Source: Acidimicrobiales bacterium (lineage in GTDB: Bacteria > Actinomycetota > Acidimicrobiia > Acidimicrobiales > UBA8592). From it: a stretch of 41,927 nt of DNA. The notes beneath the pieces were generated by a model. That model was not told the origin of the DNA. It was given only the letters and a program-made list of their open reading frames with translations, and did not search any database. The DNA lies in NCBI GenBank assembly GCA_029244605.1, contig JAQWQL010000043.1:1-41927 (forward strand), given 5' to 3'. How positions within the stretch are numbered: position 1 is the stretch's first letter; the number at the start of each line of letters is the position of its first letter. Positions 1 to 41,927 of this stretch are shown here, piece by piece. Both the position numbers and the translations under genes were made by a program.

Positions 1-152
1 GAAATGAGAGACCTGAATCAGCTATTTCTGATATTGATTTAGGTGATCTCGAAGCGCTACAGGGGGTAGTGAAATTTCCTGTAAGAATCAAGTGCGCAAC
101 GCTTGCGTGGAACACTCTTACTCAATCATTTGCAGAAATTGAGAATTCTTAA
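1..152 (+). CDS. sufU: SufU-like Fe-S scaffold/sulfur-transfer protein, C-terminal fragment
   Basis: This fragment enters from the left edge, so it has no start and is absent from the ORF track. Codons beginning at base 3 read without a stop to TAA at 150-152. The last residues include K-C-A-T-L-A-W-N-T-L, the signature around the third zinc-ligand cysteine of SufU/NifU-like proteins. In the family, SufU accepts persulfide sulfur from the cysteine desulfurase SufS for the SufBCD assembly complex in the cytoplasm. It lies on the + strand and converges on the minus-strand cluster that carries sufB, sufD and sufC, so sufS is probably just left of the window. The identification rests on about 50 residues, but the motif is characteristic. 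Confidence 0.8.
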   Translation, partial: NERPESAISDIDLGDLEALQGVVKFPVRIKCATLAWNTLTQSFAEIENS

Positions 153-270
153 GGATGTTTTTTGACTGCCCTTAGCCAAGTTCAGGCGTTGGGTCGTTCA
201 CGTTTAACACAATTTTCTATTTTCGCCCTTTCGTTTGCTGGCAGCAACCCTAGCTTTGGGTAGCTTGTAG

Positions 271-2169
271 TTATTTTGGTTCAATAAGCGGGGCTGTCAT
301 GAAATGTTCTAGAGAACCAAAAAGTGCACGAACAATCTCTAGGTCGTCTTGGATGGTGAGGTCTCCGGCGTCGATGGCTTCTTCTAATGTGCTCTGACCA
401 CCAAGTATTTGAGCGATGGTTTTTCTTGTAGACGAGATATAAGCATCTGAAGTATCGTCTTTTATGTGAGGGTCATGATAAATAGTAGATCGTTGGATCC
501 CAAGCACGTGGTCTTCATTTAAATCTGCGAAGTGCCAGTTGATGCGCACAGATCCTTTCTTAAATTTTTGAGGGTCGAATCGGACTCCGATCATATCGAA
601 AAGTTGTTCGATAGTGATTGCATGAGCGATCTGCCTACCCATCGATGCAGGTATCCGCAATGACCCGTAGCGGAGTTCTCTTGCTGCTGTAAGGTACGCG
701 TTTCTCCATGTTCCTGATTCTGATTGGTATCCGAGTTGTTCAAAAGCGTCAGCTTGAAGATTCCTTACATCGGAGTTGGTTGGATCAGCGAAAACAGCAT
801 GATTCATGACTTGAACTACCCACCGGTAATCACCCTCTTCAAATGCTTTGGTAGCTTTTTCAATTAGTTCAGAAATCCCACCCATGTATTCAACATATTT
901 TTTTCCGGATTCAACTGGTGGCAGCGGATTAAGGTTTGCCGGATTGCCGTCGTACCAGCCAAGGTATTTGGTGTAAACAGCTTTGCTATTATGTGAAACT
1001 GTTCCGTAATATCCTTGCACGTGGGATTCTTGTAGGAATTCTTCTGGGAGTTTGAGGGTTTCAGCTATCTCTGTGGGGACGTAACCCATGTTTGCGAGTC
1101 GCATAGTCTGGTCATGCTGCCACCTGTAAACGTCTCTTTGTAGGCAGAGGAAGTCTTGCACGTCTTGTTTGCCGAATCGTGGCCAATGATGTGTTGCGAA
1201 CATGGTATCCGTGTGTTTACCCCATAGGAGTAGAGCTTCGTGAATGTATTTGCTCCATGCCAGAGCGTCTCGGGTTTGCGCTCCTCTTATTGGATAAAGG
1301 TTGTGCATAGTATGAGTGCAGTTTTCAGCCATGCAGAGCAGGTTTTTATCTGGGAAGAAGAAATTCATTTCGGATGGGGCTTCTGCATCGGGTGTGTTTT
1401 GAAAAATGACTCGTAACCCGTCTATCTCTAATTCTGTTCCGGTTTCATACACGGTTTCCGTTGGTGGGATAAGGTATGAGGCTCCGAGTGGTAGTGATTG
1501 TCCTAATCCGATGTCTACCTGTCCGTGTGGTCCTGTTGGTAGTAGTGGACCGAATTGGTAGTGGGCTCGGCGGGCCATCATTGGACCAGCGATAATATTC
1601 TCTCGGACTACTTCTTCAAGGAAACCATCTGGGGCGATGATTCTTATATTTCCTGCGTCAACTTCTTCTTGAGATGTGACTCCGAGAATTCCCCCAAAGT
1701 GGTCAAGATGACTGTGTGTGTAGATAATTGAATGTACAGGTCGCTCTCCTAATGTTTCATTAGCGAGGTTAAGGCATGCTTCTGCTGTGGAACTGGTCGT
1801 GAGCGGATCGATGATGAGCCACCCATTCGGGGTTTCCATGAAAGTAATGTTTGATATGTCGTAGCCTCTTGCTTGCCATACCCCTTCAGCGACTTCGAAA
1901 AGCCCATGTACGGCGTTGAGTTTACCTTGCCGCCATAATCCTGGATGGACTGATTCAGGTGCGGGTTTACCTTGGCGGAGGAAGTCATGGGATGCCGTAT
2001 CCCAAACAGCTCTTCCATCAAGTTCAATTCGTCCTGTTTCATGAGTAGCGATAAGACCTTTTTGCGCACGTTCAAAATCGCTGCCATCATCAAAATTTAT
2101 GAGTGCTCCAGCTCCCTGATTAGCTTCAATAGTGTGAGCCGTTGCTGGTTTCGCTAATGGATCGTCCAT
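271..2169 (-). CDS. SdsA-type alkyl sulfatase (metallo-beta-lactamase fold)
   Basis: The 632-residue length fits the linear alkylsulfatase family (SdsA1/BDS1). The family hydrolyses primary alkyl sulfate esters to alcohol and sulfate using two zinc ions. The THSHLDH motif (H152, H154, D156, H157) is the canonical HxHxDH metal site. It is followed by the alkylsulfatase dimerisation region and a C-terminal SCP2-like domain (about residues 510-632) that binds the alkyl chain. No signal peptide is obvious, unlike secreted SdsA1, so it may act in the cytoplasm. The gene lies 44 bases downstream of the Ltp2-like gene in a co-directional run that begins with suf genes. An alcohol released here could feed the acyl-CoA enzymes elsewhere in the window, which is inference. 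Substrate chain length cannot be read from sequence. Confidence 0.88.
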   Translation of the reverse strand: MDDPLAKPATAHTIEANQGAGALINFDDGSDFERAQKGLIATHETGRIELDGRAVWDTASHDFLRQGKPAPESVHPGLWRQGKLNAVHGLFEVAEGVWQARGYDISNITFMETPNGWLIIDPLTTSSTAEACLNLANETLGERPVHSIIYTHSHLDHFGGILGVTSQEEVDAGNIRIIAPDGFLEEVVRENIIAGPMMARRAHYQFGPLLPTGPHGQVDIGLGQSLPLGASYLIPPTETVYETGTELEIDGLRVIFQNTPDAEAPSEMNFFFPDKNLLCMAENCTHTMHNLYPIRGAQTRDALAWSKYIHEALLLWGKHTDTMFATHHWPRFGKQDVQDFLCLQRDVYRWQHDQTMRLANMGYVPTEIAETLKLPEEFLQESHVQGYYGTVSHNSKAVYTKYLGWYDGNPANLNPLPPVESGKKYVEYMGGISELIEKATKAFEEGDYRWVVQVMNHAVFADPTNSDVRNLQADAFEQLGYQSESGTWRNAYLTAARELRYGSLRIPASMGRQIAHAITIEQLFDMIGVRFDPQKFKKGSVRINWHFADLNEDHVLGIQRSTIYHDPHIKDDTSDAYISSTRKTIAQILGGQSTLEEAIDAGDLTIQDDLEIVRALFGSLEHFMTAPLIEPK

Positions 2170-2213
2170 CTATTTGGTATAGCCGGAGGAAGTTAACTAT
2201 CCAAATTCGGTGT

Positions 2214-3386
2214 TTACTCAGGTTGTGTGAGGATTAGTCCGCTGGTTGGCACCGCTGTTCCTGCTGTGACGAGCACGTTCTCAACATCTGAAACTTGATT
2301 AACTGATTCTCCTCTGATCTGCCGAACGGCTTCTGCTACTCCGTTCATTCCATGGATGTAGGCTTCTCCGAGTTGGCCGCCGTTTGTGTTGATTGGAAGG
2401 TCTCCACCGATTTCAATATTCCCATTTTTGATAAAGTCCTTTGCTTCTCCTCGCTCACAGAAACCAAATTCTTCGAATTGTGGAAGCGCAAGAGGGGTAA
2501 AATGGTCGTAGATAATTGCTGTTTGGATATCCTTAGGCCCTAGTCCTGTTGATTGCCATAATTGGCGTGCCACTACGCCCATTTCAGGGATCCCAGATAT
2601 ATCTTCACGGTAGTAAGATGTCATCATGTGCTGATCTTTTGCGACTCCTTGAGCTGCTGAAGCGATTACTGCAGGTTTCTGCTTTAGATCTTTTGCCTTT
2701 TCAAGTGTGGTCACGATGAGAGCCTGCCCTCCGTCACTTTCTTGACAACAATCCAGAAGATGTAACGGCTCGACTATAAAACGACTATTTTGGTGATCTT
2801 CTATCGTTATGGGCTTCTGATAAAAGAAGGCTGCTGGATTATTAGCAGCGTGTTTTCTATCAGTAACTGCAATTGTCCCGAAATCTTCACTGGTAGCCCC
2901 ATATTGATGCATGTATCTTCTTGCATACATCGCTACCCACGATGCAGGGGTAAGTAAGCCGAATGGCGAACTCCAACTAAAACTAACATCAAAAGCTTCA
3001 GGGCTTTGATGGCGACCTTGAACCCCTCCACCGAATCGGTGCCATGACCTTTCATTGAATGCTCGGTAGACAAGAACGTAGTCCGCAACTCCAGCATGAA
3101 CAGCCATTGCCGCTTGTTGGATTACACCGCCTGGTGCACCTCCGCCATGAGGAATCATCGAAAAAAACGTCAGTTCTGGGATACCTAGATTTCTCGCAAC
3201 TTCAATTTCGGTATTTTTTTCTGCGCTAAAAACGGAAATGCCATTGATTTGCTGTGGGTCTAAACCGGCATCTTCACAAGCAAGCAAACTGCACTCTGTC
3301 GCTAGCTGCATAGGGGTTCTCCCAGAATTTTTAGAAAATTCTGTTGCCCCGATCCCGACGATCGCTGTTTGTCTAGCGAATTCCAT
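2214..3386 (-). CDS. Thiolase-fold lipid-transfer protein, Ltp2-like
   Basis: The 390 residues start with a thiolase-superfamily pattern (AIVGIGATEFSKNSGR) typical of SCP-x/lipid-transfer proteins. Where biosynthetic or degradative thiolases carry the nucleophilic cysteine near residue 90, this protein reads IPHGGGAPGG and has no cysteine. The same loss is known in Ltp2-type aldolases, which cleave the side chain of steroid-CoA intermediates by retro-aldol chemistry instead of thiolysis. The C-terminal GEAYIHGMNG segment carries the Tyr/His region conserved in that group. Ltp2 enzymes normally need a DUF35/OB-fold partner (ChsH2-like), and none is adjacent. The gene begins 18 bases after the SDR gene and is probably co-transcribed with it. 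The fold is secure; the exact substrate is unknown. Confidence 0.8.
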   Translation of the reverse strand: MEFARQTAIVGIGATEFSKNSGRTPMQLATECSLLACEDAGLDPQQINGISVFSAEKNTEIEVARNLGIPELTFFSMIPHGGGAPGGVIQQAAMAVHAGVADYVLVYRAFNERSWHRFGGGVQGRHQSPEAFDVSFSWSSPFGLLTPASWVAMYARRYMHQYGATSEDFGTIAVTDRKHAANNPAAFFYQKPITIEDHQNSRFIVEPLHLLDCCQESDGGQALIVTTLEKAKDLKQKPAVIASAAQGVAKDQHMMTSYYREDISGIPEMGVVARQLWQSTGLGPKDIQTAIIYDHFTPLALPQFEEFGFCERGEAKDFIKNGNIEIGGDLPINTNGGQLGEAYIHGMNGVAEAVRQIRGESVNQVSDVENVLVTAGTAVPTSGLILTQPE

Positions 3387-3404
3387 AGCAGTATTTCTGT
3401 TTTT

Positions 3405-4172
3405 TCATGTAGGAAATCCTTCAATAGAAGTAAAGGTGAACTCCTGGCAGAGAGGAGAATGATCCGCCTTAACCGTAAATGCTTGACCGGTGGTATCCCC
3501 CATTGCGATTTCACACATAGCCTCACCAACTTTCTCAGGGGCTAATAGGTTAGGGTTGGAAGAAGTAAGGCGCTCGATGCCAACAAGTGGAGTAGCTACT
3601 CCACCAGGGCAAATAGCGTTTATCGAAATCCCTTGGTTTTGGAGACCTGATGCTACCCCACGTACCCAACCTACAACAGCGTGCTTCGTTGCGGTATAGA
3701 ATGGATCGCGATTCCATGCGACTAATCCTGCAATTGAAGCTGTAGCTACAATAGATCCTCCACCAGTTTCCTCCATTAGTGGGGCCACTGCTAAGGTACC
3801 GAAAACAACTGAATCGAAGTTTACAGCTCTCACAGTAGTAAAGAATTCTGGGTCAAGATCAGTTGAAGTGTACGGATTGATTTGTGTTTCTATCTTTCTT
3901 CCTAAAATGCCGGCATTAAGGAATGCGTAATCTAGGCGACCAAATTTATTTAGTGCTTCTTGCGCAGCCTCGATATTGTTTCCGCTGGTCGAAATATCAG
4001 TAACGAATGTTGCACAATCAGTTTCGCTACGAACTTTGTCAAGACCATCTGAATCTAAGTCAACACCAAGAACTTCGATTCCTTCGAAGTGGAGTTTTTT
4101 AACTAACGCGGATCCTATACCTGAGGCCGCTCCGGTTACTATCGCGACTTTTTTAACATCCTCATCTGTCAT
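3405..4172 (-). CDS. Short-chain dehydrogenase/reductase
   Basis: This 255-residue classical SDR has the N-terminal cofactor motif TGAASGIG, an acidic residue after beta-2 (VDLDS) that suggests NAD(H) preference, the NAG motif of the fourth strand (FLNAG), and the catalytic Y-x-x-x-K as YTATK. SDRs oxidise or reduce hydroxyl and carbonyl groups in the cytoplasm; the substrate is not predictable here. Its ATG overlaps the stop of the pterin dehydratase gene (ATGA), which implies translational coupling, and the Ltp2-like gene follows closely. The context suggests a role in lipid or side-chain oxidation together with the Ltp2-like protein, which is inference. Confidence 0.85.
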   Translation of the reverse strand: MTDEDVKKVAIVTGAASGIGSALVKKLHFEGIEVLGVDLDSDGLDKVRSETDCATFVTDISTSGNNIEAAQEALNKFGRLDYAFLNAGILGRKIETQINPYTSTDLDPEFFTTVRAVNFDSVVFGTLAVAPLMEETGGGSIVATASIAGLVAWNRDPFYTATKHAVVGWVRGVASGLQNQGISINAICPGGVATPLVGIERLTSSNPNLLAPEKVGEAMCEIAMGDTTGQAFTVKADHSPLCQEFTFTSIEGFPT

Positions 4173-4444
4173 CGTGTTACCTGCTTATCGATTCTTTCAC
4201 ATAGTACAAAGTCTATTTCGGTAATGCCACCGGCTTGATGATTAGTGACTGTGATTTCGACTTTGTTCCAACTATTTGCCCAGTCAGGGTGATGGTCGAG
4301 TTCCTCCGCTATCTTTGCGACTTTAGTCATAAAATGAAATGCTTCAGCAAAGTCATCGAATTCGAAAGTCCTAAAGAGTTGGTCTCCTTTAACAGTCCAT
4401 CCTGAGATACGTTTGATGTGCTCCTCCACCTGGTGAGGTTGCAT
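4169..4444 (-). CDS. phhB: 4a-hydroxytetrahydrobiopterin dehydratase (pterin carbinolamine dehydratase)
   Basis: The ELDHHPDW segment followed by VEITVTNHQAGGIT matches the conserved active-site block of the PCD/DCoH family. The family dehydrates 4a-hydroxytetrahydropterin, or is borrowed as a small structural or pterin-recycling protein. The ORF track start at 4519 would overlap sufC by about 50 bases and adds an unlikely N-terminus. I prefer the ATG at 4444 (91 residues, normal for the family). A GTG at 4471 that shares one base with the sufC stop is a possible coupled alternative. No aromatic amino acid hydroxylase is visible in the window, so its position between sufC and an SDR gives no direct clue to its partner. 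Confidence 0.85.
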   Translation of the reverse strand: MQPHQVEEHIKRISGWTVKGDQLFRTFEFDDFAEAFHFMTKVAKIAEELDHHPDWANSWNKVEITVTNHQAGGITEIDFVLCERIDKQVTR

Positions 4445-4470
4445 AACGTGTGACCTGTCCCATTCGCCCA

Positions 4471-5235
4471 CTAAACGAGCCCTCCTAGGGATACAGAAGT
4501 TTCTGTCGATGGAATCCATTTCTCATAGCCATCCTTTTCCAACTCATCAGCCAATGCAGAATCTCCGGAGGTAACGATTTTCCCGTCAACGAATACATGG
4601 ACTTTGTCTGGCTTGAGCTCTTCAAGGAGTCGACTGTAATGGGTTATTACTAGCACCCCTAATCCTTCGTCTTTCGTTAATTTCTCGACGCGTTTACTCA
4701 CGATCCGTAATCCGTCTACATCTAATCCGGAGTCGAGCTCATCGAGGATCGCTATTGACGGCTTCAAGGAGGCCAATTGAAATGTTTCGAGGCGTTTTTT
4801 TTCTCCTCCAGACATGTCGAGGTTCACGCCCTTGGAAAGATGTTCGACTGGGATACCAAGGTGCTCAGCTTCTTTCCTTGCATTCTGTAATCTTTCTTCA
4901 GAATCGCCGCTTTGAGAAAGTCGGGATGCTTCTAATATCATGGAAGCTGAGACGCCTTCAATCTCTACTGGGTATTGGAGTGCTAGGAACAACCCACGCT
5001 GCGCGCGTTCCCAAGTTTCACGCCCGACAAGGTCTTCTCCATCTAGTAGGATTTCTCCTCGTGTAACGGTGTAGCCTGGGCGCCCCATTAGAACGTGAGA
5101 GAGTGTCGATTTCCCTGAGCCGTTCGGGCCCATTAGGGCATGTACTTCCCCGGAGCAAATGGTCATGTTTACTCCGTTGAGAATACTTGCTGACTCTGTT
5201 TGAGCATGTAGGTCTTTAATCTCTAACTCAGTCAT
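4471..5235 (-). CDS. sufC: Fe-S assembly ATPase SufC
   Basis: This 254-residue ABC-type ATPase has Walker A GPNGSGKST (residues 36-44), the signature MSGGEKKR with the SufC-typical lysines, Walker B IAILDELDSGLD, and an H-loop (ITHYSR). The DELDSGLD form is diagnostic of SufC as opposed to transport ATPases. SufC binds SufB and SufD and drives the conformational change that opens the scaffold for cluster assembly in the cytoplasm. Its ATG overlaps the stop of the Rieske gene (ATGA), and sufD lies immediately upstream of that gene, so the three form a tight operon segment. Confidence 0.96.
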   Translation of the reverse strand: MTELEIKDLHAQTESASILNGVNMTICSGEVHALMGPNGSGKSTLSHVLMGRPGYTVTRGEILLDGEDLVGRETWERAQRGLFLALQYPVEIEGVSASMILEASRLSQSGDSEERLQNARKEAEHLGIPVEHLSKGVNLDMSGGEKKRLETFQLASLKPSIAILDELDSGLDVDGLRIVSKRVEKLTKDEGLGVLVITHYSRLLEELKPDKVHVFVDGKIVTSGDSALADELEKDGYEKWIPSTETSVSLGGLV

Positions 5236-5591
5236 GAATCTTGGCTTTCCGGTATAAGTACATAGACTTCACCTTTATCGATCTCCACGTTAAATACTGG
5301 GACTGGCTGAGTCGCTGGTAACGATACGGGTTTACCATCGCAAAGTGAGAACTGCGCCCCATGCTTCCAGCACTCTATGGTGACGTCAGTAGTATCTACA
5401 GGCCCTTCGGAGAGTGAATACTTCGCATGGCTACACATATCTCCAATCGCATACATTTGGTCATGAATCCGAACAATAGCGATTTTTTGATCTTCTATAG
5501 TTACTCGTCGAGCTTCTCCATCTGGGACGTCATCAACTGCAAGAACACGGACTTTTTTTTCTGATGAATGCCCCTTCGTTTCAGCCACCAT
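5232..5591 (-). CDS. Rieske [2Fe-2S] ferredoxin of the suf cluster
   Basis: CSH at the first cluster-binding loop and CWKH at the second give the C-x-H...C-x2-H ligand pattern of Rieske proteins, here followed by a short beta domain. Proteins of this kind, often annotated as a dioxygenase ferredoxin subunit, commonly sit between sufD and sufC in actinobacteria, where they are thought to supply electrons or serve as a client of the pathway. The ORF track start (5633) is too far upstream. The ATG at 5591 lies within the last codons of sufD, overlapping its stop by 11 bases and giving 119 residues. Both overlaps with the neighbouring genes imply coupled translation. Confidence 0.9.
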   Translation of the reverse strand: MVAETKGHSSEKKVRVLAVDDVPDGEARRVTIEDQKIAIVRIHDQMYAIGDMCSHAKYSLSEGPVDTTDVTIECWKHGAQFSLCDGKPVSLPATQPVPVFNVEIDKGEVYVLIPESQDS

Positions 5592-6810
5592 TGAATTCCC
5601 TAGTGTTGAGTTTCTGGTTAAAAAGTTCCGCAATCCAACCGTTTATCCCATTAACAGGAAGTGAAGAGACGACTTCTTGAAGGAATCCATCGACGATCAG
5701 TTTCTCTGCTTCCGCCGTTGGGATACCCCTGCTTTCCAAATAGAAGCGTTGGTCTTCATCAACGGGGCTAACTGTAGAAGCATGACTGCATTTCACATCA
5801 TTGTTTTCGATTTCAAGATTTGGTACCGACTCTGCCCATGCTCTATCACAAAGTTTTAGTGTCCGGTTTGTTTGAAATGCATTTGTCCCTGGAGCCTCAT
5901 TATCTACATGAATTAAGCCGGTATATATAGAGTTTGATTGGTCGTCTAGAACACCTTTAAATAAGAGCTCGCTATATGTGTCTCTAGCCATGTGGCTCTG
6001 GCGGGTTCGGAAATCTAAAACTTGATCCCTGTCACCGTGATATATCGCTGAAATTTTCGCTGAGGCTCCGCGGCCGTTAAGGGAGCAAATTGTTTTTAGG
6101 CGGGCATATGAACCCCCTATTGCAGCTATTGCTCCATGAAAGTTGCCTTGTTGACCTACGGAAACATCTAGTGATCCTAATTTGACGACATTCGGGCCTA
6201 GATTTTGCACTTGTTGGTACTTGACGTTTGCACTATTCCCAACAACGATTTTTGTTTCTGGGACGACGAGAGCAGAAACTTCAGAATGGTGAAAGATTTC
6301 AACTATTTCAATTTTTGCATTTTCTTCAATATCGATGTGGATTAGGGGAAAAGAAGCAGCCTCGCTTTGTTGGCATAGATGATTGATAACTAGAGGTTTT
6401 TCTACCTGTGAATCTCTAGGGACACGAATAAGAATAGGGTCTGGAGAAAATGCCATATTCATAGAACCAAGCATGTCTATTGGGCTTGCAAACTCAATTG
6501 GATCTTCACGGTCTGCCGCAGAAAAAATTTCATAGGTTGATGGTTCATCATGGGAAAATAAAAATCCATCAACCGTCAAAATACTATGGAAATTATCTGA
6601 TTGGCTTGTGTATTCTTCAGGTATTGCCTGCGGTTTTTCTATCGCTGGGACGAAGCGGCCAAGTTCTAAGTCGTCTATTGGGCTGTAGCGCCACTCTTCT
6701 TGTTCGTGAGATGGGTAGTTAAATTCTATTGCACCGATAGCCATCCCTGTTCTAAGATCCTTCAGCCATTCGTGGCCGTTCAACTCTTGGGCTAGTTCTG
6801 GGGCATACAC
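5581..6810 (-). CDS. sufD: Fe-S cluster assembly protein SufD
   Basis: This 409-residue member of the SufB/SufD beta-helix family carries a C-terminal VKCSHASTVSPVDEDQ segment. Its histidine corresponds to the SufD residue that contributes, with a SufB cysteine, to the cluster assembly site. SufD lacks the longer N-terminal domain of SufB, as seen here. It forms the SufBC2D scaffold in the cytoplasm. The order sufD, Rieske, sufC with overlapping ends supports the call. Unusually, sufB is not directly upstream: a divergently oriented HAD phosphatase gene lies between them, so sufD probably has its own promoter in the roughly 100-base gap before 6810. Confidence 0.93.
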   Translation of the reverse strand: MYAPELAQELNGHEWLKDLRTGMAIGAIEFNYPSHEQEEWRYSPIDDLELGRFVPAIEKPQAIPEEYTSQSDNFHSILTVDGFLFSHDEPSTYEIFSAADREDPIEFASPIDMLGSMNMAFSPDPILIRVPRDSQVEKPLVINHLCQQSEAASFPLIHIDIEENAKIEIVEIFHHSEVSALVVPETKIVVGNSANVKYQQVQNLGPNVVKLGSLDVSVGQQGNFHGAIAAIGGSYARLKTICSLNGRGASAKISAIYHGDRDQVLDFRTRQSHMARDTYSELLFKGVLDDQSNSIYTGLIHVDNEAPGTNAFQTNRTLKLCDRAWAESVPNLEIENNDVKCSHASTVSPVDEDQRFYLESRGIPTAEAEKLIVDGFLQEVVSSLPVNGINGWIAELFNQKLNTREFNGG

Positions 6811-6964
6811 AGTAATTCCTTAGGGGTCATGCGCTTGTAAAGTATGGCGCCATGACGCTTTTATACTATCGGCGTAGTGGTAAACCACCTTCTTCTTCTC
6901 AGCGATTTTGATACCAAATTCTGTCCTCATAGGGTTTACTCTTTCCCCTCGCTATTCTGGGAGA

Positions 6965-7759
6965 GTGCTCCCCATAGTTTGCATAGACGTCGATGGAACT
7001 CTGGTAGGTTCATCAGGCTCTCCGACAGATAAAGTCTTAGCTGCAATTGGTGAGTCAGTCTCGAGAGGCCAAAATCTTATTTTGTCAACAGCTCGAGGCG
7101 CGATGGGGCCGACATATGAATATGCAAAGATTTTGAACCCCAAAGGGTGGCACATATTTCACGCGGGTGCAGCATTGATCAACACTGGGGGTCAGCTAAC
7201 TCGGGAATACCCTATTCCTAGCGACGTCCTAGAAACATGTATAAGGGTGGCAATAGAGCGCGAATGGGCGCTTGAACTCTACTGGAAGAGCAACTATCGC
7301 GCTTTCCGTCATAGTGATTTCACTAGGCGTCATGCAGAGATGCTCGGAATAGATCTAGAAATTGGGGGGCCAACTGACATTGAAGGAGATATTGTACGTC
7401 TTCAGTTTGTTATTCCAGAAAGTTCTCTTCCTGATGTCAAAGAAGCTTTAGATGGTTCAGGCACACTCCGATCAGCTACTTCTCCTGCGATGCCTGGAGT
7501 TTGCTTTGTTTCAATAACACAATCAGGCATCACCAAAGGAAAAGCAATTACGGAAATCTCTTCTATGCTAAATATCGATCTTTCGGATGTAATGATGGTC
7601 GGTGATGGCCATAACGACTTGGATGCACTTCGGGTTGTGGGGCATGGTGTGGCGATGGGGAATGCTGAACAACAGGTGATCGACGAATCAAGGTACCTAG
7701 TTAACACTGTCGACAACGATGGCCTTGTCGAAGCTTTGGAGTTCTCGTGGAGTCTATAG
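6965..7759 (+). CDS. HAD-superfamily Cof-type phosphatase
   Basis: Motif I is DVDGTL near the N-terminus and motif IV is MVGDGHNDLDAL. Between them is a large C2-type cap, which places it in the Cof/YidA-like subgroup of HAD hydrolases. These are typically cytoplasmic phosphatases acting on sugar phosphates, flavin-type nucleotides or similar small phosphates. The ORF track starts at a TTG (6908) that adds 19 residues before the first strand. The GTG at 6965 starts directly before the VCIDVDGT strand and gives 264 residues, normal for the family, so I prefer it with moderate certainty. The gene is alone on the + strand between sufB and sufD, converging on sufB and diverging from sufD. Confidence 0.8.
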   Translation: MLPIVCIDVDGTLVGSSGSPTDKVLAAIGESVSRGQNLILSTARGAMGPTYEYAKILNPKGWHIFHAGAALINTGGQLTREYPIPSDVLETCIRVAIEREWALELYWKSNYRAFRHSDFTRRHAEMLGIDLEIGGPTDIEGDIVRLQFVIPESSLPDVKEALDGSGTLRSATSPAMPGVCFVSITQSGITKGKAITEISSMLNIDLSDVMMVGDGHNDLDALRVVGHGVAMGNAEQQVIDESRYLVNTVDNDGLVEALEFSWSL

Positions 7760-7777
7760 GAAAGCTTTTCTAAAGGC

Positions 7778-9181
7778 CTATCCTACTGAGCCTTCCATTT
7801 GGAGTTCGATGAGCCGGCTCCATTCGACTGCGTATTCCATCGGAAGAGTTCGAGTTACTGGTTCTATGAATCCGTTGACGATCATTCCTGTTGCTTGTTC
7901 TTCAGTGAGACCTCGACTAGTCAGGTAGAAAAGCTGTTCATCCGCTACTTTTGAAACGGTTGCTTCGTGTCCAATCACAGCATCCTGGGAACCGATTTCC
8001 ATGTATGGGTAAGTGTCACTTATTGACTCTTCATCGAGAATAAGAGCATCGCATTGAACATGGCTTTTGCACCCATATGCTCCTTCCTCTACCCTGACGA
8101 GGCCGCGGTAACTGGACCGTCCACCATCTTTAGAAATAGATTTAGAAACAACCTTTGAGGTGGTTTCCGGCGCTGCATGGGTCATTTTCGCTCCTGCATC
8201 TTGATGCTGGCCGGCACCGGCATAGGCGACTGAAAGAACTTCCCCTGAAGCTTTTGGACCGACCATCACCACAGCGGGATACTTCATTGTTAGGCGGCTC
8301 CCGATATTCCCATCGATCCATTCCATATGGCCCTCTGCTTCTACTCGTGCTCGTTTAGTAACTAGGTTGAACACGTTATTAGACCAGTTTTGGATAGTGG
8401 TATAAGTAACACGGGCTGACTCTTTCACAATGATCTCAACGACAGCGGAATGAAGAGAATCGGTGCTATATACGGGGGCAGAGCAGCCCTCAATATAATG
8501 AACTTTTGATCCCTTGTCGGCAATGATAAGGGTCCTCTCAAACTGTCCCATATTCTCAGCGTTTATTCTGAAATATGCTTGTAACGGCATTTCAACTTCA
8601 ACGCCTTCTGGAACGTAGATGAACGAGCCTCCAGACCAAACAGCGGAATTAAGTGCCGAGAATTTATTATCGTTCGGTGGGATAACTTTTCCGAAATATG
8701 CCCGAACAATTTCCGGATATTCGCGTAAAGCCGTATCCATATCGCAAAAAATCACACCTTGAGCTTCTAGATCTTCACGATTTTTGTGGTAAACGACTTC
8801 CGATTCATACTGTGCGGTGACACCGGCTAGATATTTTCTCTCAGCTTCAGGTATTCCAAGTTTTTCATAGGTATCTTTGATTGCCTCAGGGACATCATCC
8901 CACTCGTCAACGACGCTTTCGCTGGGCTTGATGTAGTAGTAAATGTCATCAAAGAAGATCTCCGACGTGTCTCCGCCCCAATTTGGCATAGGACGACTTT
9001 GGAACTGCCTTAAAGATTTAAGACGGAAGTCACGCATCCAATTAGGCTCGCCCTTCATCCAAGAGATTTCTTTAACGAGGTCCTCATTCAAACCTTTTTG
9101 CGGTTTGAAGACATAATCTTCGGTATCGCTCCAACCTAGTTGGTATTTGCTTAGATCTATCTCTGTATTCGCTGCTGACAT
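7778..9181 (-). CDS. sufB: Fe-S cluster scaffold protein SufB
   Basis: This 467-residue protein is of standard SufB length. It has an N-terminal domain starting with the [19 protein letters not shown] pattern, then the beta-helix core. The C-terminal [13 protein letters not shown] segment contains the essential cysteine, and YPYMEIG carries the conserved glutamate, both linked to de novo cluster assembly. The [21 protein letters not shown] region is highly typical. SufB is the scaffold that takes sulfur (from SufU or SufE) and iron in complex with SufC and SufD. It is the first suf gene of the minus-strand run, preceded by a 102-base gap that probably holds its promoter. Confidence 0.96.
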
Positions 9182-9283
9182 ATCCTTATCTTACTTCGAG
9201 AGTTTCTACTATATGGATAGTAACAATTCTACATCGATTTTTCACTGCAATCTAACAAAATTCGAAATTTCAAATCTGACTGT
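9182..9283 (-). promoter_or_regulatory. Probable sufB upstream control region with small inverted repeat
   Basis: This AT-rich gap precedes sufB. On the minus strand it contains TATAGT and TAGAAT hexamers that resemble -10 elements, but I found no convincing -35 at standard spacing. At 9258-9270 there is a perfect 5-3-5 inverted repeat, AAATT-CGA-AATTT, which could be an operator (for example for a SufR/IscR-type repressor) or could be chance in AT-rich DNA. No regulator gene is adjacent. Confidence 0.3.
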
Positions 9284-9802
9284 TTAGCCGATTCGGCGTA
9301 AATCTTTCGTGAACCACTTTCCTCGATTCACATAAGACTCAACGCCAAGGGAGATTTCATCTTGATTCGCCATATTTTCTCGAATTTTCGCTGGAATGCC
9401 CAATGCCATTGCCCTGGGAGGGACGATGGTACCTCCGGTCACAACAGCGTTTGCTCCGACCAGAGCTCCTTGCTGGACTTCTGCATCGTGAAGGACAACA
9501 GATGCCGTCCCTATCAGTGCTCCATCAAGTACTCTGCAGCCTTCAAGGTGGGCAAGATGGCCGATCGTGCAATCATTCCCGACAATAGTTGGATAAATAA
9601 TCGTTGTGTGAATTACAGCTCCATCTTGGATATTGCTGCGTTCCCCTATAATGATTTCTCCATCATCACCTCGGAGAACGGCGCACGGCCATACTGAAGA
9701 TTCTGAACCTATAGTTACCTCGCCGATGATCACAGCTTCTGGATGGATATAAGCATCGCCAGCTATAGATGGTTCTTTATCTCCCAATGCGTAAATAGGC
9801 AT
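9284..9802 (-). CDS. Gamma-class carbonic anhydrase-family protein (left-handed beta-helix)
   Basis: The protein is built of hexapeptide repeats (for example VIIGEVTIGSESSVWPCAVLRGDDG) and carries the IGHLAHLEGC metal-binding segment seen in gamma-carbonic anhydrase/YrdA-like proteins. Members trimerise and bind zinc or iron; many have weak or unproven carbonic anhydrase activity. The second ATG (9802) is preferred. It follows the flavin reductase stop by one base and gives 172 residues, typical of the family, whereas the track start at 9826 overlaps that gene. The gene is likely co-transcribed with the flavin reductase and lies upstream of sufB. Confidence 0.88.
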   Translation of the reverse strand: MPIYALGDKEPSIAGDAYIHPEAVIIGEVTIGSESSVWPCAVLRGDDGEIIIGERSNIQDGAVIHTTIIYPTIVGNDCTIGHLAHLEGCRVLDGALIGTASVVLHDAEVQQGALVGANAVVTGGTIVPPRAMALGIPAKIRENMANQDEISLGVESYVNRGKWFTKDLRRIG

Positions 9803-9803
9803 A

Positions 9804-10304
9804 TTATTTCTCCGGAAGCGTTCCAAATGACCCGTAGGCGCCGCCTAAAAACAAAAGAGGTTGACTCTCTGCGCTTCCCTCGCCCATTCCTTCAACAGAT
9901 CCAACGACAATATAGTGATCGCCTGCTTCATGTATTGCCTGAATAGAGCAGTCGATCCAAGCTACACATCCTCCAACTATTGGTGACCCTGTGGGCCCCG
10001 AAGTCCAATCAATGGCCTCAAATGGGTCTACTTCTTTATTAAAGAAACTATTACTGAGATCTAATTGGCCTTCTCCTAGAACGTTGACGCAATAATTCCC
10101 TGTCGCGTTAATTCGCTTCCAAGTTGCCGATTCCTTACCGGGCATGAACTGGACCAAAGGCGGGTCAAGGGAGACCGAGCCGAAAGAGCCAATAACCATA
10201 GCGAACGGGCCATCATCGTCTAAGGCGCTGACGAGAGTCACCCCTGTAGGGTACCGTCCTAATACAGATCGGAATTTAGCCCCATCTACATGGTCCTCGC
10301 TCAT
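9804..10304 (-). CDS. Flavin reductase-like domain protein
   Basis: The 166 residues match the flavin reductase (HpaC-like) fold: an N-terminal FRSVLGRYPTGVTLVSA block, the SFGSVSLDPPLVQF segment that binds FMN, and the NYCVNVLGEGQ core. Such enzymes reduce free flavin with NAD(P)H for a partner monooxygenase in the cytoplasm. No two-component monooxygenase is next to it; the LLM-family oxidoreductase at 18.2 kb is a conceivable but distant partner. It is the first gene of the minus-strand run and is divergent from the thioredoxin-fusion/selenoprotein unit, sharing a 187-base gap. Confidence 0.85.
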   Translation of the reverse strand: MSEDHVDGAKFRSVLGRYPTGVTLVSALDDDGPFAMVIGSFGSVSLDPPLVQFMPGKESATWKRINATGNYCVNVLGEGQLDLSNSFFNKEVDPFEAIDWTSGPTGSPIVGGCVAWIDCSIQAIHEAGDHYIVVGSVEGMGEGSAESQPLLFLGGAYGSFGTLPEK

Positions 10305-10491
10305 TTGGCCTCCAGTCTTTAACCTACTTCTCTACTAAACGATACTCGCTTCATCTCTTTCTTTGCAGATTAGTAACCGTTTAGTCGACAAATACGTGCT
10401 TTAGCGTGTGTGGAAGCCAGTTTCTTGTTGCCGGAATTGTGCTAGCCCTGTGGGTTTATCCAACAAACTTCTGGATGCTAGGGTCTTATAG
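10305..10491. other. Divergent intergenic region before the selenoprotein unit
   Basis: These 187 bases lie between the flavin reductase (minus) and the thioredoxin-fusion gene (plus) and must hold the promoters of both. I found no well-spaced -35/-10 pair, no terminator-like hairpin and no riboswitch signature. An AGGG about 8 to 11 bases before the ATG at 10492 is a plausible ribosome binding site. Confidence 0.4.
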
Positions 10492-11940
10492 ATGGCGGAT
10501 AACCGACCACAATTACCTAATGGATTTGTTGCTTTCGTTAAGAAAGATTGTCCGACATGTGAACTTGTTGTACCTGTACTGGAACAGCTTGCTGAATTAG
10601 AGATCTTGAGCGCTGTCTTCACGCAGGACGACATATCATTTCCGGAGCTACCGGTAACTTCAGATGATACGTCGTTAGAAATTAGTTTCTTTCATGAAGT
10701 TGAAACCGTCCCTACACTTATGAAAATCCAAAATGGCATCGAGGTAGACCGTATTGTCGGCTGGTCTCAGGATCAGTGGGAAGCATTCGTGGGAGTCAAC
10801 GATCTAGGCCCTGATGGAATCCGCCCTTATAGTCCCGGCTGTGGTTCCTTGAGTGTGGACCCAGATCTTCAAGGGCAGTTACAGAAGAAGTATGGGTCTG
10901 GGATGACAAGCCGTGAAATAGCTTTTGCTTCGGCTGAAGATGAATTTGAAGCAATGTATGATCGTGGTTGGTCAGACGGCTTGCCCTTAATTCCTCCCAC
11001 CGTTGAACGGGTCTCAGCCATGCTGGCGGGAACAAACCGAGAACCAGAGGAAGTTCTTGCCCTAGTTCCACCGAATCTAGTTGATCTTACAGTCGAGAAA
11101 GTTGCTATCAACGCAGTGATGGCTGGTTGTAAACCTGAATACTTGCCGGTGGTTATTGCTGCCTTAGAGGCTGCTTGCACTGACCAGTTCAATATGCACG
11201 GTTTGCTCGCAACAACAATGCCAGTAGGTCCGATTCTCTTTGTCAATGGGCCGATCAGGAAATCCATTGGGATGAACTCTGGGATGAATCTTCTCGGGCA
11301 AGGAAATCGACCCAATAGCACTATTGGAAGAGCCATCCAACTTACTATTCGCAATGTAGGTGGTGGCCGCCCTGGCGAAGTTGACCGAGCTACTCATGGA
11401 AGTCCCGCTAAATATGGATTGTGCTTTGCTGAAGACGAAGAAGGTTCGCCATGGCCGTCTTATGCACAAGACCAGGGCTTCTCCCCTGAGCAGAACACAG
11501 TTACAATATTTCCCGGAGAGGGACCACGGGTGATAGTTGACCAGCTATCCCGATCTCCAGATGAATTAGCGAGAAGCCTCGCAATCGGAATCATCGGGAA
11601 CGTTCACCCTAAGTTGGTTATGGCTTTTGATGCGATATTGGTCATTGGCCCTGAACATGCTTCCCGTTTTGTTGAAGCAGGTTGGACAAAAGAAAAGGTA
11701 AACGAGGAGATAATCAACCACACCATCCGGGAAACTGATGAATTGGTTCGAGGAGCCGATGGGATCGGCGAAGGACTACCAGAGGTTTTCGCCGGATCAA
11801 CTCTCCCAAAATTGCGACCGGATGGCGGATTAATTATCCTCTATGGCGGTGGAGAAGCGGGTCTTTTCTCTGCCACTATAGGTGGATGGATTTCTGGAGA
11901 CAAAGGAAGCCTGTATCAAACAAGGGAGATAACTTTATGA
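10492..11940 (+). CDS. Thioredoxin domain fused to an uncharacterised domain; partner of UGSC selenoprotein
   Basis: The N-terminal ~100 residues look like a thioredoxin fold: a beta strand leading to C20-P-T-C23, an amphipathic helix, and a cis-proline motif TVPT (P74). A linker with PGCG (C117) follows. The remaining ~330 residues (from the YDRGWSDGLPLIPPT segment on) are conserved-looking and glycine/proline rich, with no catalytic motif I can name. The last four bases overlap the start of the selenoprotein gene (ATGA), so the two are translationally coupled and probably function together. A reasonable inference is a thiol/selenol redox pair in which the CPTC domain reduces the selenocysteine site. 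No signal peptide is visible, so it is likely cytoplasmic. The function of the C-terminal domain is unknown. Confidence 0.75.
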   Translation: MADNRPQLPNGFVAFVKKDCPTCELVVPVLEQLAELEILSAVFTQDDISFPELPVTSDDTSLEISFFHEVETVPTLMKIQNGIEVDRIVGWSQDQWEAFVGVNDLGPDGIRPYSPGCGSLSVDPDLQGQLQKKYGSGMTSREIAFASAEDEFEAMYDRGWSDGLPLIPPTVERVSAMLAGTNREPEEVLALVPPNLVDLTVEKVAINAVMAGCKPEYLPVVIAALEAACTDQFNMHGLLATTMPVGPILFVNGPIRKSIGMNSGMNLLGQGNRPNSTIGRAIQLTIRNVGGGRPGEVDRATHGSPAKYGLCFAEDEEGSPWPSYAQDQGFSPEQNTVTIFPGEGPRVIVDQLSRSPDELARSLAIGIIGNVHPKLVMAFDAILVIGPEHASRFVEAGWTKEKVNEEIINHTIRETDELVRGADGIGEGLPEVFAGSTLPKLRPDGGLIILYGGGEAGLFSATIGGWISGDKGSLYQTREITL

Positions 11941-12452
11941 CGACCAGCGTACTTGACCCTACTAATGAGCGAACCCCTGCCCATCGGACACGAGCTCAAA
12001 GAATCACCAGCCTCCAAGGGGCCACGATAGGGCTTCTCGATATAAGTAAACCTCGAGGAGATGTCTTTCTAGACACCATTCATTCTCTTCTTGAACAAAG
12101 AGGAGCACATGTGCTGCGATTTACAAAACCTACTTTCACTAAGCCTGCTCCGGTAGACCTTCGCCATGAAATTTCTACAACATGCGACGCCGTCATTGAA
12201 GCATTAGCCGATTGAGGAAGTTGCACGACATGCAGTGTGCATGACATAAGCGACCTTGAGCGAAGAGGAACTCCAGGTGTTTTTATTGCATCTGTTCCTT
12301 TCGTTTCTGCTGCTGAAACCCAATCTAAGGCACTTGGGTTTCCCCTTGCAGGATTATTCACAGCTCATCCGATACAAGATAGAACTGATGAAGAAATGAA
12401 AGTCCTAGGGGAAAATATCTTCGATGACCTTGTTAAGGAACTACTGGTCTAG
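11937..12452 (+). CDS. UGSC-family selenoprotein (in-frame TGA = selenocysteine 93)
   Basis: The ORF track splits this gene at TGA 12213-12215, but the frame continues uninterrupted to 12452. Read through, it is a 171-residue protein with U93-G-S-C96-T-T-C99. This matches the UGSC family, known to contain selenocysteine forms and cysteine homologues at that position. The N-terminal half (GATIGLLDISKPRGDVFLDTI) and C-terminal half (VFIASVPFVSAAETQSKALGF) together look like one alpha/beta domain, which supports readthrough over two separate genes. A perfect hairpin 14 bases after the TGA fits a bacterial SECIS. It starts inside the end of the thioredoxin-fusion gene (ATGA) and overlaps the convergent YcaQ-like gene by 12 bases. 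The catalytic role is unknown; thiol/selenol redox chemistry is inferred. Confidence 0.88.
12229..12243 (+). promoter_or_regulatory. Candidate bacterial SECIS hairpin
   Basis: CATGCA-GTG-TGCATG forms a perfect 6-bp stem with a three-base loop starting with G, about 20 bases downstream of the TGA. One more G-C pair can form beyond an A-A mismatch. Bacterial SECIS elements lie immediately 3' of the UGA, inside the coding sequence, with a G in the apical loop at roughly this distance to recruit SelB. A competing hairpin (TGCAC with GTGCA) is weaker. Confidence 0.65.
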
Positions 12453-13649
12453 CAACCGGTTAACTTTCCGAAGCTGAACGGCAAAATTACCTTTCCTGTC
12501 GATCCTAGTCTTTTGCGCTCCTAGGAAACGAGCGAGATTGACTAACTCTCCAAATGCTCTTTCAACGATTTCTTCTGCTCGGATATTATCCTCAATGAAC
12601 GAAGCCTTGATATGGAGTGTTTTCTGATCGCGGAGATATTTTATGTCGAAACGCCCAACGAAACGACCATCAATAAGTAAAGGCAGCACGTAGTAACCAA
12701 ACTTGCGTTTTGTTTCTGGCGTATATATTTCAAGTTTGTATTGGAAATCGAATAACCGATTGAGGCGTTTTCTATTCCAAACGATTGGATCGAATGGCGA
12801 AACCAGCGCACAAGCATCAGCAGCTTTAGGTATCGAGGTCTTTGCTGGCATGTATGCAGGATCCTTCCACGTTTCAATCTGTATTTCCTCTAATTGTTTG
12901 TTCTCTACAAGGTCACTTATCGCTTCTGTAGCTTCTTTCACTGGAAGCCTGAAGTAGTCGGCTAGATCCCGTGAGGTGGCAACCCCGTATGCTCTAGCCG
13001 AACGTAGCATGAGGTGGCGGAGGGATTCCGCATCATCGGGAGTAGGTAGATCCAAAATATTTGAAGGCACTATCCGATCCAGTAGATCAAATTTTTTTTC
13101 AAAGTTCGGCCCTCGTCGTATCCCCACTTCCCCTATGCGATATAACCAGTTCAATGCAAGCTGCCCCTTTGATCTATGCCCCCAACCAGTTTGTTCTCTC
13201 GGCTGAGGGTCAGATAGGTCTTTCGCTTCTATGGGACCATTTAACGCAACTTCGCGAAGAACGTTCTTAACGTATAGAGGCTCTTCTGTCGCTAGCCGGT
13301 AGAGACTTTTCCATGTCTCTCCTTTGCTAGCTCTTTTTTTATCGAAACGGAAGTAAGGTTCTATCTCTACAGGAGCGATAGAGGCTTCATGAGCCCACAA
13401 TTCAAACCATTTATCGTCGTAGTACGCTATTTCATCAAAAAGGGTTTGTCGATAGGGTCCAAGTCGCGAGAAAAATGGCATGTACTGGGTTCTGATAATC
13501 ACTGGAACCGCATCGAGTTGAACGACCTCCATTTTCTTCATGCATTGTTGTAGATGCCTACGACCGACCTGACCATTTGGACGATCTTTCAACAGCCCTT
13601 GTGCCGCTAAAGCTACCCGGCGTGCTTGAAGGACCGAAATGGAATTCAC
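12441..13649 (-). CDS. YcaQ/AlkX-family winged-helix DNA glycosylase-like protein
   Basis: The 402 residues match the HTH_42 family (YcaQ/AlkX, AlkZ). These winged-helix DNA glycosylases excise alkylated or interstrand-crosslinked bases. The catalytic segment reads VVQLDAV, with Q44 and D46 forming the Q-phi-D motif that distinguishes AlkX/YcaQ from the Q-phi-Q of AlkZ. The remaining residues show typical family blocks (YDDKWFELWAHEASIAPVE, PFDPIVWNRKRLNRLFDF). The gene lies just downstream of mutY on the same strand, making a small DNA-repair neighbourhood. It converges on the selenoprotein gene with a 12-base overlap of 3' ends. Confidence 0.88.
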   Translation of the reverse strand: MNSISVLQARRVALAAQGLLKDRPNGQVGRRHLQQCMKKMEVVQLDAVPVIIRTQYMPFFSRLGPYRQTLFDEIAYYDDKWFELWAHEASIAPVEIEPYFRFDKKRASKGETWKSLYRLATEEPLYVKNVLREVALNGPIEAKDLSDPQPREQTGWGHRSKGQLALNWLYRIGEVGIRRGPNFEKKFDLLDRIVPSNILDLPTPDDAESLRHLMLRSARAYGVATSRDLADYFRLPVKEATEAISDLVENKQLEEIQIETWKDPAYMPAKTSIPKAADACALVSPFDPIVWNRKRLNRLFDFQYKLEIYTPETKRKFGYYVLPLLIDGRFVGRFDIKYLRDQKTLHIKASFIEDNIRAEEIVERAFGELVNLARFLGAQKTRIDRKGNFAVQLRKVNRLLDQ

Positions 13650-13673
13650 CCATAGAAATCTAGCAGTCTTGGG

Positions 13674-14537
13674 TCATGTCGGCAGCCTGTACCCTGTCTT
13701 CCCGTTGCGCTCAACCAAACCATCTTTAATAAGGCCTGCTACGACCCGTTTGCACCTTTCTGGGTCGCCCGTCCAACCCATGACCTCTTCAAGCTCTGAA
13801 CAGGCAATCTTTCTTTTCCGTAAGGCATTCACAAGTTTTCCCCGCCCTTGACGGTCAGATCCTTCGAATTTTTCTTTTGGGTTGGTGGTTGAGATTTTTG
13901 GCTTCGATGGATCTAGCCCCTCCCCCTTCCAGCGGCAATAGTTGGATAGCGGACAATTTTCGCAATCTGCGGATCGGGATTTACACACATCCGACCCGAG
14001 GTCCATTAAAGCCTGATTCCAGACCCATCCTTGCCCTTCAGGGACAAAATTATCTGCTTTTTCCTGCATTTCTTCAGGGGTTAACTTTTCTCCTGTGACT
14101 CTCGAAATGATTCTATGGATGTTGACGTCAACGACTCCAACATCTTCTTCAAAAGCAAAACATAAGATAGCGCGTGATGTATATGGCCCTACCCCTGGAA
14201 GCTTCAAAAGAGCTGACAGCGTATCTGGAACTAGTCCATGATGCATCTCTACTATTTTTTGAGCTGACCTGTGAAGGTTAATCGCTCTTCTGTTATACCC
14301 CAAACCTTCCCAGTCATCGATAATGGACGAGAGAGGAGCTTCAGCGCACTCTTGGGGCGTAGGGTACTTCTTAAGAAAACATTTATACTTGGGAATTACC
14401 CTAGATACCTGAGTCTGCTGAAGCATCGCTTCTGAGACCATAATTGACCATGGGTCGCGAGTTTGCCTCCATGGAAGGTCACGGGAGCTTTCCTCCCACC
14501 ATTGGATCAGCGCTTTTTGTTGTTCAGTGTGCCCCAC
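13674..14537 (-). CDS. mutY: A/G-specific adenine DNA glycosylase MutY
   Basis: MutY removes adenine mispaired with 8-oxoguanine. The sequence has the SEAMLQQTQV segment with the catalytic glutamate, the helix-hairpin-helix LPGVGPYTSRAI, the VVDVNIHRI segment with the conserved aspartate, and the [4Fe-4S] ligand pattern C-x6-C-x2-C-x5-C (CKSRSADCENCPLSNYC). At 287 residues it lacks the full C-terminal NUDIX-like 8-oxoG recognition domain of E. coli MutY, which is common in actinobacteria; the C-terminus instead shows a short winged-helix-like tail. Its Fe-S cluster depends on the SUF system encoded in this window. It is followed by the YcaQ-like gene on the same strand. Confidence 0.92.
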   Translation of the reverse strand: MGHTEQQKALIQWWEESSRDLPWRQTRDPWSIMVSEAMLQQTQVSRVIPKYKCFLKKYPTPQECAEAPLSSIIDDWEGLGYNRRAINLHRSAQKIVEMHHGLVPDTLSALLKLPGVGPYTSRAILCFAFEEDVGVVDVNIHRIISRVTGEKLTPEEMQEKADNFVPEGQGWVWNQALMDLGSDVCKSRSADCENCPLSNYCRWKGEGLDPSKPKISTTNPKEKFEGSDRQGRGKLVNALRKRKIACSELEEVMGWTGDPERCKRVVAGLIKDGLVERNGKTGYRLPT

Positions 14538-14603
14538 GCTACAAAGGTAGCTCTAGAATTGGAGCACAGGCCAATGTGCAACAGCAGAGGAAACAGAGCA
14601 GAG

Positions 14604-14906
14604 ATGTATCGTCCTTTAAAATTTCTTTCAGTGCTATTGGTTGCATTAGTGGCATCTCTTATTTTTGCGACTCCATCATTTTCTGATGAGAAACAGGACT
14701 CTTCACCGGATGTTGAGATAATTAAAGTCGATGATGGATCTGGCATAATTCCGAAGCCAGGTTCTGGGAGTGCCCCGTCTAGCCCGACAGATAGAGGAGG
14801 TGCTTTACAATTGGGGCTGTTAGGGCTTCTAATTCTATTTCCTGTCGTTGCAATTTTGAGCGTTCGTCGTCAGGCTAAGAGAAACCGGCGCTCTGTTAAC
14901 GCCTAG
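14604..14906 (+). CDS. Small exported protein with C-terminal membrane anchor
   Basis: I do not recognise a family. The track start (14463) overlaps mutY and adds an unlikely N-terminus. Starting at the ATG 14604 gives 100 residues with a clear Sec signal peptide (basic MYRPLK, hydrophobic core, cleavage around ATPSFSDE). A short acidic/proline-glycine-serine linker follows, then a C-terminal transmembrane segment (LGLLGLLILFPVVAIL) and a basic tail (RRQAKRNRR). The layout resembles a sortase substrate but no LPXTG is present. GAGG about 13 bases upstream is a weak ribosome binding site. It diverges from mutY by 66 bases and converges on the CapA-like gene. Confidence 0.65.
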   Translation: MYRPLKFLSVLLVALVASLIFATPSFSDEKQDSSPDVEIIKVDDGSGIIPKPGSGSAPSSPTDRGGALQLGLLGLLILFPVVAILSVRRQAKRNRRSVNA

Positions 14907-16184
14907 CTAAGGATTTTCCTCTTCCTTGAGTTCATAGCTTCCACCAAGCTGATTCAATACGGATGCTGTTTCGTCTATGACTCCCTGATAGAAGCCCCGG
15001 AGAGCCTGATCGGTTTCTTCATTATTTACCGCTCGATATAAAGGAACGATCGTATAGTCGGATCTATCTACCCGAGTTGGTTCAAAAGTTAGACTCTCTA
15101 CTCTAAAACCTTCTTTATCTGTTCCAATTATGTCAACGAAGATCATCACACCATTCTGAGAAGCAGCGGGACAACAGTTCGCTGATTGATTCGATAAAAA
15201 GTTTCCTAGGCCGTAGATAACATACTTGTCGTTAAATATTCCTATCGGCTGAACAACATGAACATGGGATCCAACTATTAAATCAATGTCGGGCGAAGCC
15301 AATAGTGATTCCGCCAGTTTTTTTTGCGCTTCACTCGGACTGACTTGGTATTCGTTGCCCCATTGGATACTCAGGATCACAAAATCCACTCCTAATGAGC
15401 GCATCCTTGCAGCTTCATTAAGTATTGTTTCTTCGTCGATTACGTTTACGAGGTAAGGTTCATCTTTAGGAAGAACAAAACCATTTAAGCTATATGTATA
15501 GGACATATGGCCAATTAGTATCCCGTTTGGGCTGTAGAGGGACGGTGTTTTCTGTTCTTCAGCGGTGCGCGCCATCCCTGCCCAACCAAGATCTGCATTC
15601 TGTAGTTGGGTGATGGTTGACTTGACCCCTTTTGCTCCTTTATCCATTGAGTGGTTTGAGGCTGTCGAGCAGCCATCGTACCCGACCTCTTTCAGATTAT
15701 TTGGCAATTCTTGAGGAGCGTTAAAAATGGGGTACCCAGATAGTGCTGTGTTGTCAGAAGAAACAGGGGTCTCCAAATGGCAAATAGCCAAGTCGGCTTC
15801 TTCCAGTAGTGGTTGGACATCAGCGAACATTGGAGTGTAGTCGTGGGCGACTCCGGCGCTCCCATTGTAAGAAGCTCTTTGGATTACTGGACCATGGCTT
15901 AAAATATCACCTGTGAAAACGAGGGTCGCTTTTTGAGGAAGTACTGGAGTGGGAGTGGGAGTAGGAGTAGGAGTAGGAGTAGGAGTTACTTCCGGTGTGG
16001 GCTTAGGGGTTGGCCTTTGAACTTGTTCTACTTCCTGAGGAATCTCCGTTGGCCGAACTTCCTCGTCAAGCACAAGGTTCGTAGTGCTAGTATCGCTTTC
16101 AAAAACTTGTAGAGCTACCAGAACTACTACAGCAGTTATGAACGCAACCAAGATAGTTATTAACCGTTGTTTCGTCATGGGCAT
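14907..16184 (-). CDS. CapA-family protein (PGA_cap metallophosphatase fold), membrane anchored
   Basis: One N-terminal transmembrane helix (about residues 8-26) is followed by a proline/threonine-rich linker with (TP)n repeats, then a CapA/PGA_cap domain. The domain shows FTGDILSH, the ICHLETPVS block, the STASNHSMDKG block and GSHVHVVQP, the metal-binding pattern of calcineurin-like phosphoesterases. CapA proteins are linked to poly-gamma-glutamate capsule synthesis, but many actinobacterial members have unknown extracellular roles. No capB or capC is nearby, so a capsule role is not supported by context. Two starts are possible: ATG 16184, or ATG 16178, which has a better spaced GGGG ribosome binding site. 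Confidence 0.85.
   Translation of the reverse strand: MPMTKQRLITILVAFITAVVVLVALQVFESDTSTTNLVLDEEVRPTEIPQEVEQVQRPTPKPTPEVTPTPTPTPTPTPTPVLPQKATLVFTGDILSHGPVIQRASYNGSAGVAHDYTPMFADVQPLLEEADLAICHLETPVSSDNTALSGYPIFNAPQELPNNLKEVGYDGCSTASNHSMDKGAKGVKSTITQLQNADLGWAGMARTAEEQKTPSLYSPNGILIGHMSYTYSLNGFVLPKDEPYLVNVIDEETILNEAARMRSLGVDFVILSIQWGNEYQVSPSEAQKKLAESLLASPDIDLIVGSHVHVVQPIGIFNDKYVIYGLGNFLSNQSANCCPAASQNGVMIFVDIIGTDKEGFRVESLTFEPTRVDRSDYTIVPLYRAVNNEETDQALRGFYQGVIDETASVLNQLGGSYELKEEENP
15946..15987 (-). repeat. Hexanucleotide tandem repeat encoding (Thr-Pro)n
   Basis: Seven tandem copies of a GGAGTN hexamer on the + strand (two GGAGTG, four GGAGTA, one GGAGTT) encode the Thr-Pro linker of the CapA-like protein. 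The unit is a multiple of three, so copy-number change would alter linker length without shifting the frame. The near identity of the units suggests recent slippage. Confidence 0.8.
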
Positions 16185-16318
16185 GTCCCCGTATCCGTAT
16201 GAAAGTTCCTAAAGGTGTCTTGCCCCATGGAATCATTAGTTTGCGAATTTGTAAATATCTCTACCCTAATGTGCGTATAGTTCCCCAGCTGATAGTCCTG
16301 TGCGCTAGTTTGATATCC

Positions 16319-16807
16319 GTGGCTACTTCACCAGATGCAAATATTTCTTTGAGTTGCTTAGATGGAACATCTCGAACATTAAATGAATGGGTGACGACCT
16401 TCCACTTACTCCTAGTAGTTGTCGATCCATACACGCATGAGAGTTCTTGGATTATCGAAACTGGTGGCCGGATTTTACGGTCATTTAAAGGCGCTGACTG
16501 TCGGGGTGCTTGGATGGTTCTAGGCAACGAGGAACATGCTAAGGAATTTCTTGGCCCATGGGCATCAGAGATCTTAACCTTCGTTGATCCGGATCTATCA
16601 TTCGTTCAGAGCATAGAACTTGAGCAAACTCCCGCAATACTTCACTTTGATCAGAGTCCGAAGCTTGTCGGAAGTGCTGAAGGCTGGAATCCATCTGAGT
16701 GGAAAGGTGTTACAAGTGACCTCTCTACTGCTATGAGCTGGTCAAAACCTATTATCCCAGATAGTGAGGACCCAAGTCCGTACTCAGGTGTACCAGTCAC
16801 CCGCTAA
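16319..16807 (+). CDS. Thioredoxin/peroxiredoxin-fold protein of unknown function
   Basis: The body starting with SPDANISLSCLDGTSRTLNEW, then LLLVVVDPYTHESSW, resembles the start of an AhpC/TSA or TlpA-like fold, and LEQTPAILHFDQSPKLVG resembles the cis-proline strand. There is no CxxC: the usual redox-helix position reads DPYTHESSW, and the visible cysteines are C14 in SLSCLDG and one in ADCRGAW. It may therefore be a degenerate, non-enzymatic member. The track start (ATG 16199) is only 14 bases from capA and adds 40 unlikely residues. I prefer the GTG at 16319 (162 residues); a GTG at 16271 is also possible and would add a hydrophobic N-terminus. Confidence 0.6.
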   Translation: MATSPDANISLSCLDGTSRTLNEWVTTFHLLLVVVDPYTHESSWIIETGGRILRSFKGADCRGAWMVLGNEEHAKEFLGPWASEILTFVDPDLSFVQSIELEQTPAILHFDQSPKLVGSAEGWNPSEWKGVTSDLSTAMSWSKPIIPDSEDPSPYSGVPVTR

Positions 16808-16821
16808 GCGGACACATTTCT

Positions 16822-18075
16822 TTAAATCTTGTCAAATTCGATATGTAACTCTTTCATAGGACGAAGAAAGAAGCTGAACTTGTGTGGGTTATCGTCAAGC
16901 GGTTTGGCAAGTCGGATATTATCCATCCGGTCAAGAATTGCAGTGAAGGCAGACATCAGTTCGGCTCTTGCGAGTGAAGCCCCCATACAAAAATGGCTTC
17001 CCAGCCCGAAAGCCACATGCTTATGTAGATCTTCTCGGGTAATGTCAAAAACTTCGGGGCTTTCGAAGACTTCAGCATCTCTGTTCGCAGCAGCAAACCT
17101 TGGCATTACAGCTGACCCTTCGGGGATAGAGGCACCCCCTATTTCTGCTGGGCATGCTGCAGTTCTCCATAATCCAGCTACTGGGCTATCAAATCTCAAA
17201 CTTTCCTCTATAAAATTTTTCTGCAGGGATCTATCGTCCCGCAATTTTTGCATCTGATCAGGGTACCTCAATAGAAGCCACATCGAAGTTCCTATCGCTG
17301 CAGTGGTAGTCTCAAACCCTCCAGTCACTAGTTGATGCATTAGGTCTTGAAGTTCTTCCATTGTGAATGGTTCATCTTCTTGGTGAGCGTGAACCAACGC
17401 TGAAATCAGGTCATCTGTTGGTTCTTCTCTACGTTTCTCGAATTCTCGAGCTAAGTGATGTTGGGCTTCAACTTCATATTCTGCCTGAATTACAGCCTCA
17501 TCTGGGGAAAGTGGACGCTGTGACATTGCCAACATCGCATCCGCCCACTTTTTAAATGTCTCGTACTCCTCCGCTGGAAGGCCTAGTTGTTCGCAAATAA
17601 AAATCCCTGGCAAGGGTAAGGCAAATTCTGAAACAAATTCACACTGACCCCTATCAATAAATTGGTCGATCAAACTATGGGTAATTTCATCAATTCGAGG
17701 AATCATTCCCTCCACGGCACGATTTGTAAATACCCTGCCAAGTATTTTCCGGTAATGACTGTGCTCTGGCGGGTCCGTCCGTTGCAGCGTTCGGCCTTTA
17801 ACCCAACCCTTTTCTTGGAAGACCTGCGCATGCGCTTTTGATGCCTCGTTAAGACCTCCGGCCCCTGTCCCTGGCCGACTTGAATATATGGATGGAGTCG
17901 TCAAGACCTCTCTGACATCTTCATATTTCGTCACCATATACAACCCATTCTCTGGGACTTTGTATACAGGGCACTTCTCATGGAGAGTCGTATAGGTATC
18001 GAAGGGATCATCTTGAACAGCAGGATCTAAGAAACTTTCTTCCAATTCAAACAATTCATCAGCCATAGATCTCAC
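16822..18075 (-). CDS. Cytochrome P450
   Basis: The 417-residue soluble bacterial-type P450 shows the heme-binding loop FGLGSHFCMG (cysteine ligand about residue 363), the I-helix oxygen-activation motif GGFETTT and the K-helix E-x-x-R as EESLR. It has no membrane anchor. P450s of this class hydroxylate hydrophobic substrates using an external ferredoxin and reductase, which are not adjacent. The GTG at 18075 has an AAGGA-type ribosome binding site at suitable distance, while the ATG nine bases later is further from it, so I keep the longer form. In this lipid-rich neighbourhood an alkane, fatty acid, terpenoid or steroid substrate is plausible but not shown. Confidence 0.93.
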   Translation of the reverse strand: MRSMADELFELEESFLDPAVQDDPFDTYTTLHEKCPVYKVPENGLYMVTKYEDVREVLTTPSIYSSRPGTGAGGLNEASKAHAQVFQEKGWVKGRTLQRTDPPEHSHYRKILGRVFTNRAVEGMIPRIDEITHSLIDQFIDRGQCEFVSEFALPLPGIFICEQLGLPAEEYETFKKWADAMLAMSQRPLSPDEAVIQAEYEVEAQHHLAREFEKRREEPTDDLISALVHAHQEDEPFTMEELQDLMHQLVTGGFETTTAAIGTSMWLLLRYPDQMQKLRDDRSLQKNFIEESLRFDSPVAGLWRTAACPAEIGGASIPEGSAVMPRFAAANRDAEVFESPEVFDITREDLHKHVAFGLGSHFCMGASLARAELMSAFTAILDRMDNIRLAKPLDDNPHKFSFFLRPMKELHIEFDKI

Positions 18076-18171
18076 AATAGCATCCTTATCTTTCTTGCTC
18101 TACCCAATGCCCTCCAACAAGAACACGACCGCTGTTTGATCTATGCTTCCATTGAAAGAATTGGAGCTCAA

Positions 18172-19074
18172 ATGAAAATACGGATCGGCTTTGGCTTAGG
18201 AACTCGATCAAAAGTGAGCGACCCTGAAACTTTAGGGGGCCTAGCCCAAGGATTGGAGCGGCTTGGCTTTGATTCACTCTGGTTTTCCGAGCGTGTCTCA
18301 GGAACAGGGCTAGATCCGATAGTAGCAATGAGCTGGATTGCAGCCCGAACAGAAAAACTAAAATTCGGGCCCTCAGTTATGGTTCTCCCTGGTCGCAACC
18401 CTGTACTTGTTGCAAAGTCAATTGCTAGCCTTGACCGAATCTCAAATGGTCGGGTGCTTCCAGCCTTTGGGCTAGGTGCTGTTAATTTGGGGGAGCATCA
18501 GGCCTTTGGAGTAGAGAGAAAGGATCGATCTCCGTGGTTCAATGAGGCCCTACCGCTAATACGTCGTTTATGGGAAGAAGATAGTGTTAGCCATAGTGGC
18601 CCCCAATTTCAACTTCAGGACGTTCGAGTTAAGCCGAAACCCATTCAAGAACCTCTTGATATTTGGCTTGGAGGTATTGCCCCATCAGAATTAAAGCGAG
18701 TGGGGCAGTTAGGTGATGGTTGGTTACCAAGCTTTTGCACTGCGGATGATGTTGCAGAAGCTATTCCTCAAATCGATGAGCATTCCAAGAATTCCGGAAG
18801 AAAGAGTATCGATAGAGAACATTTTGGCGCTTTGATTGTCTATTCAGTGGATGGTTCTATGCCCGATCAGGTAATTAGCGCGGTTCAAAGTAGAAGGCCA
18901 GAGGTAAATGCTGAAGACATCATTGTCCAAAGCCGTGAGAAGTTGTCTTCTCGGATACAGGAATTCATTGAAGCGGGCGCAAGTAAATTTGTTCTAATGC
19001 CCTATGTGGAACCTGAGGATTGGAACCATGAAATTAATTGCCTAGCTGAAGAGACCCTTCACCTTCAAAATTAA
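18172..19074 (+). CDS. LLM-class (luciferase-like) flavin-dependent oxidoreductase
   Basis: The protein begins KIRIGFGLGTRSK and contains GLERLGFDSLWFSERVSG, the SIASLDRISNGRVLPAFGLG block and the PLDIWLGGIAPSELKRVGQLGDGWLPSF block. All are characteristic of the bacterial luciferase-like/F420-dependent superfamily with a TIM-barrel fold. Actinobacterial members use reduced F420 or FMN; which one applies here cannot be read directly. The ATG at 18172 has GGAG eight bases upstream and starts at the first beta strand, so I prefer it to the track start at 18136. This gives 300 residues. The gene is divergent from the P450 gene and stands alone. Confidence 0.88.
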   Translation: MKIRIGFGLGTRSKVSDPETLGGLAQGLERLGFDSLWFSERVSGTGLDPIVAMSWIAARTEKLKFGPSVMVLPGRNPVLVAKSIASLDRISNGRVLPAFGLGAVNLGEHQAFGVERKDRSPWFNEALPLIRRLWEEDSVSHSGPQFQLQDVRVKPKPIQEPLDIWLGGIAPSELKRVGQLGDGWLPSFCTADDVAEAIPQIDEHSKNSGRKSIDREHFGALIVYSVDGSMPDQVISAVQSRRPEVNAEDIIVQSREKLSSRIQEFIEAGASKFVLMPYVEPEDWNHEINCLAEETLHLQN

Positions 19075-19085
19075 CTACCCTGACT

Positions 19086-20240
19086 TCAAGAGAGAGCATG
19101 GGCAAGGTCTTCTATCAAGTCGTCAACTGTTTCAATTCCGACAGATAGGCGTATTAATGCACCATCAACTTCAAGTGGAGATCCTTCTGCGGAAAGGTGC
19201 GTCATAGCTGCTGGAACTTCTATGAGTGATTCTACGGCTCCAAGGGACTCCGCAAGAGTGAAAACATTGGTCTTTGCAGCTATCTGGCGAGCTGCTTCCG
19301 CTCCCCCTTTAACCGTGAATGAGACCATGCCGCCATATTTTTTCATCTGCTTTTGGGCTATCTCATAGGTCGGATGTTCACGAAGTCCCGGATAGAGAAC
19401 ACCTGCAACTTTCGGGTGGTCTAGGAGAAAATTAACAATACTCTCAGCATTTTCACAGTGGCGGTCCATCCGAACAGGAAGAGTTTTTATCCCTCGAAGA
19501 AGTAGATAGCAGTCCCACGGTGCAGGCACTGCTCCTATAGCGTTCTGCAGAAAAGCTATCTCTTGATCAAGTTCTGAAGAATTCGTCGCTATAAAACCAC
19601 CAACAACATCCGAATGGCCGCCTAAATATTTAGTCGTTGAGTGCACTACAAAATCTGCCCCATGAGCAAGTGGCTGTTGGAGGTAAGGGGTAGCGAATGT
19701 ATTGTCGACAACACACAAAGCGCCCGACGAATGGGCTAGTTCAGACAGCATCTGAATATCAACAACCGACAACAGTGGATTAGACGGGGTCTCTGTCCAA
19801 ATAATGCGAGTCTGCTCAGTCATGCAGTTTTCAATGTTTTCTTTTCTTGAAAAGTCTGCCGCAGACCATGTAACTCCCATGCGCGTAAGAACTTTTGAAA
19901 TTAAACGGAAGGTTCCGCCATATGCATCGTTGCCCATAACAATATGGTCGCCGGGATTTAAGAGTCTTAGGATCGTATCTTCTGCTGCCATGCCGCTAGC
20001 GAATGCTCTACCGAACTCAGCTCCTTCTAATGCTGCAATGCTTAATTCCAAAGCATCTCTTGTAGGGTTCCCTGTTCTTGAGTACTCATATCCCCTGTCT
20101 TCCCCTACAGCATCTTGCTCATAGGTTGTTGTCTGGTAGACAGGGACGGTTATAGCGCCAGTTCGAGGGTCAGGTTTTTGTCCAGCATGTATTGCCCTTG
20201 TTTCGAATCCCCACCGTTCGTCCATATTCTCGCTAGCCAT
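19086..20240 (-). CDS. metB: Cystathionine gamma-synthase/gamma-lyase family PLP enzyme
   Basis: This 384-residue Cys/Met-metabolism PLP enzyme has YEYSRTGNPTRDALE (phosphate-binding Tyr/Arg), the FASGMAAEDTIL block, VDNTFATPYLQQPLAHGAD with the cofactor-binding aspartate, and VHSTTKYLGGHSD with the Schiff-base lysine. It begins two bases after the cystathionine beta-synthase gene, so the pair encodes transsulfuration. With CBS making cystathionine from homocysteine and serine, this enzyme most likely cleaves it to cysteine (gamma-lyase). The two activities are not separable by sequence alone, so the metB symbol is provisional. Cysteine formed this way would also feed the SUF system. Confidence 0.88.
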   Translation of the reverse strand: MASENMDERWGFETRAIHAGQKPDPRTGAITVPVYQTTTYEQDAVGEDRGYEYSRTGNPTRDALELSIAALEGAEFGRAFASGMAAEDTILRLLNPGDHIVMGNDAYGGTFRLISKVLTRMGVTWSAADFSRKENIENCMTEQTRIIWTETPSNPLLSVVDIQMLSELAHSSGALCVVDNTFATPYLQQPLAHGADFVVHSTTKYLGGHSDVVGGFIATNSSELDQEIAFLQNAIGAVPAPWDCYLLLRGIKTLPVRMDRHCENAESIVNFLLDHPKVAGVLYPGLREHPTYEIAQKQMKKYGGMVSFTVKGGAEAARQIAAKTNVFTLAESLGAVESLIEVPAAMTHLSAEGSPLEVDGALIRLSVGIETVDDLIEDLAHALS

Positions 20241-20242
20241 TT

Positions 20243-21607
20243 TCAGCCTCCTGATCTCTGCAGATACGACAATATGTCAGAGGCGGAGACTACAGCAGAA
20301 GGGCGTCCTTTATCTACCATTATCAATGTTTGATCTTGCTCAAGCTTAAATAGGACAGATCTGATGGACTCACCAGAACCAACGAAATTCAATCGAGGGC
20401 CCATAACTTCAGAACATTTCATATCTAAGAAACCCTTTTCGAATGACCGAATTTGTAATTGGGTTTCATCTATCGTTCCCTTTATTTCAGCTGCTGAGAG
20501 TGGAAGGTTTCCTTGGGCAACAATGATTCTCGATAAACTATACTTTTGGAGGAGCTCTATAGCTTTGGTAACTGTGTCGTCAGGTTGAACGCAAACAAGA
20601 TCAGGTACCTCTGATGCTATACCCTTGAGAACTTCTTGAATATGTGGCCCTTCGTCCGAAAGAAAACCGTACTTCGTCATCCATTCATCATTGAAGATCT
20701 TTGAGAGGTATCCGCGACCTGAATCAGGCAGGAGAACTACGACTAAGTCATCTTTCTCAAGATCATTGGCAACTGTTATGGCTGCATCGACAGCCGTACC
20801 GCAGGAACCTCCGATAAGGAGTCCTTCTCGCCTAGAAACTTCTCGAGCTCTAGAGAATGATTGAGCATCAGTAACGGCAATTACTTTGTCTATCAGGGTA
20901 GGGTCGTATGTTTCGGGCCAAAAGTCTTCTCCAACTCCCTCGACAAGGTAAGGCCGACCGTCTCCCCCGCTATATACCGAACCCTCTGGATCTGCCGCAA
21001 TAATTTGGACGTTGGGATTCTGCTCTTTGAGGTATTTCCCCACTCCGCATAATGTGCCGCCGGTACCCGCTCCAGCAACAAAATGGGTTACCTTCCCTTC
21101 CGTCTGTTCCCATATCTCTGGTCCTGTTGTGAGGTAATGTGACATAGGGTTTATGGGATTACTGTACTGATTCGGCCTGAAGGCATCTGGACGTTCGCTC
21201 ACAAGCCGCTCGGCAGTGGAATAATACGACCTCGGGTCTTCTGGTGCTACATCTACAGGACACACGATCACTTCTGCACCATACGCTTTTAACAGATCCA
21301 CTTTCTCTGGGCTTACTTTGTCAGTCATTACGAAAACACAGTCATAGCCTCTCTGAGCAGCGACTATTGCAAGCCCGACACCTGTGTTTCCCGAAGTAGG
21401 TTCAATGATCGTCGACCCTGGGCTAAGTAAGCCTTCTTTTTCTGCTGCATCTATCATCGCCAGCGCTGGCCGGTCTTTCACACTTCCGCCGGGATTCGTT
21501 GTTTCAACTTTCGCTACGATCGGACATGCAATACCCTCTGTGACACGGGTTAAACGCACCATGGGGGTTCTACCGATAAGGTCAAGGACAGAATCTGCAA
21601 TATCCAT
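20243..21607 (-). CDS. cbs: Cystathionine beta-synthase with C-terminal CBS domains
   Basis: The fold-type II PLP domain has TNPGGSVKDRPALAMI (Schiff-base lysine K44), PTSGNTGVGLAI (substrate-binding loop) and the GTGGTLCG phosphate loop. After about residue 320 come two regulatory CBS motifs (CVQPDDTVTKAIELLQKYSLSRIIV, and MVDKGRPSAVVSASDILSYL). This full-length architecture distinguishes CBS from simple cysteine synthases. The track start (21691) adds 28 unlikely residues and overlaps the divergent dehydrogenase gene. ATG 21607 begins the family-typical DIADSVLDLIGRTPMVRL segment and gives 454 residues. It is followed immediately by the gamma-synthase/lyase gene. Confidence 0.92.
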   Translation of the reverse strand: MDIADSVLDLIGRTPMVRLTRVTEGIACPIVAKVETTNPGGSVKDRPALAMIDAAEKEGLLSPGSTIIEPTSGNTGVGLAIVAAQRGYDCVFVMTDKVSPEKVDLLKAYGAEVIVCPVDVAPEDPRSYYSTAERLVSERPDAFRPNQYSNPINPMSHYLTTGPEIWEQTEGKVTHFVAGAGTGGTLCGVGKYLKEQNPNVQIIAADPEGSVYSGGDGRPYLVEGVGEDFWPETYDPTLIDKVIAVTDAQSFSRAREVSRREGLLIGGSCGTAVDAAITVANDLEKDDLVVVLLPDSGRGYLSKIFNDEWMTKYGFLSDEGPHIQEVLKGIASEVPDLVCVQPDDTVTKAIELLQKYSLSRIIVAQGNLPLSAAEIKGTIDETQLQIRSFEKGFLDMKCSEVMGPRLNFVGSGESIRSVLFKLEQDQTLIMVDKGRPSAVVSASDILSYLQRSGG

Positions 21608-21663
21608 ATATTGACCATAGTGCCGAACCTCAAGTCTCCCACCTAAACAAGCGACTCTTCGAA

Positions 21664-22608
21664 ATGAACAACTCAACACAACCTCAAACAAGAGATAACG
21701 GACCAGTTAAATTAGCTGTTGAACCAGAGAATTGGAGGCGCGAGAATCTAGTCGCAGCTGTAGTCCGTGCAGGTGGTAAAGTGAGCCCCATAGAAGAGGC
21801 TACTGGTCTTATTTGGGCAGATCCTGGCCGTCCCGAGTTGCTCCCTGAGCTACTTGTGCCAAATCTGGAATGGGTCCAACTTCCATTTGCGGGGATTGAA
21901 CCTTTTCTTCCGATGCTCGATAATCAAAGAATATGGACTTGCGGAAAGGGTGTATATTCACAGCCAGTCGCGGAACATGTATTGGGATCGATATTAGCGT
22001 TAAAGCGTGGCTTTATAAGTTACGCGAGAAAGCAGAAATGGAGCGGGCCAGTTGGTGAAACCCTATTTGGGGCGCATGTTGTTATTCTCGGATCGGGAGG
22101 GATCACAAACAACCTGCTTCCGCTATTGTCTGCCTTTAACTGTGAAACTACTGTCGTCAGGAGGTCACATAAAAAAAACACCGCTGCGACCCATACGGCA
22201 AATCTCGAAGATCTACCGGAAATTCTTCCGTCAGCAGATGTCGTTGTGCTTGCGCTTGCATTGACCCCTGAAACCTTGGGAATTGCTGACTCTGATTTTT
22301 TTGAAATGATGCCAGATCAGGCAATTCTGGTGAATGTTGCCCGCGGTAAGCACGTCGTGACTTCTGATCTTGTACGGGCTTTACAATCACGCCAAATCCT
22401 TGGGGCAGTTCTAGATGTTACTGATCCAGAGCCTCTTCCGGAGAGTCATATCTTGTGGACTTTGGACAATTGCCTCATTACGCCGCATATCGGGAATACT
22501 CCTGAAATGGGGATCACGCTTTTGGCTTCCAGAGTCGAAGAGAATGTCCGGAGATACATTTCGGGAGAGGAGTTACTCGGGCGGATCGATTTAGAGCTTG
22601 GCTACTGA
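21664..22608 (+). CDS. D-isomer-specific 2-hydroxyacid dehydrogenase family protein
   Basis: The 314 residues match the NAD-binding fold of this family: VVILGSGGI (a variant glycine-rich loop), the LALALTPETLGIADSDFFEMM block, NVARGKHV with the substrate-binding arginine, DVTDPEPLPESHILW with the catalytic glutamate region, and NCLITPHIGNT with the catalytic histidine. The family reduces 2-oxoacids or oxidises 2-hydroxyacids, and the substrate is not predictable. It diverges from cbs by 56 bases, and its 3' end overlaps the convergent substrate-binding protein gene by seven bases. Confidence 0.87.
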   Translation: MNNSTQPQTRDNGPVKLAVEPENWRRENLVAAVVRAGGKVSPIEEATGLIWADPGRPELLPELLVPNLEWVQLPFAGIEPFLPMLDNQRIWTCGKGVYSQPVAEHVLGSILALKRGFISYARKQKWSGPVGETLFGAHVVILGSGGITNNLLPLLSAFNCETTVVRRSHKKNTAATHTANLEDLPEILPSADVVVLALALTPETLGIADSDFFEMMPDQAILVNVARGKHVVTSDLVRALQSRQILGAVLDVTDPEPLPESHILWTLDNCLITPHIGNTPEMGITLLASRVEENVRRYISGEELLGRIDLELGY

Positions 22609-23879
22609 GATGCTTCTTGTATAAGCGAGTCAAAAACCATATAGCCCTCCACGTTTCTCAGCATTCGTAAGGTACGTGTGGCCACCGCCTGAGTACCTTC
22701 AAATTTAATGAGCCCTGAAGGAACGCTAAAAGTTCCAAATGATTTAATTGTTTCTGCCACTACTCTGCTATCTGCAGTGCCGGCTAAGTTAACGGCTTGT
22801 ACCCATAACTCTGCTAGATCGGCACCTAAGATAAAGCGTCCACTAGCTGGCGGGATTCCATCGATACTCTGAAAGTATTCTGCTGCCTGGTTAACTCCTA
22901 TGTAGGGGTCATCCCCTCTCGTCCCCGCAAAAGAGACCATCCTGAAGTCACCTAAAGCTGGAATGTCGGAAGTAAAAAATGATGCGCTATCTAGAGAGGG
23001 GCCGGCAACTATTGGAGTTAGCCAGCCAGCTCCTCGGATTAATTGCAGGGTGAGCACCCCTACTCGGTTTGTCGCACATACTGCGATTACGTCCACATCA
23101 AGTGATCCTTTTCTGTCAGCTGGCCCTATGACAGATGGTGCTGTCACCATATTTACCGCTGACTCTACTGTGGACCGGCCACCTAAACTTCCCCATCGAT
23201 CTCTAAAAGCGATACATTCTTGAATCGTTTCCGGAACAGTATCGTCCCAAAATATTGCAGTTGTTCGGTTTCCTTCATCCCAAAGAAAATCAGCTAGCTG
23301 AGCCCCATAGACTTTCGGGCGGGTGACCATTGAAAAAGCAAGCGTATCTACCTCGCCTAAGCCCCAATCTTCCTCCGAAGCGCAGGGAGATATGAGAAGG
23401 ATTTCCGCTTCTTTCGCTCTTTTGACCGCTGGGGCAGCATAATCTAATTCGCAGGTAACTACTAACAGTTGGACACCTGATCGGATTAACTTCTCTGCGG
23501 CGCTATCTACTGAGGAAAGACGAGACTCGCCATTCTCTCTAAGGACCTCGACCTCTTTATTCAATAATCCGCCTTGCCGGTTAATTTCTTCTATCATCCC
23601 GATAAAAGCAACCCCTGGCTGACGGTCATATGCCGACATGACATTCTCTTCGTCTATAATCACTCCGACCCGGAGTACACCCTCATCTTCAATGACCTCA
23701 ACTGCATCTGATTGAGTAGTTACCTGCCCGCTAGATTCTGATTCCGCAGGGCTTAAAGCAGGTGTTTCTTCTCCTATGGCGCTTTCTTGGGATCCAAGGT
23801 CTATTTGGTCGGCATTGGAACACGAGAATAGGCATAGTGCTAAAAGGCTTGCCGCAAGGCATCGAAGCGGATAGTGCAT
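22602..23879 (-). CDS. ABC-transporter substrate-binding lipoprotein, branched-chain amino acid type
   Basis: A lipoprotein signal (lipobox LFSC around residue 20) is followed by a low-complexity acidic/serine linker and a type I periplasmic-binding fold (GVAFIGMIEEINRQGGLLNKEVEVL is typical of Leu/Ile/Val-binding proteins). It should sit on the outer face of the membrane, tethered by lipid, capturing amino acids, amides or similar solutes. No permease or ATPase for this transporter family is next to it, so it is an orphan component within the window. Confidence 0.82.
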   Translation of the reverse strand: MHYPLRCLAASLLALCLFSCSNADQIDLGSQESAIGEETPALSPAESESSGQVTTQSDAVEVIEDEGVLRVGVIIDEENVMSAYDRQPGVAFIGMIEEINRQGGLLNKEVEVLRENGESRLSSVDSAAEKLIRSGVQLLVVTCELDYAAPAVKRAKEAEILLISPCASEEDWGLGEVDTLAFSMVTRPKVYGAQLADFLWDEGNRTTAIFWDDTVPETIQECIAFRDRWGSLGGRSTVESAVNMVTAPSVIGPADRKGSLDVDVIAVCATNRVGVLTLQLIRGAGWLTPIVAGPSLDSASFFTSDIPALGDFRMVSFAGTRGDDPYIGVNQAAEYFQSIDGIPPASGRFILGADLAELWVQAVNLAGTADSRVVAETIKSFGTFSVPSGLIKFEGTQAVATRTLRMLRNVEGYMVFDSLIQEASQ

Positions 23880-23934
23880 GGGATTGATATTAGCTACCTT
23901 CTAAGAAAAGACATGGCAGGAACCACGATGAAAG

Positions 23935-25122
23935 TTAAATCGCCTGTAATTCACGAAGCTCCCCGACCTGCCCCCAGCTATATCCCAGCTCTAGGAGGAT
24001 TTCTTCTGTGTGTTGTCCGAGTTCTGGAGCTGAGGCTGACGGTGTAGTTGGAGTTTCAGACATCTTGATCGGAGACCCAACGACTTTTTTTGTTTCTCCA
24101 TTGAAGTCTTCTAGCTCCACGATGTAGTCATTGGTAGCCACAAGCGGATCTGCCGCAGCTTGGGCGTAATCGTTGACTGGGGCATAGCGAACTTCCATCC
24201 GGTCGAGAATATCAGCCCACTCCTTAGTGGTTTTAGTTTTGAATCCATCCGCTAAAAGGCGAAACAGCTCTTGCCTTATCTCTGTCGTGTAAATCACAGG
24301 GGCGAAGCGTTCATCATCGATTAGTTCCGGTACTCCCGCAGCTTGATATAACGCCTCTCTCTTATCAGGGAGAACTCCGACCAGAGCTATATACCCATCG
24401 GAGGTTTCTAGAATCCCATATGCCATTGGAAGTAATGGGTGCCCTCCATTACTGCGGCCAGGGACTTCCCCCGTCATCAGATACGCAGTGTATTCAGATG
24501 CCTGCGCATATATTTGTCCTCCAAGAAGCGAAACGTCCACCCTTTGTCCTTTGCCAGTGACATTTCGAGAAACTAGCGCTGCGAGAATACCTACAGTCAT
24601 ATTCATGCTTCCAATGTGGTCAGCGATCGTGGCGCCCACTGGTGTGGGAGGTTCACCATCAGAACCAGTGGTACTGATAAGTCCTCCAGCTGCTTGCCCA
24701 GCAAGGTCAGCTCCTTCACGGTCAGCTCCTTTCCCCTCAGGTCCAAATGTCGACCCCATTGCATAAATCAAACCAGGATTTGTTTGGCTTAATGTTTCAT
24801 ACCCCAGACCCCATGACTCAAGAGTTCCAGGTTTAAAATTAGCTACTAGGACATCAGCAGTGTCGACTAATTTACGAAAGATGTCTGCTCCTTCGGCGAC
24901 ACGAAGATCAATGGTTACACTTCTTTTCCCTCTGTTGCAGGCTTCAAAATATGGGGTGCGTAAATCTTGCATAGAAATAGGTATCCACCTTGCCATATCA
25001 CCCATGCCCGGAAGTTCTACCTTTATGACTTCTGCCCCTAAGTCTTTAAGTGTTTGACCTGCTTGTGGGCCCTGAACTAGTAAACCCACATCTACGACTC
25101 TTAAACCATCTAACGCCCCCAT
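23935..25122 (-). CDS. CaiB/BaiF (family III) CoA-transferase
   Basis: The 395-residue protein starts GALDGLRVVDVG and has the LKDLGAEVIKVELPGMGD block, RGKRSVTIDL, LVANFKPGTLE and EGADLAGQAAGGLISTTG. The latter holds the aspartate that forms the mixed-anhydride intermediate in family III CoA-transferases. These enzymes move CoA between carboxylic acids, activating substrates such as carnitine, bile acids, oxalate or 2-methylacyl acids. In this window the natural partners are the SDR and the acyl-CoA dehydrogenase, as in beta-oxidation-type pathways, but the acid activated is unknown. It is divergent from the SDR gene, with 185 bases between them. Confidence 0.92.
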   Translation of the reverse strand: MGALDGLRVVDVGLLVQGPQAGQTLKDLGAEVIKVELPGMGDMARWIPISMQDLRTPYFEACNRGKRSVTIDLRVAEGADIFRKLVDTADVLVANFKPGTLESWGLGYETLSQTNPGLIYAMGSTFGPEGKGADREGADLAGQAAGGLISTTGSDGEPPTPVGATIADHIGSMNMTVGILAALVSRNVTGKGQRVDVSLLGGQIYAQASEYTAYLMTGEVPGRSNGGHPLLPMAYGILETSDGYIALVGVLPDKREALYQAAGVPELIDDERFAPVIYTTEIRQELFRLLADGFKTKTTKEWADILDRMEVRYAPVNDYAQAAADPLVATNDYIVELEDFNGETKKVVGSPIKMSETPTTPSASAPELGQHTEEILLELGYSWGQVGELRELQAI

Positions 25123-25307
25123 ATCTTGCCCCTTTACATGATCGGATTCTGAACTATTTACTAGAAACTTACTTCACATCCCAAAGGAAGAAGAATTAGA
25201 GTTAATATTTGCTATGAAAATAGGAATATCTATTTTGGGTCGCACATTGGCCTTGACTTTGAGTATTCTCGCCCCAGAGGAATCGTAATATTTATGAAAG
25301 AGGAATC

Positions 25308-26240
25308 ATGAGTAAATTAGTTGAAGGAAAAGTTGCCCTAATTACTGGAGCAGCTGGAGGCATCGGACGTGAACATGCCTTGATGCTGGCTTCGCATGGA
25401 GCCAAGGTCGTCGTGAATGACCTTGGTGGAGACCGGCATGGTGTAGGTGAGGATCTTTCAGCTGCCCAAAAAGTCGTCGAGGAAATTAAATCCTTCGGTG
25501 GTGAAGCCGTTGTCAATGGCGGGAACGTTGCAGATTTTACCGCAGCGAAGGAAATGATCGAACAAGCAGTGGATACTTTTGGAGACCTAAATATTGTGAT
25601 CAATAACGCGGGGATTCTTCGCGACCGAATGCTTTTTTCCCTGAACGAGGACGATTGGGATGCGATTATGAGCGTGCATCTCAAAGGGACTTTCGGCCCT
25701 TCACATCATGCAGCTGTGTATTGGAGAAACAAAGCAAAAGCAGGTGAGGAGACCTACGGAAGAATTATTAATACCTCTTCACCATCCGGAATCTACGGGA
25801 ATATAGGCCAAAGCAATTACGGAGCTGCGAAAGCAGGTATCGCCGCATTTACCGTCATAACTGCAATGGAGCTAGCAAAATACAATGTTACTGTTAATGC
25901 CCTCGTTCCTGCGGCCCTATCGAGGATGACTGCAGACCTTGTAGGTATGGATGGATTAACTGATGAACAGAAGGAGTCTATGTCTCCAAGGTGGCAGGCA
26001 GTAACAGCAACATGGCTTTGTAGCGAAGCTGCAAGCAAGGTAACAGGTCGGCTTTTTGACATTCGCGGGAATCAATTAGGGATTGCTGAGGGCTGGAGTT
26101 TGGGGCCTGTTGGCACTCAACCTGATGACCCGACAGAACTAGGACCTCTCATGGAGGAACTAATGTCCAAGGCGGCCTTAAATGCGAATATGGGTGGGAA
26201 ACCACAAGGCGGATCTGGACGTCCAGAAAACGAGATTTAG
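25308..26240 (+). CDS. SDR oxidoreductase, 17beta-HSD4/3-hydroxyacyl-CoA dehydrogenase-like
   Basis: The 310 residues include TGAAGGIG, VVVNDLGGDRHG (a loop typical of peroxisomal multifunctional enzyme type 2 and the actinobacterial ChsB1/Hsd4 group), VINNAGILRDRMLF and YGAAKAG with the catalytic Tyr/Lys. The family oxidises 3-hydroxyacyl-CoA thioesters, including steroid side-chain CoA esters, with NAD+. An AGAGGA ribosome binding site precedes the ATG. With the CoA-transferase upstream (divergent), the acyl-CoA dehydrogenase downstream and the Ltp2-like protein elsewhere in the window, it fits a beta-oxidation set for branched or cyclic acyl-CoAs. That assignment is inference. Confidence 0.88.
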   Translation: MSKLVEGKVALITGAAGGIGREHALMLASHGAKVVVNDLGGDRHGVGEDLSAAQKVVEEIKSFGGEAVVNGGNVADFTAAKEMIEQAVDTFGDLNIVINNAGILRDRMLFSLNEDDWDAIMSVHLKGTFGPSHHAAVYWRNKAKAGEETYGRIINTSSPSGIYGNIGQSNYGAAKAGIAAFTVITAMELAKYNVTVNALVPAALSRMTADLVGMDGLTDEQKESMSPRWQAVTATWLCSEAASKVTGRLFDIRGNQLGIAEGWSLGPVGTQPDDPTELGPLMEELMSKAALNANMGGKPQGGSGRPENEI

Positions 26241-26247
26241 CAACCGT

Positions 26248-26658
26248 TTACTCCAAAGGTGTCAATAACTCAAAACCAAGTTCTGCAGCTGCTGGTATTT
26301 GCCGATGATCAAGGGTGAGATATTTCACAGGTCTGGGTAGTCGATCAATCGCAGCAAAATGAAGAGCGTCAACGAGCCTTAATCCAAATCTGGAACCGAG
26401 TTCAGAAGCATGACTGATACAGCGGCCGTCTAGCGGAACCACATGGAATGAGTCCCAATCAGCATTAAATTGAAGAGTCAATTCGCTATGTTGTGAAGGT
26501 GAAATAGATGCTCGATGTAACGTAAGTAGCGCTTCTGCCCTGACCAGCTCAGAAGCACACCAAATATGGGTTCGGTCCATTTCTTCCAGAACCATTGCCC
26601 TATGATCTCCAGGCAGGTATCGAAGTACTAAAGCAGAAGTATCAATCGCTAGAATCAC
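26248..26658 (-). CDS. PIN-domain toxin, VapC-like
   Basis: The 136 residues match the PIN nuclease fold: AIDTSALVLRYL at the N-terminus with the first acidic residue (D6), a central glutamate (ELVRAEAL), LVDALHFAA with the third acidic residue, and TLDHRQ with a fourth. These coordinate magnesium or manganese for RNA cleavage in VapC toxins. Its ATG overlaps the stop of the antitoxin gene (ATGA), the classic coupled arrangement. It converges with seven bases spacing on the SDR gene. The target RNA is unknown. Confidence 0.87.
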   Translation of the reverse strand: MILAIDTSALVLRYLPGDHRAMVLEEMDRTHIWCASELVRAEALLTLHRASISPSQHSELTLQFNADWDSFHVVPLDGRCISHASELGSRFGLRLVDALHFAAIDRLPRPVKYLTLDHRQIPAAAELGFELLTPLE

Positions 26659-26939
26659 GTGCCGCGCAACTCCTGAAGTATTCGATCTATAGAGATATCA
26701 ATCGGAGTCAGGGCAGGCTTGCCATGTGGAGGTTTGTCTTCGTTTTTAGGGCGGTTAAGTAACCCTGCAGCTACAAGATCATCTAGAGTCGGTTCGCCTT
26801 CTGGCTCTAGAGGGCCAATTTGTGCAATGGGATGCCCATCTAGCGTGACGATAATGCGATCGCCAGATGCAGCTCTTTTGAGGTACGTCGCAATCTCCGC
26901 TCTAAGTTCTCTTACGCCGATATGGTTTTGGCTTCCCAC
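26655..26939 (-). CDS. Phd/YefM-type antitoxin
   Basis: IGVRELRAEIATYLKRAASGDRIIVTLDGHPIAQIGPL is the typical N-terminal DNA-binding fold of Phd/YefM antitoxins. The C-terminal half (LVAAGLLNRPKNEDKPPHG onward) is proline/charge rich and would wrap around the PIN toxin. The track start at 27008 runs through a palindrome that is probably the operator. I prefer the GTG at 26939, just upstream of the first beta strand, giving 94 residues. The pair forms a type II toxin-antitoxin module that likely represses its own transcription. Confidence 0.82.
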   Translation of the reverse strand: MGSQNHIGVRELRAEIATYLKRAASGDRIIVTLDGHPIAQIGPLEPEGEPTLDDLVAAGLLNRPKNEDKPPHGKPALTPIDISIDRILQELRGT

Positions 26940-26955
26940 CCCACCACAATACCGT

Positions 26956-26979
26956 AATGCGTACTTCGATGTACACATT
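26956..26979 (-). promoter_or_regulatory. Candidate toxin-antitoxin operator (imperfect palindrome)
   Basis: AATGCGTAC-TTCGAT-GTACACATT is a 9-6-9 inverted repeat with a single mismatched pair, 16 bases upstream of the preferred antitoxin start. Phd/YefM and VapB antitoxins bind such palindromes to autoregulate. A TTGGCA hexamer just upstream (26986-26991, minus strand) could be a -35 element. Confidence 0.5.
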
Positions 26980-27066
26980 TGGATGTGCCAAATTGTCTTC
27001 TTGCGCATATGCTGTTCAAGGAATCAGACCAACAAACAGTAAGAACGAAGATTTAGGAGCAGTACC

Positions 27067-28179
27067 ATGAACTTTGCATTTTCAGAAGAGCAAGAAACAC
27101 TTAGGGAATTTGTTCGTAATTTCCTTGAGGAAAAATCATCTGAAGCAGCTGTCCGCGAACAAATGGACACCGACAATGGTTACGACCCCGATGTTTGGCA
27201 ACAGATGAGTGAACAAATGGGACTTCAAAGCCTTATCGTCCCAGAAGAATTCGGAGGACAAGGGTTCGGGTATGTTGAGCTCATCGTAGTGCTAGAAGAA
27301 ATGGGGAGATCCCTTCTTTGCGCACCCTTCTTCTCAAGCGTTGTCCTCGCCGCAAATACCCTCATTCATTCCGGTGATGAAACAGCAAAATCTAATCTTC
27401 TCCCTCAAATTGCAAGTGGCACGATAGCAACGCTTGCATTCACCGAGGAAAATGGGAAATGGGATGAAGGCGGAATCACAATGCAAGCATCTGAATCTGA
27501 TGGCGGTTACACGCTCGATGGTTCAAAGATGTACGTACTCGATGGGAATACTGCTGAAATAATCCTTGTTGCAGCCCGAACCGCTAACGGCGTAAGCCTC
27601 TTTCACGTTGATGCTGGGGCCGATGGACTGACAAGAACCTCGCTTGCAACGATGGACCAAACACGAAAACAATCTAAGCTTGATTTCTCTGGCACCCCCG
27701 CCACCCTTATTGGCGAAGATGGGAAAGGCTGGGACACGCTATCCACAGTTTTGGATCTTGCCGCTGTCGGACTTGCCGCTGAACAAGTCGGTGGAGCTCA
27801 AATGTGCCTAGACATGGCTGTTGAGTACGCAAAGGTACGAGTTCAATTTGGTCGCCCAATTGGCTCTTTCCAAGCAATTAAACATAAGTGCGCTGATATG
27901 TTACTTGAAGTCGAATCTGCCAAATCAGCAGCATATTATGCTGGATGGTGTGCTGCGGAAATGAATGACGAGCTTCCCTCAACAGCAAGTCTGGCAAAAG
28001 CTTATTGCTCAGAAGCTTACTTCCATGCTGCAGCTGAAAATATCCAGATCCATGGAGGTATCGGATTTACTTGGGAACACCCTGCCCACCTCTATTTCAA
28101 GAGGGCAAAGAGCTCAGAGCTTCTATTTGGGGATCCGACATACCACCGCGAGTTGCTCGCTCAGAGGATAGGTATCTAG
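27067..28179 (+). CDS. Acyl-CoA dehydrogenase family protein
   Basis: The 370 residues show the ACAD fold: N-terminal helical domain (FAFSEEQETLREFVRNFLEE), a middle beta domain (LAFTEENGKWDEGG), and a C-terminal helical domain with AVEYAKVRVQFGRPIGSFQAIKHKCADM and IQIHGGIGFTWEHPAHLYFKRAK. The last segment is typical of the FadE subunits that often pair as heteromers in actinobacterial steroid and branched-chain degradation. The second FadE expected for such a heteromer is not adjacent, so it may be encoded elsewhere or this one may be homomeric. It uses FAD and passes electrons to ETF. Confidence 0.92.
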   Translation: MNFAFSEEQETLREFVRNFLEEKSSEAAVREQMDTDNGYDPDVWQQMSEQMGLQSLIVPEEFGGQGFGYVELIVVLEEMGRSLLCAPFFSSVVLAANTLIHSGDETAKSNLLPQIASGTIATLAFTEENGKWDEGGITMQASESDGGYTLDGSKMYVLDGNTAEIILVAARTANGVSLFHVDAGADGLTRTSLATMDQTRKQSKLDFSGTPATLIGEDGKGWDTLSTVLDLAAVGLAAEQVGGAQMCLDMAVEYAKVRVQFGRPIGSFQAIKHKCADMLLEVESAKSAAYYAGWCAAEMNDELPSTASLAKAYCSEAYFHAAAENIQIHGGIGFTWEHPAHLYFKRAKSSELLFGDPTYHRELLAQRIGI

Positions 28180-28254
28180 CAGCAACTAGTAATCTCCTTA
28201 CTTAAAAAAGGTTGCGTTATGTAGCCTAAGCCGTCCCGCGATAGTCTGTTAACG

Positions 28255-29271
28255 ATGAAAGTAGCAGTCACAGGGGGGACCGGGTTTACAGGTGGCCACA
28301 CCTTAAGAAAGTTAATTGATGCTGGACACGAACCAGTAGCGTTGGTCCGAAGTGTGGAAAAACTCGAACAAGTTATCGAACTGCACGGTTTGCCTTCAAT
28401 TGCATATGTGACAGGCGAAGTTTCTGACACTGAAGCAGTCTCGAGGCTAATGGATGGGTGCGATGCCGCTATGCATATTGCAGCTGTCACCGGCACTCAA
28501 ATCCGGAAAATCCCATCTCTCAAAACAACAAATATCGATGGGACACGAATTGTTCTTGAGGAAGCCGCAAGAAGAGAACTGGACCCAATAATCTATGTGT
28601 CTTCCCAGAGCACCCTTCATCCGCCTCTAGAAGACCATTACATGGCCAATGGGCCTCTTTCTGACAACCCCATCGGAGTTTATGCACAATCAAAAGTTGA
28701 AGGCGAACGCTACGCGCGCAAGCTGCAAGATGAAGGCTACCCGGTTGTTATAGTCTGGCCCTCAGGGATCGTAGGTCCTAATGATGTTGGAATAAGTATT
28801 GCTGCTAGCGGCATAGCTCGTCTCTTGAACGTCCCAATTCTCCCCCTTCCCAAAACAGGTGGAGTTCTGATGCATGACGTAAGGGATCTCGCTACAGTCC
28901 TCGCCTGCTGTATAGAAAAGAGCAAAGGGCCACGCCATTTCGGCGTTTTCGGGCACTTCTACAACTGGGAAGAAACCAGAACACTCCTGATGAACACCAC
29001 AGGACGAAAAATAAGGTCACTCCAATTCCCAGATAACCTTTTCCTTGGAATGGGTCACATAGGAGACCTCTTCGACCTCCTTCACCTCCCATTCCCCCTT
29101 GATTATTCGACAGCGCAGTTCATGACTAGCCTACGACCTGGAGATGACCTCCATACCCGCCAAGAATTCAATATAGAGTGGCGGCCGTTAGAAGAAAGCT
29201 TCTTTGATACCCTGCAGTGGCTAGTGCAGCAAGGGCACCTAAAATCTCGGAAGGTTCCCTCGTTACTCTAG
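28255..29271 (+). CDS. NAD-dependent epimerase/dehydratase family (extended SDR)
   Basis: The N-terminus TGGTGFTGGHTLRKLIDAGHEPVAL is the extended-SDR nucleotide-binding motif, and YAQSK provides the catalytic Tyr/Lys. The segments HIAAVTG, YVSSQSTLHPP and PSGIVGPNDVG are typical of the family. Members act on nucleotide sugars, 3-beta-hydroxysteroids or dihydroflavonol-like carbonyls, and the present sequence does not decide between them. It follows the acyl-CoA dehydrogenase by 75 bases on the same strand and may be co-transcribed. Confidence 0.85.
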   Translation: MKVAVTGGTGFTGGHTLRKLIDAGHEPVALVRSVEKLEQVIELHGLPSIAYVTGEVSDTEAVSRLMDGCDAAMHIAAVTGTQIRKIPSLKTTNIDGTRIVLEEAARRELDPIIYVSSQSTLHPPLEDHYMANGPLSDNPIGVYAQSKVEGERYARKLQDEGYPVVIVWPSGIVGPNDVGISIAASGIARLLNVPILPLPKTGGVLMHDVRDLATVLACCIEKSKGPRHFGVFGHFYNWEETRTLLMNTTGRKIRSLQFPDNLFLGMGHIGDLFDLLHLPFPLDYSTAQFMTSLRPGDDLHTRQEFNIEWRPLEESFFDTLQWLVQQGHLKSRKVPSLL

Positions 29272-29288
29272 GTTCATAGACAGGGAAC

Positions 29289-30500
29289 TTACGTATTCTC
29301 ATTTTCTACTATTTCTAGAATCTTGTTGAATACATTGGGCTGCGCATCGGCAGTAACCGCCCATGAAGGAATCAACGGCAATTCCATCGGCCGGGTAAGG
29401 TATTGTTCCCCTGCCGCAGTTATGGTTTGCGCAAACATCTCAACCAATTGTTCTTCTCTATACCGATCTACGGGGAACCCATTCATCTCAGCATCATGGG
29501 TGTAGTGATCCACAAAGTCTAAAGCAGTGCGATAATACGTGGCCTTAAGAGTTCGAAATATCCCTTGAGAAAAGACTTGCCCTCGAATTGCTAGTTTCCG
29601 ATAGATGGACTTTGTAATATCAGTCGCCATGCGGTGCAGCCCGTGGTCTGGGTCTTCCTCTGACACTATTTGGTGCTTGTGATCGTAGGCGTCTGCAAGG
29701 TCGACCTGACACACTCTTCCACTTGTGTAACGTCGATACACTTCGGAAAGAACCCCTATCTCCAAGCCCCAATCGAATGGAATTCTTAACCCAAGGACAA
29801 CGTCAGCGTTCATGGCACACTCGCCTGCGAGCGGATATCTGAAACTATCCAGATAATTAAGGTAATCATCCTGTCCAAGAGTTTGCTGCAAAGCCCGAAT
29901 CAGTGGAGTAACTAATAGTCTCGAAACCCGGCCGTTAAATCCATCGGGGTCTGTGCGGAAATAGAAACCTTTGGAAAAAACATACCCAAACGTCGGGTTC
30001 GCCACTGGGTAGATCAGTTTCGCGAGCATGTCTCTGGAGTAAGTGACGACGTCAGCATCGTGCATTCCAAGAACAGCTCCCCTCCCAGAGGCAAGAAAAT
30101 ATCCCATCGAGTACCAAACGTTTGCCCCTTTCCCACGCTCCACAGGTCCGAGATTCTGATCTGCTAATTCTTTCTGGAGCTCGCGCATGGCAGGCCCATC
30201 ATTCCAGATAATTCGACACCGAGAATCCAACGCTTGAAATGCTTTTTTTGCTTTTATGAATTGTGCGTGATTAGCATTATCTAGACCGATAATGACTTCA
30301 TCAAGGTATGTTACTTTCCTTAGTTCAGAAATAATTCTTGGAATAGCATCACCTTCGAATTCTGAGTACAAGGCGGGTATCAAAAGAGAGATTGGCCTTG
30401 TCTTCGACCAATCCAGCAGATCTGACTCAAGGTCTTCAACTGTCCGGTTTGAGAGATTATGAAATGTGGTTATGACACCATTTTGGAAAAAGTCGCCCAC
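29289..30500 (-). CDS. gpgS: GT81-type glycosyltransferase, glucosyl-3-phosphoglycerate synthase-like
   Basis: The 403 residues resemble the long GpgS form of cyanobacteria and thermophiles: ISLLIPALYSEFEGDAIPRI at the start, GKGANVWYSMGYFLASGRGAVLGMHDADVVTY with the metal-binding DxD, FRYPLAGECAMNADVVLGLRIP, and DWGLEIGVLSEVYRRY. GpgS transfers glucose from a nucleotide sugar to 3-phosphoglycerate, the first step to the compatible solute glucosylglycerate. The matching phosphatase (gpgP) is not adjacent, though the HAD protein at 7 kb is a conceivable distant candidate. The gene symbol is provisional, since related GT families make mannosylglycerate or other products. Confidence 0.7.
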   Translation of the reverse strand: MGDFFQNGVITTFHNLSNRTVEDLESDLLDWSKTRPISLLIPALYSEFEGDAIPRIISELRKVTYLDEVIIGLDNANHAQFIKAKKAFQALDSRCRIIWNDGPAMRELQKELADQNLGPVERGKGANVWYSMGYFLASGRGAVLGMHDADVVTYSRDMLAKLIYPVANPTFGYVFSKGFYFRTDPDGFNGRVSRLLVTPLIRALQQTLGQDDYLNYLDSFRYPLAGECAMNADVVLGLRIPFDWGLEIGVLSEVYRRYTSGRVCQVDLADAYDHKHQIVSEEDPDHGLHRMATDITKSIYRKLAIRGQVFSQGIFRTLKATYYRTALDFVDHYTHDAEMNGFPVDRYREEQLVEMFAQTITAAGEQYLTRPMELPLIPSWAVTADAQPNVFNKILEIVENENT

Positions 30501-30578
30501 TATTTCCCTTTCGTTTGATGTCTAGAAGGATATGCTTTTTTTTGCTATTTCGTACATTCCTTATTCTGGTAGCAAGCC

Positions 30579-31235
30579 TTATAGCTCCCAGTTCACTGAG
30601 TCTCTTCCGGAGTCAGTTAAAATGTGATTCGCTACTGAAAAAGGTCTACTTCCGAAAAATCCTCTATGGGCGCTTAGCGGGGATGGGTGAGGAGATTCAA
30701 TAATATGATGCCTATCTAGGTCAATTAATGCTTTTTTCTTTCTGGCAAAAGCCCCCCAGAGAATAAAAACTGTTTTCTCTTTTTTCTCATTTAGCACGCT
30801 GATCACTTGGTCTGTGAAGATTTCCCACCCCTTCCCTTGATGTGACCCCGCCTGATGAGCTCGTACTGTCAAAGTAGCGTTTAAGAGCAATACTCCTTGA
30901 CGCGCCCAAGACTCTAAATTGCCATGTTTTGGAATAGCGATGCCCAAGTCGGAGTTCAGCTCCTTGTAAATATTTCTCAGAGATGGAGGTATAGGGGTTC
31001 CTTCTTTGACTGAGAAACTCAATCCATGTGCTTGACCCTCACCATGGTATGGGTCTTGGCCAAGAATCAGAATCTTCACATCCTTATATGCAGTGAGACG
31101 AAAAGCTGCGTACACCTCATCGTGCTTTGGAAAGACTTCATGGTGGTTGCGTTCTTCATATACATACTGTTGGAGCTCTTTCCAATAAGGCTTATCAAAT
31201 TCTTCTTTAAGTAGAGGATTCCATTCGGTCTTCAT
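30579..31235 (-). CDS. ung: Uracil-DNA glycosylase, family 1
   Basis: GQDPYHG (catalytic D61 with the water-activating loop) and HPSPLSAHRGFFGS (the minor-groove leucine loop) are the two defining UDG family 1 motifs, with LLNATLTVRAHQAGSH between them. The enzyme removes uracil from DNA to start base excision repair. The track start (31391) would add 52 residues with no family match and overlap the divergent ProA-like gene. The ATG at 31235 gives 218 residues, normal for Ung. It lies just upstream of the GpgS-like gene on the same strand. Confidence 0.95.
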   Translation of the reverse strand: MKTEWNPLLKEEFDKPYWKELQQYVYEERNHHEVFPKHDEVYAAFRLTAYKDVKILILGQDPYHGEGQAHGLSFSVKEGTPIPPSLRNIYKELNSDLGIAIPKHGNLESWARQGVLLLNATLTVRAHQAGSHQGKGWEIFTDQVISVLNEKKEKTVFILWGAFARKKKALIDLDRHHIIESPHPSPLSAHRGFFGSRPFSVANHILTDSGRDSVNWEL

Positions 31236-31351
31236 GAAACGCAATCTAGCCCAGACCAAGCTGCTGCACATACATGGAGAGCTAGGCAGCATAATTACCG
31301 TATTTCGATTTTCTATTTGAGACCTAGTGAACCCATGGGTAGCATGCCGAA

Positions 31352-32857
31352 ATGGATAATGATTTGAATTCGATAACAGAAGGCATGGCAATCCCGTATG
31401 GAGGGAACAAAGTTACCTTTGTCTCAACTGAGCTTGCTGAATCATTTTCCGCTGGAGACTACCTTATTGTCGTCCAAACCACAGGAGACCTTTTGCATAT
31501 CCCTAGAGCTATCTGGGCGCTATCCCAAGAAGCGGTCGGAAACGCATTTACAGCTTTTTCTCATATGGGTTCGGTTACGGATGAGGCCATCACTACGTTC
31601 TATGAGTCTTTCGCTAGATATCTAGAACGAGATGATTCGTTTGGGTTAATAGCTGAAGCGAATGCTATCGATGTGCAGGAAGCGAAATCGAAAGATCGAT
31701 CAACGACACGGCTGGAATTATCGGCAACGATGCGATCAAACATGATCGAAGGCCTCCGCATGTGGAGCCAAACTAGCTCAAGCCGAGGCGAATCAACTGA
31801 GACCATCAGCCACGATGGGTGGACTGTTAACCAACTCACAGCAGGACTGGGCGTTGTTGGATTTGTCTTTGAGGGCCGTCCAAATGTTTTCGCTGATGCT
31901 ACAGGTGTTCTTCGGTCAGGCAATACTGTTGTTTTTCGCATAGGCTCTGATGCCCTGCAAACTGCCAACGCTATAGCCGAATATGCACTCAACCCTGCCC
32001 TAGTTGAATCTGGGTTACCTCTTGGCGCTGTTTCTCTTGTGAATAGCCCTGCGCGATCAGCTGGGTACGCAATGTTCTCTGATGAGCGCTTAGCCCTTGC
32101 CGTAGCCCGTGGCTCAGGCCCAGCTGTAGCTCAACTGGGCGCAGTAGCTCGACAAGCAGGGATCCCTGTCAGTTTGCATGGAACTGGTGGCGCATGGATC
32201 ATGGCAGGTGAAAGTGCCGACCAAGATAGATTCAAAAGTGCCATCTTTCATTCCTTAGATAGGAAAGTGTGCAATACCCTAAATACTTGTTGCATCCCAA
32301 AATCCCGAGCTCATGACCTTGTCCCGGTGTTTCTCGAAGCATTAGCCCAAGCGGGCCAGAGACGAGACGCTCAAAGCAAGCTACATGTTGTTCAATCCTC
32401 TGCAGAATTCATCCCTGAAGAATGGTTTCAGGATGTATCAATTGACCGAGCTGAAGGCCCAGTTACTGAACCTCAAACCGACCTAATCGAGTACGGAGGT
32501 CTAGGCCAAGAGTGGGAATGGGAAAACTCACCGGAAGTTTCTCTCGCTATCGTCGACTCAACAGAGCATTCAATAGACCTTTTCAATGAGCACTCGCCAC
32601 AGTTTGTTGCAAGTTTAATTTCAGAAGACGAAACGGAGCATTCCGACTTCTACAAGTCCGTCAACGCCCCATTCGTCGGTAATGGGTTCACCCGCTGGGT
32701 CGATGGACAATATGCCCTTGGCCGCCCTGAATTAGGCTTATCGAACTGGCAATTCGGACGTCTTTTCGGTAGGGGCGGAGTTCTTTCAGGCGATTCCGTC
32801 TTCACTATAAGAACGACTGTTGAGCAAACGGACCCAAATATCACTCGCCTTAAATAG
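31352..32857 (+). CDS. proA: Glutamate-5-semialdehyde dehydrogenase (ProA)-like, N-terminally extended
   Basis: GLGVVGFVFEGRPNVFADATG, VVFRIGSDALQTANAI and the active-site segment RKVCNTLNTCCI (nucleophile C307) match gamma-glutamyl phosphate reductase, an aldehyde dehydrogenase-superfamily enzyme of proline synthesis that reduces gamma-glutamyl phosphate with NADPH. At 501 residues it is about 80 longer than usual ProA, and the extra length is mostly an N-terminal ~65-residue segment before the normal start of the fold. The kinase partner proB is not in the window. The sequence drifts from standard ProA in several motifs, so a different acyl-phosphate or aldehyde substrate remains possible. 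Confidence 0.7.
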   Translation: MDNDLNSITEGMAIPYGGNKVTFVSTELAESFSAGDYLIVVQTTGDLLHIPRAIWALSQEAVGNAFTAFSHMGSVTDEAITTFYESFARYLERDDSFGLIAEANAIDVQEAKSKDRSTTRLELSATMRSNMIEGLRMWSQTSSSRGESTETISHDGWTVNQLTAGLGVVGFVFEGRPNVFADATGVLRSGNTVVFRIGSDALQTANAIAEYALNPALVESGLPLGAVSLVNSPARSAGYAMFSDERLALAVARGSGPAVAQLGAVARQAGIPVSLHGTGGAWIMAGESADQDRFKSAIFHSLDRKVCNTLNTCCIPKSRAHDLVPVFLEALAQAGQRRDAQSKLHVVQSSAEFIPEEWFQDVSIDRAEGPVTEPQTDLIEYGGLGQEWEWENSPEVSLAIVDSTEHSIDLFNEHSPQFVASLISEDETEHSDFYKSVNAPFVGNGFTRWVDGQYALGRPELGLSNWQFGRLFGRGGVLSGDSVFTIRTTVEQTDPNITRLK

Positions 32858-32959
32858 AACCCTAAAAATTAGGTAAGAATAGTCGCTGCAGCTTGTATTG
32901 ACGTCACCTCAAACTCATAATGGTCTAAGATCACAGTGTTATTCAACTTAAGAGGGAAT

Positions 32960-33727
32960 ATGAAAAACAAAGCGTTTCTTCTCGTTATCGGATTTATTTC
33001 CGTAGTCCTAGCAGCCTGTGGTGGTGGCGGAAGCTCAGGCGGCAACGATGAAGGAACTGTCGTCGGAGTCCAAGGAGGAACGAAAGTAGTTGCTGAAGAC
33101 GTCATTGCCGAAGCCCAAGAACAAAGAGCCAATAACGAAGACGAAGAAAGCGAAGAACAGACGCTTTCAGTTGAAGACGTCGAAGTTGAAGAACTAAACG
33201 AAGCCCCAGCTGAAGAAGAAGCAGAGGAAGATATTGAAGTCTCAGAAGCCGAAGAGGACCCTCTGGATGGCCTTCTTAACGCTGTTGCTACCTTTCAGGG
33301 GTGTCTTGAAGATCAAGGATTCGAATTTATAGGGGCCCCCGGACAGCCGGGTCCAAATGGAGAAACCGTAGACCCAAGCGAATTCACGCCCGAATACCTT
33401 GGAGCTCTCCAAACGTGCGCTACTCAAAGCAACATTCTTGAAAGCTTCCAAAGCTTCAATGAAGCGCAAGAGAATCTAACCCCTGAACAAATCACAGCAA
33501 ACAACTTTGGAATTCCAACATTTGGAGAGTGCCTAGAACGATTAGGGTGGGAAGTAGGCGAACTCGTTCCCGATTCAAGAGGAGCCCTTAGTTTTGGGGA
33601 AAATGGAACAGGATTGACACCCCCCGAAGAGAACGAAGACATTTTCCCCATAGATGACATCAACACTTGCCGCCAGGAAGCCACCGCCTACACCGAAGCA
33701 AACTACGTTCCTGAAGACGAGAGCTAG
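32960..33727 (+). CDS. Acidic lipoprotein of the MacAB-like exporter operon
   Basis: MKNKAFLLVIGFISVVLAAC is a lipoprotein signal with lipobox LAAC, followed by a glycine/serine linker. The ATG at 32960 has AGAGG upstream and is preferred to the track start. Residues about 45-105 are extremely acidic (many Glu/Asp), which could bind calcium or other cations. The rest contains a twofold repeat of F-x-x-C-L-E-x-x-G-x-E (FQGCLEDQGFEF and FGECLERLGWEV) with four conserved-looking cysteines. I know no family function. It is nine bases upstream of the adaptor gene, so it is probably part of the exporter. Confidence 0.75.
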   Translation: MKNKAFLLVIGFISVVLAACGGGGSSGGNDEGTVVGVQGGTKVVAEDVIAEAQEQRANNEDEESEEQTLSVEDVEVEELNEAPAEEEAEEDIEVSEAEEDPLDGLLNAVATFQGCLEDQGFEFIGAPGQPGPNGETVDPSEFTPEYLGALQTCATQSNILESFQSFNEAQENLTPEQITANNFGIPTFGECLERLGWEVGELVPDSRGALSFGENGTGLTPPEENEDIFPIDDINTCRQEATAYTEANYVPEDES

Positions 33728-33736
33728 GTAATCTAC

Positions 33737-34738
33737 ATGAACTACAAAATTGGTTTAGGTGGAGCCTTCGTCGTAGCGCTGGTACTTGTAGGAACGCTAG
33801 TGTGGCCCGGGATTGACAGCGGAGACAACTCTTCCAATTCCTCAAATGATGGACCCACCTTTGTCGTGGCGCCAGTAGAGCTAAGAACACTCACTGATGA
33901 AATAACTGTTCGAGGAGAGATCCGAAGAGATCAACTCCAGCGGATAACATCTGGAGTTGATGGACGAGTCAGTACCGTGCTTGTCGAAAATGGCGACACG
34001 GTCAACGCCGGAGATGTTCTTTATGCTATAGATGGTCGAGCAGCAGTAGCAGTTGACGGAGAATTCTCATTCTTTCGAAGGCTCGATGTTGGCTCTGATG
34101 GGCCTGACGTTCTCCAACTAGAAACCATCCTCTCAAATGATGGATTCGAAGTAGGGATTGTGGACCAACTCTTCACTGAAGAAACAAGAGCAGGATTACG
34201 CGAATGGCAAATAAACCGAGAATACGGAGGAGAGACACCTGAACCGAACGAAAATATAGTTGTCTCTTTGCGCTCTAACAGTGCCGGATACACAATTGGA
34301 GCCCAAAATACAATCAGTTTTGAACTTGAACCCAGCGTCCCTAACCAGCCTGTCTCTTTCGAAAGCCACCAATCAGGAACTAGCCGTTCCTTGCTCTTTA
34401 ACGGAAGCGATACCGAAGGCCCGTATGTAAACGTTTTATACCAAGAAGACAACAGGCCGAGAATCAATGTCACAGCAAACCCGATAACTGTCATTGAAGG
34501 CACCTCAGCTACGTTCACGTTCACATCAGATATCGAGATGCCGACCGATACTGTCATTGACTATGTAGTAACTGGCTCAGCAACCGCTGAAGACGACTAC
34601 GATGATGGACCACTTGATGGATCATTCATTTTCCCCCAAGGGGCTCAATCATTCGACTTGGAAATCCAGACGCTAACTGACGACGAAATTGAAGCGAAGA
34701 AGAAATTGTCATCGAAGTTGGAGATGGATTTGGGATAG
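33737..34738 (+). CDS. Periplasmic adaptor (HlyD/RND-MFP type) with PG-binding and Calx-beta domains, 5' part of frameshifted gene
   Basis: After an N-terminal transmembrane helix comes a biotinyl-lipoyl-like half (TVRGEIRRDQLQRITSGVDGRVSTVLVENGDTVNAGDVLYAIDG). Then comes an insertion resembling a peptidoglycan-binding domain (DVGSDGPDVLQLETILSNDGFEVGIVDQLFTEETRAGLREWQ), a common feature of actinobacterial MacA-like adaptors. From about residue 235 a Calx-beta domain starts (RPRINVTANPITVIEGTSATFTF). The frame ends at TAG 34736-34738 within that domain. The homologous frame continues one register over (see next feature), so this is the 5' part of one gene of about 726 residues. Confidence 0.75.
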   Translation: MNYKIGLGGAFVVALVLVGTLVWPGIDSGDNSSNSSNDGPTFVVAPVELRTLTDEITVRGEIRRDQLQRITSGVDGRVSTVLVENGDTVNAGDVLYAIDGRAAVAVDGEFSFFRRLDVGSDGPDVLQLETILSNDGFEVGIVDQLFTEETRAGLREWQINREYGGETPEPNENIVVSLRSNSAGYTIGAQNTISFELEPSVPNQPVSFESHQSGTSRSLLFNGSDTEGPYVNVLYQEDNRPRINVTANPITVIEGTSATFTFTSDIEMPTDTVIDYVVTGSATAEDDYDDGPLDGSFIFPQGAQSFDLEIQTLTDDEIEAKKKLSSKLEMDLG

Positions 34739-34845
34739 GCGAAAACCTGCCGTACGTACCTGGAGCGCTTCGAGAAGCAAGACTAGCGATCACGAGCCCA
34801 CCTGGCGATTTCCAAACTATCCACGTTTCAGCTACGACCGTTAGA

Positions 34846-35916
34846 GTGAACGAAGGGTCGAGCGTTTCATTCGAATTTGAGACCGACCTTATAAGCAACG
34901 AAGACACAACAATCACATTTACAACGGGAGGGACTGCAAGATCAGGATCAGATTACTTCCCTGAGGATCTAGAGATTGACCTTCCAGCAAATGCCGAAAC
35001 AGTCACAGTTACTTTTGAAACAAAGGATGACACAACCGTCGAAAACGATGAAACAATTTCCATCACAGTAACCCCTAATGCAAACGAGACTTATGCAGTT
35101 GGAAATCCTTCCTCTGCTTCAACAACCATTGAATCCAACGACCTACCCGAACTCGTGATCGAAGGCGGCGGTTCGATATCTGAAGGTTCCTCCGGAGAAT
35201 TCGTTATCCGCGCCGACCAGCCAGTAGTCGAAGATACGTCAATAAATTACTCCCTAAGTGGAAGCGCAACACCTGGACGAGACTTCAATGAGCTTTCCGG
35301 AACGGTCGTAATGCCCGCCGGCCAGAGCGAAGTTCGGGTAACAATTGAAACGATCGATGACGACGTTGTCTTCCTTCCTGGGGACATGGTTGTAGCTTCA
35401 TGGCCTGCCAGAATCGGGACAGTGTCAGTAGACGACGGAGAATTCATCCTCCTTGGGCAAGAAGTCCTAACCCTAACCGAACCTGACTTCACCATTACCT
35501 TGACCTTAAACCCCACTGACCGAGGAAATCTCGAAGTAGGAATGGCAGTGGAAGTAGAGATCCAAGCTAGCGACGAAGAGGCAGTTCCAGGAGTGATCCT
35601 CGAACTAGACGAAACAGCAACCGTAACTGGCGATGGGTCGGAAAGGTACGAGGGCGTAATTGAAACCTTCGATGCCCTCGACGCTGTAGATGGCGCCAGC
35701 GTCAATGTTGACGTCACTCGTGAAGAAAAAGTAGATGTAATTACCGTGCCAATTGCAGCTATTCTCCAGGATGGTCAAGGGAACGACGTTGTTCGGGTTG
35801 TACTCGTTGACGGGACTACAACCCAAGTCCAGATTGAAACAGGGTTATCTGAAGGGGCATTCGTAGAAGTAACTGAAGGGCTCACCGGAGACGAACTCGT
35901 CTTGGTGGAGACCTAA
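34846..35916 (+). CDS. 3' part of the frameshifted adaptor: Calx-beta domains and C-terminal HlyD half
   Basis: This frame is open from 34681, and the coding match begins at about 34696 (EEEIVIEVGDGFGIGEN completes the first Calx-beta domain). Two further Calx-beta domains follow (TTVRVNEGSSVSFEFETDL; and ELVIEGGGSISEGSSGEFVI). The C-terminal adaptor half comes last (LTLTEPDFTITLTLNPTDRGNLEVGMAVEVEI; VPIAAILQDGQGNDVVRVVLVDG), as in MacA-type proteins. One missing base around 34694-34698 explains the break. The stop overlaps the ATPase start (TAATG). Calx-beta domains usually bind calcium or serve as adhesive repeats; finding them inside an efflux adaptor is unusual. Confidence 0.75.
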   Translation: MNEGSSVSFEFETDLISNEDTTITFTTGGTARSGSDYFPEDLEIDLPANAETVTVTFETKDDTTVENDETISITVTPNANETYAVGNPSSASTTIESNDLPELVIEGGGSISEGSSGEFVIRADQPVVEDTSINYSLSGSATPGRDFNELSGTVVMPAGQSEVRVTIETIDDDVVFLPGDMVVASWPARIGTVSVDDGEFILLGQEVLTLTEPDFTITLTLNPTDRGNLEVGMAVEVEIQASDEEAVPGVILELDETATVTGDGSERYEGVIETFDALDAVDGASVNVDVTREEKVDVITVPIAAILQDGQGNDVVRVVLVDGTTTQVQIETGLSEGAFVEVTEGLTGDELVLVET

Positions 35917-36707
35917 TGCCTCTTGAAGCAGAGGCAAGAATAGGGGTCTCTTCTTCTACCACAGATAGACTTTTCAGCCTTACCGACGTTTACCGAATTT
36001 ACGGTGAGGAACCTGTCGCTGTCCATGCGTTAGATGGAGTCTCAGTAGAAATCAATGCAGGAGACTTCATGGCCATTATCGGGCCTTCAGGATCAGGGAA
36101 ATCTACCCTATTAGGCCTACTAGGCTGCTTGGATCTCCCTACAAAAGGTTCAATAAAGGTATCAGGGACAGAGGTTACTGAACTCGGTGATGCAGAGAGG
36201 TCCAAGCTCAGGGGTGATTCTATAGGCTTCGTCTTCCAACAATTTCACCTAATTCCCCACCTTACTGCACTCGGTAATGTATCAACTGCTCTTCTCTACC
36301 GGAATATGACTAAGAATGAAAGAAGGGACCGGGCGATGGCAGCCCTCACAAAGGTGGGGCTTGGAGAACGCCACGACCATCGACCTGTACAAATGTCAGG
36401 CGGAGAACAACAGAGGGTGGCGCTAGCGCGAGCCATAGTTACTGAACCACTAATGATTCTCGCTGACGAACCAACAGGAGCTCTCGACACAAAAAATGCC
36501 ACTATGGTAATGGAAATTTTTCAAAACTTACGGAGTGAAGAAAAGGCGGTCGTAGTCGTAACCCACGATCTAGAGATCGCTGAACAAATGGACCGGGTCG
36601 TTTCAATGCGCGACGGGAAAATCATTGCAGACAACCTCAAACAAGAACGAACTGAATCCCTACAAGATCAATTTTGGGAATCAGGCGGCGGAACGAAGCT
36701 AGAATAA
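35916..36707 (+). CDS. MacB/LolD-type ABC transporter ATP-binding protein
   Basis: This ABC ATPase of the lipoprotein/macrolide-export family (COG1136-like) has Walker [10 protein letters not shown], the Q-loop FVFQQFHL, signature [16 protein letters not shown] and Walker [13 protein letters not shown] with the H-loop VVVVTHD. The [21 protein letters not shown] start is typical. It energises the FtsX-type permease encoded two bases downstream and works with the adaptor gene, whose stop it overlaps. The three genes form a tripartite MacAB-like complex that probably exports a peptide, lipid or small molecule, or senses envelope stress. The substrate is not known. Confidence 0.93.
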
Positions 36708-36708
36708 T

Positions 36709-37896
36709 ATGAGTTGGATGCGCGAACTTCTTTCAGTTGCCCTTCGCGGGTTAGCAGCTAGGAAAATGAGGACAGTCCTTATCATGCTCGGCCCTATTCT
36801 GGGAGCAGCAGGGATCGTTGCTGCAGTTGGATTGAACGAGTCAGCTAAAGGAGATGTCAGAAAAACTCTCGAGAAACTAGGAACAAATTTAATTGTTGCA
36901 TCGGCCGATGGAACCTTTAGCGGCGGAGAAGCACCCACACTTCCCGAAGATGCCGTAGATCGAGCTAAGAACGTTTCTACAGTAGATCGTGTAGCAGGTA
37001 TCACTGAAATAGGAAGCCTTACAGTTCTCCCATCCCAAGGAGGAAGAGATTTTTTCAGAACCATCCCAGTGCCCGTCCTAACAAGCGACCAGAACCTTCT
37101 CGAAGTTCTCGATGGGCAGATGCTCTACGGAAGGTTCATTAACGGTGCTGACGAAGCAAACGGGTTCAGATCTGTGGTTATAGGTGAGGATCTAGCGAAC
37201 GATTACCAATACCTCCCTGGCGAAATCAGAACCATAGACATCAATGGGCAGATTTACGGAGTAGTTGGGATCATAGAGAACGTTGACCTTGTTCCCAAAC
37301 TAGATACAGCTGTGATTATTCCTAAAGCAGCTGCAGAGGAAGATTTCGATGTTGAACCAAATCCAACGACCCTCTACGTCAGGGCAGTAGAAGGTGCCGT
37401 AGACTCTACGGCTGATGCTCTTCCTGTAGCTATCAATTTAGGTGGAGATGAGGGAGTGACCGTAGCTGTCCCCTCTGATCTACTTGAGGCCCAAGGAGCA
37501 GTGGATACGACATTAAGAAATGTCCTATTTCTTATGGGAGGTTTAGCCTTGCTAGTGGGCGGTGTCGGGATCGCAAATGTGATGTCTATTTCGGTTATAC
37601 AACGTTCGGGGGAGATAGGTATCCGGCGAGCCTTAGGGCACACAAAAGGAACTATCGCTTTTCAATTCGTTTTAGAAGCGCTATTCGTTGGCGTCTTAGG
37701 GGGAATTGCAGGGGTTGTTGCAGGGGTGGGGGTCATTTACCTTGTATCAGCGGTCCTCAATTGGATTGCGACGCTTAACATTCCTCTTTTCCTTGTCGCT
37801 GGGGGCATGGCGTTGATAGTGTCTGTCGTCGCCGGTCTCTATCCTGCTTGGAAAGCAGCGAAACTCGAACCTCTTGAGACATTACGTCTAGGGTAA
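36709..37896 (+). CDS. MacB-like FtsX-family ABC permease
   Basis: The 395 residues have the MacB layout: one N-terminal transmembrane helix (VLIMLGPILGAAGIVAAVGL), a large extracytoplasmic domain of about 220 residues, then three helices near the C-terminus (LFLMGGLALLVGGVGIANVMSI; ALFVGVLGGIAGVVAGVGVIYLV; LVAGGMALIVSVVAGLYPAWKAAKLEPLETLRLG). The RSGEIGIRRALG segment is the FtsX-family coupling loop. It follows the ATPase by one base. Its 3' end faces the arylsulfatase gene with a four-base gap, so a transcription terminator, if any, lies inside coding sequence. Confidence 0.92.
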   Translation: MSWMRELLSVALRGLAARKMRTVLIMLGPILGAAGIVAAVGLNESAKGDVRKTLEKLGTNLIVASADGTFSGGEAPTLPEDAVDRAKNVSTVDRVAGITEIGSLTVLPSQGGRDFFRTIPVPVLTSDQNLLEVLDGQMLYGRFINGADEANGFRSVVIGEDLANDYQYLPGEIRTIDINGQIYGVVGIIENVDLVPKLDTAVIIPKAAAEEDFDVEPNPTTLYVRAVEGAVDSTADALPVAINLGGDEGVTVAVPSDLLEAQGAVDTTLRNVLFLMGGLALLVGGVGIANVMSISVIQRSGEIGIRRALGHTKGTIAFQFVLEALFVGVLGGIAGVVAGVGVIYLVSAVLNWIATLNIPLFLVAGGMALIVSVVAGLYPAWKAAKLEPLETLRLG

Positions 37897-37901
37897 AATT
37901 A

Positions 37902-40265
37902 TTACTCGTATTTTGTTCCTTCGGCCTTAAGAAGATCTACCCATCTGGATCCAGCAAAGTCAGTCAGATGACCGGGAAGATACCGGACTTTCTTTATCTC
38001 TCCGCTGAATGGGAAAGCACCATTTTCTTCAAATAGCCTCCAATTCACAGGCGACTTGCTGTCAATCCCTACATCAATGCCTTGAAATGGCGCCATAGCT
38101 AGTAACGCTAAGAGCCCTTTCCGTTCTGCAACTGGTTCATTATTGAGCCCTATCGCAATGTCCCAAGTTAGGAAATCCGGAGGCGTAACGGTTAACTGAA
38201 CGACAACATTCCCAGCAGGAACTCGGCCACAATTTATTTCTGTCGTATCTCCGTATCCATTGTGGCTAAAGATAAGCTCACCTGCTTCAATTGCGAAAGA
38301 GTACCCGCCTCCTTGATCGCCATGGGCGAGAAGCGTACCCGTATCGCCTGATACGTAGTCGAGAAGGATCTCCACATCCCAATTTCGAAAATTGATTAAT
38401 TGCTGCGATTTCCAGCGTTCCAACGTTGGTGTTCCCGGGTACAGGATAGTTTCCGTGACAAGTTCTGCATCCCAAGGCGGTCGCAGAGTCTCTTTTACCA
38501 TATTTCCCTCGTCTAATGGAAAAACCTGATTGTCCCACGCTGCCTGCTGCCATTTTTCTTTAAGTTGTTGAAGCTTTTCAGGGTGCTTTTCAGATAAATC
38601 TCGGATTTCTGTTGGGTCATTAGCTAGATCATGAAGTTCCCAATTTTCTTGTGAAAAAGGCGTTTGCGGCTTTCGGATAGTCACCGCTGACCATCCTTGG
38701 TCATAGAACCCCCGGTGCCCGATCATCTCATAATATTGCTCGGGATGTGTCGAGGTAACTTCAGGATTATTCAGTGATTCGAAAAAACTAGATCCTGCTG
38801 CAGGTGGAAGCTCTTCACCGTCTTTTTCCATCGGGATTTCGATTCCTGCCAAGTCACAAATAGTTGGCAGAAGGTCGGTGACATGCTGATACTGTGTTCT
38901 GATTGTGTTCTGGCCACGAAGTTTTTTCGGCCATGAAATAATTAATGGAACTTGCTGGCCGCCCTGATGCGTATTGGTTTTATACAGTCTGAATGGCGTG
39001 TTTGAGGTCATTGCCCATCCCATCGGATAATGAGCTAAAACTCTTGGGCCCCCTAGAAGATCAAGGCGTTCATAGTCGGTATCAACACTCTCTAATTCTT
39101 TATGCCCTGTGAAGGATAGCAGGGTTCGAAAATACGCTGAAGTGCCTAGCTCTTGTCCTTCTCGTGACCCTCCATTATCTGACGTGAAAACGATGACCGT
39201 ATTCTCCCACTCACCCATTTCTTCTAAGGCAGACCGCAGCATTAGAAAATTTTGATCAACGTTATCGACCATCGCTGCAAAGATCTCTTGGTATTTAGCG
39301 AAGAGCTCTTTTTCTTTTCTGGTTAGTTCATCCCATGCTTTTATTGCATGGTTCTCTTCATGGTTTCGCTCGGGTAGTTCTACATCAGGCGGAATGACTC
39401 CAATTTCTTTTTGCTTTTCAAACCTTGACTTCCGGACCGCATCCCATCCGGATTCATATTTGTTTCGGTATTTCTCTAAATCCTGCTGTTTAGCTTGAAG
39501 CGGAGCATGAACAGCCCCGTGCGAAAAATACATAAACCAAGGTTTATGAGGGTGGGAGCTCCTTAGCTCTCTAACCATCTTTATTGCCTTATCAGTTAAG
39601 TCATCTGTGAAATAGTACCCGTCAGGATATGAATCAATATCCAAAGCATGATTGTCTTCGCATAATCGGTGTGGGTGATGGAAATTAGTAAAGCCTCCCA
39701 GGATGCCGTAGAAGCGTTCGAACCCCTTCTGTAAAGGCCAACTGTGCTTCGGCCCGGCTTCAGAAAGTTGTGAATCTTTGCACAAGTGCCATTTCCCGAC
39801 CATCAAACTCGCCCAGCCATTAGCCTGAAAGAGGTCACCCATTGTTACAGCATTCTCGCGAAGTTCCATAGCATACCCGGGAAACCCAGGGTCAAAATGT
39901 GCGACATGCCCCATTCCAGCCATATGGGAATTAAGGCCAGTTAAAAGTGATGCCCGAGTGGGTGAGCACATTGGATTGACGTGGAAGTTTGTATACCGGA
40001 TTCCTTCAGCGGCAAGTGCATCGAGACCTGGTGTATCGATTTCTGAACCGAAACAGCCAAGGTCAGCGAAACCAAGGTCATCAACCAACATAACTAGTAC
40101 ATTTGGCGAATCAGGTGGAGCAGTTGGAGGAACGGGCCAGTCAGGTTCGGATGTCGAGAAAATTTTCCCAACCTTCCCTTTAAAACCGCTGTATGCCTTT
40201 CCCACGTTTCCCCTACCAGTTGAACCTTCGAATTCTCTAGCCTGTCCTAAAGTGACAGACTCCAA
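37902..40265 (-). CDS. Arylsulfatase (formylglycine-dependent sulfatase)
   Basis: C100-S-P-T-R-A-S is the C-x-P-x-R site at which a formylglycine-generating enzyme oxidises the cysteine. NVLVMLVDDLGFADLGCFGSEI gives the metal-binding aspartates, and GKWHL and FTSDNGG are further active-site blocks. The protein hydrolyses sulfate esters. No signal peptide is visible. The track start (40361) overlaps the divergent epoxide-hydrolase-like gene. A TTG at 40265 preceded by a GAGGGA ribosome binding site six bases upstream gives 787 residues and starts where family members start (REFEG...FKGKVGKI). With the SdsA-type enzyme this is the second sulfatase in the window. Confidence 0.88.
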   Translation of the reverse strand: MESVTLGQAREFEGSTGRGNVGKAYSGFKGKVGKIFSTSEPDWPVPPTAPPDSPNVLVMLVDDLGFADLGCFGSEIDTPGLDALAAEGIRYTNFHVNPMCSPTRASLLTGLNSHMAGMGHVAHFDPGFPGYAMELRENAVTMGDLFQANGWASLMVGKWHLCKDSQLSEAGPKHSWPLQKGFERFYGILGGFTNFHHPHRLCEDNHALDIDSYPDGYYFTDDLTDKAIKMVRELRSSHPHKPWFMYFSHGAVHAPLQAKQQDLEKYRNKYESGWDAVRKSRFEKQKEIGVIPPDVELPERNHEENHAIKAWDELTRKEKELFAKYQEIFAAMVDNVDQNFLMLRSALEEMGEWENTVIVFTSDNGGSREGQELGTSAYFRTLLSFTGHKELESVDTDYERLDLLGGPRVLAHYPMGWAMTSNTPFRLYKTNTHQGGQQVPLIISWPKKLRGQNTIRTQYQHVTDLLPTICDLAGIEIPMEKDGEELPPAAGSSFFESLNNPEVTSTHPEQYYEMIGHRGFYDQGWSAVTIRKPQTPFSQENWELHDLANDPTEIRDLSEKHPEKLQQLKEKWQQAAWDNQVFPLDEGNMVKETLRPPWDAELVTETILYPGTPTLERWKSQQLINFRNWDVEILLDYVSGDTGTLLAHGDQGGGYSFAIEAGELIFSHNGYGDTTEINCGRVPAGNVVVQLTVTPPDFLTWDIAIGLNNEPVAERKGLLALLAMAPFQGIDVGIDSKSPVNWRLFEENGAFPFSGEIKKVRYLPGHLTDFAGSRWVDLLKAEGTKYE

Positions 40266-40340
40266 GATTAGTCCCTCGTAAGCTTCAACCCAATTAATTG
40301 AGAATAGATAAGTGAACTTGAATGAACTACCCTTCGTTTC

Positions 40341-40715
40341 ATGAGCCAAACACCAGACCAAATTATTCGATCATTCTGCAATGCATGGTCAGCCGGAGAC
40401 CTCGATGAAATCATGGAATATTTTGATGAATCAGCTGTCTATCACAACATCCCTATGGAACCACAAGAAGGTTTAGAGAATATCCGAGGATTCATAGAGG
40501 GATTTCTCACTATGGCTTCTTCAATTGAGTTCGAGATCCTTCACCAAGTAACTGAAGGGGATGTAGTCATGAACGAGCGTGTAGATACGCTTGTTATGGG
40601 AGAGAACACCATCGCTCTACCCGTTATGGGAATCTTTGAGTTAAAGAGTGGAAAAATTATAAAGTGGCGTGACTATTTTGACATGGGTCAACTAACCGGC
40701 CAGCAACAGGATTAG
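40341..40715 (+). CDS. Limonene-1,2-epoxide hydrolase-family protein (SnoaL-like fold)
   Basis: The 124 residues have the cone-shaped SnoaL/NTF2-like fold and carry the catalytic set of limonene-1,2-epoxide hydrolase: Y34-x-N36 (VYHNIP), R80-x-D82 (NERVD) and D111 (WRDYFD). These align with Y53/N55, R99/D101 and D132 of the Rhodococcus enzyme. Such enzymes hydrolyse an epoxide in one step with an Asp-Arg-Asp triad. Mycobacterial relatives act on steroid and lipid epoxides, which would suit the lipid-oxidising context. It diverges from the arylsulfatase gene and converges on the amidohydrolase gene, overlapping by four bases. Confidence 0.82.
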   Translation: MSQTPDQIIRSFCNAWSAGDLDEIMEYFDESAVYHNIPMEPQEGLENIRGFIEGFLTMASSIEFEILHQVTEGDVVMNERVDTLVMGENTIALPVMGIFELKSGKIIKWRDYFDMGQLTGQQQD

Positions 40716-41927
40716 CTTCTAGCCAAACGTCCCGGCCTTGATCCAGTATCTTCATCAAATTCCCGAGTGGACACTCCATTGCACAATGTATTTACATAAC
40801 CGACGACAGGTTGCATAAGGCGTGTTCCTCCCTTTGGTAAATCGTTGTGTGGCACTGGAGGGGAAACTTGAAGATTGTCAAGGTCGATTACATTCACATC
40901 TGCTCGCTTACCGACCTCTAATGTCCCGCGGTCATGAAATCCATATAACTCAGCGTTGAGTGCAGTTTGCTTCCTCACAATGAACTCAAGAGGGATTTTC
41001 TCTCCCTTTGCGCGATCTCTCGTCCAATAAGTCAGTTGAGTCGTCGGCATCGTGCCATCACAAATCAATGTCACATGGGCGCCAGCGTCACTTAAACCAG
41101 TTACCGTACTGGGGTGAAGAAGCATCTCCTGCAAAACATCCATTCTTGCTGGCAAATCAATAGCACTTAGAGAAGCAAATCGCCTGCCTCCATCTTCGAG
41201 AAGGAAATCATAAAGGTAATCTATAGGGTCAACATCACTGGCACTTGCTCTAGCGCCTATACATTCGCTGAGATCAGGTTCATAGTTAACTGGGTCATTT
41301 AATGGGTATAGGGCGGGGGCCGCCATGTTGAATAGTCCATAAACATTCTCCATAGAGCCGGGTGCCTCAGGAGGGATATCGGCTTCGGTCAGAATTGCTT
41401 GACGGATTTCCGGCTTGGCCATGACTTGAACTTTTTCGCTTAACGGCAAGTGGGCCACTTCACGCAGATACGTTGGTCGCCGCATAAAGGCGTGGTAGCC
41501 GCTTAAACCAGTTAGGAATCCAATGGGACGTGAAGAAACCTGAGGGTATATGTTCGCTCCTTTGTCATTAGCTTCTTCAGTAAGGCTAAGGATTTCTCTC
41601 CAAGTATCTGGGTCATAGTCAGGTGACTGAACAAGCGTGAATGTAACCGGTCTTTCGCTAGCAATTGAAACACGAACCATGAGTGCATGCTCTTCTTGTT
41701 GCGTGTACTTTTCCCCTCCCAGACTTTCCATCTTTCCAACGGTCCCAGCTGGGATCATTTGGAAAACGCCTTTTGCTGATTTTTTCATTGCTTGGGCTAT
41801 GGCAAGTACTTCTTCTTCCGGCGCGAAAGTACCCGGAACAGGTTCACCCCATAATGACCGGTGGCCAATTATTCTTGAAGTACTGAAACCCACTGCTCCC
41901 GCATTAAGAGCCTCGGTAACAAGTTCC
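40712..41927 (-). CDS. D-aminoacylase-type amidohydrolase, N-terminus outside the window
   Basis: The reading frame is open to the right edge. The track start at 41893 is a GTG inside a conserved segment (ALNAGAVGFSTSR), and the frame continues upstream with no start, so the N-terminal metal-binding part lies beyond the window. GLSDAGAHVTLICDGTMPTTQLTYW and the C-terminal ELYGFHDRGTLEVGKRADVNVIDLD are typical of the N-acyl-D-amino-acid deacylase/dihydroorotase-like group. These are cytoplasmic hydrolases acting on N-acyl amino acids or related amides. The precise substrate cannot be assigned. Confidence 0.85.
   Translation of the reverse strand, partial: ELVTEALNAGAVGFSTSRIIGHRSLWGEPVPGTFAPEEEVLAIAQAMKKSAKGVFQMIPAGTVGKMESLGGEKYTQQEEHALMVRVSIASERPVTFTLVQSPDYDPDTWREILSLTEEANDKGANIYPQVSSRPIGFLTGLSGYHAFMRRPTYLREVAHLPLSEKVQVMAKPEIRQAILTEADIPPEAPGSMENVYGLFNMAAPALYPLNDPVNYEPDLSECIGARASASDVDPIDYLYDFLLEDGGRRFASLSAIDLPARMDVLQEMLLHPSTVTGLSDAGAHVTLICDGTMPTTQLTYWTRDRAKGEKIPLEFIVRKQTALNAELYGFHDRGTLEVGKRADVNVIDLDNLQVSPPVPHNDLPKGGTRLMQPVVGYVNTLCNGVSTREFDEDTGSRPGRLARS

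Follow-up and report, generated by a model that had tools for sequence, protein, structure and literature searches.

Positions 10492-12452 of the window, i.e. the whole stretch of 41,927 nucleotides analysed from an Acidimicrobiales genome, probably encode a thioredoxin-fed two-subunit reductase that works in the manner of GrdB/PrdB, with an unrelated second subunit. One subunit is a predicted selenoprotein of the UGSC family, whose gene is interrupted by an in-frame TGA; comparative sequence evidence confirmed that this gene is genuine and that its apparent break would be a selenocysteine (Sec) codon. The other subunit is encoded just upstream, and the two proteins form an obligate pair. The reductase reading is based on the Sec evidence, the partner, the homology with GrdB, the predicted fold and the link with thioredoxin. 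The features are as follows.

10492..11940, + strand: partner protein, 482 aa, with a thioredoxin-like N-terminal domain and an unnamed conserved core (ORF list)
10528..10773, + strand: thioredoxin-like domain of the partner, residues ~13-94 (TIGR01068, hhalign)
10549-10560, + strand: CxxC motif C20-P-T-C23 of the partner, within the thioredoxin-like domain
10942..11880, + strand: core domain of the partner (conservation, AF2 model)
11937..12452, + strand: predicted UGSC-family selenoprotein gene, 171 residues, Sec at 93 (frame, motif, UGSC profile matches)
12213..12215, + strand: predicted Sec codon TGA, U93 (TGA aligned in 24 Sec loci; TGC/TGT in about 80 Cys loci)
12222..12224, + strand: codon of the invariant C96, likely the resolving cysteine of UxxC (85/85 aligned sequences)
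12227..12245, + strand: SECIS-like hairpin (pairing, covariation, published bacterial SECIS limits)

The in-frame TGA of the UGSC gene

The UGSC frame opens with an ATG at 11937, is interrupted once by an in-frame TGA (12213-12215) and ends with a TAG at 12450-12452 (92 codons, U and 78 codons). The original prediction had described two ORFs of the same frame, split by a TGA and giving 171 residues when joined, which standard annotation would report as two pieces. The frame agrees with this description, and the ORF caller indeed returned two ORFs, one of 109 aa (92 aa from the ATG at 11937) that stops at the TGA and one of 71 aa that starts from a GTG at 12237. The motif around U93 is D-U-G-S-C-T-T-C (D92-U93-G94-S95-C96), which matches the family pattern [U/C]-G-[S/A]-C with its flanking D. 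Its assignment to the UGSC family was borne out by two profiles that exceeded their cut-offs with alignments spanning the TGA, PF24696 (139.8 bits, cut-off 25) and NF041046 (149 bits, cut-off 125). The proposed U-x2-C-x2-C layout stood for U93 and C96, which are found family-wide, but not for position 99, which is variable (C, W or Y). Across the whole window, no second convincing Sec case was found among the other long frames joined by a TGA.

The alignment of UGSC members with CGSC homologues continues through the TGA, the latter having Cys at the site of U93. In the alignment, this codon is TGA in 22 of 26 sequences and TGC or TGT in the 4 others. The identity of the protein to 11 close relatives is 58-68% upstream of the TGA and is still 50-63% downstream, so that the loss of conservation that could have undermined the original prediction was not observed; on either side of it, the substitutions are located mainly at the third positions of codons. 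A pseudogene or a sequencing error, in which the TGA would be a true stop followed by a decaying sequence, would fit a gene that standard annotation splits and a contig that belongs to a draft genome. Nevertheless, the same TGA is present in 24 loci from many genomes, and the constraint on both sides of it, the covariation of the SECIS hairpin and the Sec machinery (see below) make such an explanation extremely improbable; as far as sequences can tell, conservation already refutes it.

The SECIS-like hairpin starts 11 nt past the UGA and carries a GUG loop at 12235-12237, with a distance of 19 nt from the UGA to the loop and a folding energy of -10.5 kcal/mol for a 45-nt stretch. This distance and this energy are within the limits of bacterial SECIS elements (PMC13188914). 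The stem has eight positions, seven of which are paired in the window copy, with one A-A mismatch. A complete inner stem of five pairs is present in 23 of 24 Sec loci versus 3 of 78 Cys loci. Across 23 Sec sequences, 95.7% of the stem cells pair, three pairs are changed on both sides and the observed covariation score was equalled by none of 500 shuffles. For instance, a change of residue 99 from Cys (UGC) to Trp (UGG) is accompanied by a change of the opposite base to C, and one G-C pair is replaced by A-U in the window copy. The MFE z-scores against synonymous shuffles were mostly unremarkable; the SECIS argument is carried by the number of stem pairs formed and by the contrast between Sec and Cys loci, not by the MFE. 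The predicted hairpin and its covariation represent independent evidence for Sec. An Rfam search around the UGSC gene returned nothing real.

The Sec machinery, whose presence in the same genome had been proposed as a check, was searched family by family in the source assembly (1.69 Mb, 113 contigs, 76% complete). The tRNA-Sec (67.4 bits; called tRNA-SeC, tca, by ARAGORN), SelA (372 bits) and SelD (376 bits) were all above their cut-offs, the SelD gene itself carrying an in-frame TGA. SelB was detected only as a C-terminal piece of 227 residues; this match begins at a contig edge and SelB is therefore incomplete in the assembly. TGA is recoded in some bacterial lineages, and it could be read here as another amino acid (e.g. 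Trp) through a changed code or a suppressor. We consider this highly implausible, as tRNA-Sec, SelA and SelD are all in the genome, the homologues carry Cys, and never Trp among those counted, at the site of U93, and TGA terminates other genes of the window (e.g. the partner and an ORF ending at 13676).

A second, diverged UGSC-partner pair was observed in the source genome (contig C100; UGSC at 17877-18392, partner at 18496-19446). This UGSC copy has a UGAC motif and its own TGA, and shares its contig with the SelD gene. In addition, two PrdB-like proteins with an in-frame TGA (contigs C18 and C65) present the motif P-[VI]-U-P-x-C, which brings the number of predicted selenoproteins, SelD included, to at least five in this small genome.

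An obligate partner with a thioredoxin-like domain

UGSC is one half of an obligate two-protein pair. In the window, the stop codon of the partner overlaps the start codon of UGSC (ATGA, 11937-11940). In 108 out of 108 loci, selected by the presence of UGSC, the partner core (residues ~142-470) lies at most 440 bp from UGSC, either upstream or downstream and sometimes in the same chain. Independent searches of 397 genomes of the phylum detected UGSC over its cut-off in 27 genomes, the partner in 28 and both in 27; the partner is thus present in 27/27 UGSC genomes and UGSC in 27/28 partner genomes (Fisher test, 5e-41). The sole exception (G184:C272) displays four partner-core matches, forming two pairs that are each contained in a single long open frame, and the search of this genome yielded no UGSC match. 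A fusion of UGSC with a domain named "Unknown_1" was reported in 2008, and this domain may be the partner described here.

The partner core matched no family in Pfam or NCBIfam and, by sequence, no relative among solved structures (PDB). Its AF2 model has a pLDDT mostly above 90 over the core, and the fold search of this model against the PDB gave no match below E 1e-3. Residues D162, G163, P165, R280, D298 and E314 are invariant, C213 and C311 are conserved in 89% and 87% of the sequences, respectively, and K307 and H389 are mostly conserved. The possibility that the partner is a relative of GrdE or GrdB was considered and rejected (probability of 0.1% against a GrdE-like alignment). Partner cores carried by plasmids are annotated as "hypothetical protein".

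The N-terminus of the partner matches TIGR01068 (E 6e-5) and, with hhalign, a thioredoxin profile (probability 89%, E 2e-6). The CxTC motif and the cis-proline motif TVPT were found in the partner N-termini of the 10 relatives compared, and partners throughout the clade of the window carry the thioredoxin-like domain as a fusion. Elsewhere, trx or trxB genes lie within 1.2 kb of the pair in 10 out of 100 loci, with distances skewed toward the pair (P = 3e-5). The gene order is trxB-trxA-partner-UGSC in Arthrobacter and partner-UGSC-trxB in Roseovarius. In most loci, a thioredoxin gene is absent beside the pair.

The Cys homologues comprise 79 named CGSC/CGAC loci, distributed among Actinomycetota, Pseudomonadota, Myxococcota, haloarchaea, Archaeoglobi and others; because the scan pattern required Cys codons, only Cys loci could enter this set. 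On a quick partner tree, we counted 8 Sec/Cys switches, at least 5 of which are forced by well-supported branches. On this tree, MAG records titled Bifidobacterium breve (L063, L065 and L092) cluster with Acidimicrobiia-like sequences, and their titles look wrong from this placement. Moreover, one genome of the same order and a Microthrixaceae MAG have an identical partner sequence in common.

Fold of UGSC and relationship with GrdB and PrdB

A thioredoxin-like fold had been proposed as likely for UGSC (PMC2398784). In the AlphaFold2 model (pLDDT 94.7), five strands and the helices follow each other in alternation, and Sec immediately precedes a helix. By sequence, UGSC matched no relative among solved structures, and the best matches of the model in the PDB fold search were only generic Rossmann/flavodoxin-like folds. 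From the order of the elements and these matches, we infer a parallel, Rossmann-like sheet. The thioredoxin fold was rejected for UGSC, on the basis of the model topology and of an hhalign control against thioredoxin (0.4%).

At the level of profiles, the UGSC domain is a homologue of the Sec domain of GrdB/PrdB, the Sec subunits of glycine, betaine, sarcosine and D-proline reductases. When UGSC was compared by hhalign with GrdB of the same phylum, the probabilities were 85.6-91.8% (E 5.6e-6 to 7e-7); the two Sec positions coincided in the alignment, and so did the G-[IV]-P and PHP motifs. Weak matches to TIGR01917 (E<0.1) were obtained for 50 of 85 UGSC members, the best at 1e-6. PrdB-like proteins with an in-frame TGA, including the two of the source genome, match GrdB (99.5%) and UGSC (probability 75%). 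A PF07355 search of the source genome matched the latter two proteins (C18 and C65), not the UGSC gene. UGSC falls below the cut-offs of the GrdB families (18 bits vs. 602 for TIGR01917; 14 vs. 65 for TIGR01918), it has no GrdE partner and its Sec is preceded by D and not by S-T. UGSC is therefore not a member of the GrdB family. GrdB-like proteins of the source phylum (L126-L140) display S/A-T-U-G-T motifs and have GrdE-like neighbours.

Proposed reaction and comparison with known systems

From the evidence above, we infer a reductase reaction in which U93 of the UGSC subunit, located where a helix of its Rossmann-like domain begins, would act as the reactive selenolate, while the partner core would most likely complete the active site and bind the substrate. 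U93 would attack a small metabolite, probably of the carboxylate type, at an activated carbon or heteroatom, and C96 would resolve the adduct or the selenenyl-sulfide. The selenol-thiol form would then be restored by the thioredoxin-like domain fused to the partner or, elsewhere, by separate trxA/trxB products. Glycine reductase receives its electrons from NADPH via thioredoxin reductase and thioredoxin (PMC3091704), and GrdB-like proteins have been proposed to act on other acids, e.g. fluoroacetate (PMC10838667). The selenol redox chemistry put forward by the original prediction is plausible, although general. That prediction did not mention the partner protein, the association with thioredoxin or the GrdB-type domain.

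Concerning the substrate, the recurrent neighbours of the pair encode CoA transferases, CoA ligases, acyl-CoA dehydrogenases, enoyl-CoA hydratases, lyases, amidohydrolases and TRAP/TTT transporters. The CoA-pathway enzymes, the amidohydrolases and the transporters suggest small carboxylates. Neighbour sets vary between lineages, which may reflect several substrates or a general protective role, and no single conserved metabolic neighbour naming a substrate was found across the neighbourhoods compared. In Arthrobacter, Natrinema and two further actinobacteria (L073 and L074), phosphosulfolactate-synthase-like genes lie in the vicinity of UGSC, with coordinates 5636-6424 in locus L172 and 6497-6964 in L166; they may hint at a sulfonate-type substrate. 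In the window, the pair is accompanied on the - strand by a flavin reductase gene (9804-10304) and two genes encoding Suf-like (SufB/SufD) proteins (5581-9181), and both gene types are also found near the pair in several relatives.

Several observations count against the reductase reading. No homology between the partner core and GrdE could be detected, D precedes U in UGSC in place of the S-T of GrdB, most loci are devoid of an adjoining thioredoxin gene, and the neighbours are lineage-dependent. A peroxidase activity of GrdB, as indicated by a title cited in PMC3091704, also counts against it. The pair could be a general thiol/selenol peroxidase or disulfide reductase, fed by thioredoxin and protecting the cell from oxidants. 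The UxxC motif and the thioredoxin association would be consistent with this role, as would the grouping of UGSC with redox selenoproteins (PMC2398784) and the many hosts from aerobic groups. However, we regard it as unlikely, since the UGSC fold is neither thioredoxin- nor peroxiredoxin-like, a simple peroxidase would not be expected to have an obligate partner whose invariant residues include D, R and E, and annotated relatives often lie within catabolic clusters with transporters. A non-reductase is rather improbable as well; here, a covalent adduct of the selenolate or thiolate would serve a lyase, transferase or isomerase reaction of CoA-linked catabolism, and thioredoxin would only rescue the oxidized enzyme. 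The CoA transferases, CoA ligases, enoyl-CoA hydratases, lyases and amidohydrolases nearby, the dispensable second cysteine at position 99 and the scarcity of thioredoxin neighbours speak for such a catalyst, but C96 is invariant, suggesting a redox pair, and the partner bears a thioredoxin domain throughout the clade of the window.

A thioredoxin-fed reductase remains our preferred reading. More tentatively, UGSC and its partner might constitute a separate and widespread GrdB-type reductase class in bacteria and haloarchaea, many of which belong to aerobic groups. It would combine a stand-alone GrdB-like Sec/Cys domain with an unrelated substrate-binding subunit of unmatched fold. Fed by thioredoxin, it would cleave bonds reductively in catabolic pathways from which no glycine-reductase chemistry has been reported. 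The UGSC family was catalogued in 2008 or before and, in line with the original prediction, no function is assigned to it in PMC2398784 and PMC13188914. A literature search, with many subscription papers and database notes outside its scope, found no description of the pairing, the GrdB relationship or the thioredoxin coupling. The obligate partner, the thioredoxin-partner fusion in the clade of the window and the evidence against the published "likely Trx-like fold" are new here. With the partner, the GrdB-type Sec domain and the association with thioredoxin, what was an "unknown redox selenoprotein" becomes a concrete enzyme complex open to testing, and the obligate pairing names the protein that has to be co-expressed for an activity to show.

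Compared with known systems, the protein is no different from the UGSC family itself (PF24696, NF041046; PMC2398784, PMC13188914), with the same sequence, motif and Sec position. Thioredoxin (PF00085/TIGR01068) resembles the N-terminal CPTC domain of the partner, which is low-scoring and fused, and does not share the fold of UGSC. GrdB/PrdB (PF07355, TIGR01917, TIGR01918, TIGR04483) have in common with UGSC the aligned Sec, the UxxC, G-[IV]-P and PHP motifs and, for the pair, a thioredoxin-fed, two-subunit layout. They differ by an N-terminal part of GrdB that is absent from UGSC, by S-T-U in GrdB instead of D-U, and by a GrdE/PrdA-type pyruvoyl proprotein partner, the UGSC partner core being unrelated to GrdE at the profile level. 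Finally, the fluoroacetate reductase FarB/FarE of Synergistota (PMC10838667) also associates a GrdB-like selenoprotein with a second subunit for a proposed non-amino-acid carboxylate substrate, but this is a genuine GrdB/GrdE pair, found in anaerobes and presumed to supply GrdA and GrdC, and it has no UGSC-type partner core.
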